64,000 bases of DNA, taken from NCBI RefSeq assembly GCF_029210385.1, contig NZ_JARGDQ010000006.1, positions 62,001 to 126,000 on the forward strand. The letters are read 5' to 3'. Position 1 is the first letter of the stretch; every line of letters starts with the position of its first letter. A model generated the notes under the pieces. It did not search any database, had not been told where the DNA came from, and saw only the letters and a list, made by a program, of their open reading frames with translations. A program made the translations under genes and the position numbers. This document shows positions 1 to 64,000 of the stretch, in pieces. This DNA comes from Desulfurivibrio dismutans (lineage in GTDB: Bacteria; Desulfobacterota; Desulfobulbia; Desulfobulbales; Desulfurivibrionaceae).

Positions 1-1
1 C

Positions 2-844
2 GGCCGGAAGATCCTCATAGCCACTCAGGTTGCCGAGCAGAGTCTTGATCTTGATTTTGATGTGATCGCCACCGACCTCGCCCCTATTGACCTTATCCTT
101 CAACGGGCAGGTCGTTTGTGGCGACATAAGCGGGATCAGGTGGAAAGAGGTGGGGTCCGCGAACCGCTCCTCCTGGTGGCGGGATTGGCCGGCGATGAGC
201 CGCCCGCATTCGGAAAGCCGCTTTGGTGGGGAAAAGTGTACCGCGAAGACCTGCTCCTGTATACCTGGAGCCTGTTGCAAAAAAGGCAACATCTGACTCT
301 ACCGGACGAAATAGATACCTTGGTGCAGACAGTTTACGAGGAACTGGTGGAGATGCCTGACTCCCTACGGGATCGGGCGAACAAAGCTCTGATGGACGAG
401 GATGGAAAAGATTGCGCGCATCGAGGACAAGCCAGTCAGGCGATCATCGGCCTTCCCGACGATGCTTCATGGAACGAACCTGGCCGATTTGTGCGCTACG
501 ACGAGAACCATCCAAACGTACATCGAACGCTGACGGCCCAGACAAGGCTTGGTGAAGAGTCAGCGGTGGTGATTCCGTTCTGTCCGGCAGACGGTTTCCG
601 CCCGGAAATTATGCCGGACTTTGAGCAGGCCAAGCAATGGTTTCAGCGGGCCGTGGGCCTGTCGCGTAAAGGTGTAATCAGGAAACTCCAGGCCCAGGGT
701 TTACCGGCTGGCTGGAAAAAGTCGCCGCTTCTGCGCAACTGTTTTCCACTGGTATTGAACACGGAAGGGCACTGGCAGGAGGATACAGCCGTGCGGTTGG
801 ATAAGGATTTAGGCGTGGTGTACGAGCAAAAGGAGGATGCATGA
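2..844 (+). CDS. cas3: Cas3 helicase-nuclease, C-terminal part (type I-E)
   Basis: Partial: the gene runs in from the left edge and about 280 residues are visible. Cas3 is the Cascade-recruited nuclease-helicase that degrades target DNA. The visible part begins at helicase motif V (ATQVAEQSLDLDFD, residues about 8-21 of the fragment) and motif VI (QRAGRLWRH, about 36-44), followed by the Cas3 C-terminal domain. The HD nuclease domain and Walker A motif lie outside the window. The stop overlaps the cas8e start as ATGA, which suggests translational coupling. Identity is secure from the motifs and the following Cascade genes. Confidence 0.93.
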   Translation, partial: GRKILIATQVAEQSLDLDFDVIATDLAPIDLILQRAGRLWRHKRDQVERGGVREPLLLVAGLAGDEPPAFGKPLWWGKVYREDLLLYTWSLLQKRQHLTLPDEIDTLVQTVYEELVEMPDSLRDRANKALMDEDGKDCAHRGQASQAIIGLPDDASWNEPGRFVRYDENHPNVHRTLTAQTRLGEESAVVIPFCPADGFRPEIMPDFEQAKQWFQRAVGLSRKGVIRKLQAQGLPAGWKKSPLLRNCFPLVLNTEGHWQEDTAVRLDKDLGVVYEQKEDA

Positions 845-2361
845 GCCGATTTAACCTGATTGATGAGCAATGGATTCCGGTGCGCTATCCCGATGGCCTT
901 AGAGGCGAACTGGGCATTCGTGACACCCTGCTGCGGGCAGCGGAAATCGAGTCCATCGAAGATCCTTCGCCCTTGGTGGTGGCGGCCCTGCACCGCTTCC
1001 TGCTTGCAGTGCTGTATCGAGCGCTGGAAGGTCCGACCGACATTGATCAGGCCAAGGCCCTGTTCAGGAGCGGCCTGCCCGGTGAGATAATAGCGGCTTA
1101 CCTGGAAAAGTGGCGAAATCGATTCTGGCTATTCGATGAGAATTACCCCTTTGGCCAGATACCGACTTTTACTCCAAAAATATGGAGGGCTTGGACCGTC
1201 CTTGCAGCCGAGCATAATGCTGACAATGCCAAGGTTCTCTTCGATCATATTGATGTCACAGCATCGGGAACCATTTCCGAAGCTGCCGCAACCCGCTGGC
1301 TTTTGGCAACCCAGACTTTTTCGGTGAGCTGCGGCAAGAGCGAGCTTTCCCATACCGGCACAGCTCCATCGGCGACTGCGGCTATGGTCCTGCCGCGTGG
1401 TCACAATCTCCAGGATACACTTCTCCTTGCACTTGTCTGGCAAAATCGGGAGGTTCTTGCCCAGGATCTCCCGTTGTGGGAGAGAGAACCTGAATCGGTT
1501 GAAACGCTGCAAAAAGGGGTTGGTCGCCTCGCAAGCGGTTTGGCTGACCGGTACACCTGGCGGATCAGGGCAATACGTTTCGCGGGAAATGGGGCCGGGA
1601 TAGATAAATTGGCCTTTGCTTCCGGGGTGGGAAATACTTTATCTGATCAGCTTGATCCCATGCTTGCTTACCGGAAGGACGAGAAAAAAGGCTTGCTCCC
1701 CATTCAGTTCAAGGAGAGGGGAATCTGGCGGGATTTCGATTCCCTTTTGCCTGATGGGTCAAAGCAGGCTCCTCGGGTGATCGAACATGCGGCGGAGTTG
1801 GGCAAAATGATTCCGGAGCGGTTTCCACAGTCGGTAATGGTGGTAGGTCAAGCCAACAACAAGGCGAAAATCGAGTTTTGGCGACTTGAGCGTTTTGCCC
1901 TGCCCAAAGCTTTGGTCGGTGATCGTCTTGTCCGGGAGGAAATAAGGCAGCTTCTTGCCGATGCAGAGGATACCCAAAAGGCTCTCTGGTTAGCTTGTCG
2001 AACCTATGCCGGTTCGTTAATGAGTCGTGGTGAACGAGAGCCAACGACAAAAGATATCAACGGTTTTATAGATCAAATACCGTCGACTCCCTGGTACTGG
2101 TCCTCCCTTGAAGCCAGGTTTCACGAAGTTTTGCGTGAATACAATATAGAGCGAGACAGTGAAGAAATTCGTTGCAGTTGGCTAAAGGTTATCCGCGACA
2201 CTTTGCGTAACGCGTGGGGCAAGCACAGCGCCTCGGTCTCCGTGGGGGGGGACGCTTGGGCCATACGTGCCCTGGTGAAGGCCGAGAGGCATATCGCCCG
2301 CAAGATGAAGGAACTTAGTGACAAGATTAAAAAACTCGAACCGCACAAGGAGGCACCATGA
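841..2361 (+). CDS. cas8e: Cascade large subunit Cas8e (Cse1/CasA)
   Basis: 506 residues, normal length for Cse1. This subunit of the type I-E surveillance complex reads the PAM and recruits Cas3. The N-terminus FNLIDEQWIPVRYPDG (residues 4-19) is the family signature, and the C-terminal half is rich in charged helices as in the four-helix bundle of Cse1. The start is ATG at 841, overlapping the cas3 stop, with AGGAGG at 831-836. The end overlaps cse2 by ATGA. Family assignment rests on the N-terminal signature and on position between cas3 and cse2. Confidence 0.95.
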   Translation: MSRFNLIDEQWIPVRYPDGLRGELGIRDTLLRAAEIESIEDPSPLVVAALHRFLLAVLYRALEGPTDIDQAKALFRSGLPGEIIAAYLEKWRNRFWLFDENYPFGQIPTFTPKIWRAWTVLAAEHNADNAKVLFDHIDVTASGTISEAAATRWLLATQTFSVSCGKSELSHTGTAPSATAAMVLPRGHNLQDTLLLALVWQNREVLAQDLPLWEREPESVETLQKGVGRLASGLADRYTWRIRAIRFAGNGAGIDKLAFASGVGNTLSDQLDPMLAYRKDEKKGLLPIQFKERGIWRDFDSLLPDGSKQAPRVIEHAAELGKMIPERFPQSVMVVGQANNKAKIEFWRLERFALPKALVGDRLVREEIRQLLADAEDTQKALWLACRTYAGSLMSRGEREPTTKDINGFIDQIPSTPWYWSSLEARFHEVLREYNIERDSEEIRCSWLKVIRDTLRNAWGKHSASVSVGGDAWAIRALVKAERHIARKMKELSDKIKKLEPHKEAP

Positions 2362-2891
2362 CCGGATTCATTGAGTGGCTGGAGAATCTTAGCAAGAAGG
2401 ATACCAAGGTACGGGCCGTGCTGCGGCGAAGCCTTTCTTTTTACCCTGGAACACATGTCCCAGCTTTCCCTTATGTTGAACCTTTTATTAAAGATGAGGG
2501 GAATTCATGGCGGCGGGAGATGTTTTATCTGGTGGCCGGGGTCTGGGCTGCCCACTGGCGTGAGGGACGAGCCGGAGCTCCGATGACCCTGCCTAGAGCT
2601 TGTGCGACGTACCAGACAAAAAGCGACTCAGCCAGCATTGAACGCCGTTTTATTTCTTTGTTGGATGCAGATCGGGATCAGTTGCCTCATCGCTTGCGGC
2701 AGATGGTGGCGCTGCTTAAGGACTACAGCCTGGATTTTGCCTCCCTGCTTCGGAATGAAAAGACTAAAAATGGGCTGCTCAATTGGCTTGATCCGCAAAA
2801 ACGCACCCAGAATGCCTGGGCTCGTGAATATTACAAAACTATGGGACAAGAAACGACAACCGAACCTATTACCGAGGAGGAAAGTAAATGA
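2358..2891 (+). CDS. cse2: Cascade small subunit Cse2 (CasB)
   Basis: 177 residues, in the usual range for Cse2. It forms the dimeric belly of type I-E Cascade and helps hold target DNA. The sequence is alpha-helical and basic, with [17 protein letters not shown] near residues 51-67 and [20 protein letters not shown] near 94-113, both typical of the family. It starts four bases inside cas8e (ATGA) and ends four bases inside cas7e, so the whole complex is translationally chained. The last codons before cas7e hold a GAGGAGGAAAG Shine-Dalgarno stretch. Confidence 0.94.
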
Positions 2892-4045
2892 AAACCCTGG
2901 TCGAAATCCATGCCTTACAGAATTTTGCCCCATCGAACCTGAATCGTGACGATACCGGCGCTCCGAAGGATGCTTTTTTCGGTGGTACCCGCCGCGCCCG
3001 GATTTCCAGTCAATGCCTAAAAAGAGCGATCCGCCAACATTTCAAGGAGATGGTCAAGCATGACACTTTGTCCGCAAGCGATGTCGCGGTCCGAACAAAG
3101 CGGGTTTTAGATGCAGTGACAGAAGCATTGATCAAAAAAGATAAACCAAAGGACGAGGCGTCCGAGAAAGCCCGTCTGGCCTTGGCGGCCATGGAATTGA
3201 AGGTAAAAGACGACGGCAAGAGCGAATATCTTCTTTTCCTTGGTCAGCAGGAAATCACAAATGTTGCCGGAATCATCAACGAAAAGTGGGACTCCATCAT
3301 CCAGGCTGCACCCAGTAATGAAGAGAAAAAGCCCGGTAAGGCCAAGAAACAAGCTGCCCAGGCAGCTGACCCGGAACTTAAAAAGGCTCTTGATAAAGTC
3401 TTTGATGGCGGCAAGGCCGTGGATGTGGCGCTTTTCGGTCGTATGCTGGCCGATATGCCGGCAAAGAATCAGGATGCGGCCTGTCAGGTGGCCCATGCCA
3501 TCTCGACCCACGCAGTGGACCGTGAGTTCGACTTCTACACCGCCGTTGACGACCGCAAGCCTGATGATAACTCTGGCGCGGACATGATGGGCACGGTGGA
3601 GTTCAACTCTGCCTGTTTCTACCGTTACGCGGTGGTGGATTGGGAGCAGTTGGTGAAAAACCTTCAAGGCGACTCGGAACTGGCTGCAAAGGGTCTGCGG
3701 GCCTTTCTTGATGGCTTTGTAGTTGCCGAACCCACCGGCAAACAAAATACTTTTGCCGCCCATAACCCGCCAGAATTTGTGGCGATTTCGGTTCGCCGCA
3801 ATACCGCCCCCCGCAATCTGGCCAATGCCTTCGAGGCGGCCGTTCGAGTGCGCAAAGATGAATCACTTACCGGCAAATCGGTCGAGGCCATTAAACAGAA
3901 GGCAACTGCGTTGCAGTCTGCCTATGGCGGCGATGGAAAAACCTTTGTGCTCAACCTCACCGGAGCTAAGGCGGATGATTTGGGTGCCACCCTGGAAACC
4001 CTTAAGGATATGCTCGATCAGACCCTTATTGCCGTTAAGGAGTGA
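2888..4045 (+). CDS. cas7e: Cascade backbone subunit Cas7e (CasC/Cse4)
   Basis: 385 residues. Six copies of this RAMP subunit coat the crRNA spacer in type I-E Cascade. The N-terminal signature is clear: [20 protein letters not shown] (residues 13-32) followed by [17 protein letters not shown] lysine- and alanine-rich low-complexity stretch near residues 145-162 ([19 protein letters not shown]) is probably a flexible insertion. It starts on an ATGA overlap with cse2 and ends 4 bp before the cas5e ATG. Confidence 0.95.
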
Positions 4046-4049
4046 AACC

Positions 4050-4745
4050 ATGCCAACCTTACTGCTTCGACTGGTAGGCCCCATGCAATCTTGGGGCACT
4101 ACCAGCCGCTTCGATCAACGCGATACCGGAAAGGAGCCGAGCAAATCCGGGGTGATTGGGCTCATCGCCGCTGCATTGGGGATTGACCGGGAGAACTGGA
4201 ATGACTTAGAGCCGCTTACTCGTCTCATGATGGGAGTGCGGCATGATCGGCCGGGGGTGCTCAAACGGGATTATCAGACAGCTGGCTGCGCCAGGGATGA
4301 CACCATCATTCGGGCGGATGGATCACCCTCTAAGGATGGCGTGGTTTCAAGCCGATTCTACCTTGCCGATGCAGCTTTCCTTGTAGGTTTGGAAGGAAAC
4401 GACTGTAGACTTTTCGAAAAAGTGCAAATAGCCCTCCGCAACCCTTGTTGGCCACTGGCGCTGGGGCGTAAATCCTATGTGCCATCCGAACCGGTCTGGA
4501 TCAAGGATGGTATCCAAGAAATGCCGTTACGGAAACTCCTGGAAAGATGGCCGTGGATTGCTTCGGCCCGGAAAGGGGAAATGACGCCGGAGAACTTTTT
4601 GATTTCTTACGAATCACCGTACGGCTCTGGCATCCTCAGGATGGATCAACCTCTTTCCTCCTTTGCCGAGCGGCGCTTCGGGGCGCGGTTCGTTCGCTCG
4701 GAATTGATTCCCTTTTCGCAGGGGGTGGCCCATGTTTCTGCATAG
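4050..4745 (+). CDS. cas5e: Cascade subunit Cas5e (CasD)
   Basis: 231 residues from the ATG at 4050, chosen because it follows the cas7e stop by 4 bp and gives the conserved Cas5e N-terminus (LLLRLVGPMQSWGTTSRFD, residues 4-22). The same frame is open far upstream inside cas7e, but that part has no Cas5 similarity. Cas5e binds the 5-prime handle of the crRNA and caps the Cas7 backbone. Its last 14 bases overlap cas6e. The Shine-Dalgarno is AAGGAG at 4036-4041, inside the cas7e end. Confidence 0.94.
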   Translation: MPTLLLRLVGPMQSWGTTSRFDQRDTGKEPSKSGVIGLIAAALGIDRENWNDLEPLTRLMMGVRHDRPGVLKRDYQTAGCARDDTIIRADGSPSKDGVVSSRFYLADAAFLVGLEGNDCRLFEKVQIALRNPCWPLALGRKSYVPSEPVWIKDGIQEMPLRKLLERWPWIASARKGEMTPENFLISYESPYGSGILRMDQPLSSFAERRFGARFVRSELIPFSQGVAHVSA

Positions 4746-5409
4746 AATTCATCTTAATCCCAGGTCCAGGGAAGCGAGGCGGGATATTGCCGACCCTTAC
4801 CAGTTTCACTCTACCCTGTGCCGGGCCTTCAGCGGGCCGGAGACTAAATGTCCGCCCGGCGAGTTCCTCTGGCGGCTTGAACCGGAAAGCGACCAGAGTG
4901 GACGGCCACGCATTCTTGTCCAAAGCCGGGAGTTACCCAATTGGGCCGTTCTTCCCATCGGTTGGCTCGATGAGGCGGAGCCAGCCATTGACCTGTGCGA
5001 CCGGCTGCGGCTTGACGCAATCAAAGCCGGGCAGCGTTTCCGCTTCCGCTTGCGTGCCAATCCCTGCGTGACTCGGAACGGAAAACGGTTGGGATTGTTG
5101 CGGCGAGAGGAGCAAGAAGCTTGGCTTGCCAGAAAAGGCGGGCGGCATGGGTTTTCGCTGCCGCAATCGGTATCCCTTGATTTCTCAGGTCATTCAAAAG
5201 AAGGAGCCGATGTCTGGATTTCGCAGGAGATTATGCTTCGGGGGAGGCAGCATTCCGGGAATGGTATTCGCATCTTTTCGGTGCTCTACGATGGTTTCCT
5301 GCTAGTTACTGAGCCGGAGGCATTTCGAATCACTCTGCAAAACGGCATTGGACACGGCAAAGCCCTAGGGCTTGGGCTTTTGTCAGTGGCACCGGCTGGC
5401 TATGAGTAA
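4732..5409 (+). CDS. cas6e: crRNA-processing endoribonuclease Cas6e (CasE)
   Basis: 225 residues, normal for Cas6e. It cleaves the pre-crRNA at the base of the repeat hairpin and stays bound to the 3-prime end of the crRNA. The N-terminus MFLHRIHLNPRSREARRDIA and the glycine-rich loop near the C-terminus (GIGHGKALGLGLLSVAP) are diagnostic. It overlaps cas5e by 14 bp. Unlike a standard I-E operon, it is followed after 39 bp by a RhuM-Fic gene rather than by cas1. The array downstream carries the CCCCGC/GCGGGG hairpin that Cas6e recognises. Confidence 0.95.
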   Translation: MFLHRIHLNPRSREARRDIADPYQFHSTLCRAFSGPETKCPPGEFLWRLEPESDQSGRPRILVQSRELPNWAVLPIGWLDEAEPAIDLCDRLRLDAIKAGQRFRFRLRANPCVTRNGKRLGLLRREEQEAWLARKGGRHGFSLPQSVSLDFSGHSKEGADVWISQEIMLRGRQHSGNGIRIFSVLYDGFLLVTEPEAFRITLQNGIGHGKALGLGLLSVAPAGYE

Positions 5410-5425
5410 TTTTGGCCAATATCTA

Positions 5426-5437
5426 TTGCAAATGCAA
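5426..5437. promoter_or_regulatory. Inverted repeat TTGCA-AA-TGCAA before RhuM-Fic
   Basis: A perfect 5-bp inverted repeat with a 2-bp centre lies in the 39-bp gap between cas6e and the RhuM-Fic start, just before the AAAAGGA Shine-Dalgarno (5436-5442). The same half-sites with an AAAAA centre occur inside the gene at 5645-5659. The RhuM N-terminus looks like a DNA-binding domain, so this is a candidate autoregulatory site. That role is inference. Confidence 0.35.
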
Positions 5438-5448
5438 AAGGACATACC

Positions 5449-6434
5449 ATGAAACCCGATCTTGGCGAAATCATCCTCTATCAGTCCGAGGACGGCAGTA
5501 GCGCCCTTGATGTGTACCTAAAGGACGAGTCGGTTTGGCTGACCCTGAACCAGATGGCAGAGCTTTTTGGTCGTGACAAGTCCGTAATTTCTCGCCATTT
5601 AAATAATGTTTTTCGGGATAAGGAGTTGGCCAGGGCGGCAGTTGTTGCAAAAAATGCAACAACTGCCGCCGATGGCAAGACGTATCAGGTTGAGTATTTC
5701 AGCCTCGACGCCATTATCTCCGTGGGCTACCGGGTCAACTCCATGCGTGGCACCCAATTCCGCATTTGGGCCACCGGGGTGCTGAAGGATCATCTGGTGC
5801 AGGGCTATACCCTTAACCAACGGCGGCTGGCAGAGAAAGGAGTTGCCGAACTAAAGCAGGCCATGTCGCTGCTGGCCAACACTTTGGAGAGCCATGATCT
5901 GATCAACGAGGAAGGCAGAGCGGTGTTGAACGTGGTCAATCGCTATGCCCGTACCTGGCAGCTTCTTCTTCAATACGACGAGGATTGCTTGCCGATGCCG
6001 GAAGCGCGGCAACAAGCCGGGGCGGGGCTCCGAATCGAAGAAATCCGTCAGGCTATCGATGCTCTTAAAAAGCATCTGATGGAAAGGGGTGAGGCCACCG
6101 ACCTTTTTGGACAGGAACGTGGCCATGGGTTGTCCGGCATCATCGGGGCGGTGCAGCAATCCTTCGGTGGCCAGGAACTTTATCCGAGTATAGAGGAAAA
6201 GGCGGCCCATCTCCTCTATTTTGTTATCAAAGATCACCCCTTCAGCGATGGCAACAAGCGGATCGGTTCTTTTCTCTTTGTGCTATATTTACAACAAAAT
6301 GGTCTGGAGAACGGGGGGCGATTCGACAACCGGGCGCTGGTGGCCCTGGCTCTTTTGACTGCGGCCAGTGATTCAGGGGCCAAGGAATTGATGATCCGGT
6401 TGATGCTGAACCTGCTTGCGGAGAGACAGGACCC

Positions 6435-6438
<4 letters not shown>
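5449..6438 (+). CDS. RhuM-family DNA-binding domain fused to a Fic/Doc domain, inside the cas operon
   Basis: 329 residues. The N-terminal half matches the virulence RhuM family: a helix-turn-helix-like stretch WLTLNQMAELFGRDKSVISR (residues 27-46) and the conserved block SLDAIISVGYRVNSMRGTQF (about 85-104). The C-terminal half is a Fic fold with HPFSDGNKR starting at His263. Fic AMPylases have HxFx(D/E)GNGRxxR. Here the Gly before Arg is Lys and the last Arg is missing, which is closer to Doc, a kinase of EF-Tu, so the transferred group is uncertain. The gene sits between cas6e and cas1, starts after AAAAGGA, and ends in an ATGA overlap with cas1, so it should be co-expressed with the adaptation genes. 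No separate antitoxin gene adjoins it. Confidence 0.85.
5634..5670. repeat. Perfect 16-bp hairpin with A5 loop inside RhuM-Fic
   Basis: Arms at 5634-5649 and 5655-5670 are exact reverse complements (GGCGGCAGTTGTTGCA on the left) around five A residues. It lies in codons for AAVVAKNATTAA. Its core TTGCA-AAAAA-TGCAA repeats the half-sites seen before the start codon at 5426-5437. It could be an mRNA hairpin that separates Cascade from cas1-cas2 expression, or a protein binding site. There is no T-run on the coding strand, so it is not a standard terminator. Confidence 0.55.
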
Positions 6439-7626
<1,188 letters not shown>

Positions 7627-7719
7627 AGCCAAACCGTAATGAGTCGGAAATTTAGAGAATCTTTTGGTAGCTTTTTGCTCTTTGAAAATTGAATGGAATT
7701 GCAAAGAGTTGGAAGAAGT
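7627..7719 (+). promoter_or_regulatory. CRISPR leader of the type I-E array
   Basis: 93 bp between the cas2 stop and the first repeat, distinctly more AT-rich than the flanking genes, with runs such as GCTTTTTGCTCTTTGAAAAT. Position next to cas1-cas2 and directly before the first repeat makes it the leader that drives array transcription and marks where new spacers enter. CAAAGAGTTGGAA just before the first repeat is a poor two-mismatch fit to the inverted IHF consensus. I would not claim an IHF site on that. Confidence 0.75.
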
Positions 7720-10700
7720 ATGTTCCCCGCACCCGCGGGGATGAACCGAATCCGTCCCGATGCTGCGGAAAGACATCAGCATGTTCCCCGCACCCGCGGG
7801 GATGAACCGCGTCCCGGAGTTTGGCGGTGATGCTCAGATTGATGTTCCCCGCACCCGCGGGGATGAACCGGTTGAGCATCCTGATTAGCAGGAAGCGGTA
7901 AGATGTTCCCCGCACCCGCGGGGATGAACCGTACCTGCGAACCGAGAAACCCAAGGCGCCAGCATGTTCCCCGCACCCGCGGGGATGAACCGCCCCAATA
8001 TGTAGTAAAACCAAAAACCAGGAGATGTTCCCCGCACCCGCGGGGATGAACCGGAGCTGCGGGAGGCGGTATCGGTGATGGAGCAATGTTCCCCGCACCC
8101 GCGGGGATGAACCGTTCGTATGCGGGGCCGTTTTGAGCTTTGATCAATGTTCCCCGCACCCGCGGGGATGAACCGAACGACGCTCAAGGGTACGGCTCCG
8201 CGATCACATGTTCCCCGCACCCGCGGGGATGAACCGAGTTTTGCGCTGATCTGGTGGCGCTGGTGGAGATGTTCCCCGCACCCGCGGGGATGAACCGATG
8301 CGAGAATTAAAAAACACCATTTGTTTTATATGTTCCCCGCACCCGCGGGGATGAACCGGTCATGGCCGCCGCTGCCGCTGCTGGTGGAGCATGTTCCCCG
8401 CACCCGCGGGGATGAACCGACCAATATTGAAAAATTCATCGACCACATGGAATGTTCCCCGCACCCGCGGGGATGAACCGATTGATGATGTAGGCGCCAT
8501 TGAAATCAACGAATGTTCCCCGCACCCGCGGGGATGAACCGTACCGTTTTTACCCGACGCCGGAGCAAGAAAAATGTTCCCCGCACCCGCGGGGATGAAC
8601 CGGTGGAAGATAGCGCGCCCATTGGGGGCAAAGAATGTTCCCCGCACCCGCGGGGATGAACCGCCCTGCTGGATGACAAAGCACAGGCACACGAAATGTT
8701 CCCCGCACCCGCGGGGATGAACCGGTCCAGGAGGAAGGAAAAAGCTACCGGGATGCATGTTCCCCGCACCCGCGGGGATGAACCGAGGTCACATTAAACC
8801 CCTTGCCTCAAGAAATGATGTTCCCCGCACCCGCGGGGATGAACCGCTGGCCAGCACGTCCCGGCCCTGGTGGCACTCATGTTCCCCGCACCCGCGGGGA
8901 TGAACCGACGGAAGCCTTACGCATATCGGGGATAATCCGATGTTCCCCGCACCCGCGGGGATGAACCGGCGCGGACATCTGGAAGGAAAAGAACTGGCGA
9001 ATGTTCCCCGCACCCGCGGGGATGAACCGACACGGCAATCCACGGGGGGCTGAGATTATGCATGTTCCCCGCACCCGCGGGGATGAACCGCCGACCCGGT
9101 TGCACCAGCGTTTACCATCCCAATGTTCCCCGCACCCGCGGGGATGAACCGGTGCGGATATAGGCATTGCGGTTGGTATCGCCATGTTCCCCGCACCCGC
9201 GGGGATGAACCGCAGGTTTTGACCGTCTTCCGGACGTGGGGATTATGTTCCCCGCACCCGCGGGGATGAACCGCTGAGCGCCTGTCTCGCATCCTTAAAA
9301 CTGGTATGTTCCCCGCACCCGCGGGGATGAACCGACTACCACCAGTGCTGCTCATGGGGATGATTAATGTTCCCCGCACCCGCGGGGATGAACCGAGGTT
9401 GGCCCCGTAATTCTCCGTGGTTATGGTATGTTCCCCGCACCCGCGGGGATGAACCGACGCGGACATCTGGAAGGAAAAGAACTGGCGAATGTTCCCCGCA
9501 CCCGCGGGGATGAACCGAGCGTTATAATTTGGTATTGGGATTGCGGGGCATGTTCCCCGCACCCGCGGGGATGAACCGGATCAGAAATACACCTGCCAGA
9601 AGTGCGGGGCATGTTCCCCGCACCCGCGGGGATGAACCGCCCACTTGCACCACGTCGGCCCCGGTGATCAGATGTTCCCCGCACCCGCGGGGATGAACCG
9701 CCAATAGTCTGCGTTCTTTCTCACCTCGTCAAATGTTCCCCGCACCCGCGGGGATGAACCGACCAGCCCTTGCCGCTGTCGGGGTGGAGATTCATGTTCC
9801 CCGCACCCGCGGGGATGAACCGCGTAGATCGAAAAAATAGACATCAGAACACGGATGTTCCCCGCACCCGCGGGGATGAACCGCGTTGCAGCGGGGGTTG
9901 TCGTGTGCGTTTGTTATGTTCCCCCCACCCGCGGGGATGAACCGGCCACCTGACCCGGCACAAGATCGGGGTGGAAATGTTCCCCGCACCCGCGGGATGA
10001 ACCGTTGGATCGGGCAGCACCACCCCTGCCAACACCATGTTCCCCGCACCCGCGGGGATGAACCGGCACGGTTGCGGCGGAAAAATCCGGTCGTTTCATG
10101 TTCCCCGCACCCGCGGGGATGAACCGAGCTTGAGCAAGACCACACGCTGGCGGCGGGCATGTTCCCCGCACCCGCGGGGATGAACCGCGTTTTGAAATTA
10201 CCAGCAACACCCGGAACAGATGTTCCCCGCACCCGCGGGGATGAACCGCGCTACCTTGCTGCTTCCCGGGGACTGCGGGTATGTTCCCCGCACCCGCGGG
10301 GATGAACCGCTCTTTTATGCCGTCGATTTTGAGCATTAGTAATGTTCCCCGCACCCGCGGGGATGAACCGCGCAACATCGCCGCCACCGCCCCAACGGTC
10401 AAATGTTCCCCGCACCCGCGGGGATGAACCGAGCAACCGAAATACGAGACAGGGAAAAACATCATGTTCCCCGCACCCGCGGGGATGAACCGCCCATTGC
10501 CGGGCTGGCCCTGACGATGGACCGATGTTCCCCGCACCCGCGGGGATGAACCGATACCAACACTTGCGGCACTTGCACGGCCACCATGTTCCCCGCACCC
10601 GCGGGGATGAACCGATGTGAATCTAGAATGGACAGCAGGCATGGTCATGTTCCCCGCACCCGCGGGGATGAACCGATCGCCGCCAACACGGAGAAATACC

Positions 10701-13700
10701 CGGTTGAATGTTCCCCGCACCCGCGGGGATGAACCGGTCTGGATATTGATTTATATGGCGGCACTGTAATGTTCCCCGCACCCGCGGGGATGAACCGGTC
10801 GGGGTGAATCCGTGGCTTGCCCCTTCGTGATGTTCCCCGCACCCGCGGGGATGAACCGGCCACCTGACCCGGCACAAGATCGGGGTGGAAATGTTCCCCG
10901 CACCCGCGGGGATGAACCGCAGCCGTAGCCGCTGAGCAGGGGCGCAATGACATGTTCCCCGCACCCGCGGGGATGAACCGGCATATAGTCTGCTGGTCAG
11001 GTACTCGGACACATGTTCCCCGCACCCGCGGGGATGAACCGTTGACTCGCGCCGAAACCAACATGCGCTTTGTATGTTCCCCGCACCCGCGGGGATGAAC
11101 CGTTCCCAAACCAGCACTTTCTCCCCATTGATTCATGTTCCCCGCACCCGCGGGGATGAACCGCCGACGCTCCAGACAACCGCCCACCCGGCTGAATGTT
11201 CCCCGCACCCGCGGGGATGAACCGCATACGCCCTGGACGCGGTGTGGAGCCCCGACATGTTCCCCGCACCCGCGGGGATGAACCGCTGAGTGGCAAGGTT
11301 ACGGGCCGGAACTCCCCATGTTCCCCGCACCCGCGGGGATGAACCGATGGAGCAGGAGCAGCCCAGCGTTTACGACGAATGTTCCCCGCACCCGCGGGGA
11401 TGAACCGATAAACTGAATATTCATGTGATCGTTGGTGATATGTTCCCCGCACCCGCGGGGATGAACCGGACGGGGTTAAGCGGTACTCGACCGACGTCAA
11501 ATGTTCCCCGCACCCGCGGGGATGAACCGTGACCCACAGATGTATTTGCCCATCCCAGTCAATGTTCCCCGCACCCGCGGGGATGAACCGCCCGCTTAAT
11601 TCGGTACTGGCGCGGCTGGTTGATGTTCCCCGCACCCGCGGGGATGAACCGTGCCCCATAACATGTGGGGAGAGGTTGAGGACATGTTCCCCGCACCCGC
11701 GGGGATGAACCGTAGGCGTTCATATCTTTCAGGAACTCTTCAACATGTTCCCCGCACCCGCGGGGATGAACCGTCAGTCAGGATACTTTTGGTAGCGTAG
11801 TCCATATGTTCCCCGCACCCGCGGGGATGAACCGGCCGCTTAGGCTTTCCAACAACAAATATACCGATGTTCCCCGCACCCGCGGGGATGAACCGCCAAA
11901 GAGCTTGCCAGGGGCACGCTGCGCAGCATGTTCCCCGCACCCGCGGGGATGAACCGGCCACGGCGCGAATCTGGACGGCCAACGGGGAATGTTCCCCGCA
12001 CCCGCGGGGATGAACCGAGCCGGTTCCGCATCGACGGGGCAGTGGCGTTATGTTCCCCGCACCCGCGGGGATGAACCGGACTACCGGGCCTTGGAGGGTG
12101 GCGGCACGATATGTTCCCCGCACCCGCGGGGATGAACCGTGGATAACATCGTCGCCGGGTCAACGAAAATCATGTTCCCCGCACCCGCGGGGATGAACCG
12201 CTCATCACGAGAAAGGTTAGGGCGATTAGCGAATGTTCCCCGCACCCGCGGGGATGAACCGAGATAGCCCGCCGCACCGAGCTGGCCGTGAGCATGTTCC
12301 CCGCACCCGCGGGGATGAACCGGCGAGGAGAGGCTGAAATACTCGCCACCACTGATGTTCCCCGCACCCGCGGGGATGAACCGGGCAGGAAGAGGCAGAG
12401 AACCTGGTCGCCGACATGTTCCCCGCACCCGCGGGGATGAACCGCGATTGAAATAGTTAACCAGTTACTGCCGCTCATGTTCCCCGCACCCGCGGGGATG
12501 AACCGCCCGTTTCCATGCCCCTGAGTGATGATACTCCATGTTCCCCGCACCCGCGGGGATGAACCGGAAGATTTACCGGCGAAGCGCTCAAGCCAGCGAT
12601 GTTCCCCGCACCCGCGGGGATGAACCGGAGGATATCATGATCGACTACACGCAAGTAGTATGTTCCCCGCACCCGCGGGGATGAACCGGTGGCTGATCGC
12701 CAACTGGTGCTCTACAACAGATGTTCCCCGCACCCGCGGGGATGAACCGAGCGACATTGGCTTTCAGGTCTTTAAGAGCTTATGTTCCCCGCACCCGCGG
12801 GGATGAACCGGTGGAGCCGGCAACAGTGGCCGACCATATAGAATGTTCCCCGCACCCGCGGGGATGAACCGTCAGGCGGCCGCACGGGCAAGGGTTTCCA
12901 CTGATGTTCCCCGCACCCGCGGGGATGAACCGCCCGCCGGACACTGTTTCGCGCCTGGGCCAGTATGTTCCCCGCACCCGCGGGGATGAACCGCGTTCGA
13001 TCCCGGTGTGGATCACCTTCGAGGGATGTTCCCCGCACCCGCGGGGATGAACCGAAGGGCCGCTTAGCGACCTGACGCTGTCCGGCATGTTCCCCGCACC
13101 CGCGGGGATGAACCGTACGGTTTCTGGTACACCATCCGGGCCTGGGAATGTTCCCCGCACCCGCGGGGATGAACCGAAAGCCACCTACGGGTATTTTGTG
13201 GGAACAGTATGTTCCCCGCACCCGCGGGGATGAACCGGTCGCGGCGTGAGCGATGTAGTCGGCCCGGCTATGTTCCCCGCACCCGCGGGGATGAACCGCC
13301 ACAGTAGCGCTGAAAATCCTGGTCATGCTCATGTTCCCCGCACCCGCGGGGATGAACCGGCACGGCCAAGAGCAACCCGTCGCCAGTTGCCATGTTCCCC
13401 GCACCCGCGGGGATGAACCGGAGCAGCGGCCATGATGCCGGAGCAGCAGCGGATGTTCCCCGCACCCGCGGGGATGAACCGGCCCCGGCGTTGTCGTCCG
13501 GGGTGCTTGTGACATGTTCCCCGCACCCGCGGGGATGAACCGGTGATCGGCTTGCCGAACTTGGTGATCAGCTTATGTTCCCCGCACCCGCGGGGATGAA
13601 CCGCTGCCGATGGTGTCCGCGTCATCCCCGACTTGATGTTCCCCGCACCCGCGGGGATGAACCGTTCTGGTCATGGGCCCACAACAGTTGTTCGTGATGT

Positions 13701-14335
13701 TCCCCGCACCCGCGGGGATGAACCGAGGTCGGTCGATTGAGCGTCCCCATGCCTTGTATGTTCCCCGCACCCGCGGGGATGAACCGGGCCAGGATATACC
13801 CGGGGAATTTTTGACCCTATGTTCCCCGCACCCGCGGGGATGAACCGCACTCCTGAATAACTTTGCCGGGGTCGCACTTATGTTCCCCGCACCCGCGGGG
13901 ATGAACCGTTTGTCCGGGGCGGCGTTGGCACATTGACCGGATGTTCCCCGCACCCGCGGGGATGAACCGGAGATATTGGCCCTGCTGGGCCTCAAGGAGA
14001 CATGTTCCCCGCACCCGCGGGGATGAACCGCGGGTGAGCCGATTAGTCATCCGAGCGCGTATATGTTCCCCGCACCCGCGGGGATGAACCGAACCAGAGC
14101 GGCAAATACCTGACCCTCCAGGTATGTTCCCCGCACCCGCGGGGATGAACCGTGATTGTTCTGGTTGTGACAACGGTTTTTTGGATGTTCCCCGCACCCG
14201 CGGGGATGAACCGCTAGTCACTCATCGGTATCAATGGGCGGTAAAATGTTCCCCGCACCCGCGGGGATGAACCGCGTGGAGTTATGCCGGAAAAATCAGT
14301 AAACAGATGTTCCCCGCACCCGCGGGGATGAACCG
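7720..14335 (+). CRISPR. Type I-E CRISPR array, 109 repeats and 108 spacers
   Basis: 29-bp repeats starting ATGTTCCCCGCACCC and ending GCGGGGATGAACCG, each followed by a 32-bp spacer, giving a constant 61-bp step. Counted by position: starts run 7720, 7781 ... to 9977 (repeat 38), then 10037 ... to 14307 (repeat 109), the phase shifting once because repeat 38 lacks one G. Only two repeats differ from consensus as I read them: repeat 37 (9916-9944, G10 to C) and repeat 38 (9977-10004, one G of positions 18-21 lost). CCCCGC and GCGGGG form the Cas6e hairpin. Spacer 37 (9945-9976) equals spacer 52 (10859-10890). Spacer 21 (8969-9000) and spacer 29 (9457-9488) differ only at base 1. The last repeat is intact and followed by 8 bp and an IS, so the original end of the array is missing. 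Confidence 0.99.
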
Positions 14336-14404
14336 GAAACGGGTGTCAATGGCCATTTGTTTTGACCCACCTTTGGCCAACAATTTTGACCCACCCCACC
14401 TCCG

Positions 14405-15145
14405 CTATTCGTCCGTTTTCTGTTTTAGCCGATAACTCTCTCCTCCTAGCATAAATATACGCGAATGATGGATAATGCGATCGATGATCGGCACTGCCAC
14501 ATTGTCGTTGTGGAAGAATTCGCCCCAGTGGGTGAAGTCTTTGTTGGTTGTGATGATCAATGATCGGTATTCGTAGAAGCTGTTGATCAGCTGGAACAAA
14601 TTGTAACGTGATTGCCGGCTCATCGGCAGGTAGACCAGCTCGTCGATGACCATGAGGTCAAATTTAACCAACTGACTGATCTTTTTTTTCAGTTCACCTT
14701 TCATTTCCGCCAGTTCCAATTCCTCAACCAGATCCAGGGCGCCGCGGAACAGGACCTTGTAACCGGCGTTAACGGCTTTTTGGCCAATCCCAATGGCCAA
14801 ATGGGTTTTGCCGACGCCCGGCGGGCCAATAAAGATCACATTACTGCGCTGATCAACAAAGTCAAAATCCAGCAGGGCATTGACCTGGCGCTTGTTGATC
14901 GTGGTCTGATGCCGGTAGTCGAAACCCTCCAGGAGTTTTTCCGCGGGGAAACCGGCTTTACGGCGATTCAGAGCGATCCGTTTACCGGTGCGCTGCTCCA
15001 GTTCGTAGTCGGCCATCAGTTCCACCAGGTGCAGATAGGAAAGCTCGTTGGCGTCGGCTCGGGCCAACAGTTCCGGCAACTGATTGGCCGTCGCGTTGAG
15101 CCGTAAGTTGCGGTATTTGGTGGCCGTTCGTTCAGTGGCATCCAT
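14405..15145 (-). CDS. istB: IS21-family helper ATPase IstB
   Basis: 246 residues. IstB is the AAA+ ATPase that assists IstA in target choice and strand transfer. Walker A is [10 protein letters not shown] near residues 106-115 and Walker B is LMVIDEL near 163-169. The C-terminus RIFMLGGESYRLKQK is typical. It overlaps istA by 14 bp, as usual for the family. It appears intact, so the element may still be mobile. Confidence 0.95.
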   Translation of the reverse strand: MDATERTATKYRNLRLNATANQLPELLARADANELSYLHLVELMADYELEQRTGKRIALNRRKAGFPAEKLLEGFDYRHQTTINKRQVNALLDFDFVDQRSNVIFIGPPGVGKTHLAIGIGQKAVNAGYKVLFRGALDLVEELELAEMKGELKKKISQLVKFDLMVIDELVYLPMSRQSRYNLFQLINSFYEYRSLIITTNKDFTHWGEFFHNDNVAVPIIDRIIHHSRIFMLGGESYRLKQKTDE

Positions 15146-16655
15146 GGTTCACCTCCTGCCCGAGGGGGTGGTCACCATGGCGGGCCGTTAACGACGCGTA
15201 CTGGCCCAACTGGATTTCGGTATCCGGAAGATCCGTTGCCGTGATGCGGTCACGCCCCCGTTCTTTTGAGCGGCGGGAGGACTCCAGGTAGCGTTTCAGG
15301 GCCGTGGCGGTCAACGTGGGCCGCTGGGCCAGTCGGTCCACCAAGGCCAGGTCAATGGTCTCTTCCGCCTTGAGCAGTTGAACGGCGGCCACCAGTTGAT
15401 CTTTGTAAATCCGGGGCGAAGTGCTCTTCAAAACCTGGCACAATCGCTCGCCTGCCGGCTGACCCAGTAATGCCCGGATCGCTCCTTCAAGCTCCTGGAG
15501 CCGCTGGCTGTGATCACGGTAATGATGGGTGTTTTTGATGATCCGGCCCTTTTCGGGGCAGACAGCGTGGGTGGCGATCTTTTTGCCGCGGCCAAGGTCG
15601 ATGACCTGCAGTTGTTCATCCTCGACTTGCACCCCGACCTGGCCACCTTGGTAGGCCATGGGCACCGAGTAGCGATTGGCCCGCCAGGAGATCAGCCCGG
15701 TCTTGTCAACTTTGCTACGCTCACTGGCCGATACCGCTAAACAGGCAGGAGTCAGATAGGGGCGCAAATGCGCCTGCTCCTCGGCCTCAAAATGCTGCCG
15801 GGGAACCCGCCCGGTGGTACCATGGGTTCGCTGGTTGGCCAACTCGTCCAGCCACTGCCGGACGTAACGGCGCAGGTCCTGCCGATCGCTGAACGCCTCG
15901 CCATACAGGCAGTTATGCTTGACATATTTGACTCCGGCCTCGACCTTACCTTTGCTCTCGGGATCATAGCCTTCGCAAGCGTGGACCCGCATACCCACTG
16001 TGGCCGCATATTCTGCAAAACGCTGATTAAGCGTCAATTCACGATAAAGCTCTTCGATTACCACCAGCTTGGTTTGGTCGTAAACACATTCCTCGGCAAC
16101 GCCGCCAAAGTAACGGAACGCCTCATCGTGAAGCTGGATAAACCGACCGGTATCAATGGGCTCAAAGGAAATACCGACGTACATCAGCCGGGAAAACGAT
16201 AAGACGAACACCACAAAGTACAGGGTCTGTGGCTCGCCACCGATCATCAACCCCCGCAACTCCCCCGGGTCAACTTGGCATTGAATCCCCGGCACATGAT
16301 CGACAATCGGTTCATAGTAGCGCTTTTGAGCCACGACCCCGGTCTCTTTCAAGGCCAAAACATAGCGGCGGATACTCCGATCGGACACCGCCACCCCGCT
16401 TACCTTCTCCCGCAGTTTACGGGCCACTTTCACCGCACTGAGGCGGGGATAGGTCTCCAGAAGATAAACGATATAACTCCGGTGCACGTCCAAACGCTTA
16501 TGGCGTGACCGGTCATACTGGGCCTGGCTGATGTCCGCCTCATCAAGGCGCAGATACTTGCGGACCGTGTTACGAGAAATACCCAGCTCCGAGGTAATAG
16601 CACGGACCGATAAGCCACCTCCGTTATCGTGTAACGCTTTGATTTTATGAATCAT
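15132..16655 (-). CDS. istA: IS21-family transposase IstA
   Basis: 507 residues from the ATG at 16655, chosen because GAAGGAG lies just upstream and the family N-terminus (IHKIKALHDNGGGLSVRAI) begins there. The frame stays open to 16772 in the terminal repeats, but that is not protein-like. An N-terminal helix-turn-helix (VRAITSELGISRNTVRKYL) is followed by the DDE integrase core: Asp in CQVDPGELRG, Asp in CVYDQTKLVV, and Glu in YDPESKGKVEAGVKYVK. No frameshift or internal stop is seen. Confidence 0.94.
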   Translation of the reverse strand: MIHKIKALHDNGGGLSVRAITSELGISRNTVRKYLRLDEADISQAQYDRSRHKRLDVHRSYIVYLLETYPRLSAVKVARKLREKVSGVAVSDRSIRRYVLALKETGVVAQKRYYEPIVDHVPGIQCQVDPGELRGLMIGGEPQTLYFVVFVLSFSRLMYVGISFEPIDTGRFIQLHDEAFRYFGGVAEECVYDQTKLVVIEELYRELTLNQRFAEYAATVGMRVHACEGYDPESKGKVEAGVKYVKHNCLYGEAFSDRQDLRRYVRQWLDELANQRTHGTTGRVPRQHFEAEEQAHLRPYLTPACLAVSASERSKVDKTGLISWRANRYSVPMAYQGGQVGVQVEDEQLQVIDLGRGKKIATHAVCPEKGRIIKNTHHYRDHSQRLQELEGAIRALLGQPAGERLCQVLKSTSPRIYKDQLVAAVQLLKAEETIDLALVDRLAQRPTLTATALKRYLESSRRSKERGRDRITATDLPDTEIQLGQYASLTARHGDHPLGQEVNHGCH

Positions 16656-16790
16656 AACCCACTCCTTCAACAGATCCCCTCCTATCCGTAAATAGTTGGG
16701 GACACTAATCGCTTTATGGCCGCTTGGCCACTCCTCGGGGTGGGTCAAAATTGTTGGCCAGTAGTGGGTCATTATACTTGGCCATTAACA

Positions 16791-17325
16791 GCCGTTTGAC
16801 GGTCACAGCTTTAAACAGCGACTCGCTGACCAGGTTCTTGGTCATCCGGTTGCTCATGGCGTAGCCGACAATTTCGCCGGTGCAGATATCCTTATGGCCG
16901 GCCAGGTAAAGCCACCCCTCATTGGTGGGAATATAGGTGATGTCCGTCAGCCAAACCTGATTGGGAGCATCGGCCGCAAAGTTCTGGGACAGCAAGTTCT
17001 TGGCCACCGGCAGGGAGTGGTTGGAATTGGTGGTGGCTTTAAATTTTCTCTTCTGGCGGCAGCGGATGCCGAGTTCGCGGCGCAATCTCTTGATCCGGCA
17101 AACCCCGACCCGCACCCCATGATCCGCCAGGTCCTCTTGCAAACGCTCCGCGCTGTAGCTCTCTCTGGTCCGGCGGTGGGCCGCCTTGATCTCTGCTGCC
17201 AACCTGGCGTCCTCCCGTTGCCGACGCGACGGGGGCCGGGTGCGCCAGGCATGGTAACCACTCAAGGATACTGCCAAAGCCCGGCCCAGTGCCGGCAAGG
17301 GATAGGTGGGTCGCATAGCTTCCAT
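16791..17325 (-). pseudogene. IS3-family transposase OrfB, 3-prime truncated
   Basis: About 178 codons of OrfB remain. The N-terminal part (HTH_21-like, YSAERLQEDLADHGVRVGVC) and the first catalytic Asp (VWLTDITYIPTNEGWLYLAG) are present. The second Asp and the Glu of the DDE triad are gone because IS21 starts at 16790. The frame continues to 16714 through IS21 sequence, adding about 25 unrelated residues. The start overlaps the orfA stop as TGATG. The product cannot be an active transposase. Confidence 0.9.
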
Positions 17326-17639
17326 CAGCGCGTACCGGGCAGCGACTCCTTGGCAAAATACGCGGCTGCTTTTTTTAAGATGTCTCGCTCCATCCGGACC
17401 ATGGCCAGTTCCCTTTTGGTCTTGGCCAATTCAACTTCCACCTCAGTCAGGGGGCGGCGATTCTTGCCGATGTTGCCGAGTTTGCCCGCCTTGGCCGCTC
17501 GCACCCAGGTCTCAAGAGTGCTTTTCGGTAATGAGAGCCGCTGGGCCGCTTCTCCGGCAGACAGTCCGTCCTCCAACACCAACCGGGCGGCCTCTTCCCG
17601 GAACTCCTTTGTGTATCGGCCGTGCGGAATTTTTCCCAT
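17325..17639 (-). CDS. IS3-family OrfA (helix-turn-helix)
   Basis: 104 residues, intact. YTKEFREEAARLVLEDGLSA and AQRLSLPKSTLETWVRAAK form the DNA-binding helix-turn-helix, followed by a leucine-zipper-like stretch (EVELAKTKRELAMVRMERDILKK in the C-terminal third). In IS3 elements OrfA alone represses transposition, while the -1 frameshifted OrfAB fusion is the transposase. Here OrfB is broken, so only a regulator-like OrfA can be made. The start ATG at 17639 has GGAGGTG 6 bases upstream. Confidence 0.92.
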   Translation of the reverse strand: MGKIPHGRYTKEFREEAARLVLEDGLSAGEAAQRLSLPKSTLETWVRAAKAGKLGNIGKNRRPLTEVEVELAKTKRELAMVRMERDILKKAAAYFAKESLPGTR

Positions 17640-17710
17640 GATGACACCTCCACTCTGGTTTATGAATGAATGATCAGAGTTTTCGTGTCCATCATTTTCA
17701 GCCTACCTCA

Positions 17711-17810
17711 GTCGCCCCCCACGCGGGGGGCGTGGATTGAAACAAAGGTTTTGTTGCTGGCGGTGGTGGTGGGCGGCGAGGGTCGCCCCCCTCGCGGGGG
17801 GCATTGAAAC
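17711..17810 (+). CRISPR. Remnant of a type I-C-like CRISPR array (two repeats, one spacer)
   Basis: Repeat 1 is 33 bp at 17711-17743: GTCGCCCCCCACGCGGGG then GGCGTGGATTGAAAC, the well-known type I-C repeat pattern. A 38-bp spacer follows (17744-17781), a length usual for I-C. Repeat 2 (17782-17810) is degenerate: A11 is T and GTGG is missing before ATTGAAAC. A decayed last repeat marks the distal end of an array read left to right, so leader, other spacers and cas5-cas8c-cas7 genes are gone or elsewhere. The IS3 end touches base 1 of repeat 1. Confidence 0.88.
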
Positions 17811-17879
17811 ACGTTGCCGAAGGCTTTGCCACTGCCGCCATTTGCTTGCTGTTAAAGAGCATCTGGGATAGATTTGATC

Positions 17880-17944
17880 ATGGCGTATCCTCCTGTGTTG
17901 GTTGTGATCGTCGTGGTGATCAATCAACCTGGATGATACGCCAT
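17880..17944. repeat. 65-bp imperfect palindrome before the O-methyltransferase gene
   Basis: Outer arms ATGGCGTATC (17880-17889) and GATACGCCAT (17935-17944) are perfect reverse complements. Further in, TCC pairs with GGA, and GGTTGTGATC is matched imperfectly by GTGATCAATCAACC. It lies in the 178 bp between the I-C remnant and the methyltransferase start. It may be a transcript hairpin or the scar of a small mobile element. I cannot name the family. Confidence 0.5.
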
Positions 17945-17988
17945 TTCCCTCAGTTATCCCATACACCAGATTTGACCAGGATCCAGCT

Positions 17989-18987
17989 ATGAGTGAATCA
18001 ACCGCTATCAGTCCCCAGAAGATTCTAAGTCTGGCCGGAGGCTACTGGCAGCCGTGCGCCCTTCACTGCGGGGTGAAGCTGGATGTTTTTACCCAGCTGG
18101 CAGATAAGCGCCTTCCGGCGACCGAGGTGGCAGATCGGCTCAATGCTTCGCTGCGGGGGGTAGAAATGCTCCTCAACGCCCTGACCGCCATGGAATTGCT
18201 GGATAAAAACGACAAGGGATTCCTGGCCACCGAAGAAGCCCGGGTCTTGTTGGACCGTAAATCGTCAAAATATGTCGGCCACATGGTTATGCACCACCAT
18301 CACTTGGTCGACGGCTGGAGCCAGTTGGACCAGGCGGTGGTCACCGGCCGGGCGGTGACCACACGTTCCCATGGCGAGGAGCGGGAGCGGGAAAGCTTTA
18401 TCATGGGGATGCATAACCTGAGCATGAGCATTGCTCACCGGTTGGCGGCCCAAATCGATTTGACGGTCAGAAAACAGCTGCTTGACCTTGGTGGTGGCCC
18501 CGGAGTCCACGCAGTGCATTTTTGCCTGGCCAATCCCGGCTTGCGGGCCACGGTGCTTGATCGCCACACCACGGAACCCTTTGCCCGCAGGACCGCCGAA
18601 GAGGCCGGGGTTGCCGACCGGGTTAGCTTTGTTGGTGGTGATTTCCTGGTTGATCCGTTACCTGTGGACCATGATGCCGCCTGGCTCTCTCACATAATTC
18701 ACTCCTGCTCACCGGAGGAGTGCCGCCACCTGATCACCCGCACGGTGGCCGCCCTGAAGCCGGGTGGGCTTATTATGATCCACGATTTCTTTTTGGACCA
18801 GACCCATGCCGCACCGCTGTTTGCGGCCCTGTTTTCCCTCAACATGCTGATCGGCAACGAAGGTCGTTCCTACGGCGAGGACGAGGTCCGGCAAACCCTC
18901 AATGATTGTGGTGTGACCAAGGTCAGCCGGCTGGATTTCACCGGCCCCAATCAATCGGGGGTTCTCATGGGGACGTTACCCGAATAG
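17989..18987 (+). CDS. SAM-dependent O-methyltransferase
   Basis: 332 residues with the two-part layout of the acetylserotonin/hydroxyneurosporene O-methyltransferase family (Methyltransf_2). The N-terminal winged-helix dimerisation domain covers residues 1 to about 110. The Rossmann domain carries the SAM loop LLDLGGGPGVHAV at 164-176 and the motif AALKPGGLIMIHDFF near 252-266. The substrate cannot be told from sequence. It starts at ATG 17989 with AGGATCC upstream and stands alone on the + strand, just outside the CRISPR/IS region. No pathway partners are adjacent. Confidence 0.85.
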   Translation: MSESTAISPQKILSLAGGYWQPCALHCGVKLDVFTQLADKRLPATEVADRLNASLRGVEMLLNALTAMELLDKNDKGFLATEEARVLLDRKSSKYVGHMVMHHHHLVDGWSQLDQAVVTGRAVTTRSHGEERERESFIMGMHNLSMSIAHRLAAQIDLTVRKQLLDLGGGPGVHAVHFCLANPGLRATVLDRHTTEPFARRTAEEAGVADRVSFVGGDFLVDPLPVDHDAAWLSHIIHSCSPEECRHLITRTVAALKPGGLIMIHDFFLDQTHAAPLFAALFSLNMLIGNEGRSYGEDEVRQTLNDCGVTKVSRLDFTGPNQSGVLMGTLPE

Positions 18988-19067
18988 AGGGGTGTTGGGG
19001 TCAATGAGGCGGGATTCAGCGAGAAACTATCGTCCGCCAGCGAAAAAGGGGGGCAGCTTGTCCAATT

Positions 19068-19217
19068 ATGTTGAAGGCAGACAAAAACTTTGTGGCATGC
19101 CCGGCTCAAGACGATGACGAGTTGTGCCCCAACGGGGTCTTCGAGTTCAACGTGACTCGCATGCTGGAATACGTCGCCGGCAATCCCCGGCGAGGTGCCC
19201 TTAAATTAACTAGCTGA
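19068..19217 (+). CDS. Small ORF of unknown function, possibly an N-terminal gene remnant
   Basis: 49 codons from ATG at 19068, in the 290-bp gap between the methyltransferase and the Fic gene. The peptide is cysteine-containing and acidic in the middle (CPAQDDDELCPNGVFEFNVT). It has the composition of real protein rather than a random frame, but I do not recognise a family. GAAAAAGGGGGGCAGC upstream offers only a distant ribosome site. The rest of the gap shows no other feature. Confidence 0.3.
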   Translation: MLKADKNFVACPAQDDDELCPNGVFEFNVTRMLEYVAGNPRRGALKLTS

Positions 19218-19277
19218 GGAGTTACAGATTTTCTTGGGTAGTAGCGCAAATAAAGAGCAGCCCCGGCCTCACTCGCC

Positions 19278-20798
19278 CTAGGCCGTCAGGCCGTAAGCAA
19301 ATTGCACCGCCTCTTCCAGTCGGTTGATTTCTTCATCCGCAAGGAAAGCGAAGCTGCCGGTGCGCTTGCGGGCGGAAAGCCGGCCATTGTGTTGCAGGCA
19401 GAGGCGGATGAAAAGGTCGATCTGGCGATCGGGCATGTCCACGATTTCCTGGATGGCCTTCTTGGCTGTGTCGTAGCTTGCCAGGAACGCCAGCTCCCCG
19501 GCCAGCTCCGTGTCGATGGTCTGGCCGATGAAGCGAAAGAGTGCCTCGGCCTGGGGCGTCAGGTCGAGGTAACGGTACAGGCTCGCCGTGTCGTTATGGA
19601 CGGTCATGCACCCTTCTTCGTCGATGGAGTATTCCACCAAGGACATAAGCTGCCGGGAGAATGCCTCCAGGGAGGCGTCATAATCGGCGGGATTTTTCAG
19701 CATGATGGCGGAAACGGGAAACATGACCCCTTCGGGCGTAAATCCCCGGCGGGCTAGGATGTTGTGGATCAGGAAGCGGTGGATTCGACCGTTGCCGTCC
19801 TCGAAGGGATGCAGAAAAACGAAGCCGTAGGCAATGGCGGCGGCATGGATCACGGCGGAGACGTTTCCGGCCTCCATCCTGTTGTGGGCCGCGAGCAGAC
19901 CGTCCATCAGCTCGGCAAGGTCCTGCGGCTTCGGGCCCACGAAGTGGATTTTTTCTCCCTGCCAGGCCACCGTCTCGCCGACATAGTTTTGGCTGGTCCG
20001 GTAATCGGGGTCGCGGAAGCGAGGGTCGACAATGCGATTCTGTAGCTCAATTAATCGTTGTTTGGTACAAAAATCTTCCTGTTCGGCCATTTGCAGGAGG
20101 GCGATGAAGCGCTCGGTCCTGGTCGAGCTGGGCGTTACGTGCTCAATCTCGAAAGAGGACTTGGTCTCCTTTGAATAGAAGTACCCCAGGGCCCTCTTCA
20201 GCAGCTCCGGAGGATAGTCGGCCACCACTTGCCGGCAGCGGCCGGGCAGGTCGGCTGCCTCATAGTCGCGGAGAGTGTCGGTTCGGCGGATCAGTGGGCA
20301 GAAGCGACCGTCGCCCGGCAGATTGTCAATGATCCGTTGCCGCCGGACCTGCCTCCCCGGGGTGACCGCGTAGTATTGATCCGGCTCGAGCAGCTTAATG
20401 TAGTTACCCCGCTTCAGATCGGCAAGCGGCAGCTTTCTGCCGGTCAGAAGCTCGTAGAGGAACCACAGGCGCCGGGCATACTTGCCGGTCGGTTTGGACC
20501 GGACATGGTCGCTGATCTCTCCGGCATCCGCCTGCTGGAAAAGGCTGGCGAGGATGGCGAGATTAGTGCCGTCATACTTCAGCGCGAATTCAAGGTGGTT
20601 GCCCACGGTTTCGCCCGGCCAGTACCTGGCCGGAAAAACCTCTTCGATCATCTCCCCGGTCGAGTCGATGCGGTGGGTGCCGCCGGTGGCGACCAGGGAG
20701 CGGCGCCAGTTAGGAATGACCTCCAGGCCGTACCGGTCGATAAGCTCCGCATACCCTGCAAGTCTGTAGGCCGGTTTATCCCGGTTGTCTTCAGCCAT
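19278..20798 (-). CDS. Fic-domain protein (putative AMP-transferase)
   Basis: 506 residues. The canonical active motif HPFEDGNGRIHR begins at His330, with all residues needed for adenylyl transfer to a target hydroxyl (HxFx(D/E)GNGRxxR). An N-terminal domain contains SSFEIEH near residues 215-221, which resembles the (S/T)xxxE(G/N) inhibitory helix of class II Fic proteins except for His in the last position. The C-terminal 100 residues look like a winged-helix region. The ATG at 20798 follows GGAGG. It is an isolated minus-strand gene with its own promoter and three phased repeats upstream. The target protein is unknown. Confidence 0.88.
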   Translation of the reverse strand: MAEDNRDKPAYRLAGYAELIDRYGLEVIPNWRRSLVATGGTHRIDSTGEMIEEVFPARYWPGETVGNHLEFALKYDGTNLAILASLFQQADAGEISDHVRSKPTGKYARRLWFLYELLTGRKLPLADLKRGNYIKLLEPDQYYAVTPGRQVRRQRIIDNLPGDGRFCPLIRRTDTLRDYEAADLPGRCRQVVADYPPELLKRALGYFYSKETKSSFEIEHVTPSSTRTERFIALLQMAEQEDFCTKQRLIELQNRIVDPRFRDPDYRTSQNYVGETVAWQGEKIHFVGPKPQDLAELMDGLLAAHNRMEAGNVSAVIHAAAIAYGFVFLHPFEDGNGRIHRFLIHNILARRGFTPEGVMFPVSAIMLKNPADYDASLEAFSRQLMSLVEYSIDEEGCMTVHNDTASLYRYLDLTPQAEALFRFIGQTIDTELAGELAFLASYDTAKKAIQEIVDMPDRQIDLFIRLCLQHNGRLSARKRTGSFAFLADEEINRLEEAVQFAYGLTA

Positions 20799-20809
20799 GG
20801 TGTCCTCCA

Positions 20810-20872
20810 GGAAAAACGGTTATTGATGAAGAAAAATAGTTATAATTGCCCGCAAGTCAAGAAAATTAGTTA
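20810..20872 (-). promoter_or_regulatory. Promoter and three phased direct repeats upstream of the Fic gene
   Basis: On the minus strand TTGACT (20860-20855) and TATTTT (20838-20833) are 16 bp apart, a fair sigma-70 promoter. Three imperfect 13-bp copies, written on the + strand, are GGAAAAACGGTTA (20810-20822), AGAAAAATAGTTA (20830-20842) and AGAAAATTAGTTA (20860-20872). Their starts are 20 and 30 bp apart, so all face the same side of the helix. They overlap the promoter and the ribosome-site side, as an operator would. The binding protein is unknown. Confidence 0.55.
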
Positions 20873-20989
20873 CGTGATGGTGCGAGGAGGCGGAATAAGA
20901 TAGATTTTCCACCGCTGGAACTGGCCATGACCGGCACCGAAGGTAGCGCGGTGGATCAACGGCGGGGTGGCGGCGCTCAGAAGAACGCA

Positions 20990-21496
20990 TCACCAGGGCC
21001 GCCACCCCTGGTCAAGGGCGGACATCACGATTCGGGCGCAGGCCTCGGCGTCGGAGGCGGCATGATGGTGGTTGAGCGGAATCTGCAGATTACGGCAGAC
21101 ATCGGACAGCTTGGTCGGGCGCATGTTCCACTGGTTGCGGGCCAGTTGCATGGTGCAGACAAAAGGAGGAGCCGGCAGCTGTAATTCATGTTCGGTACAG
21201 CAGGCCCCTAGAACTCCCCGGTCGAAAGAGGCGTTGTGGGCGGCCAGAAAATCCACCGTGGTCAACTCCTCGGCGATGCCGGGCCAGACCTGCCCGAAAA
21301 CCGGCGCCTGGCGTACATCATGCCAGCTCAGGCCATGGATATGAGTGAAGGTGAACCGGGTTGACGGCGGTCTGATCAGTTCATAAAATCGCCGCACGAT
21401 TTTCCCGTTGGCCACGATCACCACCCCCAGGGCGCAAGCGCTGCTACGATGGTAATTGGCGGTCTCGAAATCGATGGCGGCAAAAGTGATCATCAT
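20990..21496 (-). CDS. DnaQ-like 3-prime to 5-prime exonuclease
   Basis: 168 residues from the ATG at 21496. A TTG two codons upstream is the alternative start. The DEDDh exonuclease motifs are complete: Exo I DFETA, Exo II HNASFDRG, and Exo III with the His in HHHAASDAEACA. The family includes the DNA polymerase III epsilon subunit and small stand-alone exonucleases. This one is a short stand-alone type with no polymerase or UvrC domain. It starts 7 bp after the stop of a 45-codon SGNH-hydrolase fragment that has a strong ribosome site, so translation is probably coupled. Confidence 0.9.
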   Translation of the reverse strand: MMITFAAIDFETANYHRSSACALGVVIVANGKIVRRFYELIRPPSTRFTFTHIHGLSWHDVRQAPVFGQVWPGIAEELTTVDFLAAHNASFDRGVLGACCTEHELQLPAPPFVCTMQLARNQWNMRPTKLSDVCRNLQIPLNHHHAASDAEACARIVMSALDQGWRPW

Positions 21497-21503
21497 CGCC
21501 AAC

Positions 21504-21641
21504 TCAGCGGTCGCCCGCTTCAGCTACCAGCTCCGCCACCGCCCCGGACCAGCCCTGGTTATGCACCCGATGTTGGGGAAAACGGGCCGCCCAGTCGTAA
21601 TATTCGATCAGCGAATCGCCGGCGAAAACAAGTTCCTGCAT
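21504..21641 (-). pseudogene. N-terminal fragment of a GDSL/SGNH hydrolase
   Basis: 45 codons: the peptide begins MQELVFAGDSLIEYYDWAAR and carries block I of SGNH esterases (GDSL, residues 8-11) and part of the region after it. The frame then ends at TGA 21506-21504, with blocks II, III and V missing. ATG 21641 has a near-perfect AGGAGGT 7 bp upstream, so it is probably still translated. It lies directly before the DnaQ-like exonuclease gene. No remaining hydrolase sequence is found within the window. Confidence 0.65.
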
Positions 21642-21789
21642 GACTGGCACCTCCTGCTCCATTCCCTCGGCAAATGTTCGGGTTTACAGTTCCTTCACGG
21701 CGGCGACGGCGGTGAACAGGGGGGCTGTTCGTAAGTCAGATCCTGCAGGCAGTGAAGGTCTTTATATATCCGGGCGCTTGAGAAATTGT

Positions 21790-23472
21790 TTACAGTAACA
21801 ACTGATTTTCCCGGGAGCGGGATTCCCCGATGCTGGTGACATAGACCGCCGGTTTGTCGGTCACCGGGCACAGGGTTTCGCAGATGCCGCAGCCGATGCA
21901 GATCTCCAGATCGACATGGGGGCGCTTTACGCGGACCACTTCGCCGTCACGGTTGAGCATCTCCACCTCTTCAAACCAGATGGCCTTTTTCGGGGTGGGG
22001 CAGACCTCTTCGCAGACGATGCAGGGGATGCCGTAGGCCCATGGCAGGCAGCGGTTGCGATCGAACATGGCCAGGCCGATCTTGACCTCGCTCTTTTCTT
22101 CCACGCTCAGGCGTTTGATAGCCCCCGTGGGGCAGACCTGGCCGCATAAGGTGCAGTGGTATTCACAATACCCCATGCGGGGCACCAGCAGTGGCGACCA
22201 CAGACCCTCCACACCGGCTTCCAGCAGGGTGGGCTGCAGGCCGCCGGTAAGACACACCTTCATGCACTCGCCGCATTTTACGCAGCGGGAAAGAAATTCC
22301 TTTTCGGGCACCGCCCCCGGCGGCCGGATCAGCTTGGGGTTGGCTCGGGCCTCGGGCAGGTTACCCACCCGCATCAGCGGTACAATCGCCATGCCGGCCA
22401 CCGCCGCCCCCACCAGTCGCCTCCGGCCCAAATCCAGGGCCGGGGCGGGAGCGGTTGCCGTCACTTTTTTACCCCAGCCCCAAGTCGGCCGGCCCAGCTT
22501 GAACTTGATCAGATGGTGCGGGCAGAGGTCGTCGCAGTTGAAGCAGGCATGGCACTCGGGGCGGTGCCAGTCGGAAAGGTGGTCGGCAGCCGGGAGGGAG
22601 TTGGCGGTATCGTTGATGGTCCCCCTGGGGGTGTTTTTTAAACCCGCCGCAATCGTTTGCAGGCTGCGCGGCTCGGCTCCGCCCGGGCAATTGCGGCCGC
22701 AGACGCCGCAGTTGGTGCAGCCTTCAGCCACCTCCCGACGCAGCAGTGACCAGCGGGCCAGCAGTCCCAGCAGGGCGCCCAGGGGGCAAAGGTAACGGCA
22801 CCAGAAGCGGCGCTCATAAAGGTTCAGCGCCAGCAGCCCGATAAAGAGCAGGCCGATCAACACCGACTGGCGGAAAAATCCCTGCTGAAAGGGGAGCACC
22901 GTGTCCCGCAGCAGGCTGTAAAAGCGTTCGGAGATGGCGGTAATACCGGTGAGATCGGCATGGTACAGGGCGTCGAACAGGGCGCTGGCGGCCAGGCTGA
23001 AGGCCGGATAGATGCTGACGGACAGTGAGCGGATCAGCAGAGAGATGGGGTCCAGCAGGCCGGCCTGCTGGGAGCCCACCAACGCCAGCCCCAGCATGAC
23101 CACCAGGATATAATATTTAAATTTGAACCAGGCCGGATGTCGCACCATGGCCCGGGCCCGACCGGCGGTCTGGCTGACCAGGTTGTGCAGGGTGCCGAAC
23201 GGGCAGATCCAGCCGCAAAACACCCGCCCCAGCAGTAGGGTGATGGCGACCATGATCAAAGACAGCAAAAAAGCCACCGGCACACTGTGGGCGCTGAGCA
23301 GGGTGGTCAGCAGGATCAGAGGATTGAAGTCGAGAAAAAGCCGGACCGGCCAGCCCAGCTCATCGGCCCCTTTGCCTTCGGTCTGCAAGAAGAGAAAAAT
23401 AAAAAAAAGCAGAAACAGCCATTGCGAGGTAATGCGCAGGCGGCGCCAGGAGAAGATATGGTCGAGTTTCAT
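21790..23472 (-). CDS. NapH/NapG-type membrane ferredoxin, fused
   Basis: 560 residues. The N-terminal half is a membrane domain with about five hydrophobic segments and two CxxxCP motifs (CGWICPFG, CRYLCPLG) as in NapH, followed by cluster motifs CTNCGVCGRNCP and CHACFNCDDLCP. The C-terminal half resembles NapG/MauM: CVKCGECMKVC, CTLCGQVCPTG, CIVCEEVCPTP and CIGCGICETLCP. It would move electrons between the quinone pool and a periplasmic partner. No nap reductase is adjacent, so the partner is unknown. The next gene downstream on the same strand order, a DUF362 Tat protein, lies 72 bp upstream. Confidence 0.85.
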   Translation of the reverse strand: MKLDHIFSWRRLRITSQWLFLLFFIFLFLQTEGKGADELGWPVRLFLDFNPLILLTTLLSAHSVPVAFLLSLIMVAITLLLGRVFCGWICPFGTLHNLVSQTAGRARAMVRHPAWFKFKYYILVVMLGLALVGSQQAGLLDPISLLIRSLSVSIYPAFSLAASALFDALYHADLTGITAISERFYSLLRDTVLPFQQGFFRQSVLIGLLFIGLLALNLYERRFWCRYLCPLGALLGLLARWSLLRREVAEGCTNCGVCGRNCPGGAEPRSLQTIAAGLKNTPRGTINDTANSLPAADHLSDWHRPECHACFNCDDLCPHHLIKFKLGRPTWGWGKKVTATAPAPALDLGRRRLVGAAVAGMAIVPLMRVGNLPEARANPKLIRPPGAVPEKEFLSRCVKCGECMKVCLTGGLQPTLLEAGVEGLWSPLLVPRMGYCEYHCTLCGQVCPTGAIKRLSVEEKSEVKIGLAMFDRNRCLPWAYGIPCIVCEEVCPTPKKAIWFEEVEMLNRDGEVVRVKRPHVDLEICIGCGICETLCPVTDKPAVYVTSIGESRSRENQLLL

Positions 23473-23544
23473 CGGTTAAGATGTCCGTTTAACGGTTGTC
23501 CATGATTGGCAACAGGTAGTTTGTCGGCATTGTGGCGGGCGGAG

Positions 23545-24456
23545 CTAGGCGGCCAGGGCAATTTCCTGCACTTTTAACTTGTTGAGGTCGGCTTCGCCCA
23601 CCCCCAGTTTGACCGCCTCGCGGACATAGCCCAGATCACTGCCGGTCATGTCGAACAGGGTGGCGCCCAGGGAATCAATGGCCACCTCGTCGGTGCCGGC
23701 GATGATCACTTCTGGATGTCGCACATCATCCAGGCTGCCGCCTTGGGGGCCATTGGCCACCAAGATGCGGTGGGCGTCCAGAATGCTCAGGGCGGGCTGG
23801 ACAAAGGCCGCCATCTCCGCCAGGGCCTGGTCCAGGCGCTGATGGATGCGGCTGCGGTTGCCGCCCATGATACCCATCCAGTTTTTAATGGTCATGGTCA
23901 GCCGGGCCAGACCGTGGTGCTTGGCAATGGGGATGTTGATCAGCACGTCGGCCTCCACCGCCTCGGTATAGATGGGCCAGGTGGTCAGCACCTGGCCGCC
24001 GATACGCATGTCGCGAAAGCGACGTTCATCGACGTATTTCAACTCTACCCCTTCCATTGGTTCCAGGGCCGCCGCGATGCCGCTTTGCACATAACAGCGG
24101 CGGGCGTCGTTCACCGGCCGATCGAACACTTTTACCAGCCGGGCGCCGGCCTCCAGGCACATTTCGGCCACCGCTTTTACCACTTCGGGATTGGTGGTGG
24201 CGGCCTGTTCGGGGCGGCGGTCGAAAGCGATGTTGGGTTTGATCACCACGATATCGCCTCGGCTGACAAAGCGCGCCATACCGCCTAAGGCGGCCACCGC
24301 CTCCTTGGCAGCCGAGCCGGGAGCCCCGCCTTTGGTCATTACCAGGTCCGGTGACTCGGCGGCCCGGCTTTGCTGCCACCAGGTGTCAAAAGCCGGGGGC
24401 ACCAGCAGGGCGCCGCCGGCCACCGTTGATTTTGCCAGAAACTTGCGTCGATCCAT
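23545..24456 (-). CDS. DUF362 protein with Tat signal
   Basis: 303 residues from ATG 24456, chosen because it gives a clean twin-arginine leader (MDRRKFLAKSTVAGGALLVP) and has AGAGGCT upstream. The open frame extends 12 codons further without a ribosome site. The DUF362 core is recognisable: DIVVIKPNIAFDR, INIPIAKHHGLARLTMTIKNWMG split over residues 180-202, and IIAGTDEVAIDSLGATL near the end. Members often accompany iron-sulfur proteins, and here the NapH/G-type gene follows on the same strand. Its biochemical role is not established. Confidence 0.83.
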   Translation of the reverse strand: MDRRKFLAKSTVAGGALLVPPAFDTWWQQSRAAESPDLVMTKGGAPGSAAKEAVAALGGMARFVSRGDIVVIKPNIAFDRRPEQAATTNPEVVKAVAEMCLEAGARLVKVFDRPVNDARRCYVQSGIAAALEPMEGVELKYVDERRFRDMRIGGQVLTTWPIYTEAVEADVLINIPIAKHHGLARLTMTIKNWMGIMGGNRSRIHQRLDQALAEMAAFVQPALSILDAHRILVANGPQGGSLDDVRHPEVIIAGTDEVAIDSLGATLFDMTGSDLGYVREAVKLGVGEADLNKLKVQEIALAA

Positions 24457-24585
24457 GGAGTAGCCTCTTTGTGGCCATGAGTTATGGGGCAACAGTTAGC
24501 ACTTTGCCCAGCCTAGCTTATAACACGTCTTTTTGGCAAGCCGTGATCGCTGGTTTGCCTGGTAAGACTTGTTCCCGGAGCGAAA

Positions 24586-25479
24586 ATGGTTTATGTAAAG
24601 CCCATGCATTCAACTACTGCTTATCCCCGTTTTCTCGAAGATGAAGCCGATGTCGGGGTGGTCTCGCCCCGCTTTGCGATTATTTCCGCCCCCCTGGCCC
24701 GGACCGTCAGTTGGGGCGGGGGAACGGAAGACGGCCCGGCGGCGATCCTGGCGGCCTCTACGGCCCTGGAGGTCTTCGACGACGAGTTGCTGCAGGAAAC
24801 CGTGCAGGCCGGAATCGTTACCCGGCCGCCTTTGCCTTTGGGTGAGTATGATCTGGCCGGCGCCTGCGGGCAGATCAAAGAGGCGGTGGCCCGGGAGCTG
24901 GCCGCCGGGATGTTCCCGGTGCTGCTGGGTGGCGAGCACACCGTAAGCGGCCCGGCGGTGGCTGCCATGCGGGAAAAATATCCCGATCTGCACGTGGTCC
25001 AGGTTGACGCTCACCTGGACCTGCGTGATTCCTACAGCGGCACTCCTTTAAGCCATGCCAGCGTCATGCGGCGGGTGGCTGACCTGGGGGTATCATTCAG
25101 TCAGGTGGGAATCCGTTCATTTTGCGCCGAAGAATGGCAACTGGTGCAGGAGCGGGGCTGGCAGCCCTATACCATGGCCAGGATTCACGACCAGCCGGAC
25201 TGGCTGGAGCAGTTGCGGCGAGAAATAAAGGGGCCGGTCTATCTCACCATCGATTTGGACGGCCTGGACCCGGCCATCATGCCGGCCACCGGCACCCCGG
25301 AACCAGACGGTCTTACCTGGCGCCAGGTAACCGCCCTGAGCCGCCTGTTGGCCGCTCTCAAACCCGGGCTGGTGGGGATGGATGTGGTGGAACTGGCCCC
25401 CCGGCCGGATCTGGAGCATGCCGCCTTCACCGCCGCCAAGCTGATTTACCGAACCCTGGGCTATGTAACCAGACAATAA
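24586..25479 (+). CDS. speB: Agmatinase/ureohydrolase family protein
   Basis: 297 residues. The metal-binding motifs of the arginase family are all present: GGEHT (115-119), DAHLDLRD (141-148), SHAS near 156-159, and DLDGLDPA near residue 223. Agmatinase hydrolyses agmatine to putrescine and urea. Arginase, formiminoglutamase and guanidinobutyrase share the fold, so the substrate is an inference from overall likeness to SpeB. GGAGCGAAA precedes the ATG at 24586, and a second ATG at 24604 is possible. It is divergent from the DUF362 gene across 129 bp. A palindromic repeat follows the stop directly. Confidence 0.8.
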   Translation: MVYVKPMHSTTAYPRFLEDEADVGVVSPRFAIISAPLARTVSWGGGTEDGPAAILAASTALEVFDDELLQETVQAGIVTRPPLPLGEYDLAGACGQIKEAVARELAAGMFPVLLGGEHTVSGPAVAAMREKYPDLHVVQVDAHLDLRDSYSGTPLSHASVMRRVADLGVSFSQVGIRSFCAEEWQLVQERGWQPYTMARIHDQPDWLEQLRREIKGPVYLTIDLDGLDPAIMPATGTPEPDGLTWRQVTALSRLLAALKPGLVGMDVVELAPRPDLEHAAFTAAKLIYRTLGYVTRQ

Positions 25480-25480
25480 A

Positions 25481-25537
25481 GATGAATTCGCAAGAAGTCA
25501 TCTTTCCGCCCATGGACGGACTTTTTGCGGATTCATC
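25481..25537. repeat. Palindromic dispersed repeat, family B copy 1
   Basis: Arms GATGAATTCGCAAGAAGTCA (25481-25500) and GGACTTTTTGCGGATTCATC (25518-25537) are nearly perfect reverse complements around a short loop with CCATGG. It begins 1 bp after the speB stop and ends before the next gene. A related element is at 35479-35534 and a half copy at 42396-42416. It could serve as a transcript hairpin between the genes. Confidence 0.7.
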
Positions 25538-25553
25538 AATAAGAGGAAGCACC

Positions 25554-25940
25554 ATGTCCGTTGAAGATTTCTATCAATGCCGCCAGTGCGGCTACTGCTG
25601 CCAGGGCGAGACCACGGTTTCGCTGGACAAGAACGACCAGGAGCGGCTCAGCGCCCATCTCGGGATGCCCCTGGAAGAAGTTAAAAAGCGCTACCTGCGG
25701 GTTACCGGCAACACCGTGCAGATGAAGATCGTGGATGGCCATTGCATCTTTTACGAGCATGGCTGCACCGTGCATGCTGGCAAACCCTGGCGCTGTCGGC
25801 AGTGGCCGCTGCACCCCAGCATGCTGGACGATTCCGGTAACTTCTCGGTAATCACCGGTTCCTGCCCCGGTTTCAAGGAAGGGCTGACCCACGAGGAGTT
25901 CCGGCGCAAGATGCAAGAAGCCGACAAAGATGCGGTTTGA
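25554..25940 (+). CDS. YkgJ-family cysteine cluster protein
   Basis: 128 residues from the ATG at 25554, preceded by AAGAGGAAG. Longer in-frame starts run into the palindromic repeat. Cysteines follow the YkgJ/CxxCxxCC pattern: CRQCGYCCQG near residues 9-18, then single Cys in GHCIFYEHGCTVH and CRQWPLHP, and SCPGF near the end. These are predicted to bind a metal or Fe-S cluster. The gene overlaps rlmH by 11 bp, so the two are likely co-transcribed. The exact function is unknown. Confidence 0.82.
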   Translation: MSVEDFYQCRQCGYCCQGETTVSLDKNDQERLSAHLGMPLEEVKKRYLRVTGNTVQMKIVDGHCIFYEHGCTVHAGKPWRCRQWPLHPSMLDDSGNFSVITGSCPGFKEGLTHEEFRRKMQEADKDAV

Positions 25941-26400
25941 GGTTATATACCCCGGCAAAACCAAGGAAGATTACCTGGCCCGGGGCATTGATGATTTTGC
26001 CGCCCGCCTGCGCCGCCATGTCGACCTGGAGTTGAAGGCCATCAAGGCCCCCAAGCCGGGCAGGGGCGATGACGAGGCCCGGTTGATCCGGGAAGAGGGC
26101 CGCCTGCTGCTGGGCCGCATTCCTGCTGACGCCCTGGTGGTCGCCCTGGACCCCGGCGGCCGCAGGCTTTCATCGCCCGAGCTGGCCGAACTGCTGGGCC
26201 ACTGGCAGGAGCAGGGCCGGGCCTCGCTGGTCTTCGTGCTGGGCGGTCCTTTGGGCCTGGCCGCCGAGGTGCTGAGTCGGGCCGACTACACCCTTTCCCT
26301 GTCGCCCATGACCTTTACCCACGAAATGGCCCGGCTGCTGTTGCTGGAACAGCTCTACCGGGCCTGGAGCATCCGGCTGGGCACCGGCTATCACAAATGA
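25930..26400 (+). CDS. rlmH: 23S rRNA pseudouridine-1915 N3-methyltransferase RlmH
   Basis: 156 residues, the normal size. It is a SPOUT-fold enzyme that methylates pseudouridine 1915 in helix 69 of 23S rRNA. The knot region is plain: VVALDPGGRRLSSPELAELL, then FVLGGPLGLAAEVL, and LSLSPMTFTHEMARLLLLEQ with the C-terminus YRAWSIRLGTGYHK. The start ATG lies inside the end of the preceding cysteine-cluster gene. Confidence 0.94.
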   Translation: MRFEVIYPGKTKEDYLARGIDDFAARLRRHVDLELKAIKAPKPGRGDDEARLIREEGRLLLGRIPADALVVALDPGGRRLSSPELAELLGHWQEQGRASLVFVLGGPLGLAAEVLSRADYTLSLSPMTFTHEMARLLLLEQLYRAWSIRLGTGYHK

Positions 26401-26433
26401 ACTCCCCCCAAACAAGCTTTAGAGAACCGGATC

Positions 26434-26826
26434 ATGATCGATAAACTTCCCCACACCATGCCGGGAGCGGTGATCTACGGGGCCATGGTTCTTGGCCTGC
26501 TGGCCGCGGTGTCGTTCCGTGTTCTGATCATCGTCGAGGTGGTCAGCCCCGCCCTGGTCCGGCCTTTGTGGTATTTCGCGGTGCTTGCTTACATCGTATT
26601 TTTTGCCTATCGCTACTTTGTCACCGAAAAAAGAAAACGGGTGATCATCGGCAACCGCCTGCTGGAAAAGCTTAAGGCCGAAGGCGAGCTTACCCGCGAC
26701 GACCGCCTGCTGCTCAACTATGTGCTCTCCTCGGTGGTGAAATCCAAAGAACATATCAATTACGTCTTCATTGTTGCGGTATCCATCATTGTGGTAGCGG
26801 TTGATATCTGGCTGACACTCTTTTGA
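26434..26826 (+). CDS. Small integral membrane protein, unknown function
   Basis: 130 residues. Three hydrophobic segments can be seen: about 12-36, 45-63 and 110-129, with a basic, charged linker KRKRVIIGNRLLEKLKAEGE between the second and third. No family was recognised. It lies 33 bp after rlmH on the same strand and may be the last gene of that operon. AGAGAACCGG precedes the ATG at 26434. Confidence 0.7.
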   Translation: MIDKLPHTMPGAVIYGAMVLGLLAAVSFRVLIIVEVVSPALVRPLWYFAVLAYIVFFAYRYFVTEKRKRVIIGNRLLEKLKAEGELTRDDRLLLNYVLSSVVKSKEHINYVFIVAVSIIVVAVDIWLTLF

Positions 26827-26868
26827 AGCGTGAAAAAACCAAGAACTTCATAATTTTCTAAAGAATGC

Positions 26869-26898
26869 TTGATAAGCATAACCATCCTATTTTATAGT
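26869..26898 (+). promoter_or_regulatory. Candidate sigma-70 promoter for cheV
   Basis: TTGATA (26869-26874) and TATAGT (26893-26898) are 18 bp apart in an AT-rich patch of the 195-bp gap before cheV. The long transcript leader that would follow holds the small inverted repeat CCGGAACTTTCCGG. I recognise no riboswitch class in it. Confidence 0.45.
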
Positions 26899-27021
26899 GC
26901 GAAAATGAAGCCGTGGGCACCGTCCGGAGCAAGTCAGGGCCGGGGTGTTGAGCAAGGCCGGAACTTTCCGGTTCGGCAGGGAAAAGAACTTTAATTGACG
27001 GTTGTTTGTGGAGGAATCAAG

Positions 27022-28005
27022 ATGAGTCAACCGGCGTCACGCACCAATATTCTCCTGGAGTCCGGTACCAATGAGCTGGAGGTGATCACCCTCTACCTGC
27101 AATGGCTGGACCCCGCTTCCTCCGCCCCCATCCAGACTGCCTACGGCATCAACGCCGCCAAGGTTCGCGAACTGGTGGCCATGCCCACCAGCCTTACCGA
27201 GGTGCCGGACAGTCATCCGTCGGTCCGCGGCATATTTCTGCTCCGCGACCGGACCATCCCCCTGATTGATCTCTGCCACTGGTTCGGCTACCAGCCGGAT
27301 CTGTCGCCGGAGGCCAAGGCCAAGTGGGTGGTGGTGGTCTCCGAAATCAACGGCAAACTGTTCAGCTTCATCTCCCACGGGGTGGACAAGGTCTACCGTA
27401 TCTCCTGGAACCAGATCATGCCGCCGCCGGAAGTGGTGGCCAACAACAGCAGCCTTACCGGCATGTGCCTGGTCAACGACCGGATCATTCAGATGATTGA
27501 TTTTGAAAAGATCTGCGCCGATATCGACCCCAGCATGGCCATGGATTACGTGACCCACGCCATTAAAACCAAGGCGGCAGCAGGGCAGGGGGATAAGTTC
27601 GTGGTCATAGCCGATGATTCGGCCATGATCCGGGACCAGATCATCCAGACCCTCACCCGGGCCGGCTACAAGGTCAAGGCCTTCCCGGACGGCCAGTCGG
27701 CCTGGGATTTCCTGGAATTGACCATGGGGGCCGGCGAGGTGGACAGCCAGATCCTGGGAATTATCTCCGACATCGAAATGCCCCGCATGGACGGCCACCA
27801 TCTCTGCAGGAAAATCAAGCAACAGCCGGCCTACGCCAAGGTGCCGGTGATGCTTTTTTCTTCCCTGATCAACGACACCGCTCGGCACAAGGGGGAAAAG
27901 GTGGGGGCTGACGATCAAATAACTAAACCGGAACTGGGCGCGCTGGTGGAACGGCTGCAGGGGTGCCTGAAAAAGCTGGGGGCGGCGGATGCGATTGCCG
28001 GATAA
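27022..28005 (+). CDS. cheV: Chemotaxis coupling protein CheV (CheW domain plus receiver)
   Basis: 327 residues from the ATG at 27022, preceded by GGAGGAATC. An in-frame TTG at 26995 is less likely. The N-terminal CheW-like domain (residues about 25-175) contains VRGIFLLRDRTIPLIDLCHW. The C-terminal receiver domain (about 195-320) has VIADDSA, phosphoacceptor Asp250 in SDIEMPRMDG, and the Lys in ITKPELG. CheV links chemoreceptors to CheA and can be phosphorylated. No other che genes are nearby. Confidence 0.92.
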   Translation: MSQPASRTNILLESGTNELEVITLYLQWLDPASSAPIQTAYGINAAKVRELVAMPTSLTEVPDSHPSVRGIFLLRDRTIPLIDLCHWFGYQPDLSPEAKAKWVVVVSEINGKLFSFISHGVDKVYRISWNQIMPPPEVVANNSSLTGMCLVNDRIIQMIDFEKICADIDPSMAMDYVTHAIKTKAAAGQGDKFVVIADDSAMIRDQIIQTLTRAGYKVKAFPDGQSAWDFLELTMGAGEVDSQILGIISDIEMPRMDGHHLCRKIKQQPAYAKVPVMLFSSLINDTARHKGEKVGADDQITKPELGALVERLQGCLKKLGAADAIAG

Positions 28006-28013
28006 CGGTTGCA

Positions 28014-31000
28014 GTGCCTGTTGAACGCCGCCTGATACTCTATCGCAGCAACCGTCTGGAAGCCCTGCTGGAATGCCTGGCTGACGGCCTGCGGCATGAT
28101 CCGCCGCCGCCGCTGACCAGTGAGTGCCTGGTGGTGCAGAGCCGGGGCATGGCCACCTGGCTCGGTCAAAACCTGGCCCGGCGTTTCGGCGTCTGGGCCC
28201 ATCCCGATTTTCCCCATCCCCGCCGTTTTATCGAACGCCTGCTGAACGCCGCTTTGGGAGCGGAAGCGGGCACCGCCGCTTCCTTTAGCCGGGAACGGCT
28301 GACCCTGGCGATTCTGGAACTGCTGCCCCGATTGCTGGACCAGGAAGAGTTTACCCCCCTGCGCCGCTACCTGGAAGGGGGGGATGACTGGAAAAGCCTG
28401 CAACTGGCGGAACGGATCGCCTATGTTTTCGACCAGTACCTGGTGTACCGACCCGACATGGTGCTGGCCTGGGAAGACCGGCGAGTCGAGCCGGAGCCGG
28501 AAAACCGGTGGCAGGCGTTGCTGTGGCGGCAACTGGCCGATCGTTTTGGTTCTCCCGCCCGCCTCTTTCAGCAAGCTCATGCCCGGCTGCGGCAGGGTGA
28601 TCTGCTCCAGCCGGAACTGCTGCCGCCTCGAGTTTTTCTGTTCGGCATCACCACCTTGCCGCCACTCTACCTTGGCCTGCTCAACGATGCGGCCAAACTG
28701 CTGCCCTGCCATCTGCTGCTTTTTTCCCCGGCCCGGGATTACTGGGCCGATATCTTCAGCCCCCAGGCGCTTAACCGGCTGCTGTTAAAGCACCAGCCAG
28801 CGGCGAACAATCCTGGAGAACAGACCGGAGAACAGACCGAAGCCCTGACCGAACAACTGCACCTGGCAACCGGCCACCCGCTGCTGGCCTCTTTAGGATT
28901 TGTGGGTCGCGAATTCCAGGAGATTCTGGAATCGCAGGCCGAATACGTGCAGCCTGAAGCCGGGGAATGTTTTGCCGATCCCGTGGCCGCCGAGCTTGCC
29001 CCGCCGGCGGCCACGGGGGGGCCGGAAGATGGCGAAGGCGCGGTTTCTTCTATGCTGGCCCGACTGCAAAGGGATATTCTGGAGCTGCGTCACCCCACCC
29101 CGGAAACCGCCGTAGAAATCCCCGCGGCCACAGAATCGGCAACACTCCCCTCCACCTCGCCGGCGATGGCGCCGATTGATGATTCGATCGTCATCCACTC
29201 CTGCCACAGCCCCCTTCGGGAGGTGGAGGTCCTGCAGGATCAGTTGCTGGCCATGCTGGCCGAAGAAGGTTATCGCCCCCGGGACATCGTGATCATGGTA
29301 CCGGATATCGAAACCTACGCCCCGCTGATCGAGGCCGTTTTCCGCCGGCCCGCCACCGACCGCCGTTACATCCCTTTTCGCCTTGCCGATCGCAAGATCA
29401 GCCGCGAAGCGCCGCTGCTGGATGCCCTGCTGACCCTTTTTGAGCTGGCCCGGGGGCGGCTGCCGCTGTCCCAGGTACTGGATTTTCTCGCCCGGGAACC
29501 GGTGAAGCAGGGTTTTTCCCTGGACGGTCAGCAACTGCAGCGGATCGAACAGTGGCTTAATCAACTGCGGGTCCGCTGGGGGATTGACGAGGAGCACCGC
29601 CGCCGGCACGACCAGCCGCCAACGCGCCAGAACACCTGGCGGTTTGGCCTGGACCGGCTAATTCTCGGTTACGCCCTGCCCGGCGAGGACCGCCACCTGG
29701 TGGCCGGCATTCTGCCCTTTGACGACATCGAAGGCCAGGATGCCATCCTGGCCGGGGTACTGCTCAAAATCACCGCCGCCCTGTTCGCCCTGGTCGAAGA
29801 GGTGCGCCGGGCCAAAACCATGGTCCAGTGGGTGGAACTGGTCCGGCGGGCCCTGGCCGACTTTTTTCTCCCCGAAGAGCGGGCGGCGGCGGAAGAGGAG
29901 TGGCAGCGGCAAAGCCTGCGCGATGCCCTGGCAGCCCTGCTGCAGGACAGTGAACAAGCCGGCCTGGAGCGCCCCCTGGAATTGCCGGCCTTCCTGCGGC
30001 TGCTGCGCACCCGCCTCGATGAGGCCGGCGGCAGCGCCGGTTTCCTGGAAGGTGGCCTGACCTTTTGCAACATGCTGCCCATGCGGACCATACCTTTTCC
30101 GGTGGTCTGTCTGCTGGGCCTCAGCGACGGCGCCTATCCCCGTCGGGACCAGCCCGCCGGCTTCGATTTAATGGCCGCCGCCCCCCGTCCCGGCGACCGT
30201 TCCCGCCGCCGGGACGACCGTTACCTGTTCCTGGAATCCCTGCTCTCGGCCCGCCGCCGCCTTTATCTCAGCTATGTGGGCCGCAGCAGCAAGGACAATG
30301 CCGAACTGCCGCCCTCACCCCTGGTGGAAGAGTTGCTGGACTGTCTGGCCTTGATGAGCGGGGCGCCCCGTAATTACCTGGTGACCGAGCACCCCCTGCA
30401 GCCCTTCAGCCCCCGTTATTTCCAGCCCGCTCCGGCACCGCTCTTTACCTACGCCGCCGAGTACGCCCCCCCGGCAAACGTTCAGCCGCAGCCGAGCAGC
30501 GGCCGACCGGACCGGCCGATACACGTTACCGACAATTCTGACAGTGCGGAAACGGCAATCCATGAACTGACCCTGGCCGAACTGCATCACTTTTTCCGCA
30601 ACCCCGCCCGGTGGTACGCCCGTAACCGTTTGGGCCTGATACTGCCACCGGAGGAAGAGGAGCAGCCGGACCGGGAGCCGGTATTCTTTAGTAACCTGGA
30701 AAAATACCTGCTCAACCGGCAACTGCTGCACACGCCGGCGGAAATGCCCAGCGCCGACCCCGCTAACGAAGCGGGCCAGCGGCGGCGGCAGATGCTGGCG
30801 GCCCGGGGTGAGTTGCCCCTGGCCGGGGCCGCCGGGCCGGCTTTAGCGGAACTGGTGAGCGATATCGAGCCGGTGGCGGCCTATCTGGCCACCAGCCCCG
30901 CCGGCCGCCCGCTGCCGAACCTGCCCCTGGAGTTGACCCTGGAGCCGGAGCCGGGCCTTAAACTGCGCCTGGGCGGCGAGCTGCGGGACCGGGCCGAAAA

Positions 31001-31565
31001 CGGACTGCTGCGCTGGACCCCCGCCCGGGTCAAACCGGTTTTTTTGCTGCTGGCCTGGCTGGATCATCTGGCCCTGTGCGCCCAGGCACCGAGCGACCAG
31101 GATCGGCAGTGTTTTGTCGTCGGCCGGGGGGAGAAAAAAGATGGCCCCAAGGCGGCTATCCGCCTCTTTCAAGCGCTTGACCGCGCTTCGGCCCTGGCTC
31201 TGCTGGCTCAACTGGCGGCCCTGTGGCGCCGGGGCCAGGTGGAACCGCTGCCCTTTTTTCCCGCCAGCTCCCATGCCTGGTGCTGGAAACGGCAAAACAG
31301 CAAGAGTAATGATCTGCAAAAAAACCGTCAACAGGCCCGGGAAGCGGCCCTGAATTCCTATCATGGCACCGACTTCAACCGGGGGGAGGGGCTTGACCCT
31401 TATATGGCGATGATTTTCCAGGAGGCGCAACCGGCGGGGCCGTGGCAGGAGCAGGGCGACCAGGGCCCCGCCGGCACCGACTGGGAAGATTTCGCCGCCG
31501 TGGCCGAAACCGTGTACGGGCCGCTGCTGCAGGCCATGCTAAAAAAATCGGCGGAAGCGGCATGA
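28014..31565 (+). CDS. recC: Exodeoxyribonuclease V gamma subunit RecC
   Basis: 1183 residues from a GTG at 28014, slightly longer than E. coli RecC (1122). It was chosen because it gives the family start (LILYRSNRLEALLECLADGL) and lies 9 bp after the cheV stop. The ribosome site is poor, so the start is uncertain. RecC recognises Chi in the RecBCD helicase-nuclease. Visible signatures are SRGMATWLGQNLARRFGVWA near residues 41-60 and CLLGLSDGAYPRRDQPAGFD in the C-terminal half. It overlaps recB by ATGA. recD is 5 kb downstream. Confidence 0.93.
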   Translation: MPVERRLILYRSNRLEALLECLADGLRHDPPPPLTSECLVVQSRGMATWLGQNLARRFGVWAHPDFPHPRRFIERLLNAALGAEAGTAASFSRERLTLAILELLPRLLDQEEFTPLRRYLEGGDDWKSLQLAERIAYVFDQYLVYRPDMVLAWEDRRVEPEPENRWQALLWRQLADRFGSPARLFQQAHARLRQGDLLQPELLPPRVFLFGITTLPPLYLGLLNDAAKLLPCHLLLFSPARDYWADIFSPQALNRLLLKHQPAANNPGEQTGEQTEALTEQLHLATGHPLLASLGFVGREFQEILESQAEYVQPEAGECFADPVAAELAPPAATGGPEDGEGAVSSMLARLQRDILELRHPTPETAVEIPAATESATLPSTSPAMAPIDDSIVIHSCHSPLREVEVLQDQLLAMLAEEGYRPRDIVIMVPDIETYAPLIEAVFRRPATDRRYIPFRLADRKISREAPLLDALLTLFELARGRLPLSQVLDFLAREPVKQGFSLDGQQLQRIEQWLNQLRVRWGIDEEHRRRHDQPPTRQNTWRFGLDRLILGYALPGEDRHLVAGILPFDDIEGQDAILAGVLLKITAALFALVEEVRRAKTMVQWVELVRRALADFFLPEERAAAEEEWQRQSLRDALAALLQDSEQAGLERPLELPAFLRLLRTRLDEAGGSAGFLEGGLTFCNMLPMRTIPFPVVCLLGLSDGAYPRRDQPAGFDLMAAAPRPGDRSRRRDDRYLFLESLLSARRRLYLSYVGRSSKDNAELPPSPLVEELLDCLALMSGAPRNYLVTEHPLQPFSPRYFQPAPAPLFTYAAEYAPPANVQPQPSSGRPDRPIHVTDNSDSAETAIHELTLAELHHFFRNPARWYARNRLGLILPPEEEEQPDREPVFFSNLEKYLLNRQLLHTPAEMPSADPANEAGQRRRQMLAARGELPLAGAAGPALAELVSDIEPVAAYLATSPAGRPLPNLPLELTLEPEPGLKLRLGGELRDRAENGLLRWTPARVKPVFLLLAWLDHLALCAQAPSDQDRQCFVVGRGEKKDGPKAAIRLFQALDRASALALLAQLAALWRRGQVEPLPFFPASSHAWCWKRQNSKSNDLQKNRQQAREAALNSYHGTDFNRGEGLDPYMAMIFQEAQPAGPWQEQGDQGPAGTDWEDFAAVAETVYGPLLQAMLKKSAEAA

Positions 31566-34500
31566 GGAGTAAGCGTGCAGCCGGTGGTCCTGCCATGAAA
31601 ATTCGGCCCTTTGATCCGACAAGCCTGGCCCCGGCACCGGTCCAACTCATCGAGGCCAGCGCCGGCACCGGCAAGACCTATTCCATTACCTCGCTCTATC
31701 TGCGTTTTATTCTGGAGCAGGAACTGCCGGTGGAGCAGATCCTGGTTTTGAGCTTTACCGAAGCCGCCACCGCCGAACTCCATGCCCGCCTGCGCTCCCG
31801 GCTGCAAGCCGCGGCGATTGCTTTTCAAAACGGCGGTGATCCCGACGACCCCTTCCTGGACCACCTGGTCCGCCAGAGCCGCCGGCCGACCCGGGATCTG
31901 CTGCTGGTACAGCGGGCCGTCAGCGAGATCGACCAGGCGGCGGTGACCACCATCCACAGCTTCTGCCACCGGGTTCTGCAGCAGGGCGCCTTTGAGAGCG
32001 GCATGCCCTTTGAACTGGAACTGGTGGGCCGGGTGGATGAATTCATCGACGAGCTGGTCTACGATTTTCTGGCCACCCTGTTCCACCGCGACGACCCCCG
32101 GCTGGTAGCCCTGTGGCGGCAGACATACAGCCTTTCGGACCTGCGGGAACTGCTCCGGGAGGCATTGCGCCATCGTCATGCCCCACTGTTGGGGGCGGAG
32201 GGGAAAGAAATTGTCCAGGTTGCCGGGCCTGATGAACGGTTGCCGAAAAGCGAACAACCGGCTCCCTGGGAAGGGAATTGGGCCGTCCTTCACCAAGCCT
32301 ATGCCCAGGTTCGTCAATGCTGGCGGCAGCATGAAGAGGAGATTGCCCGGGAGCTGCACAACACCCAACTGCTCAAAGCTTACCAGGACCTGCTGACCGC
32401 CGGCCTGCTCGACAACCTGGCGGTATATCTGGCCCCCTCTGAACCGGCCTCGCTGCTGGTACCCGAGGGCTCGGAAAAACTGGTCCCGACCTTCTTAAAC
32501 GATCCCCGTGGCGGGGTGTGCTACGGCAACGCCGTCAAGAAAGGCCAGGTGCCCCAACATCCCTTCTTTGCCCTGTGGGAAAAGTATCTGGCCGAGCGGG
32601 ACCAACTGATTGCCACCCACCAGACCGCCACCTTAAGCGAACTGTTTGCTTTTGCCCGCCGGGAACTGCCTCGGCGCCTGGCCGCCGCCGGCCTGCAGTC
32701 TTTCGACGATCTGCTTTACGGGCTGGAAAAGGCGTTAAAAGGGCAGGGCGGTGAGATTTTGCGCCGCTTTATCGCCGGCCGTTACCCCGTGGCCCTGATC
32801 GACGAATTTCAGGATACCGACCCGGTGCAGTATGGCATTTTGCAAAAGATCTACAGCCCGGCAGAGACGCTTGCAAGCCGCCGGGAAAGGGGCACTGCCG
32901 GTAGTGCTGATTACTCCCGACGCCTGTTGTTGATCGGAGACCCCAAACAAGCCATTTACGCCTTTCGGGGGGCCGATATCTTTGCCTACCTGCAGGCCGC
33001 GCAGGACGCCGGCGACCAGCGCTACACCATGACCGTCAACTGGCGGGCCGACCGGAACCTGGTGGCGGCGGTCAACGCTCTGTTTCAGGGGGTGGAAGAA
33101 CCCTTTGTGGTACCGGGTATTGATTTCCCGGCGGTCACCGCCCGGCCGAAAGCCCCGGATTGCTGGCGAGAAGACGTTGCCGACGGCCAGATCGAAACCC
33201 GCCCGCTGCAGTTTCTCATCCCGCCGCCGCAGATGGTGGAAAAAATCATTCCCGCCAACAGAAAGCAGCCGGGCCGGGGCAAGGCGCAGGATGAAGCCAT
33301 CAGACTGGTGGCGGCGGATATGGTCCGGTTGCTCGCCGGCGCCGGCCGCCGGGCCGAACAGCCGCTGCGGCCGGCGGATATCGCGGTGCTGGTGCGCAGC
33401 AACCGGCAGGCCACCCGGATGCAGGAGGCTTTGCAGCGCCGGGGAATCAAGGCGGTGCTTCAGAGCCGGGACAGTGTCTTTGCCAGCGCCGAGGCCCGGC
33501 AGTTGTCCTTGCTGCTGCACGGGCTGCTGGCGCAGGCCGATGAGGCCCGGCGTCGGGCGGCCATGCTCACCGACCTGCTGGGTGCCGCCGCCAGCGACCT
33601 GCTGGCCCTCGACGAGGACGAACAGCAGTGGCAGGTCTGGCTGCTGCGTTTCAGCCGTTGGAGTCTTTTGTGGCAGGAGCGCGGCTTTATGGCCATGATG
33701 CGGGCTATCATCGAGGAGCGCCAGGTGGCGGCCCGGCTGCTGGCCGGCCAACACGGGGAGCGGCGACTGACCAACTTCCGCCACCTGGTGGAACTGCTCC
33801 ATGGCCGGGAACGGGAGGCGCACCTGCAGCCCCCGGCCCTGCTCAAATGGCTGGATGTGGGTGTTGCCGACCTGCGCCCCGGCGCCGACCCCGATGAATT
33901 GCGGCTGGAAAGTGATGAGGAGGCGGTGCAGGTGCTGACCATTCATCGCAGCAAAGGGTTGGAGTTCCCGGTGGTCTACTGTCCTTTCCTGTGGATGACC
34001 GGCAAACGAAACAATGAAGAAAAAGACAAGTTTTTCAGCTTCCACGACCCCGATGATCAATGGCGGGGGAAAATCACCCTGAGCCCCGATGAACCGCAGC
34101 GCCGGGCCCGCCGCCGGGAACTCTTTGCCGAGGATCTGCGCCTGCTCTATGTCGCCTTAACCCGGGCCCGCCACTGTTGCCGGGTGGTCTGGTTCCCCGC
34201 CGACGGCTACGATGAATCGGCCCTGGCTTACCTGCTGCACGACGGCCGGGAGGGCCGGCCGCCCGCCGCCCTGCAGGGCATGCCCCATGCAGAACTGCAG
34301 GCCTTATTGACGGCCAGGGTCGAAAAGGAAAAGCAATGGGGCCTGCAGACCCCGGAGGGGATCACCGATGCAGCGGTGCTGCCTTATTCCGGCCTGGCCG
34401 CCGGCGATCCCGCCCGGCTGCGGCAAATGTCTAAAAACATCGACACCGCCTGGCGGGTGGGCAGTTTTTCCCAGCTTATCGCCCACCGTGGCGAAAGCCG

Positions 34501-35368
34501 GTCCTGGGTGACCGAGCGCGATTATGACGTGGCCGGCGTCGATCATCCCGCCGTAACCGATACCCTGAACAACCCCATGATAGCTGCTCCGGCCGGCCCC
34601 GCCGCCACCCGCCTGCTGGCGGCCCGGATCCCTCTGGCCGAGTTGCCCGCCGGCGCCGGCATCGGCAACTTCTGGCACCGGATTCTGGAATTGATTTCCT
34701 TTCACCAGCCCGAGCAGCACCCGGCGATCATCAGCGAGCAGTGCCGTGTTTTCGGGGTGGACCGCCAGCGTTGGCAAACCCGGCTGGAGGAAGCCCTGGC
34801 GCAGATCCTGGCCACCCCGTTGACTGCCGCCGATGCTTTCCGGCTCAAGGATCTCACCGATCACATGCGGCTCAACGAAATGGCCTTCACCTGCCCGGTG
34901 CGCCAGGCCCGCCGGCCTCTGGACCCCGCCCGCCTGGCCAGGGTTTTTCGGGAACATCCGGAAGACCTGCCGCCGGACTATGCCGATGGCCTGGCGCAAC
35001 TGCGTTTTTCGGCCCTGCAGGGTTACCTGAAAGGCTTTGTCGACCTGGTCTGCCAATGGCAAGGAAAATGGTACGTCATCGACTACAAGAGTAACCTGCT
35101 GGGCCCTGCCTTTGCCGACTACCAGCCCCCAAGCCTGGCTCCGGTGATGAGCCAGCACCACTATATTCTCCAGTACCATCTCTACGCTCTGGCCCTGCAC
35201 CGCCACCTTACCCAACGCCTGCCGGATTACGATTACCAGCAGCATTTCGGCGGCACCCTCTACCTCTTCCTGCGGGGGCTGCACCCGGACCTGGGCCCCG
35301 CCGCCGGCGTATATCACGAACGCCCGCCGCAACCCCGCATCGAGGCGTTGTCCCAACTGCTGGAGTGA
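31562..35368 (+). CDS. recB: Exodeoxyribonuclease V beta subunit RecB
   Basis: 1268 residues from ATG 31562, which overlaps the recC stop. The ATG at 31595 is an alternative. RecB is the 3-prime to 5-prime helicase and nuclease of RecBCD. Walker A is EASAGTGKTYSI, Walker B is ALIDEFQDTDPVQY, further UvrD-type motifs include LLLIGDPKQAIYAFRGAD and VLTIHRSKGLEFPVVY, and the nuclease centre is WYVIDYKSNLLG with the Asp and Lys. All motifs are intact. RecBCD is also a source of DNA fragments for type I-E spacer acquisition. Confidence 0.96.
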   Translation: MRSKRAAGGPAMKIRPFDPTSLAPAPVQLIEASAGTGKTYSITSLYLRFILEQELPVEQILVLSFTEAATAELHARLRSRLQAAAIAFQNGGDPDDPFLDHLVRQSRRPTRDLLLVQRAVSEIDQAAVTTIHSFCHRVLQQGAFESGMPFELELVGRVDEFIDELVYDFLATLFHRDDPRLVALWRQTYSLSDLRELLREALRHRHAPLLGAEGKEIVQVAGPDERLPKSEQPAPWEGNWAVLHQAYAQVRQCWRQHEEEIARELHNTQLLKAYQDLLTAGLLDNLAVYLAPSEPASLLVPEGSEKLVPTFLNDPRGGVCYGNAVKKGQVPQHPFFALWEKYLAERDQLIATHQTATLSELFAFARRELPRRLAAAGLQSFDDLLYGLEKALKGQGGEILRRFIAGRYPVALIDEFQDTDPVQYGILQKIYSPAETLASRRERGTAGSADYSRRLLLIGDPKQAIYAFRGADIFAYLQAAQDAGDQRYTMTVNWRADRNLVAAVNALFQGVEEPFVVPGIDFPAVTARPKAPDCWREDVADGQIETRPLQFLIPPPQMVEKIIPANRKQPGRGKAQDEAIRLVAADMVRLLAGAGRRAEQPLRPADIAVLVRSNRQATRMQEALQRRGIKAVLQSRDSVFASAEARQLSLLLHGLLAQADEARRRAAMLTDLLGAAASDLLALDEDEQQWQVWLLRFSRWSLLWQERGFMAMMRAIIEERQVAARLLAGQHGERRLTNFRHLVELLHGREREAHLQPPALLKWLDVGVADLRPGADPDELRLESDEEAVQVLTIHRSKGLEFPVVYCPFLWMTGKRNNEEKDKFFSFHDPDDQWRGKITLSPDEPQRRARRRELFAEDLRLLYVALTRARHCCRVVWFPADGYDESALAYLLHDGREGRPPAALQGMPHAELQALLTARVEKEKQWGLQTPEGITDAAVLPYSGLAAGDPARLRQMSKNIDTAWRVGSFSQLIAHRGESRSWVTERDYDVAGVDHPAVTDTLNNPMIAAPAGPAATRLLAARIPLAELPAGAGIGNFWHRILELISFHQPEQHPAIISEQCRVFGVDRQRWQTRLEEALAQILATPLTAADAFRLKDLTDHMRLNEMAFTCPVRQARRPLDPARLARVFREHPEDLPPDYADGLAQLRFSALQGYLKGFVDLVCQWQGKWYVIDYKSNLLGPAFADYQPPSLAPVMSQHHYILQYHLYALALHRHLTQRLPDYDYQQHFGGTLYLFLRGLHPDLGPAAGVYHERPPQPRIEALSQLLE

Positions 35369-35478
35369 AGCTGAAACCAATCCGATTGAAAAGCGACAGG
35401 GCTGTGGTAAGATCAGCAACATCTTTACCCCTGTAACTTGTGCCGAGAGTTGACTGCTGCTGTCCGCAGCCAAATAAC

Positions 35479-35534
35479 GATGAAGTTGCAAAAAGTCCGT
35501 CCATGGGCGCGCTGATTACTTCTTGCTAACTCAT
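35479..35534. repeat. Palindromic dispersed repeat, family B copy 2
   Basis: Left arm GATGAAGTTGCAAAAAGTCC (35479-35498), right arm ACTTCTTGCTAACTCATC (to 35534), with CCATGG in the loop as in the copy at 25481-25537. It lies in the 213-bp gap between recB and the HAD gene, which shows nothing else except TTGACT at 35448-35453 without a clear -10. Confidence 0.65.
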
Positions 35535-35581
35535 CAATACAACGCCATTTTCAATAAGCGCCAGAGCGCTGTGGGAGAGCA

Positions 35582-36190
35582 ATGACCGACTACACCACCA
35601 TTCTGTTCGATTTCGGGGGCGTGATCGCCGCCGAGGGTTTTCGCACCGGGCTTGAGGCCATCGGGGGCGAGCAGGGGTTGGACCCCGCCGAAACCTTCCG
35701 CCTGGGCAAAGAGATCGTCTTTGACGGCGGCTATGCGGTGGGCGCGGTGGATGAGGTTGCCTACTGGAATGAATTTCGGCGGCGGACCGGCATCACCTTG
35801 CCCGATACCGCGCTGCGCCGCCACATTCTGGACCGCTTCGTGCCTTTTCCCGAGATGCTGAAGGGCCTGGAACAGCTGCGCCGGAGGGGCTATATCGTGG
35901 CCATGGTCAGTGACCAGACCAACTGGCTGGATGAACTGGACCAGCGGCATCATTTTTTCCCTCTTTTTCACCGGGTCTTCAACAGCTACCACCATGGCCG
36001 CAGCAAACGAGATCTGCGCTTCTTTACCGAAGTGCTGGAGGAACTGGGCTGCCGGCCGGAGGTGGCCATCTTCCTCGACGACGACCCTGGTAATGTGGAG
36101 CGCGCCCGGTCGGTGGGCATTACCGGGCTTCTGGTAACCAGTCCCCGCCAGGCCCTGAGCGATCTGGAGGATATTTTAGGCAAGGATTAA
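35582..36190 (+). CDS. HAD-family hydrolase (YihX-like)
   Basis: 202 residues. Motif I is ILFDFGGVIA (residues 7-16), with nucleophile Asp10 and the GG form seen in YihX-type and related HAD phosphatases. Motif II is MVSDQTN, motif III the Lys in GRSKRDLRFF, and motif IV FLDDDPGNVERA. Such enzymes hydrolyse small phosphorylated metabolites. The substrate is unknown. The gene stands alone between two repeat-bearing gaps and starts at ATG 35582 after GGGAGAGCA. Confidence 0.84.
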   Translation: MTDYTTILFDFGGVIAAEGFRTGLEAIGGEQGLDPAETFRLGKEIVFDGGYAVGAVDEVAYWNEFRRRTGITLPDTALRRHILDRFVPFPEMLKGLEQLRRRGYIVAMVSDQTNWLDELDQRHHFFPLFHRVFNSYHHGRSKRDLRFFTEVLEELGCRPEVAIFLDDDPGNVERARSVGITGLLVTSPRQALSDLEDILGKD

Positions 36191-36304
36191 GAAGTTACCC
36201 GGGCATGGTCAAGCATTCAGTTGACCGTGACCGGGGCAATCAAGTACAAACTATGAACATCGGGGAACGGCCCCGGTGGGGGACCGGAAGGATGGCAGAT
36301 GGTC

Positions 36305-36332
36305 CTGGATTCCGGCTTTCGTCGGAATGACG
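36305..36332. repeat. Small dispersed-type hairpin (ATTCCG...CGGAAT)
   Basis: CTGGATTCCGGC and TCGGAATGACG form a short hairpin of the widespread TGGATTCCCGC...GCGGGAATGACG type found between genes in many proteobacteria. It is the only structure I see in the 180-bp gap before the S1-domain gene. Confidence 0.45.
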
Positions 36333-36370
36333 GTTAATGTCGTTATGTATAACTTCAGGAGTTGATGGTA

Positions 36371-37624
36371 ATGAGTGGTTTTGCGGAACTTTTCACGGAA
36401 CATGAGGCAGCCGGCGAAAAAATCACCCCCGGCCAGCAGGTCACCGCCGAGGTGGTCAGCGTCGCCAAAGAGTGGATCTTTATTGATCTGGGCGGCAAAA
36501 GCGAAGGGGCGGTAGCCAAGTCCGAATTTATTGATAATGAAGGTAACTGTACGGTGGCGGTGGGGGACCAGGTAAAGGTTTACTTCCTCACCGAAAAGAA
36601 ACAGGAAAAGCTCTTCACCACCAAGGTCGGCGGCGCCGCCACTCAGGCCCACCTGGAAGAGGCATATCACAGCGGGATTCCGGTGGAAGGCACGGTGGAG
36701 GCGGAAGGCAAGGGTGGTTTCCAGGTGCGGCTGGGTGGTAATGTACGGGCCTTTTGCCCCTTTTCCCAGATGGGTCTGCGCCGGGTTGAAAACAGCGATG
36801 AGTATCTTGACCAGAGTCTCGCTTTCAAGATCATCGAGTTTCGTGAAGGGGGCCGCAACATTATCCTCTCCCGCCGCCAGTTGCTGGAAGAGGAGCGGGC
36901 GGCCCGCAAGGAAGAACTGCGCCGCACCCTGCAGGTGGGCGACAAGGTTACCGGAACCGTGACCTCGCTCCAGAAATTCGGCGCCTTTGTCGATATCGGC
37001 GGCATCGAAGGGCTGATTCCGATGTCGGAGATCGGCTGGGGAACGGTGGATGATATCCACAGCCACCTGGAGCCGGGCCGGGAGGTGGAGGTGGTGGTCA
37101 AGAGCCTGGACTGGGACCGGGATCGCTACTCTTTAAGCCTCAAAGACACCCTGCCCGACCCCTGGGAAGAGGTGGCGGCCCGCTTCCCGGAAGGCTCCCG
37201 CCACCAGGGCAGAGTGGCACGGCTGACGGACTTCGGGGCCTTTGTGACCCTGGCCTCGGGGATTGACGGCCTGGCCCATATCTCCAAGCTGGGAGCCGGT
37301 CGGCGGATCAATCATCCCCGGGAGGTGGTCCAGCTCGGTGAGATGCTGGAAGTGGAGATCGAGGCCGTCGACCTGGAAAGACGGCGGCTTTCCCTGAGCG
37401 TGCCGCCGCCGGCGGAGAGTGAAGCCGCCGGGGAGTCGGCCCCGAACGGCGCCCAACCGGCCGCCAAAACCGGTGGTAAGTCGAAACAAAAGACCGCCGG
37501 CTCGGCGGACAATCGGCAGAATTTCCGCGATTATCAAAGCACCCAAGGTAAACAGGCCGACCGGCCCATGGGAACCTTGGGCGATCTGCTAAAGGCCAAG
37601 ATGTCGGAAAAGGAACGGAAGTAA
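36371..37624 (+). CDS. S1 RNA-binding domain protein with four S1 repeats
   Basis: 417 residues from ATG 36371, which has AGGAG 9 bp upstream. An ATG at 36365 is too close to it. Four S1/OB folds are visible in order: AEVVSVAKEWIFIDLGGKSE, VEAEGKGGFQVRLGGNVRAF, TVTSLQKFGAFVDIGGIEGL and VARLTDFGAFVTLASGIDGL. A low-complexity basic tail (about 345-417) follows. It resembles ribosomal protein S1 and related translation or RNA-binding factors but is shorter than the six-domain RpsA. Its specific role is unknown. Confidence 0.82.
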   Translation: MSGFAELFTEHEAAGEKITPGQQVTAEVVSVAKEWIFIDLGGKSEGAVAKSEFIDNEGNCTVAVGDQVKVYFLTEKKQEKLFTTKVGGAATQAHLEEAYHSGIPVEGTVEAEGKGGFQVRLGGNVRAFCPFSQMGLRRVENSDEYLDQSLAFKIIEFREGGRNIILSRRQLLEEERAARKEELRRTLQVGDKVTGTVTSLQKFGAFVDIGGIEGLIPMSEIGWGTVDDIHSHLEPGREVEVVVKSLDWDRDRYSLSLKDTLPDPWEEVAARFPEGSRHQGRVARLTDFGAFVTLASGIDGLAHISKLGAGRRINHPREVVQLGEMLEVEIEAVDLERRRLSLSVPPPAESEAAGESAPNGAQPAAKTGGKSKQKTAGSADNRQNFRDYQSTQGKQADRPMGTLGDLLKAKMSEKERK

Positions 37625-37662
37625 TAATCACCTCTGGTGATTGCACAGCAGTGGAGGGGGAT

Positions 37663-38847
37663 TTGATTTTTACTGGTTTCTACCGGCGCCGACGACTGCC
37701 GGTACTGTTATTGGCCTTGATTTTTATCCTGGTCGGTGAACCGGCCGACGCCGGCCCGGAAAAAGATCCCTTGCAAGCGGGAGCATCCCTGGGTCTTAGC
37801 GGTAAGTACGCCACCATGGCCCATGACCAGAAGCGTGCTTTACGGCTGTGGGAAGCGGAAATCAATGCCACCGGCGGTTTGCTGGGCCGCGAGGTTCGGC
37901 TTACCATTCACGATGATCATAGTGACCCGCAGCGCGCCCAAGATATCTATCAGCGAATGTTTGCCGAAGACGGAGTGGAACTCTTTTTTGCCCCCTTCTC
38001 CAGTGAAATCACCGGCAAAGTGCTGCCGCTCTTTGAGCAGCACCGCTTTCCCCTGCTGGCTTCCGGGGCGGTGGCCGACGAACTCTGGCAACAGGAAGCC
38101 CAATACATCTTCGGGATTTTTACCACCGCCGACAAAATTCCCGCCAATTTCATGGAAATGCTCTTTGTGCACGGTGTTGACGGCCTGGCCCTGCTGCACT
38201 CCGCCGATCCCTTTTCCCGGGCAGCCGCTGAAGGAGTACGTAAACGGGCCGGCTGGCTTGGCCTGGAGTTGCAACTGGATGCCAAATTCAGCGACCCGGA
38301 AAATGATTTTACCGCTCTGCTGACCGAAGCCCGGGACCTGGGCAGCGAGGTAGTGATCATGGCCGGGCACTTGGAGGAGTCCATCGCCCTACGCCGGGCT
38401 ATGCTTGCCATGGAGTGGACCCCGCGGGTCTACTACAGCCCCCAGGGTCCGGCCAATCCTTCATTTATCGAACGTTTGGGGCCGGGGGCGGAAGGAGTGT
38501 TCGGCACCGAGCAATGGCAGCATTTAGGCGGCATCGAAACCCCGGAGACCGAAGCCTTTCTGGCGGCATACCGGCAAAAATTTGCCCGCGAAGCCAGCTA
38601 TTTTTCCGTTGCCGCCTATTCCGCCGCACAAATCATGACCAAAGCCATTCGCCGAGCCGGCACTCTGGAAGGTGAGAAGTTGCGCATCGTGCTGACTGAA
38701 CTCGATGCCACCTGCCTGACCGGGCGGTTCCGGGTGGATGCCTGGGGCCGACAGATCCGCAATTTCAGCCTGGTTACCCAGTGGCAGGACGGCCGCCAGG
38801 AAGTCGTCTGGCCTCGCAACCTGATGACTGCGGAGCCCCGGTTATGA
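37663..38847 (+). CDS. Periplasmic ligand-binding protein, branched-chain amino acid type
   Basis: About 394 residues. The likely start is TTG 37663, 4-9 bp after GGAGGGGG. GTG 37651 in the same frame is possible but would put the purine run inside the gene. The N-terminus is a signal peptide (YRRRRLPVLLLALIFILVGE, cut near ADA). The body is a type I periplasmic binding fold (Peripla_BP_6): ASLGLSGKYATMAHDQKRAL, INATGGLLGREVRL, FAPFSSEITGKVLPL. No ABC permease or ATPase follows. Instead a sensor kinase overlaps its stop by ATGA, so it probably senses rather than imports. Confidence 0.83.
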   Translation: MIFTGFYRRRRLPVLLLALIFILVGEPADAGPEKDPLQAGASLGLSGKYATMAHDQKRALRLWEAEINATGGLLGREVRLTIHDDHSDPQRAQDIYQRMFAEDGVELFFAPFSSEITGKVLPLFEQHRFPLLASGAVADELWQQEAQYIFGIFTTADKIPANFMEMLFVHGVDGLALLHSADPFSRAAAEGVRKRAGWLGLELQLDAKFSDPENDFTALLTEARDLGSEVVIMAGHLEESIALRRAMLAMEWTPRVYYSPQGPANPSFIERLGPGAEGVFGTEQWQHLGGIETPETEAFLAAYRQKFAREASYFSVAAYSAAQIMTKAIRRAGTLEGEKLRIVLTELDATCLTGRFRVDAWGRQIRNFSLVTQWQDGRQEVVWPRNLMTAEPRL

Positions 38848-40448
38848 ACCAGCGGCCCCGGCTGCTCACCCGTACGGTCGACCATGTCCGGCGCTGGCAC
38901 GGGCGGTTGGCCTGTCGTTACACTCTGGGTAATCTGCTGGTGGTGCTGGCGGTGGGAACCGGTTTCTATTTGCTGGCCCTGCTGCCCATGTCCCGGTTTA
39001 TAGAAAACTGCAACACCTCACAAATGGCCGATGCGGTAGATGATATTCAGCGCATTTGCGAGCAGAGTCACAATGAGTTGTTGCGGGCCGGAATTGCCCC
39101 GGGCAGCCTTGACTCGACTCTGAAGCAGGTGGCCACCTTAAGTTTTATCGAGGATTTCCTCTCGGCTAACCGGCTGCATATCCTGCTTATCAACAGCGAG
39201 CAGGTGCTTTTGCAGCCTGCTTTAGTGGCGGGTTTGGCGGAAGCGGCCAACAAGCTGTCGACAAACGGAGAAGCCGGTGCCCAAGCCTTTCCCGCCGCCG
39301 CCCAGGCCAGAATACTGATCCAGAAGTTGGCGGCACCCCATAGTTATCCCGAGACGATGACCATTAATGGCCGGGAATACCACCTCCAGGGCGGCACCTT
39401 TTCTCCCTGGGGGTGGCAATTTGTGGTGTTCAAAGACAGCAGTCATTTTCTCAACACCATAAACCAGGTGCTCTATGCTTATTTCGGTACCGTTATTCTG
39501 CTGCTGTTCTGGGTTTTGTTCAGCGGTTATTTTTTCCGCCGACAGGTGGAGACTCCGATCAACGAAATGATCAGCGCCTTGCGAGAAGGAAAAAAACCGG
39601 ATTATCAGGGAGTGGATGAATTCGAGTTTCTTTCGCAACGTTTTGCCGAGTTTATCGGGGAGCAGGAAGTTTTGCACCGGCGGTTTTTTCAGCAGCAAAA
39701 ACTGGAATCCATCGGCGTGATGGCCGGCGGTATTGCCCATGACTTCAACAATTTGCTGGCGGCACTTTACGGCCAGATCAGCCTGGCGGAACTTTCCCTG
39801 CCCGACGATCATCCGGCCCGCGCCCATCTGTCGCTGGCGGAAGGCTCGGCCAACCGGGCCCGTTTTTTAACCCGACAGCTCCTGACCTTTACCACCGGCA
39901 ACCACCTGCAGCGGCGGCCGATGGCCGTGCCCCAGTTGCTGCCGGAACTCGCCCGTTTTGCCCTCACCGGCAGCCGCTGTGAGTTGCAGTTCAGAGCCGA
40001 GGCGAATCTCTGGCCGGCCGAACTGGATCCAGAGCACATGGGCAATGTCTTTCACAATCTGGTGCTCAACGCCCGGGATGCCATGAATGATGACGGCGAA
40101 CTGGTGATCTCCTGCCGGAACCTGGAGTTGTCGGCCGAAGCGGATGTATCGTTACCGCCGGGCCGTTACGTGCAGATCGTGTTCCGGGATAACGGTTGCG
40201 GCATGGACCCCGACGTGGTCAGCCGCATCTTTGACCCCTATTTTTCCACCAAGGAAAAAAGCTCCCGCAAAGGCACCGGCCTGGGGCTGACCATCTGCTA
40301 TGCGGTGATCAATAAACATGGTGGACACATTGAGGTCGATTCGGTGAAAGGGCAGGGTACCGTTTTCACTCTTTATCTCCCGGCCGCCGAGGGCAACGGC
40401 GCGGTGACCAGCCAGGTGATGGCCGAATTGCAAAGATGGGAACGGTAG
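38844..40448 (+). CDS. Membrane sensor histidine kinase
   Basis: 534 residues. Two membrane segments (about 27-48 and 212-231) enclose a periplasmic domain. A HAMP-like linker follows, then the H-box GGIAHDFNNLLAAL with His299, and the ATPase with NLVLNARDAM (N box), DNGCGMDPDVV (G1) and GTGLGLTICY (G2). There is no receiver domain and no adjacent response regulator gene. It starts on an ATGA overlap with the binding-protein gene, implying that the binding protein presents ligand to this kinase. It ends 13 bp inside recD. Confidence 0.9.
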   Translation: MNQRPRLLTRTVDHVRRWHGRLACRYTLGNLLVVLAVGTGFYLLALLPMSRFIENCNTSQMADAVDDIQRICEQSHNELLRAGIAPGSLDSTLKQVATLSFIEDFLSANRLHILLINSEQVLLQPALVAGLAEAANKLSTNGEAGAQAFPAAAQARILIQKLAAPHSYPETMTINGREYHLQGGTFSPWGWQFVVFKDSSHFLNTINQVLYAYFGTVILLLFWVLFSGYFFRRQVETPINEMISALREGKKPDYQGVDEFEFLSQRFAEFIGEQEVLHRRFFQQQKLESIGVMAGGIAHDFNNLLAALYGQISLAELSLPDDHPARAHLSLAEGSANRARFLTRQLLTFTTGNHLQRRPMAVPQLLPELARFALTGSRCELQFRAEANLWPAELDPEHMGNVFHNLVLNARDAMNDDGELVISCRNLELSAEADVSLPPGRYVQIVFRDNGCGMDPDVVSRIFDPYFSTKEKSSRKGTGLGLTICYAVINKHGGHIEVDSVKGQGTVFTLYLPAAEGNGAVTSQVMAELQRWER

Positions 40449-42337
40449 TCGTGACTGCGCCCGAGATGACACAACTGGTGGAACGGCTGGTGAGGGAAGA
40501 GGCGCTGGCCGAGTTTGACCGCCATTGGCTGCAACTGCTGTCCCGGCTGCAGCCGTCGACTTCCCCCGCCGTGCTGCTGACGGCGGCTTTGCTGCGCCGG
40601 GCCGTCGATCAGGGCCATGTCTGCCTGAAGCTGCCGGAGGTGGCCGCCTGGTGGCCGGCGGCGGCCGTCGAGATGGGTTGTGTCGCCCCCTCGCCGTCGA
40701 CCCTGGCGGCCGAGTTGCACCACAGTCCTTTGGCGGCCGGCGGGGCGTCGGTAATCGACGCTCAACCGGACCCAGATGGGCGTACCCATATCCACCCGGA
40801 TTCAGCAGCCCCCCTTGTGTTGAGCGGGGAACGACTGTATCTGCGCCGTTATTGGCAATATGAACAGGCACTGGCCGGCGAGATCAAGCGGCGGGCGGTT
40901 AGGGTGACGGCCCCGCCGGCACCGGAAGTGGCCGCCGATCGCCTGACCGCCCTGGCGATGGCTGCGGGGGTGGAACTGGACCAGGACCAGCGGGCGGCAG
41001 TGCTGGGGGCGCTCAACCATTACCTGGCGGTGATATCCGGCGGGCCGGGCACCGGCAAAACCACCATCATCTTTTTCATTATCACCCTGCTACAGGAACT
41101 GTCGGTGGTGCAACAGGGGGAGAGTTTGCGGATCCTGCTGCTGGCGCCCACCGGCAAGGCGACGGCCCGGCTGGCGGAAACCCTGCGGGATCGAGCCCAA
41201 GGCTTTGCCGCCATGACCATCCATCGGGCCCTGGGGTATCAGCGCGAAACTCCCACCATCTTTCGCCATAACCGGGAAAACCAGCTGGCAGCGGACCTGG
41301 TGGTGGTGGATGAGGCGTCCATGGTGGACCTGGCCCTGATGAGCAAACTTTTTGCTGCCGTACCGCCCCGGGCCCGGCTGGTGCTGCTGGGCGACAAAGA
41401 CCAGCTGGCCTCGGTGGAGGCCGGCTCCATTCTGGGCGATATCTGCCTGGCCGCACCCCGGCTGGCCTCGGCGGTGATCGAGCTTAACCGGGGGTTTCGT
41501 TTCGATCCGCAACGGGGCGTCGGCGCCCTGGTGCGAGGGATCAAGGCGGGCGAGCCGGAAAGGGTGCTGGCGGTGCCGGTCCGCATGGAAGATGAAAAGG
41601 TGGATTTAGAAAAACTCGCGGCGGCGGAGGTTACCTTGAGTGAGCAGGTCGATCCGGTGGCCAACCCCACCTTGCGCGAACTGGTGCTGGCCGGCTTCCG
41701 GCCCTGCCTGGAGGCATCCTCTCCGGCCGAAGCCCTGGCCAGGATGGGCGATTTTCGCCTGCTTTGCGCCCATCGTCGGGGGCCTTACGGAGTGGAACAG
41801 CTCAACGGTTTCTGCCGACAACTGCTGCTGGCGGCCGGGTTACTGGGGAAGACGGCAAGCCGGGCCCCGGAAACCACCCTGGCGCCCAGGGAAAGCGGCG
41901 GGGCCGGCGAAAGCGAACAGTACTATCGGGGCCAACCGGTTTTGGTGGTGGCCAACAGCTACGAAACCCGCCTGTTCAATGGGGACTTGGGGATTATCTG
42001 GAACTCGCCGGAAGACGAGGAGCAGTTGATGGCCTTTTTCCCAGCCGCCGATGGGCCGCCCCGCATGCTGCCGCCGGGCCGGCTGCCCCGCCATGAAACC
42101 GCCTTTGCCATGACCATCCATAAAAGCCAGGGGTCGGAGTTCCAGCGGGTGGCGGTGATCCTGCCCCAGGAAGATTCTCCCCTGCTGAGCCGGGAACTGT
42201 TGTATACTGCCGTCTCCAGAGCCCGCCGCCGGGTCCATCTGTTCGGCACCGCCGAGGTGATCAGCCGGGCCATCCGCCGCCGGGTGACCAGAACCTCGGG
42301 CCTGGCCGAGGCCTTAAGCTACCCGGAGACGGCCTGA
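40436..42337 (+). CDS. recD: Exodeoxyribonuclease V alpha subunit RecD
   Basis: 633 residues. RecD is the 5-prime to 3-prime helicase of RecBCD. Walker A is SGGPGTGKTTII near residues 201-212, motif II is LVVVDEASMVDL, motif III LVLLGDKDQLASVEAG, and the C-terminal motifs include FAMTIHKSQGSEFQRV and LYTAVSRARRRVHLFG. The ATG at 40436 overlaps the end of the kinase gene, and ATG 40466 is an alternative. It is separated from recC-recB by four unrelated genes, an unusual layout. Confidence 0.94.
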   Translation: MGTVVVTAPEMTQLVERLVREEALAEFDRHWLQLLSRLQPSTSPAVLLTAALLRRAVDQGHVCLKLPEVAAWWPAAAVEMGCVAPSPSTLAAELHHSPLAAGGASVIDAQPDPDGRTHIHPDSAAPLVLSGERLYLRRYWQYEQALAGEIKRRAVRVTAPPAPEVAADRLTALAMAAGVELDQDQRAAVLGALNHYLAVISGGPGTGKTTIIFFIITLLQELSVVQQGESLRILLLAPTGKATARLAETLRDRAQGFAAMTIHRALGYQRETPTIFRHNRENQLAADLVVVDEASMVDLALMSKLFAAVPPRARLVLLGDKDQLASVEAGSILGDICLAAPRLASAVIELNRGFRFDPQRGVGALVRGIKAGEPERVLAVPVRMEDEKVDLEKLAAAEVTLSEQVDPVANPTLRELVLAGFRPCLEASSPAEALARMGDFRLLCAHRRGPYGVEQLNGFCRQLLLAAGLLGKTASRAPETTLAPRESGGAGESEQYYRGQPVLVVANSYETRLFNGDLGIIWNSPEDEEQLMAFFPAADGPPRMLPPGRLPRHETAFAMTIHKSQGSEFQRVAVILPQEDSPLLSRELLYTAVSRARRRVHLFGTAEVISRAIRRRVTRTSGLAEALSYPETA

Positions 42338-42395
42338 TTTTTTCAAACGTTCACAGACTGTTACAGTATCAGGTTGGTGCTTTTGCTGAACGGTT

Positions 42396-42416
42396 GACTT
42401 TTTGTTGATTCATCAA
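42396..42416. repeat. Half copy of palindromic repeat family B
   Basis: GACTTTTTGTTGATTCATCA matches the right arm of the family B elements at 25518-25540. No left arm is present upstream. It lies 20 bp before the DksA-like gene. Confidence 0.45.
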
Positions 42417-42435
42417 CGATAACGGACCAACAAAC

Positions 42436-42780
42436 ATGCGTGAAGATATCGATTTAGTCTTCTTTAAACAGCTGCTGGAAGAGCGTCTCGCCACCCTCAC
42501 CGCCGGTGCCGGCGACGGTGACCGGCCGGTGGAATTGGACCAGACCCGGGTCGGCCGCCTGTCGCGCATGGACGCCATGCAGCAGCAGGCCATGAGCCAG
42601 GCCGCCCGTCGGCTGGTCAACCAGGAAAAGGTACGGATCAAAACCGCCCTGACTCGCCTGGAAGAGGGCGAATATGGCTACTGCGTCCACTGTGGCGACG
42701 ATATCCCGGAAGGCCGTCTGCGCTTCGACCCCAGCGTGCCTTCCTGCATCGAGTGCGCCCGGGAAGCGGAAAACCGCTAA
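42436..42780 (+). CDS. TraR/DksA-family zinc finger protein
   Basis: 114 residues, shorter than E. coli DksA (151). A helical N-terminal part (residues 1 to about 75) is followed by the four-cysteine zinc site YCVHCGDDIPEGRLRF and PSCIECA. Members bind the secondary channel of RNA polymerase and adjust transcription with ppGpp. Because it lacks the full coiled-coil tip it may be a TraR- or YbiI-like form. It is a single gene between recD and the C_GCAxxG_C_C gene. Confidence 0.87.
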   Translation: MREDIDLVFFKQLLEERLATLTAGAGDGDRPVELDQTRVGRLSRMDAMQQQAMSQAARRLVNQEKVRIKTALTRLEEGEYGYCVHCGDDIPEGRLRFDPSVPSCIECAREAENR

Positions 42781-42873
42781 AGGGCTGAGCCGAATTAAAA
42801 CCATGCACTTTACCGGCAAGGTGCTGATACTTGCCACGCTTAAGCCGGTATTACAGTTTCCCAAGGAGCAGAT

Positions 42874-43374
42874 GTGATCAACGAAATTCCAGCACTTTGC
42901 GGTCAGCGGGCGGAAAATATTTTCAGCCAGCGCAACTTCTGCTGTGCCGAGGCGGTGATTGTCACCTTAAACGCCACCTTCAAAATTGGTTTGGAGGAAG
43001 CCACCGCTGCGGGGCTTGGCTCCGGCTTCTGCCACGGCATGGGCGGCGCCGGTTGTGTCTGCGGGGCCTTGGCCGGGGCCGAGATGATGCTGGGCCTGCT
43101 GCTCGGCCCCCGCCGGGAAGGGGGGTTGGCCAAGAAGGTATTCCAGAAAGAAGTGGCGGCGGTGATGCATGATCGTTTCAAGGAGCGTTTCGCCGCCACC
43201 TGCTGCCGAGTGCTGTTGAAAAAACGCAAGGAAAAGCAGGGGGCCGCTTGCGCTGAACTGACCCGGGGGGCGGCCGAAATCGCTGCCGAACTGGTGCTGG
43301 CCCGGCGGCCGGAACTGGCCGCCGGCGTGGACCGGGATTTTCTTGCCGCCCGGGATCGGAAGAGCGCCGACTGA
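42874..43374 (+). CDS. C_GCAxxG_C_C family redox protein
   Basis: 166 residues from GTG 42874, chosen for AAGGAGCA just upstream. The family pattern is clear: Cys near residues 23-24 in NFCCAEAVI, then GLGSGFCHGMGGAGCVCGALAG, with further Cys in ATCCRVLL and AACAEL. The conserved cysteines suggest a redox or metal-binding role. The family is common in anaerobes but has no settled function. It is convergent with the next gene across 53 bp. Confidence 0.83.
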   Translation: MINEIPALCGQRAENIFSQRNFCCAEAVIVTLNATFKIGLEEATAAGLGSGFCHGMGGAGCVCGALAGAEMMLGLLLGPRREGGLAKKVFQKEVAAVMHDRFKERFAATCCRVLLKKRKEKQGAACAELTRGAAEIAAELVLARRPELAAGVDRDFLAARDRKSAD

Positions 43375-43385
43375 GCAGCTTTAAT

Positions 43386-43423
43386 CCTGAACCTCCTCCC
43401 GGTTTCAGGTTTGCCTGTTTCTT
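43386..43423. terminator. Weak hairpin between convergent genes, possible terminator
   Basis: CCTGAACC (43386-43393) pairs with GGTTTCAGG (43401-43409) with one bulge, followed by a T-rich stretch TTTGCCTGTTTCTT. It lies in the 53 bp between two convergent genes. The T-run is interrupted, so termination is uncertain. Confidence 0.35.
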
Positions 43424-43427
43424 AAAA

Positions 43428-43970
43428 TTACTCCTTATCCAGGAGTAATTCGGCGGCTTCCCCCGATTCCCTTTTTTCCAGCCGGTCTTCCAGTTCGCCG
43501 ATATAGGCGGTAAGGGTATTGCCCGACTGTTCCACACTGGCCTGCAGGTCTTTCTCCGCTTCTTCCAACCGGGAGAGCAGGGCGTTTTCCACCTGTTCCA
43601 CGCGGCCGAGCAGTTCCGTCCGGGTGGTTTCCACCGCCTCACCCTGGCGGGTTAATTCCGTTTCCAGATATTTCCGCAGTTCGGTGAAGCGGGAGGATTC
43701 CGCCTGGGTGGCCAGCTTGCGGTGATCCTGCAGTTCCTGGGCATGCCGCCGGGTGGCCAGCATCAGGGTGGTCTGCAGATAGACCACGAAAACCAGAAAC
43801 AGTACCGTCAGCAAGGCCAGAACCCCGAACATCAGCAGCCCCAGCGGTGCTTCGAATTCCGCCACTCCCAACGAGATGGCGGCCGGGGCCACCAGGGTCT
43901 GCCAGTTGAGGGCGGCGAAGGCGGTGGTCAGCAAGAGGATAAAAGCCAGCAGCAGAGCGATGAATTTCAT
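43428..43970 (-). CDS. Membrane protein with LapA-like N-terminus and coiled coil
   Basis: 180 residues from ATG 43970, which overlaps the xseA stop (ATGA). Two membrane segments (about 3-22 and 44-65) are followed by a long cytoplasmic helix with heptad-like spacing, for example ELLGRVEQVENALLSRLEEA. The two-segment hairpin plus coiled coil resembles LapA/DUF1049 proteins, an inference from layout. It is likely translated with xseA. xseB is not seen here. Confidence 0.68.
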   Translation of the reverse strand: MKFIALLLAFILLLTTAFAALNWQTLVAPAAISLGVAEFEAPLGLLMFGVLALLTVLFLVFVVYLQTTLMLATRRHAQELQDHRKLATQAESSRFTELRKYLETELTRQGEAVETTRTELLGRVEQVENALLSRLEEAEKDLQASVEQSGNTLTAYIGELEDRLEKRESGEAAELLLDKE

Positions 43971-45334
43971 GGTCGGCGCTTCTCCTTGTCGGTTGCGGTG
44001 GGTTTTATTTTCCGGACGGTGCATTCCAGACTGCCGTCGTGCAGGGTCAGACTGATCTCGTCATTGATTCTGGCCTGCCGGGTGGAGCGCAACACCGTGC
44101 CCTCGGCCCGGCGGGGGATGGCATAGCCCCGACCAAGCACGGCCAGGGGGCTGACTGCATCCAGAATAGCAGCATTACGACTTAAACGGCTATGTTTTTC
44201 GGTCATGATTTTGTTGATCAGAAAATTTAACCGTATCACCCCGGCCTGCAGGCGACTGCGCTGGCCGGCCAGCTCCCGGCGGGGATCACGCTGCTGCAGA
44301 ATGGCCTGGCAATGTCCCAGCCGCTCCCGGTGGCGGTGCAGACGGTAGCGCAGGGCATGGCCCAGTTCGGCCTGGAAATGGTCCAGCCGCAGATTGTGCT
44401 GGGCCAGCAGCCGGCTGGGGTCTCCCAGCAGGCGCTGGGCGGAGAGCAACTGCCGACGGGCATCCAGCAGGTGCCGGTTCAGGGCGGCGGCCAGGCGGCG
44501 GTCAAACTCGTTAATGGCGGTAATGAGCGCCTCCTGTTCCGGCAAGATCATTTGGGCGGCGGCGGTGGGGGTGGGGGCCCTGAGATCGGCGACAAAATCG
44601 GTGATGGTGAAGTCCACCTCGTGGCCCACCGCCGAGACCACCGGAATCTCAGAGGCCGCCACCGCCCGGGCCAGTTCCTCTTCGTTGAAGGCCCAGAGAT
44701 CCTCCAGGGAACCGCCGCCCCGGCACAGAATGATGATATCCCAACGCCGCAGCCGGTTGAGTTCGGCAATGGCCTGGGCGATCTCGGCGGCCGCACCGTC
44801 ACCCTGGACCCGCACCGGCATGATGCTGATGGAGGTGGCAGGGCAGCGTTGTGCCGCCTGGGTCAGGAAATCCCGCACCGCCGCCCCTTGGGGCGAGGTA
44901 ACCAGGGCAATGCGGCGAGGTAGAAAGGGCAGGGGGCGCTTGCGTTCCGGGGCAAATAACCCCTCGGCCTCGAGTTTGGCCTTTAAGCGGTCGAAGGCGA
45001 TGCGCAGCAGACCGGCGCCCTTGCCGTCCATGAAATCGATGATCAGCTGGTACTCCCCCCGGGGCTCGTAAACCGAGATCCGCCCCCGGCACAAAACTTC
45101 CAGACCGTCGGCGGGGGTGCAGGCCAGGTAACGCTGCTGAGCCCTGAACAGTACCGCCCGCAACTGGGCGTCGGCATCTTTCAGGGTAAAATAGAGATGG
45201 CCGGAGGCGGGGCGCCGCAAGTTGGAAATTTCCCCGGTTACCGTCACCATGGAGTAGGAGGTTTCCAGCAGTCCCCGGATGGAGCGGGTCAGTTCCGCCA
45301 CCGTTTGAATACGATTGTCGAAAGGGTTTTCCAT
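43967..45334 (-). CDS. xseA: Exodeoxyribonuclease VII large subunit
   Basis: 455 residues, normal length. The N-terminal OB-fold begins near VTGEISNLRRPASGHLYFTL, and the catalytic domain holds RIALVTSPQGAAVRDFLTQA, IILCRGGGSLEDLWAFNEE and ISAVGHEVDFTITDFVADLR-type sequence (residues about 130-270). The C-terminal helical region binds the small subunit in the family. It degrades single-stranded DNA. A 160-bp gap separates it from a divergent gene. Confidence 0.95.
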   Translation of the reverse strand: MENPFDNRIQTVAELTRSIRGLLETSYSMVTVTGEISNLRRPASGHLYFTLKDADAQLRAVLFRAQQRYLACTPADGLEVLCRGRISVYEPRGEYQLIIDFMDGKGAGLLRIAFDRLKAKLEAEGLFAPERKRPLPFLPRRIALVTSPQGAAVRDFLTQAAQRCPATSISIMPVRVQGDGAAAEIAQAIAELNRLRRWDIIILCRGGGSLEDLWAFNEEELARAVAASEIPVVSAVGHEVDFTITDFVADLRAPTPTAAAQMILPEQEALITAINEFDRRLAAALNRHLLDARRQLLSAQRLLGDPSRLLAQHNLRLDHFQAELGHALRYRLHRHRERLGHCQAILQQRDPRRELAGQRSRLQAGVIRLNFLINKIMTEKHSRLSRNAAILDAVSPLAVLGRGYAIPRRAEGTVLRSTRQARINDEISLTLHDGSLECTVRKIKPTATDKEKRRP

Positions 45335-45494
45335 GTTTTACACGGTATCCGGCCGGTGGAGAGTTGTCCGGTTGACTAAAAAAAACCGGGATGATTTTTA
45401 CTTAAAAAAAAAGTATACTATCCGACCTTGCAAGGGAAAAGCATTTTCGACGGCTGCAGGCCGGCAAACCAGTTAACCAAAAACGGGAATACCA

Positions 45495-46166
45495 GTGGCT
45501 GACAAAAAAATCTTCCAACCGGGCAACCTCAAGCCCGCCGACGGCGGCAGCCGCACCAACTTTTTCGATGAACTCAACCTGCCGCCTTCGGCCGCAGAGT
45601 TTCTCAATGTCTGGTATCGTCACATCCTGGCGGCCGTTGGCGTGGTGGTGGTGGTAATTCTGACCTGGAGTTTAAGTCAGCAGTTTGTTACCTCCCGGGC
45701 CGAACAGGCCTCGCAGCAACTCAGCGCCGCCATGCAGCTGGCCGACCCCGCCGCCCGGGCCCAGGCTTTGGAGGAGATTGCTTCTTCTTACAGCCGCACC
45801 GGAGCCGGACTATGGGGCCGCATTGAGTTGGCGCACTTGGCCAGGAATGCCGGCGACCTTGAAACGGCGGCCCAGACCTATGAGGAGTCGCTGGGCGCCC
45901 TTGCCCGGCAGGATGCCCGCCGACCCATGGTCAAACTCAGCCTGGCCCAGGTGCTGAGTGAAATGGGCCGCGATGACCAGGCTCTGGAGTACTACCGGGA
46001 ACTGGCTGAAACCAAAGGCTTTGAAGCTTGGGGGCTGCTGGGCAGCGGCGATATTCTGGCCCGCCGGGGAGACACCGAGGCAGCCCGGGAAAAATACCGC
46101 CAGGTAACGGAGCAGACCAACGCCCCGTACCTGGTCCTTGAGCAGGCCGAGCTGCGCCTGCGTTAG
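45495..46166 (+). CDS. Single-span membrane TPR protein (YfgM-like)
   Basis: 223 residues from GTG 45495. A short cytoplasmic head is followed by one membrane helix near residues 44-62 (HILAAVGVVVVVILTWSL) and a TPR-like repeat region (about 70-220) with AARAQALEEIASSYSRTGAG and DQALEYYRELAE. This is the plan of YfgM, a periplasmic helper of the Sec translocon, but here it is linked to panC 6 bp downstream. Upstream, TATACT (45414-45419) may be a -10 element without a good -35. Confidence 0.72.
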   Translation: MADKKIFQPGNLKPADGGSRTNFFDELNLPPSAAEFLNVWYRHILAAVGVVVVVILTWSLSQQFVTSRAEQASQQLSAAMQLADPAARAQALEEIASSYSRTGAGLWGRIELAHLARNAGDLETAAQTYEESLGALARQDARRPMVKLSLAQVLSEMGRDDQALEYYRELAETKGFEAWGLLGSGDILARRGDTEAAREKYRQVTEQTNAPYLVLEQAELRLR

Positions 46167-46171
46167 ACCAC

Positions 46172-47014
46172 ATGGAGATCATTACCCAGTTTGAAGCCAT
46201 GCGCGACTGGGCCCAGCGGCGGCGACGGGAGGGGCGTACCATTGCCCTGGTGCCCACCATGGGCTATTTCCATGAGGGTCATCTCAGCCTGATGCGTCTG
46301 GCCGCCACCCGCACCCCGCATGTGGTGGTCAGTCTCTTTGTTAATCCCACCCAGTTTGCCCCCGGCGAGGACCTGGAAGATTACCCCCGCGACCAGCAGC
46401 GTGATGCCGCCCTGGCCGCCGACTGTGGGGTGGAGGTGTTGTTCTGCCCGGATCCGTCGGCCATGTACCCGCCGGATTTCCGCACCATGGTAACGGTAAC
46501 CGGACTGAGCAGCGAAGTGCTGTGCGGCCGTAGCCGGCCCACCCATTTTACCGGGGTGGCCACGGTGCTGACCAAGCTTTTCAACCTGGTCCAGCCCCAC
46601 CAGGCGGTCTTTGGCGAAAAGGACTTTCAGCAGCTGGCGGTGATCCGGGCTCTGGTGCGGGATCTGAACTGGGATCTGGAGGTTGTCGGCCATCCCATCG
46701 TCCGGGAGGCCGACGGCCTGGCCATGAGTTCCCGCAATGTCTATCTTAACCAGGAACAGCGGCAGGCGGCCTTGGCGCTGCCCCGCTCCCTGGCCCTGGC
46801 CCGCAACCAGGTGGCCGGCGGCGAGCACAACCCCGCAGTACTGCGCAGTGAGCTGGCGGCCATGCTGGAAGCGGCCGGGCTCAAATGGGAGTACATTGAA
46901 TTCGTTGACGCCGCCACCCTGGCTCCGGTCAAGCAGGTGGCTTCCGGCACGGTCCTGGCCGTGGCGGCCCGCAGCGGCAAGACCAGACTGATCGACAACT
47001 GCCGGTTTGACTGA
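46172..47014 (+). CDS. panC: Pantothenate synthetase PanC
   Basis: 280 residues. It joins pantoate and beta-alanine with ATP in coenzyme A synthesis. The nucleotide-binding HxGH signature is seen in [16 protein letters not shown] (residues 26-41). [18 protein letters not shown] and the KMSKS-like AMSSRNVYL follow. It is followed by panD, which supplies beta-alanine, so the two enzymes work together. Confidence 0.97.
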
Positions 47015-47066
47015 CGAAAATCATTCATCACCTGGCAATCTCCCTCAACCCAAGAGCCAAGTCATT

Positions 47067-47450
47067 ATGTTACGTTACATGCTGAAGTCCAAAATTCACC
47101 GGGCCACGGTGCTTGACGCCCAACTCCACTACGAAGGCAGCCTGGCGGTGGACGCCGAACTGATGGCGGCGGTGGAGCTGGTGCCCTTTGAACAGGTTCA
47201 TGTTTATAACATCAACAACGGTGAGCGCTTTGAAACCTATGTTATCGAAGCGCCGGCCGGCAGCGGCATGATCGGCCTGCGTGGGGCGGCAGCCCGTAAA
47301 GGAATGGCCGGCGACATGATCATCATCGTCAGCTATGCCATGTATGCCCCTGAAGATCTCGCCCAATACGCCCCCCGAATCGTGGTGCTGGACCCGGCAA
47401 ACCGTATCAAGCGTCGCGGGCCGGCGGACCAGGCCAAGCCGGAAGCTTAA
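47067..47450 (+). CDS. panD: Aspartate 1-decarboxylase PanD
   Basis: 127 residues from ATG 47067, which gives the family length. The frame stays open to TTG 47007 inside panC, but those residues are not conserved. It makes beta-alanine from aspartate. The self-cleavage site Gly24-Ser25 lies in HYEGSLAVD, where Ser25 becomes the pyruvoyl group, matching E. coli numbering exactly. The motif [14 protein letters not shown] follows. It lies in the operon after panC. Confidence 0.97.
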
Positions 47451-47471
47451 AGGGCGCCGGGGCAGCAGATC

Positions 47472-48230
47472 ATGGTCGATTGCCATTCTCCAGCCCCGGC
47501 CCAACCCGGCCGGGAATCATCCGAGCATCCCCCGGGTCGTTTACTGGTAACCGCCGCCACGACCATGGAGCTTGACCCGTTGCGCCGGATTCTGAGCGGG
47601 TCAAACGGTATTGATACTGGCAAAGACCTTGATTTTTTATGCTGCGGGGTGGGGCCCACGGCCGCCGCCGCTTCCCTGGCCGCCTGGCTGGCTTGTCGGC
47701 CCGACCGTTACCGCGGCGTGATCATGATCGGGGTAGCCGGCGCTTACCCATCCGACCGGGCCGGGCAGGGAGCGGATTTGCTGGACATCTGTTTGGCGGA
47801 ACGGGAAATTCTGGCAGATTTCGGGCTGGCGGCGCCCCATGGCGCCGATCCCTTTGAGAATCCGCAAATGGCGGCCGAAAGGGAGTTTGCGCTGATCTCC
47901 CCGCTGTTGCAACTCGCCGACGGCACCCTGCGGCAATGGCGGATTCCCTTTCACTGCGGCGCCTTCGTTACCGTGAACGCCGCCAGCACCACCCTCCAGC
48001 GGGGAATGGCCCTGGCCCGCCGCCATCGGGCCCTGTGCGAAAACATGGAAGGAGCCGCCGCCGCCTTGGTCTGCCAACGTCTGCAGTTGCCCCTGCTGGA
48101 GATACGCTGCATCAGTAACCTGGTTGAAGATCGCGACCTCAGCCGCTGGCGCCTGCCGGCGGCGATTGAGCGCTTCACGGAGATTACGGCCCGGCTGCTG
48201 CCGCCCCTGGTGAACGGTGACCACTCATGA
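47472..48230 (+). CDS. mqnB: Futalosine hydrolase MqnB
   Basis: 252 residues. MqnB releases hypoxanthine from futalosine, a step in the alternative menaquinone pathway. The nucleosidase fold shows CCGVGPTAAAASLAAWL, VIMIGVAGAYP, and the catalytic region VTVNAASTTLQRGMAL and CENMEGAAAALVCQ. About 22 residues precede the usual start, so a later start is possible. It overlaps mqnD by ATGA, which supports the assignment over other nucleosidases. Confidence 0.93.
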   Translation: MVDCHSPAPAQPGRESSEHPPGRLLVTAATTMELDPLRRILSGSNGIDTGKDLDFLCCGVGPTAAAASLAAWLACRPDRYRGVIMIGVAGAYPSDRAGQGADLLDICLAEREILADFGLAAPHGADPFENPQMAAEREFALISPLLQLADGTLRQWRIPFHCGAFVTVNAASTTLQRGMALARRHRALCENMEGAAAALVCQRLQLPLLEIRCISNLVEDRDLSRWRLPAAIERFTEITARLLPPLVNGDHS

Positions 48231-49105
48231 ATCACCATACCCCTCTCTCATTGGGCTTTTCTCCGTGCCCCAACGACACCTATATTTTTCACGCCCTGGT
48301 GCATGGCCTGGTGACCGGTGCGCCGGAGTTTGCGCCGATCTGCCTGGAGGATGTGGAGACCCTTAATCAGTGGGCCTTGCAGAGCCGTCTGGACGTCAGC
48401 AAACTCTCTTTTCATGCTCTGGGACATGTCTTGGAAGACTATGTTCTGTTGCCGGCGGGGGCGGCCCTGGGGCGGGGCTGCGGCCCGCTGCTGGTGGCCC
48501 GGGAACAGCTTGACCCGGCCGAGTTGCCCGGCAAACGTGTGGCCCTTCCCGGGCGCTACACCACCGCCGCCATGCTACTGGGCCTTTTTGCCCCCGCCTG
48601 CCTGCCGGCGGCCGGCAGCGACCTGCCGGCCAACCTCCGCCTGCTGCGCTTTGACCGGATCATGCCGGCCCTGGTGGCCGGCGAAATCGATGCCGGGGTG
48701 ATCATCCATGAAAGCCGTTTCACCTACCGCCAGCGCGGCCTTAAATTGCTGGTCGATCTGGGCGCCTGGTGGGAGGAGATGAGCGGCCTGCCCATCCCCC
48801 TAGGGGGGATTGCCGCCCGGCGCAGCCTGGGCCAAGAGAAACTGACGGCCATTGCTGATGCCATCCGCCACAGCCTGGCCCAGGCCCGCCGTAATCCCGC
48901 CGGGGCCATGGAGTATATTCGCCGTCATGCCGGGGAACTGGACAACGAGGTAATGCGGGCCCACATCGACCTTTACGTCAATGATTTTTCTTACGAACTC
49001 GGTGCGGAAGGGAAGCAGGCGATCACCGAATTTATCCGCCGGGGCCGCCAGGCCGGTATTCTGCCCGCCAGCAATCAACGTTTACTTCTTGACAAGCGGG
49101 GTTGA
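48227..49105 (+). CDS. mqnD: 1,4-dihydroxy-6-naphthoate synthase MqnD
   Basis: 292 residues. MqnD converts cyclic dehypoxanthine futalosine to 1,4-dihydroxy-6-naphthoate in the futalosine route. The N-terminus LGFSPCPNDTYIFHALVHGL is diagnostic, followed by ALPGRYTTAAMLLGLFAP and DAGVIIHESRFTYRQRGLKL of this periplasmic-binding-like fold. With mqnB it shows that the host makes menaquinone, consistent with anaerobic respiration. Confidence 0.96.
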   Translation: MNHHTPLSLGFSPCPNDTYIFHALVHGLVTGAPEFAPICLEDVETLNQWALQSRLDVSKLSFHALGHVLEDYVLLPAGAALGRGCGPLLVAREQLDPAELPGKRVALPGRYTTAAMLLGLFAPACLPAAGSDLPANLRLLRFDRIMPALVAGEIDAGVIIHESRFTYRQRGLKLLVDLGAWWEEMSGLPIPLGGIAARRSLGQEKLTAIADAIRHSLAQARRNPAGAMEYIRRHAGELDNEVMRAHIDLYVNDFSYELGAEGKQAITEFIRRGRQAGILPASNQRLLLDKRG

Positions 49106-49325
49106 GCAACTATATTAGCAGTTTTTGTCGGCGTTGCCAGCTTGGCGCCGCCGGCCCGGCATGCACTGCAGACTGCTGCTAGGAACTGCCTGCTAAACGC
49201 TTTATAATCGACGCTTTTTGGGTTTTTGCGCGTTGGTCATCTTCACGCCCGGGCTTGCCCGAGGTTGTCGCGGGGCGACGGACACGCCAAACAGGCTATA
49301 AATCACCACAAGCAGGAAAAAGCAC
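49106..49325. other. 220-bp gap before ilvB
   Basis: Contains TATAAT at 49203-49208 without a good -35 and a poly-T stretch CGCTTTTTGGGTTTTTGCG. A minus-strand open frame crosses it (49202-49414) but runs into ilvB. I see no leader peptide rich in Ile, Val or Leu and no T-box, so regulation of ilvB is not visible here. Confidence 0.3.
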
Positions 49326-51026
49326 ATGAAAATGAAAGGATCCCAGGCCTTTGTCAAGTGCCTGGAAGAACAAGGGGTTGAGGTTATCTTCGGCTTTCCC
49401 GGCGGGGCGGTCATCGATCTTTATGATGAACTGCTCAACGCCGACAAGCTTACCCATGTCCTGGTCCGCCACGAGCAGGCCGCGGTCCATGCCGCTGACG
49501 CCTACGGCCGGGTCAAGGGCGAGGTCGGGGTGGCCCTGGTGACCTCCGGTCCCGGCGCCACCAATACCGTCACCGGTATTGCTTCGGCTTACTGCGACTC
49601 CATCCCCATGGTGGTTTTCACCGGCCAAGTGCCCACCATGCTGATCGGCAACGACGCCTTCCAGGAAGTGGACATCGTCGGCATTACCCGGCCGGTGACC
49701 AAGCACAACTACCTGGTCAAAAAACCCGAAGACCTGATTCCCACCATCCGCGAGGCCTTTCACCTGGCCCGCAGCGGCCGGCCCGGTCCGGTGCTGGTGG
49801 ACCTGCCCAAGGACGTAATCGGGGCCATGGTCAGTTACACCGAGCCCAAGCCCATCAAGATGCGGACCTACAAGCCCACTTACGAGCCCCATCCCGGCCA
49901 GATTGAAAAGGCCTGCAAGACCATCCTCAAGGCCAGAAAACCGGTCCTTTACGTCGGCGGCGGGGTGATCAACGCCAATGCCTCGCAGGCGGTTACCGAA
50001 CTGGCCAAGAAACTGGATATTCCGGTGACCATGACCCTCATGGGCCTGGGCGGCTTTCCCGGCACCGACCAGCTTTCCATGGGGATGCTGGGGATGCATG
50101 GCACTTATTACGCCAACATGGCGGTGGCCAACTGCGACCTGCTGATCGCCGTGGGTGCCCGTTTTGACGACCGGGTCACCGGCCGCATCGATGCCTTTGC
50201 TCCCAACGCCAAAGTTATTCATGTCGATATCGACCCCAGTTCCATCAGTAAAAACGTCCGGGTGGATATTCCCATCGTCGCCGACTGCCTGCACGCCGTC
50301 ACCGCCATGAATACCTGGTTCGACGGCAGCAAGGAATTTACCAAAAAGGCGGCCAAGGAGCAGCACAAGGAGTGGCACAAGCAGATCAAGGAATGGAAGA
50401 ACCGCCATCCGCTGGGCTATGTCGAGGAAAGTGATATTATCAAGCCCCAGTTCGTGGTCCAGAAGCTCCATGAACTGACCAAGGGTGATGCCATCATCAC
50501 CACCGAGGTGGGCCAGAACCAGATGTGGGCGGCCCAGTTTTACCATTTCAACAAGCCGCGCCATTTTATGACCTCCGGCGGTCTGGGGGTCATGGGCTAC
50601 GGTTTTCCCGCCGCCATCGGCGCCCAGATGGCCGCTCCCAAACAGACGGTGATCGACATTGCCGGCGACGGTTCCATCCAGATGAACATCCAGGAACTGG
50701 CCACCGCCCGGCAGTACAAATGCCCGGTAAAAATCGCCATCCTCAACAACAATTACCTGGGGATGGTGCGACAGTGGCAGGAGCTGTTTTACGACAAAAA
50801 ATACGCCCACACCACCCTGGATGTGGCGCCGGACTTCGTCAAACTGGCGGAAGCCTACGGTGCCGTGGGACTGCGGGCCACAAAGCCCAGCGAAGTGGAA
50901 CCGGTGATCAAGGAAGCGCTTAAAACCAAGAACACCGTCATCATGGATTTTGTGATTTCCCGTGAGGAAGGGGTTTACCCCATGGTTCCGGCGGGCAAAG
51001 CGACCACCGAAATGTTACTCGTTTAA
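49326..51026 (+). CDS. ilvB: Acetolactate synthase large subunit
   Basis: 566 residues, biosynthetic type. It condenses pyruvate (or pyruvate with 2-oxobutyrate) in Val, Leu and Ile synthesis, using TPP and FAD. Visible are GVEVIFGFPGGAVIDLYDEL, the catalytic Glu in VRHEQAAVHAADAYGR, GPGATNTVTGIASAYCDSIP, and the TPP motif IAGDGSIQMNIQELATA with NNNYLGMVRQWQELFY. The small subunit follows 9 bp downstream. Confidence 0.97.
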   Translation: MKMKGSQAFVKCLEEQGVEVIFGFPGGAVIDLYDELLNADKLTHVLVRHEQAAVHAADAYGRVKGEVGVALVTSGPGATNTVTGIASAYCDSIPMVVFTGQVPTMLIGNDAFQEVDIVGITRPVTKHNYLVKKPEDLIPTIREAFHLARSGRPGPVLVDLPKDVIGAMVSYTEPKPIKMRTYKPTYEPHPGQIEKACKTILKARKPVLYVGGGVINANASQAVTELAKKLDIPVTMTLMGLGGFPGTDQLSMGMLGMHGTYYANMAVANCDLLIAVGARFDDRVTGRIDAFAPNAKVIHVDIDPSSISKNVRVDIPIVADCLHAVTAMNTWFDGSKEFTKKAAKEQHKEWHKQIKEWKNRHPLGYVEESDIIKPQFVVQKLHELTKGDAIITTEVGQNQMWAAQFYHFNKPRHFMTSGGLGVMGYGFPAAIGAQMAAPKQTVIDIAGDGSIQMNIQELATARQYKCPVKIAILNNNYLGMVRQWQELFYDKKYAHTTLDVAPDFVKLAEAYGAVGLRATKPSEVEPVIKEALKTKNTVIMDFVISREEGVYPMVPAGKATTEMLLV

Positions 51027-51035
51027 GGAAACGCC

Positions 51036-51518
51036 ATGAAACATACTATTTCCGTCCTTTTGCAGAACAAGCCGGGGGTGCTTTCCCGGGTAACCGGGCT
51101 TTTCAGTGGCCGGGGCTTTAATATCGACAGCCTTTCCGTGGCCGAGACCCTGGAGAAAGACGTCTCCTGCCTGACCCTGGTAACCCACGGGGATGAGGCG
51201 ATTATTGAGCAGATCACCAAACAGCTGCACAAGCTGATCGATGTCATCAAGGTCACCGACATGGCCGAGCATGATCATGTCGAGCGTGAGATGGCCATTA
51301 TCCGGGTTAAGGCCGAGTCCAACACCCGGGCTGAGGTGCTGCGGGTGATCGACATCTTCCGGGGCAAGGTGGTGGATGTTTCCCCCAAGAGCTACGTGGT
51401 GGAGGTGACCGGTTCCAAAACCAAGGTGCAGGCGATCATTGATATCCTGCGTCCCATCGGCATTCAGGAGATCGTCAGGACCGGGGCCATTGCCATTACC
51501 CGCGGCAAAAAGTTTTAA
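51036..51518 (+). CDS. ilvN: Acetolactate synthase regulatory small subunit
   Basis: 160 residues. The N-terminal ACT domain begins MKHTISVLLQNKPGVLSRVT and continues GLFSGRGFNIDSLSV. The C-terminal half, from about residue 85, is the usual ALS_ss_C domain (KVVDVSPKSYVVEVTGSKTK). It activates IlvB and gives valine feedback in the family. AAGGAAACGCC precedes the ATG at 51036. The gene next downstream is psd. Confidence 0.96.
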   Translation: MKHTISVLLQNKPGVLSRVTGLFSGRGFNIDSLSVAETLEKDVSCLTLVTHGDEAIIEQITKQLHKLIDVIKVTDMAEHDHVEREMAIIRVKAESNTRAEVLRVIDIFRGKVVDVSPKSYVVEVTGSKTKVQAIIDILRPIGIQEIVRTGAIAITRGKKF

Positions 51519-51530
51519 CCGGTTGCAGAG

Positions 51531-52175
51531 ATGATCAAAACTCGTGTTCCCGTAGCCCATGAGGGTTACCCGTTTATTCTGCTGGCCGGTTTCGCCACCT
51601 TGGTGGTGGCGATTCTCGGCCTTTTTATTCCCACCATGGTGCTGCTGGCCATCACCATTTTCGTACTCTATTTTTTCCGCGATCCGGAAAGAATCGCCCC
51701 GGGTGAGGACGATGTGCTGGTCTCCCCGGCCGACGGCAAGGTGATTCTGGTGGAACGGGTCTTTGATGAACGTTTCGTCAAGGAGCACGTATACAAGGTC
51801 AGCATCTTCATGAACGTCTTTAATGTTCATGTCAACCGCAGTCCCTTTCCCGGCCGGGTGGAACGGATCGTCTACACCCCCGGCACCTTCTACTCCGCCG
51901 ACAGTCAGCGCGGGGCGCTGAAAAACGAGTCCTGTGCCGTCATTCTCAATGCCGTCCGCGGGCAGCGCATGGCCATGGTGCAGGTGGCCGGGCTGGTGGC
52001 CCGGCGTATTGTCTGCTGGGCCGAGCCCGGTGACGAGCTCAAGCGGGGTGAGCGTTTCGGCCTGATCCGCTTCGGTTCCCGGGTTGATCTCTACCTGCCG
52101 CTGGCCACCCAACTGGAAGTAGCAGTTGGTCGCAGGGTCAAGGCCGGGGAGACGGTCCTGGGCTACCTTCCCTAA
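51531..52175 (+). CDS. psd: Phosphatidylserine decarboxylase proenzyme (short form)
   Basis: 214 residues, the short prokaryotic or archaetidylserine-type form. Two hydrophobic N-terminal segments (about 16-48) are followed by RDPERIAPGEDDVLVSPADG, IFMNVFNVHVNRSPFPGRVE and the self-cleavage region GLIRFGSRVDLYLP, where the Ser of GS becomes the pyruvoyl group. It makes phosphatidylethanolamine. pssA, often adjacent, is not seen within the window. It is followed by two large palindromes. Confidence 0.93.
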   Translation: MIKTRVPVAHEGYPFILLAGFATLVVAILGLFIPTMVLLAITIFVLYFFRDPERIAPGEDDVLVSPADGKVILVERVFDERFVKEHVYKVSIFMNVFNVHVNRSPFPGRVERIVYTPGTFYSADSQRGALKNESCAVILNAVRGQRMAMVQVAGLVARRIVCWAEPGDELKRGERFGLIRFGSRVDLYLPLATQLEVAVGRRVKAGETVLGYLP

Positions 52176-52177
52176 CT

Positions 52178-52285
52178 GAAAACGTCCAGCAGGGCCACAT
52201 CTTGCGGCGATCGGCCCGGCTTGCGTACCTGGGGTACGCGGCGCCGGGCCGCTTGCCACAATCTGTGGCCCTGCTGGACGTTTTC
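52178..52285. repeat. Large palindromic repeat, family A copy 1
   Basis: Outer arms of 22 bp (52178-52199 and 52264-52285) are perfect reverse complements, starting GAAAACGTCCAGC. An inner hairpin is formed by CGGCCCGGCTTGCGTACC and GGTACGCGGCGCCGGGCCG around TGG. It begins 2 bp after the psd stop, between convergent genes, and may end transcription. The CATCTTGCGGCGATCGG core is shared with 52352-52456 (inverted) and 59679-59727. Confidence 0.8.
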
Positions 52286-52351
52286 ACTCTGGTAAACGGA
52301 GTTACCGCCGCCACCACCTTCTTACGGGGGCCAAGGGGTAAGGGGGGGGGT

Positions 52352-52456
52352 AAGCGCTCACGGGGTGCCACAGGTTGCGACAAGCGGGACGGCGATGCGT
52401 GCTCCCGCACGTGAGCCGGTCCGATCGTCGCAAGATGCGGCGCCCCGTGAGCGCTT
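52352..52456. repeat. Large palindromic repeat, family A copy 2 (inverted)
   Basis: Outer arms AAGCGCTCACGGGG (52352-52365) and CCCCGTGAGCGCTT (52443-52456) are perfect. The inside, read on the minus strand, is CGCATCTTGCGACGATCGG followed by CCGGCTCACGTGC, related to copy 1 but with changes that keep pairing. It ends just before the stop of the actin-like gene. A ten-base G run (52342-52350) lies between the two copies. Confidence 0.75.
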
Positions 52457-52461
52457 TAAGG

Positions 52462-53547
52462 TTAAATATCCTCCGAGAGGGCCATTACCATGGCGCCCTT
52501 GGCGGTGGTGTTGAGGGTGTCTTCGGCGATTCTGACCTCCGAAATTTCTATCGGCAGGTTGACATCATTCAGGGCCTTTTCGAAATGTTCCCGGAAGCCG
52601 CCGGCCAGCACGGTGCCGCCGGCCAAAGCGATGGGGATGGGTTTGGCGATTTTGGGAATTTTGTCCGATGAGTGCAACACATCCTGGAGGCTGTGGAGCA
52701 GGCTGTTGATGAGATCGTCGTAGTAGATGTGCAGCCCGGTTTCAACTCGATTTTTGGGGCTTCTGTTGAGATTGAGACCGCTTTCCTTGATGGTTTTGAT
52801 CTTGGTGGCGGGCTCTCCCACCGAAGCGCCGACCATATAGTCAACGTAGTCGCCGCCTTTCTGGATGCTGTAGGTAATGACCGGTACCGACAGATAGGAG
52901 AGGCAGACATTACACATCCCGCCGCCCATGCTGATGCCGATCCCGGTGAAGTTGTCTTCCGCCAGTTCCGACATCACCGTGGCCAGACCCTCGTTGACGG
53001 AAATCGGCCGGAACCCCAGGGAAGAGAGAAACATTTTGATCACCGACTCATGATAGATGGTCGAGTTGGGACTGTCGATGGGCTGGCCGGGGATACTGAA
53101 GCAGATCACCTCGCCTTCGTTCTTGGGCTTGTTGATCAGGGTGTTGATGATGGCCTGCAGAACCGTGATCCCCTCATCTTCCCGGGCGCTCAACAGCCCT
53201 TTTTCCATGGTCCGGCGGGTGTTGGTGCTGAACATGTTGGCGAAATTCTCGGCCGAATAACCAAGAATATAAAACTGGTCGTTCTTTTCAAAAAAGGTGA
53301 CGTCGTTTTCCACCAGAATTTTTTTGGTGAATTTGGAGTAGGGGATGGTGAAAAAGGCGTTGAGTTGCTTGACGGTATGGATGTTCTTGCCCTTGTTTTG
53401 CGCCATGACGATATGACTGGTGCCGATATCAAGGCCCACCGGACCACTGGGGCGCTCGGCCTCTTCGCCGATCTCTTTTTCCCTTGAAATCACGGTTTTG
53501 TGCGATGCCTTAACGGCGGTGTCCACATTGCCCATCTGATTGGTCAT
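52462..53547 (-). CDS. Actin-like ATPase, MreB/MamK-related but divergent
   Basis: 361 residues. The actin ATPase motifs are visible: phosphate 1 GLDIGTSHIVMAQ (residues about 38-50), phosphate 2 GIGISMGGGMCNVCL, and adenosine IALAGGTVLAGGF near 313-325. It is not a standard MreB: the phosphate-2 DxG is SMGGG, and no mreC or mreD is adjacent. The N-terminal extension of about 35 charged residues is also unusual. AAGGAGGAG precedes the ATG at 53547. It could be a filament former for cell shape or intracellular positioning. Confidence 0.78.
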   Translation of the reverse strand: MTNQMGNVDTAVKASHKTVISREKEIGEEAERPSGPVGLDIGTSHIVMAQNKGKNIHTVKQLNAFFTIPYSKFTKKILVENDVTFFEKNDQFYILGYSAENFANMFSTNTRRTMEKGLLSAREDEGITVLQAIINTLINKPKNEGEVICFSIPGQPIDSPNSTIYHESVIKMFLSSLGFRPISVNEGLATVMSELAEDNFTGIGISMGGGMCNVCLSYLSVPVITYSIQKGGDYVDYMVGASVGEPATKIKTIKESGLNLNRSPKNRVETGLHIYYDDLINSLLHSLQDVLHSSDKIPKIAKPIPIALAGGTVLAGGFREHFEKALNDVNLPIEISEVRIAEDTLNTTAKGAMVMALSEDI

Positions 53548-53683
53548 GGCTGCTCCTCCTTGCTTACGGTTGCCCGATTGTATTCGAAAAAATCCCTGGC
53601 ATTGTACTTTTGGTGTGGTAAAAGTTCCAGCTTATTTTTTTACTGATCGTCCGTTGGTTATTTTTTCTGAGTTTTTTCTGCCC

Positions 53684-56600
53684 ATGTCATCGACCGATCC
53701 CTTCGCCGGCCCCGCCGCGCCCGACCTTTCCTGCCCGGCAGAGCTGCCCATTGCCGCCTTCCGGGAGGAGATCATTGCGACCATTCAAGGCCACCCGGTG
53801 GTGATCATCGCCGGCGAGCCGGGCAGCGGTAAAACCACCCAGATCCCCAAAATGTGCCTGGCCGCCGGCCGGGGACGAGCAAAAAAGATCGGCTGCACCC
53901 AGCCCCGGCGGATCGCCGCCATCTCCATGGCCTCCCGCCTGCGCGACGAACTGGGACCGGCGGGGGAACAACTGGTGGGCTACCGGATTCGTTTTTCCGA
54001 CCACACTGGCAAGACTACCCGCATCAAGTTCATGACCGACGGCATCCTGCTGGCCGAAACCCAGCATGACCGACAGCTTGACGATTACGATACCATCATA
54101 GTTGATGAAGCCCATGAGCGCAGCCTCAATATTGACTTTTTGCTGGGCATCCTCAAGGATCTGCTGAACCGGCGGCCGGAACTCAAGGTGATCATCACCT
54201 CAGCCACCATTGATACCGAAAAATTTTCCCGCCATTTCGGCCAGGCGCCGGTGATCCAGGTAGCTGGCCGAACTCATTCGGTGGAGATTCGCCACCAGAC
54301 GCCGGAAGAGCAAGGCGGCGAAGCTGATTCCGATGCCCAGAGCTATACCGATCGGGCGGCGACGGCAGTGCTGGAGATAATTAACGACGAGCCGCCCGGC
54401 GATATCCTGGTCTTCATGCCCACCGAACGTGATATTCGGGAGACGGCGGAAATGATCGAAGGGGCTTTGGGAGCGCCGCCGCTGGCCGGACGGACGGCAA
54501 AAACAACCATCATGCCCCTTTACGGGCGGCTGTCACCCAAGGAGCAGCGGCGGATTTTTCAGCCGGTTAAAGGCCGTAAAATCGTTATTGCCACCAATGT
54601 GGCGGAAACCTCCATCACCGTGCCGGGCATCCGTTATGTGGTGGATACCGGCCTGGCCCGAGTGGCTGCCTACAACCCTCGAGCCCGCACCTACAAGTTG
54701 CCGGTGGTGCCGGTGGCCCGTTCCGCCTGCGACCAGCGGGCCGGCCGCTGCGGCCGGGTGGCCCCCGGGGTCTGCATCCGCCTTTATGACGAAGAGGATT
54801 ACCTGAACCGGCCGCTTTATACCCCGCCGGAGATTGTCCGCTCCAACCTGGCGGAGGTCATCCTGCGCATGACCGCTCTGAATCTTGGTGATCCGGCCGC
54901 CTTCCCCTTTGTCGACTCGCCTTCCGCCCGGGCCATCCGGGACGGCTATCAGCTGTTGGCTGAACTGGGCGCCCTGGAAAAGCCGGTTAACGGCAATGCC
55001 GGGCCGGGCCGTCTTTCTCGCCAGGGGCGACTGATGTCCCGATTGCCCCTGGACCCCTGTATTTCCCGGATGATTCTGGAGGCCCGTGAACAAAACGCCC
55101 TGCGCGAGGTTTGCGTGATTGCCGCCGCCTTGAGCATCCAGGACCCGCGCATAAGGCCGACCGACAAGGAAAAGGAGGCCGACCAGGCGCACCGGCGCTT
55201 CAACGTGCCTGATTCCGATTTCCTTTTTTATCTTAAACTGTGGGACACCATGCACGGGGTGCGGGAGCAGACCGGCAGCCAAGGCCGGTGGCGCAAATTC
55301 TGCCAGAGCCACTTCCTATCATTCCAGCGCCTGCGGGAGTGGCAGGACATCCATGAGCAGATCAGCCGGATTCTGAAAGGGGAGAAGGGGTTCATTTTCA
55401 ACACCTTGCCGGCCACCGCCGATGCGATCCATAAGGCCTTGCTCAGCGGTAATCTGCGCAACATCGCCGGCAAAAAAGAAAAAAATACCTACCAGGGCGG
55501 TGGAGGCCGTGAGGTGACGATTTTCCCCGGCTCCAGCCTTTATCATCGAAGCGGCGGCAAGGAGGGCGGGAAGAGCGGAGAAAAACAGAAGATAAAAGCC
55601 GCCACCGGCACCCCACCTTGGATTATGGCCGCCGAACTGGTGGAAACCAGCCGCCTTTATGCCCGCACTGTGGCCGCCATCGATCCCGACTGGATCGAAC
55701 CCCTGGCCCGCCCCCTGATGCGCTACAGTTATCATGATCCCCATTGGGAAAAACGGCGGGGCCAGGTGGTGGCCAAAGAAAAAGGCACCCTGTTTGGCCT
55801 GGTGGTGGTGGCCGGGCGCAAGGTGCCTCTGGCGCGAATCGATCAGCCCGAAGCCCGGCGAATCTTTATCCATAGCGCCCTGGTTGAGGGCGAACTCAAG
55901 GGCGATTATCACTTTCTCAAGCACAACCGCGAGTTGCTGGCGCAACTGCAGGACCTGGAAGAACGCAGCCGGCGGCGGGATCTGGTGGTGGCCGACGAGC
56001 AGATCTTCCAGTTTTACGAACAACACCTGCCCCCTGAAATCTGTGATCAGGCCGGCTTGAACCGGCTGCTGAAAAAAAAGCGGGGTGACGCCTTTCTGCA
56101 GTTGCGCCGGGAAGACCTGCTCAGCCGCGAGCCGGCGACCGATCTCAAGGAGCAGTTCCCGACCGCCATGGAAGTGGGTGAGGTGAGACTGGAACTGAGT
56201 TATCACTTCGCACCCGGGGCGGCTGACGACGGGCTCAGTGTGCATATTCCCTCGGCGCTGGCGCCGCACCTGCGACCGGAACGTTTTGAATGGCTGGTGC
56301 CGGGGATGCTGTCGGAAAAGATTTTTTTTCTGTTGAAAAATCTGCCAAAAAATCTGCGGCGACAATTGGTGCCCATTCCGCAAACCGCCGACACCCTGGC
56401 CCGCACCCTGCACCCCGGCAACATCTCCCTCTACCAAGCCCTGGGTCGGGCCATTTATGAGATGTTCGGGTTGCGGGTTGAAGGGGCGGCCTGGCCGGTC
56501 AAGGAACTGCCAGAGCATCTGCGCTGCCGCTTCTGTCTGCTGGATGACCAGGGCAAAATTCTGGCCGCCGACCGCAATTTAAGCCAGCTTGTCGGCAACC

Positions 56601-57571
56601 GCCCCGGCAAGCTGGCCCCGCCACCCCAGGCGGTGGCCGAAATGCGGCAACGCTGGGAAAAAAACCAGCTGAGCGGCGACCAGTTGCCTGACTTTCCTCA
56701 ACGCCTGGCCATTACCGGGCCGGACGGTCAACTGGCCGGCTACCTCTTTCCCGGGCTGCAGGAAAATAACGACCAGGTTGACCTGCGTCTGTTCACCACC
56801 GCCGAGCAGGCCCGCCAGGCCACCCGCCGGGGGTTACGGCAACTTTTTCGGCGGGAGTTTAGCGCCCGGTTAAAAACCCTGCGCAAAGACCTGGCTTTCC
56901 CAAACCAGCATTGGCGCCTGGCCCAGGGGTTGGGTAGCCTGGAGGAATTGAATCGGGCCATCCTGCAGTTTGTGCTGCAGGAAATCTTTGCCACCGGTGC
57001 AGGGGAACTGATCAGCGCCGCAGAATTCCAAGCCCGAGTGGATAAGCTGCGACGGGAAGGGTTTTACCAGGAGGCCCGCCGACTTCATGATTTGGTGCTG
57101 CAGGTATTACAGGAACGCTGGGAGGTATTCAGCGCCATCAACCGCCTGGCCCAGCCGGCGGCCGCCGGTAAAGGCAAGGAGGGGCCGGCCGCTTCCGCCA
57201 AGATGGTTGCAGAGTTGCAGCAGGAATTGGCGGCCCTGGTGCCACCGGATTTTCTCGAGCACCATGATGCCGAAAGCCTGGCCCGCTTACCCCGCTATCT
57301 AAAGGCTCTGCAGATCCGCACCCAACGGGCCGGCTCCGATCCGGCCAAAGATGCCGCCAAAGCCGACCGGCTGGCTCCATTACGGCAGCGACTGGAAAAA
57401 TACCCCCATACCGCCGAACTGCCGCCGCGCCAACAGATCCTGCTGGCGGAATACCGCCTGATGCTGGAGGAGTATAAAATCAGCCTCTTTGCCCAGGAAG
57501 TAAAGACCCTCTTTCCTGTCTCTCCTCAGCGGCTGGAGAAAAAGTGGCGGGAAGTGGAAGGGGTGGTTTAG
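53684..57571 (+). CDS. hrpA: ATP-dependent RNA helicase HrpA
   Basis: 1295 residues from ATG 53684, the expected length for HrpA (about 1300). The open frame runs 48 codons further into the divergent promoter region without a ribosome site. DEAH-box motifs are present in order: GEPGSGKTTQ, CTQPRRIAAIS, VDEAHERSLNID, ITSATIDTEKF, VATN-type ATNVAETSITVPGIRYV and QRAGRCGR. The helicase-associated domains and the long HrpA-specific C-terminus (DUF3418-like) follow. It acts in RNA handling and rescue of stalled ribosomes in studied bacteria. Confidence 0.95.
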   Translation: MSSTDPFAGPAAPDLSCPAELPIAAFREEIIATIQGHPVVIIAGEPGSGKTTQIPKMCLAAGRGRAKKIGCTQPRRIAAISMASRLRDELGPAGEQLVGYRIRFSDHTGKTTRIKFMTDGILLAETQHDRQLDDYDTIIVDEAHERSLNIDFLLGILKDLLNRRPELKVIITSATIDTEKFSRHFGQAPVIQVAGRTHSVEIRHQTPEEQGGEADSDAQSYTDRAATAVLEIINDEPPGDILVFMPTERDIRETAEMIEGALGAPPLAGRTAKTTIMPLYGRLSPKEQRRIFQPVKGRKIVIATNVAETSITVPGIRYVVDTGLARVAAYNPRARTYKLPVVPVARSACDQRAGRCGRVAPGVCIRLYDEEDYLNRPLYTPPEIVRSNLAEVILRMTALNLGDPAAFPFVDSPSARAIRDGYQLLAELGALEKPVNGNAGPGRLSRQGRLMSRLPLDPCISRMILEAREQNALREVCVIAAALSIQDPRIRPTDKEKEADQAHRRFNVPDSDFLFYLKLWDTMHGVREQTGSQGRWRKFCQSHFLSFQRLREWQDIHEQISRILKGEKGFIFNTLPATADAIHKALLSGNLRNIAGKKEKNTYQGGGGREVTIFPGSSLYHRSGGKEGGKSGEKQKIKAATGTPPWIMAAELVETSRLYARTVAAIDPDWIEPLARPLMRYSYHDPHWEKRRGQVVAKEKGTLFGLVVVAGRKVPLARIDQPEARRIFIHSALVEGELKGDYHFLKHNRELLAQLQDLEERSRRRDLVVADEQIFQFYEQHLPPEICDQAGLNRLLKKKRGDAFLQLRREDLLSREPATDLKEQFPTAMEVGEVRLELSYHFAPGAADDGLSVHIPSALAPHLRPERFEWLVPGMLSEKIFFLLKNLPKNLRRQLVPIPQTADTLARTLHPGNISLYQALGRAIYEMFGLRVEGAAWPVKELPEHLRCRFCLLDDQGKILAADRNLSQLVGNRPGKLAPPPQAVAEMRQRWEKNQLSGDQLPDFPQRLAITGPDGQLAGYLFPGLQENNDQVDLRLFTTAEQARQATRRGLRQLFRREFSARLKTLRKDLAFPNQHWRLAQGLGSLEELNRAILQFVLQEIFATGAGELISAAEFQARVDKLRREGFYQEARRLHDLVLQVLQERWEVFSAINRLAQPAAAGKGKEGPAASAKMVAELQQELAALVPPDFLEHHDAESLARLPRYLKALQIRTQRAGSDPAKDAAKADRLAPLRQRLEKYPHTAELPPRQQILLAEYRLMLEEYKISLFAQEVKTLFPVSPQRLEKKWREVEGVV

Positions 57572-57599
57572 CCCTGCATCAAACCCGACAATTGACTGA

Positions 57600-59018
57600 T
57601 TAACGTTGCAGAAGATAAAGCCGCCCCGGCACCCACTGCTCCTTTTCCCGGCGCAGGTCGGAACGACGCTCATTCAGCACCGTAAAACCATACTGCTGAA
57701 ACAGCCGGTGAAGGTAGGGCGGAGAGTGGGCGTAACGGCCGTTTTCCTGGAGGACAAAGGTGGCCTTGGGGCCATTCGGAACCCCTTCTTCGACGGAAAA
57801 CAGCAAAATCCCGCGGCTGGCGAGCCGGTTGCCGATCACCGCAAAAAACGGATCCAGATCACCAAGATAGTTAAGAACATCGGCGGCCACCACCAGGTCG
57901 TAAACGGTGCGGTGCTGGCGGCAAAACTCCAGGATATCCTGCTGCTGCAGATGGTCATAAACCCTTTTCTGCCGAGCCTGTTCCAGCATGCCGGCGGAAA
58001 GGTCCACCCCGGTGAGGTGAGCGGCCTGAGCCAGGAAGGCCTCGCCGGCCAGCCCGGTACCGCAGCCCAGGTCCAAAAGCCGTTCAAACATCCGCTCACC
58101 AGCGGCCTCCCGCAGCAACTCGGCCATGATAAAAGGCACCCGGTAACCGAGCTGTTCCATCAACTCGCTTTCAAATCTTGCGCCGTAATGATCGAACAGC
58201 CCCGCCACATAATCCTTGGGCGGCGCCGCCGGGGTCTCCTCTCGCAGGGCGGCCAGCATGTGCCGGGCTGATTCCGCCTGATGATCCAGGGCCACCAGTT
58301 TTTCAAAAAAGGGAATGGCCAGTTCCTTTTCGTCCAACTCCACCCACATGGCCCCCAGATGACTGTGGGCTGGGGCGTAATCCGAATCCAGTTCGATCAC
58401 CTGCAGAAAATAGCGCAGGGCCTCGGTGTAACGGCTCATGCGCCGGTAAAGCACCCCCAGGTTGTACAACACCTCCCGGTCATTGGGGGCGACGGCCAGC
58501 GCCCGGTGGTAGATGTGGGCGGCGGCAGAAAATTTTTCCAGCCGGGTCAAGGCCAGGGCCAGGTTATACAGGGTGTCCACATCGTGGGGTGCCTGTTTAA
58601 GGGCCGACTGATAAGCCTCGGCCGCTTCCTCGGCTTCATCACGCTGCAGCCGGGCTGTTCCCAGGTTGTACCAGGCCCGTTGGTTGGCGGGATCAACCGC
58701 CAGGGCCTGACGGTAAAAAGCCAGGGCCAATTCATCTTCCCCCTGGTCATGGCAAATGGTGCCAAGCTGAACCTGGAGATCGGCATCAGGCGGTGCCAGG
58801 CGCCGGGTTTCCTCAAAGCAGCGACGGCCCTGCTCATTCTTGCCGGTGCTATTATAGAGCAGACAGAGGGCCAGCCGAGCGTCCAAATGTTCCGGGCACT
58901 CCTGCAGGATATCGTGAATAAGGGCCTCCGCCCGCCGGTAATCACCCTGTTCCTGCGCTGATACGGCGGCCAGCAATTTTTTTTCAGGCTCACGGCTTGA
59001 ATTTGCACAATCAGTCAT
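57600..59018 (-). CDS. TPR domain fused to a SAM-dependent methyltransferase
   Basis: About 472 residues from ATG 59018. A GTG one codon upstream is the alternative. At least six TPR units fill residues 15-265, for example ANQRAWYNLGTARLQRDEAE and HDVDTLYNLALALTRLEKFS. The C-terminal class I methyltransferase has the SAM loop LLDLGCGTGLAGEAFL and the acidic step VDLSAGMLEQARQK, then YDLVVAADVLNYLGDL. The TPR part probably picks a protein partner or substrate. The substrate is unknown. It is convergent with hrpA across 28 bp. Confidence 0.87.
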   Translation of the reverse strand: MTDCANSSREPEKKLLAAVSAQEQGDYRRAEALIHDILQECPEHLDARLALCLLYNSTGKNEQGRRCFEETRRLAPPDADLQVQLGTICHDQGEDELALAFYRQALAVDPANQRAWYNLGTARLQRDEAEEAAEAYQSALKQAPHDVDTLYNLALALTRLEKFSAAAHIYHRALAVAPNDREVLYNLGVLYRRMSRYTEALRYFLQVIELDSDYAPAHSHLGAMWVELDEKELAIPFFEKLVALDHQAESARHMLAALREETPAAPPKDYVAGLFDHYGARFESELMEQLGYRVPFIMAELLREAAGERMFERLLDLGCGTGLAGEAFLAQAAHLTGVDLSAGMLEQARQKRVYDHLQQQDILEFCRQHRTVYDLVVAADVLNYLGDLDPFFAVIGNRLASRGILLFSVEEGVPNGPKATFVLQENGRYAHSPPYLHRLFQQYGFTVLNERRSDLRREKEQWVPGRLYLLQR

Positions 59019-59145
59019 CACAATCCGTCATTTACTATTGTTAAACTTGGTTAATTTTCTTTGGCTCCCATACGGTTTCAAATAAACAACACCGGGCTGA
59101 AATCTAATTTTTTTGTCTGCATAAGGCAAGTTTCTAAAGCGCACC

Positions 59146-59175
59146 TTGACAGCCAGGGCCGGCAGCCGCATAATT
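59146..59175 (+). promoter_or_regulatory. Heat-shock-type promoter before hsp20
   Basis: CTTGACA (59146-59152), 14 bp, then CCGCATAAT (59167-59175). This fits the RpoH pattern CTTGAAA-N11-16-CCCCATnT with few changes. The same bases also read as sigma-70 TTGACA-N17-CATAAT. Either could drive hsp20 and perhaps lon. Confidence 0.6.
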
Positions 59176-59249
59176 CCATATACCCGTTTAAAACCGAGTT
59201 CCCCAAAATGCGGCCTATTGTCTTGTTTTAAGGAGAGAGAAGAGAACCC

Positions 59250-59669
59250 ATGGATGAACGAAAAAAGCGCGCCCTGTTGGAAGAAGGGCTGAACCGGATG
59301 GCCCGAGGGATGGGTCGGCGCGGCGTGAACCCGCTGGTGGGTAATTCCTGGGCGGTGCCCACCGATATATTTGAGACCGACCGGGATTTTGTGGTCTGCC
59401 TGGAGATGGCCGGGGTTGATCCCGGCGTCATCCAGGTGGTGGCCGAGGAGACCCGCCTTACCATTGCCGGGGAACGGAAATACAACTTCCCCCCTGAGGT
59501 GCGGAGAGTTCATCAACTGGAAATCGAACGGGGCCATTTTGAAAAAAGAATTTCCTTGCCCTGGCCCATTGACGTGGCCGCCGCAGTCAGTGAATTTCGC
59601 CAGGGTTTTCTGGTAATCACTCTACCCAAACAGCAACGGCGGGTAAATATACCGGTTACCGTCGGCTGA
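59250..59669 (+). CDS. Small heat-shock protein (Hsp20/alpha-crystallin)
   Basis: 139 residues. The alpha-crystallin domain covers about 36-130: PTDIFETDRDFVVCLEMAGV, VAEETRLTIAGERKYN, HFEKRISLPWPIDVAAAVSE and the end strand GFLVITLPK. The C-terminal VNIPV is an I-x-I-like anchor motif. It holds unfolding proteins in a refoldable state. It follows a heat-shock-like promoter and precedes lon by 99 bp. Confidence 0.93.
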   Translation: MDERKKRALLEEGLNRMARGMGRRGVNPLVGNSWAVPTDIFETDRDFVVCLEMAGVDPGVIQVVAEETRLTIAGERKYNFPPEVRRVHQLEIERGHFEKRISLPWPIDVAAAVSEFRQGFLVITLPKQQRRVNIPVTVG

Positions 59670-59678
59670 GCCCCACGC

Positions 59679-59727
59679 AAACGTTCAACAGCACCGCATC
59701 TTCGGGCGATCAGCCAGGCTTGCGTAC
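59679..59727. repeat. Palindromic repeat family A, half copy
   Basis: AAACGTTCAACAGCACCGCA then TCTTCGGGCGATCAGCCAGG and CTTGCGTAC align with the left half of the copy at 52178-52224. The right half is missing. It lies between hsp20 and lon. Confidence 0.6.
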
Positions 59728-59768
59728 TGATGTTCTTTAATCATTATCACACACGATGAGACAAGATC

Positions 59769-62249
59769 ATGACCGATGACAAAAAAGATTTGGAAAAGCC
59801 CGAGACCGAACAGGAAAATACCAGCGAACAGCTAGAGAATACTGGGAGCCAGGAGCATAAAGGCAAGAAGAACAACCTGGCCAACCTGCCGGTGCCGGAA
59901 GAGATGCCGGTACTGCCACTGCATGGATTCGTGTTCTTCCCCGGCATGGGCTTTCCCATGCAGATCAGTCATCCCTCCTCACAGCAACTGGTGGATGACG
60001 CCATCATCAAAGACCGGCTGGTAGCGGTGGTTACCCATCGCCGGCTGGAGGATGAGAGCGAGGAAGACTCGCGGCCTTCCGAAGCCCTGCCGGAAATTCC
60101 CGCCACCCCTAAAGGAGAAAATCTATACTCCATGGGGGTGGTGGGGTATATCCACAAGCTGATCAAATCCGACGACGGAGTTTATCAGGTGCTAATGAGC
60201 GCCGTTAAAAAACTGCGGATTGCGGAGTACACCCAACACACCCCCTACCTGCGGGCCCGGGTGACAACCGTGCCCATGGAAGAGAGCATGGACAAAGAAA
60301 GCGAGGCCATGTTGCTCAATATCCGTAACCAGTTCAAAAATATGGCCGACTTGGGTGGAGTGCCCAAAGAACTGTCCATGACCGTGGCGGCCCTGACCAA
60401 TCCCTTCTATATCGCCTACCTGGTGATCTCCCAGGTGGGGTTGAGCATGGAAGAGGAGGAGGCGGTGCTGGAAATCGAAGACCTCAAGGAACTGCTCAAC
60501 CGGGTGGGCCATGAACTGAACAAAAAGCTTGAAACCGTGGAGATGAGTCACAAGATCCAGAAAGGGATCAAGCAGGACATGGACAAAAAACAGCGGGAGT
60601 TTTTCCTCCGCGAGCAGCTCAAGGCCATTCGCAAAGAACTGGGCGAAGATGACGAGAAAATCGACTTAAAAGAATTGCGTGAACGTCTGGATAAGGCGGA
60701 GTTGCCGGAAGAGCCGAAAAAAACGGCGGAAAAAGAACTGGACCGGTTGAACCGAATCTCCCCGTCATCGCCGGAATACACCGTTTCCCGGACCTATCTG
60801 GACTGGCTCATCGACCTGCCCTGGCAGACCGCCACCGAGGACAACCTGGATCTCAAGCGGGCCCAGGAGGTGATGGATGCCGACCACTACGGCTTGGATG
60901 ACATCAAGAAACGGATCATTGAGTTTTTGGCCGTGCGCAAGCTCAAACAGGACATGCACGGGCCCATTCTCTGTTTTGTAGGTCCGCCGGGGGTGGGCAA
61001 AACCTCGTTGGGACAGTCCATTGCCCGCAGCATGGGGCGCAAGTTCGTTCGCATCTCGCTGGGCGGAGTGCGGGATGAAGCGGAGATCCGGGGCCATCGC
61101 CGAACCTATATCGGTGCCTTGCCGGGCCGCATCATTCAAAGCCTGCGCAAGGCCGGTTCCTGTAACCCCCTGTTCATGCTGGATGAAATCGACAAACTGG
61201 GCATGGATTTCCGCGGCGACCCTTCTTCGGCTCTGCTGGAGGTGCTGGACCCGGAGCAGAATTTTTCCTTCTCCGACCATTATCTGGAGATTCCCTTCGA
61301 TCTTTCCAAGGTGATGTTCATCACCACTGCCAACATGCTGGACAGCATTCCCGGCCCCTTGCGGGACCGCATGGAAGTGATCGAGCTTTCCGGCTACACC
61401 GAAGAAGAGAAGATGCATATCGCCCGGCGGCACTTGGTGCCCAAGCAGCTGGAGGCCCACGCCATCAGCGAAGATGATCTGCGCCTGGACGATGAGGCCC
61501 TGGCCGGCATTATCCGTTCCTATACCCGGGAAGCCGGGGTACGGAACTTGGAGCGCAAGATCGGCGGGGTCTGCCGGGGGGTGGCCAGAAAAATCGTTGA
61601 AGGGCACAGCGGTTTAATCGCGGTCAGCCCGAAGGATCTGGCCGAGTATCTGGGACCGCCCCAGTTTTTCTCGGAAAGCAAGGCCCGCACCTGGGGACCG
61701 GGGTTGGCCACCGGCCTGGCCTGGACCCCGGTGGGCGGCGAGCTGCTTTTTATCGAAACCGCCCGGATGAAGGGCAAGGGCAACCTGAGCCTGACCGGCA
61801 AGCTGGGGGAGGTGATGAAGGAGTCGGCCAATGCCGCCCTGACCTATATCCGTTCCCACACCGACAAACTGGAGCTGGATGAAAAGATCTTTGCCGACAA
61901 CGATATCCATGTCCATGTTCCGGAAGGGGCGATTCCTAAGGACGGCCCCTCGGCCGGAGTTGCCATGGTGGTTTCACTGGCCTCCCAGCTCACGGGCAAG
62001 CCGGTGCGCCGCGAGGTGGCCATGACCGGGGAGATCACCCTGCGCGGCGACGTTTTGCCGGTGGGGGGGATCAAGGAAAAGGTGCTGGCGGCGGTGCGGG
62101 CCGATATCCCGGAGGTGATTCTGCCCCGGCTCAACGAAAAGGACCTCAGCGATTTACCGGAAAGCGCCAAAAAGAAGGTTAAATTTCACCTGGTGCACGA
62201 CATCAACGAAGCCCTGAAAGTGGCCCTGGAACCGGGTGAGAAAAAATAA
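59769..62249 (+). CDS. lon: ATP-dependent Lon protease
   Basis: 826 residues. The N-terminal substrate domain begins near residue 43 after an acidic head rich in E, K and Q. The AAA+ module has Walker [17 protein letters not shown] and Walker [16 protein letters not shown]. The protease domain has the catalytic Ser in [12 protein letters not shown] and Lys in [12 protein letters not shown]. It degrades misfolded and regulatory proteins. Placement after hsp20 and the heat-shock-like promoter suggests joint stress control. GATGAGAC before the ATG at 59769 is a weak ribosome site. Confidence 0.97.
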
Positions 62250-62284
62250 CGGCCCGGCAACCGCCGCACAACTGAACAAAAGCT

Positions 62285-63127
62285 TTAACCGGCCGGCTTT
62301 TCCTGGTAAAAATGCACGTCCCGCTGGGGGAACGGAATGGTAATCCCTTCGGCGTCAAAAGCCTTTTTGACCTTTTCCTGCATATCCCAGTAGTAGGGCC
62401 AGAGATCATTGGTGGGCACCCAGGCCCGTACGATCAGGTCCACCGAGCTGTCGCCCAGGCCGCCGACACATACCCGGGGCGGGGGGTCGGCCAGCGAGCG
62501 CGGGTCTTCCTCCACCAGCCGCCGACAGATGGCCTTGGCCTTATCGATGTCGTCATCGTAATGGATGCCGAAGGTCATATCGCAGCGGCGTTTATCGTAA
62601 ATGCTCACGTTGACCACCGTTGAATTGGCCAGGTTGCCGTTGGGAATGACAATACGCCGATTATCGAAGGTGTTGACCACGGTATAGAGCACCTGGATCT
62701 CCGTCACCGCCCCCAAGAACCCTTGTGCTTCAATGGTATCGCCGACTTTGAAGGGTTTAAAAATCAGGATCAGCACTCCACCGGCAAAGTTGGCCAGGCT
62801 GCCCTGCAGCGCCAGTCCCACCGCCAGCGTGGCGGCACCGATAACGGCAATGAAAGAAGTGGTAGCAATGCCGACCATGGAGGCCACGGAAATCAGCAGC
62901 AGGACCTTAAGGGTAACCCCGGCGAAGCTGCAGAGAAATTTGCTGAGAGTGGGGTCTTTGCTCGCAAGTTTCTGATCAAGCAGATTCACCAGCCGCTTGA
63001 TCAGCCACAGGCCGGCCAGCAGGGTTACCAGGGCCAGCACGATTTTCGGCGCGAATGATACCGCCATCTCCATGACCTGTTGCACCAATCCGCCGGTCTG
63101 ATCGCCTGACCCGGAAAAATCTTCCAT
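62285..63127 (-). CDS. Small-conductance mechanosensitive channel, MscS family
   Basis: 280 residues, close to E. coli MscS (286). Three membrane segments (about 22-45, 65-92 and 94-120) are visible. The pore helix carries the glycine/alanine pattern AATLAVGLALQGSLANFAGG, and the beta domain KPFKVGDTIEAQGFLGAVTE follows, with RIVIPNGNLANSTVVN. It opens on membrane tension to release solutes. It is convergent with lon. Confidence 0.93.
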   Translation of the reverse strand: MEDFSGSGDQTGGLVQQVMEMAVSFAPKIVLALVTLLAGLWLIKRLVNLLDQKLASKDPTLSKFLCSFAGVTLKVLLLISVASMVGIATTSFIAVIGAATLAVGLALQGSLANFAGGVLILIFKPFKVGDTIEAQGFLGAVTEIQVLYTVVNTFDNRRIVIPNGNLANSTVVNVSIYDKRRCDMTFGIHYDDDIDKAKAICRRLVEEDPRSLADPPPRVCVGGLGDSSVDLIVRAWVPTNDLWPYYWDMQEKVKKAFDAEGITIPFPQRDVHFYQEKPAG

Positions 63128-63142
63128 GGAATAATCCTTATT

Positions 63143-63256
63143 ATGTGTTGTGATTTACCCGCCGCTGACGTTAAAAAAATCCTGGTCAGTTTTCCCATAG
63201 CGGTTGCCAACCTGCTTGTCAACCCCAAACCCCAGCCGGGCCAGGCGGTTCGCTGA
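63143..63256 (+). CDS. 37-codon ORF coupled to the MFS gene, uncertain
   Basis: ATG 63143 to TGA 63256, overlapping the MFS start as TGATG. The peptide starts MCCDLPAADVKKILVSFPIA. There is no clear ribosome site upstream. It may be a leader peptide that couples translation or only a chance frame. Confidence 0.25.
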   Translation: MCCDLPAADVKKILVSFPIAVANLLVNPKPQPGQAVR

Positions 63257-64000
63257 TGCCTTACCGTCTGCTGCTGCCGCTGCTTTTTGCGGTTTTTACC
63301 GCCCTGCTGGGTATCGGCATCATCGTGCCGGTGATGCCGGTCTTTGCCACCAGTTTGGGGGCCAGTGGCCTGGCCCTGGGGTTTATCATCGCCTCTTTTT
63401 CCATTACCCGCGGAGTCTGTCAACCGGTGGTGGGAAGACTCTCCGATCGGTGGGGGCGTAAAGGCTTTATGCTGGCCGGGCTGCTGGTCTTCGGCACTGT
63501 CGGCCTGCTGATCCCCATGGCCACCTCGGTGGAGAACCTGGTGCTGATTCGGGCCTTGCACGGGGTAGGGTCGGCGATGATCGTGCCGGTGGCCATGGCT
63601 TACGTCAGTGATCTGGCACCCGTGGGGGAAGAGGGGCGCTACATGGGGCTGCTCAACTCGGCCATTTTTGCCGGAATCGGCAGCGGCCCGTTGCTGGGCG
63701 GTATTTTCACCGACCTCTGGGGGATGGCGGCGGCCTTTTATGCCATGTCCGCCTTGAGCTTCCTGGCTCTGGGGCTGGTGCTCCTTCAGGTGCCGGCAAT
63801 GACCGTCGATCCCGAGCGGGCCGGCAATGGTGACGGGCTGTTCACCGCCATGGGTAAAATGCTGGCAAGCCGCCGCACCTCGGGTCTGCTACTGGCCCGC
63901 CTGGCTACCATGATCATCATGGTCCCCACCATGGCCTTCCTGCCGCTGTTCATGACCCAGGCCTTCCAGGCCAGCGCGATGCAGATCGGGGTGGTGATTT
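63256..64000 (+). CDS. Major facilitator superfamily transporter, N-terminal part
   Basis: 248 codons are visible and the gene runs off the right edge. Strongly hydrophobic with about seven membrane helices. The MFS loop 2-3 signature is GRLSDRWGRKGFMLAGLL near residues 56-73. Helices such as LLFAVFTALLGIGIIVPVMP at the start and AIFAGIGSGPLLGGIFTDLW near 137-156 resemble the drug-efflux (DHA) group. The substrate is not known. The start ATG at 63256 overlaps a small upstream ORF, and the ribosome site is weak. Confidence 0.85.
   Translation, partial: MPYRLLLPLLFAVFTALLGIGIIVPVMPVFATSLGASGLALGFIIASFSITRGVCQPVVGRLSDRWGRKGFMLAGLLVFGTVGLLIPMATSVENLVLIRALHGVGSAMIVPVAMAYVSDLAPVGEEGRYMGLLNSAIFAGIGSGPLLGGIFTDLWGMAAAFYAMSALSFLALGLVLLQVPAMTVDPERAGNGDGLFTAMGKMLASRRTSGLLLARLATMIIMVPTMAFLPLFMTQAFQASAMQIGVVI

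Follow-up and report, generated by a model that had tools for sequence, protein, structure and literature searches.

An IS21-family element at the seam between a type I-E and a type I-C CRISPR array in Desulfurivibrio dismutans, probably the mark of a deletion

How does a type I-E CRISPR array come to break off within a spacer and continue, through two insertion sequences, into a scrap of an array of another type? Old spacers are lost from CRISPR arrays and whole systems disappear, and the physical steps are seldom caught. The window examined here (64,000 nucleotides of Desulfurivibrio dismutans, contig NZ_JARGDQ010000006.1, positions 62,001 to 126,000) contains such a junction, the parts of which are listed in Table 1. 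We consider the seam to be the product of an IS21-associated deletion, with a probability of roughly 0.7.

Table 1. Features on either side of the seam, in window coordinates.
Feature	Position	Strand	Details
Type I-E cas operon	62..7626	+	cas3 (end), cse1, cse2, cas7, cas5, cas6e, [RhuM-Fic/Doc gene], cas1e, cas2e; Pfam and NCBIfam matches
Type I-E CRISPR array	7720..14335	+	109 repeats of ATGTTCCCCGCACCCGCGGGGATGAACCG, 32-nt spacers, 61-bp spacing
Truncated I-E spacer	14336..14343	+	first 8 bp, GAAACGGG
Intact IS21-family element	14344..16790	-	2447 bp, ends TGTCAATGG / CCATTAACA
istB, helper ATPase, 246 aa	14405..15145	-	PF01695 4e-73; NF038214 above cut-off
istA, transposase, 546 aa	15132..16772	-	NF033546 2.2e-75, above cut-off
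IS3-family element, left part	16791..17710	-	920 of about 1275 bp; 178 codons of orfB kept, no right end
IS3 orfA	17325..17639	-	PF01527 HTH_Tnp_1 2.5e-13
Type I-C-type repeat	17711..17743	+	GTCGCCCCCCACGCGGGGGGCGTGGATTGAAAC; abuts IS3 left end
Sole surviving I-C-type spacer	17744..17781	+	38 nt
Degenerate, probably terminal, I-C-type repeat	17782..17810	+	GTGG missing
Truncated IS256/Mutator-type element end with transposase gene start	17841..17976	-	92% identical to multi-copy AHT2 IS ends

The system on the left of the seam is of type I-E: Cse1, Cse2, Cas7, Cas5, Cas6e, Cas3, Cas1e and Cas2e are all encoded, the repeats are 29 nt and the spacers 32 nt long. The locus is complete and its cas genes are intact; a RhuM-Fic/Doc-type gene occupies the gap between cas6e and cas1e (5449-6438). 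The leader of the array faces cas2e and the cut end is leader-distal. The count of 109 repeats includes one that is a base short (a strict search gives 108). As a preliminary description of this DNA had stated, the array halts at IS21 after an intact repeat and 8 bp: the final repeat (14307-14335) is canonical, GAAACGGG follows, and the break falls at 14343. The loss of distal I-E spacers, also claimed there, was borne out, as the array breaks within a spacer after a canonical repeat and lacks a degenerate terminal repeat.

The element at the break carries istA and istB together (NF033546 and NF038214, both over curated cut-offs) and has terminal inverted repeats with 5'-TG...CA-3' ends, which are common to two copies in Desulfurivibrio alkaliphilus AHT2, a member of the same genus with a single-contig genome of 3,097,763 bp. 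The 61-nt arms are 84% complementary when 7 flanking bases are counted in. Because the two AHT2 copies match the window element over exactly 2447 bp (91% identical end to end), its ends are firmly placed. It shares istA and istB, terminal inverted repeats and, at one AHT2 copy, a 5-bp duplication with IS5376 (PMC10122671) and ISCfr8. In the window the flanks are ACGGG/GCCGT, in contrast to the clean ACTGT/ACTGT at that AHT2 copy, so the reported absence of a target duplication stands. We read the missing duplication as a property of the insertion site that was lost by rearrangement, not as a sign that the element falls outside the family. No second IS21 copy was found in the D. dismutans assembly (2.84 Mb, a 33-contig draft, 99.99% complete), nor any further IS21 pieces at contig ends. 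The 7-bp flanks at 14337-14343 and 16791-16797 are nearly inverted (AAACGGG/AAACGGC, reading into the IS21 ends), whereas neither AHT2 copy has anything like them. At least 6 of 7 matches are expected in about 0.26% of random 7-bp flank pairs. Our working view is that these flanks are a coincidence, and we count them against the deletion account as an unexplained feature.

The other IS21 end lies within an IS3 orfB, as described before, although the statement that half of this gene is missing was too strong: 178 codons are kept and about 38% is gone. Assignment to the IS3 family follows from the orfA helix-turn-helix domain (PF01527) and from intact relatives with both ends (genomes G043, G189 and G138; 1275 bp, 87-92% DNA identity), in which the C-terminal part of orfB matches rve models; the window element itself has no right end. 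Identity to the intact copy at L103 is 91.6% in DNA as far as the junction, and to the G043 copy 95% in amino acids. Homology to the intact copies reaches exactly to the start of IS21, with 359 of 1275 bp lost (a portion of orfB and the right end). At the far side the IS3 left end TGAGGTAGGC sits directly against GTCGCCCC in the first I-C repeat, in agreement with the preliminary description. The rve_3 profile, which as a positive control detects the C-terminal part of intact IS3 orfB, finds only IstA in D. dismutans, and the lost part of orfB, whose presence elsewhere as an unrelated IS copy had been named as contrary to the preliminary account, is nowhere else in the assembly. The IS3 occurs once, apart from two end-only pieces on contig C29: a mini-element, about 80 bp long (278904-278983), which has both IS3 ends but lacks a transposase, and a solo end (276931-276955, locus L031), which together flank a putative phytoene-desaturase-like gene.

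The repeats beyond the IS3 are of type I-C, since the same repeat type adjoins Cas8c genes in genomes of the same family (G011 and G026, at L122 and L125). No match to PF09709, and thus no Cas8c (Csd1), was found in the genome, nor were other I-C cas genes or any I-C repeats beyond these two. The I-C scrap is therefore the relic of an array and not a system. The IS256/Mutator-type end begins 30 bp past the second repeat, and the scrap thus has IS debris on both sides. The intact AHT2 copy of this last element matches PF00872, and a full copy was not seen in the D. dismutans genome. A Fic-domain gene lies further on (19278-20798), and AHT2 also has a Fic gene past its array; blastp between the two gave no match.

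These junctions can be explained by a short series of events, in which we infer the order, the route and the size of the deletion. The IS3 would have entered a type I-C-type array, as suggested by its intact left end abutting a repeat. IS21 would then have come to lie at either breakpoint, whether that in the I-E array or that in the IS3. The stretch from the I-E array to the middle of the IS3 orfB would have been deleted, with IS21 remaining at the seam. This step would have removed the distal I-E spacers, the IS3's right end and the I-C array on its leader side, together with anything between. With elements of hundreds to thousands of bases, chance can be discounted for the junctions. Both adjacent deletion and recombination between IS copies are known to leave an IS, free of a target duplication, at the seam of a deletion. 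In evolved E. coli (B) none of the 14 IS movements with a large deletion had a target duplication, and all 14 were put down to adjacent deletion (PMC11708052). Those deletions resemble the window in both respects, but they involved IS150, IS5 and IS481, whereas here IS21 and two CRISPR arrays are involved and the ancestor was not found.

Type I-C cas genes are usually found at the leader end of their array. Because the surviving I-C scrap is the leader-distal end, the deleted stretch may have included an I-C cas operon, or the array could have been an orphan beforehand. The loss of an I-C system suggested in the preliminary description is supported (no Cas8c, two repeats only), and an I-C cas operon may or may not once have lain between the arrays. 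Adjacent I-E and I-C cas genes were seen in none of 258 genomes of the class; genomes that have both sets carry them well separated or on different contigs. A search for a strain or relative that retains the pre-deletion order found none, which counts against the deletion reading. Nor did a relative turn up with the same junction and no IS, an outcome that had been named as contrary to the account.

A second seam of the same design is present in AHT2. In the direction of the arrays, a full I-F cas set is followed by an I-F array of 116 repeats, the last of which is cut after 21 of 28 nt, then by IS21, by 3 bp (GAA) and finally by the 41 repeats of an I-E array, which closes with a degenerate terminal repeat (G001:C1:1780100-1782570, the end of locus L061). 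Cse1 is absent from the AHT2 genome, and this I-E array is an orphan without I-E cas genes; two duplicate spacers stand beside its distal end. Here too the same IS21 lacks a target duplication, is oriented relative to the arrays as in the window, and connects the leader-distal end of one array with a second array's leader side. The AHT2 seam differs in its partners (I-F and I-E as against I-E and I-C), in the absence of an IS3, in its breakpoints and in the survival of 41 repeats of the second array. The two seams are independent events, and this IS21 has joined CRISPR arrays at least twice. The other AHT2 copy (2405733), which has the clean duplication, lies within another element's putative transposase gene. 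Between the two AHT2 copies there is 1 base of difference in 2447, and transposition in AHT2 has therefore been recent. A single ancestral insertion shared by the two species was considered and rejected: flanks, breakpoints and partner arrays differ, the AHT2 remnant has 3 bp of spacer compared with about 29 expected, the species have zero spacers in common, and third-codon divergence of IS21 (16-20%) is below the 31% of a syntenic gene (a single gene).

The route to the seam can be weighed against this background. If the I-E array and an IS3 inside the I-C array had each carried an IS21 copy in direct orientation, homologous recombination between these would delete the DNA separating them, leave one hybrid copy and yield exactly the product observed, without a target duplication. 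Near-identical copies (2446/2447) do coexist in AHT2, one of them inside another IS gene, and array-array endpoints in both genomes would follow if IS21 insertions mostly survive in dispensable DNA. Recombination of this kind nevertheless requires two insertions in direct orientation, a single copy remains in D. dismutans, and no strain with both copies is known; we regard it as possible but not probable. Of the preliminary account, the IS21-associated deletion is supported. Two IS21 copies may or may not have recombined, the assembly having a single copy, and IS21 may first have entered either the IS3, as proposed there, or the I-E array. Both routes fit the seam. Adjacent deletion by a single IS21 is the more economical because there is one copy in the genome, an argument to which we attach little weight. 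A further point against the deletion reading is that in each of the two genomes both breakpoints fall in array-related DNA, which calls for some bias that a deletion model by itself leaves unexplained.

An inversion, a translocation or the integration of foreign DNA at IS21 might also have placed the I-C scrap and the IS elements beside the I-E array. Some support for this comes from the CRISPR islands of the two species, which occupy different chromosomal positions (that of AHT2 is at 1.78 Mb) and yet have in common, upstream of their cas genes, a WYL-domain gene and a BRO gene with amino-acid identities of about 80% and 56%; the cas genes are I-E in D. dismutans and I-F in AHT2. The islands have therefore moved and share at least part of their history. 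We count it for the deletion that the D. dismutans island lies between blocks 1.9 kb apart in AHT2 (830.7 and 832.6 kb). The coordinates of the pair are 18649-19894 in L062 with the start of L137, and 15976-17753 in L134. An inversion or translocation would, however, have left the rest of the IS3 and a reciprocal junction at IS21, and neither is in the genome. The reciprocal product is therefore missing, which favours deletion over inversion or translocation. Moreover, the arrays are co-directional and the leader side of the second is lost, as deletion predicts. We think such a rearrangement unlikely. A misjoining of unrelated loci at a repeated IS21 has to be considered in a 33-contig draft, since IS copies are classic points of misassembly. 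Both IS21 and this IS3 are single in the assembly, contig ends carry no other IS21 pieces, and a fusion of the same design is present in the single contig of AHT2, which makes an artefact very improbable.

The process is known; its product is unusual and recurrent. Insertion sequences are reported to damage CRISPR-Cas loci, and IS insertion into CRISPR loci is mentioned as well (PMC10359306), but the insertions described there are in cas genes, whereas in the window the I-E cas genes are undamaged and the IS stands at the seam of a probable deletion that joins two array types. A junction of IS21 with CRISPR arrays was not described in the titles and abstracts found. What was caught here is the same step in two species of one genus, with IS21 placed where one array's leader side meets the distal end of an array of another type, and it explains how orphan arrays such as the AHT2 I-E array and the I-C scrap of the window can originate.

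It also raises the testable question of whether some IS elements have a bias towards arrays or simply persist in them. All three full IS21 copies are in dispensable DNA (two at array-array seams, one in an IS gene). Two of the three fuse arrays of different types, and plasmid relatives of this IS21 are only about 68-71% identical in DNA. The two seams have four IS21 ends, of which three are in contact with array sequence and one is in an IS inside an array. We think it unlikely that CRISPR arrays are preferred targets of this IS21 subgroup, for insertion or as deletion endpoints, and that it repeatedly prunes and fuses arrays of differing type. Survival bias could explain the location of the three copies, a number too small to reveal a preference. 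No CRISPR-adjacent copies were seen at nine loci of distant IS21 relatives, many of which are truncated or at contig ends, and the five copies in G102 showed none by a short-motif check alone. A fixed position of IS21 within repeats was rejected: its ends lie 8 bp beyond an I-E repeat, 3 bp short of another and 21 bp into an I-F repeat.
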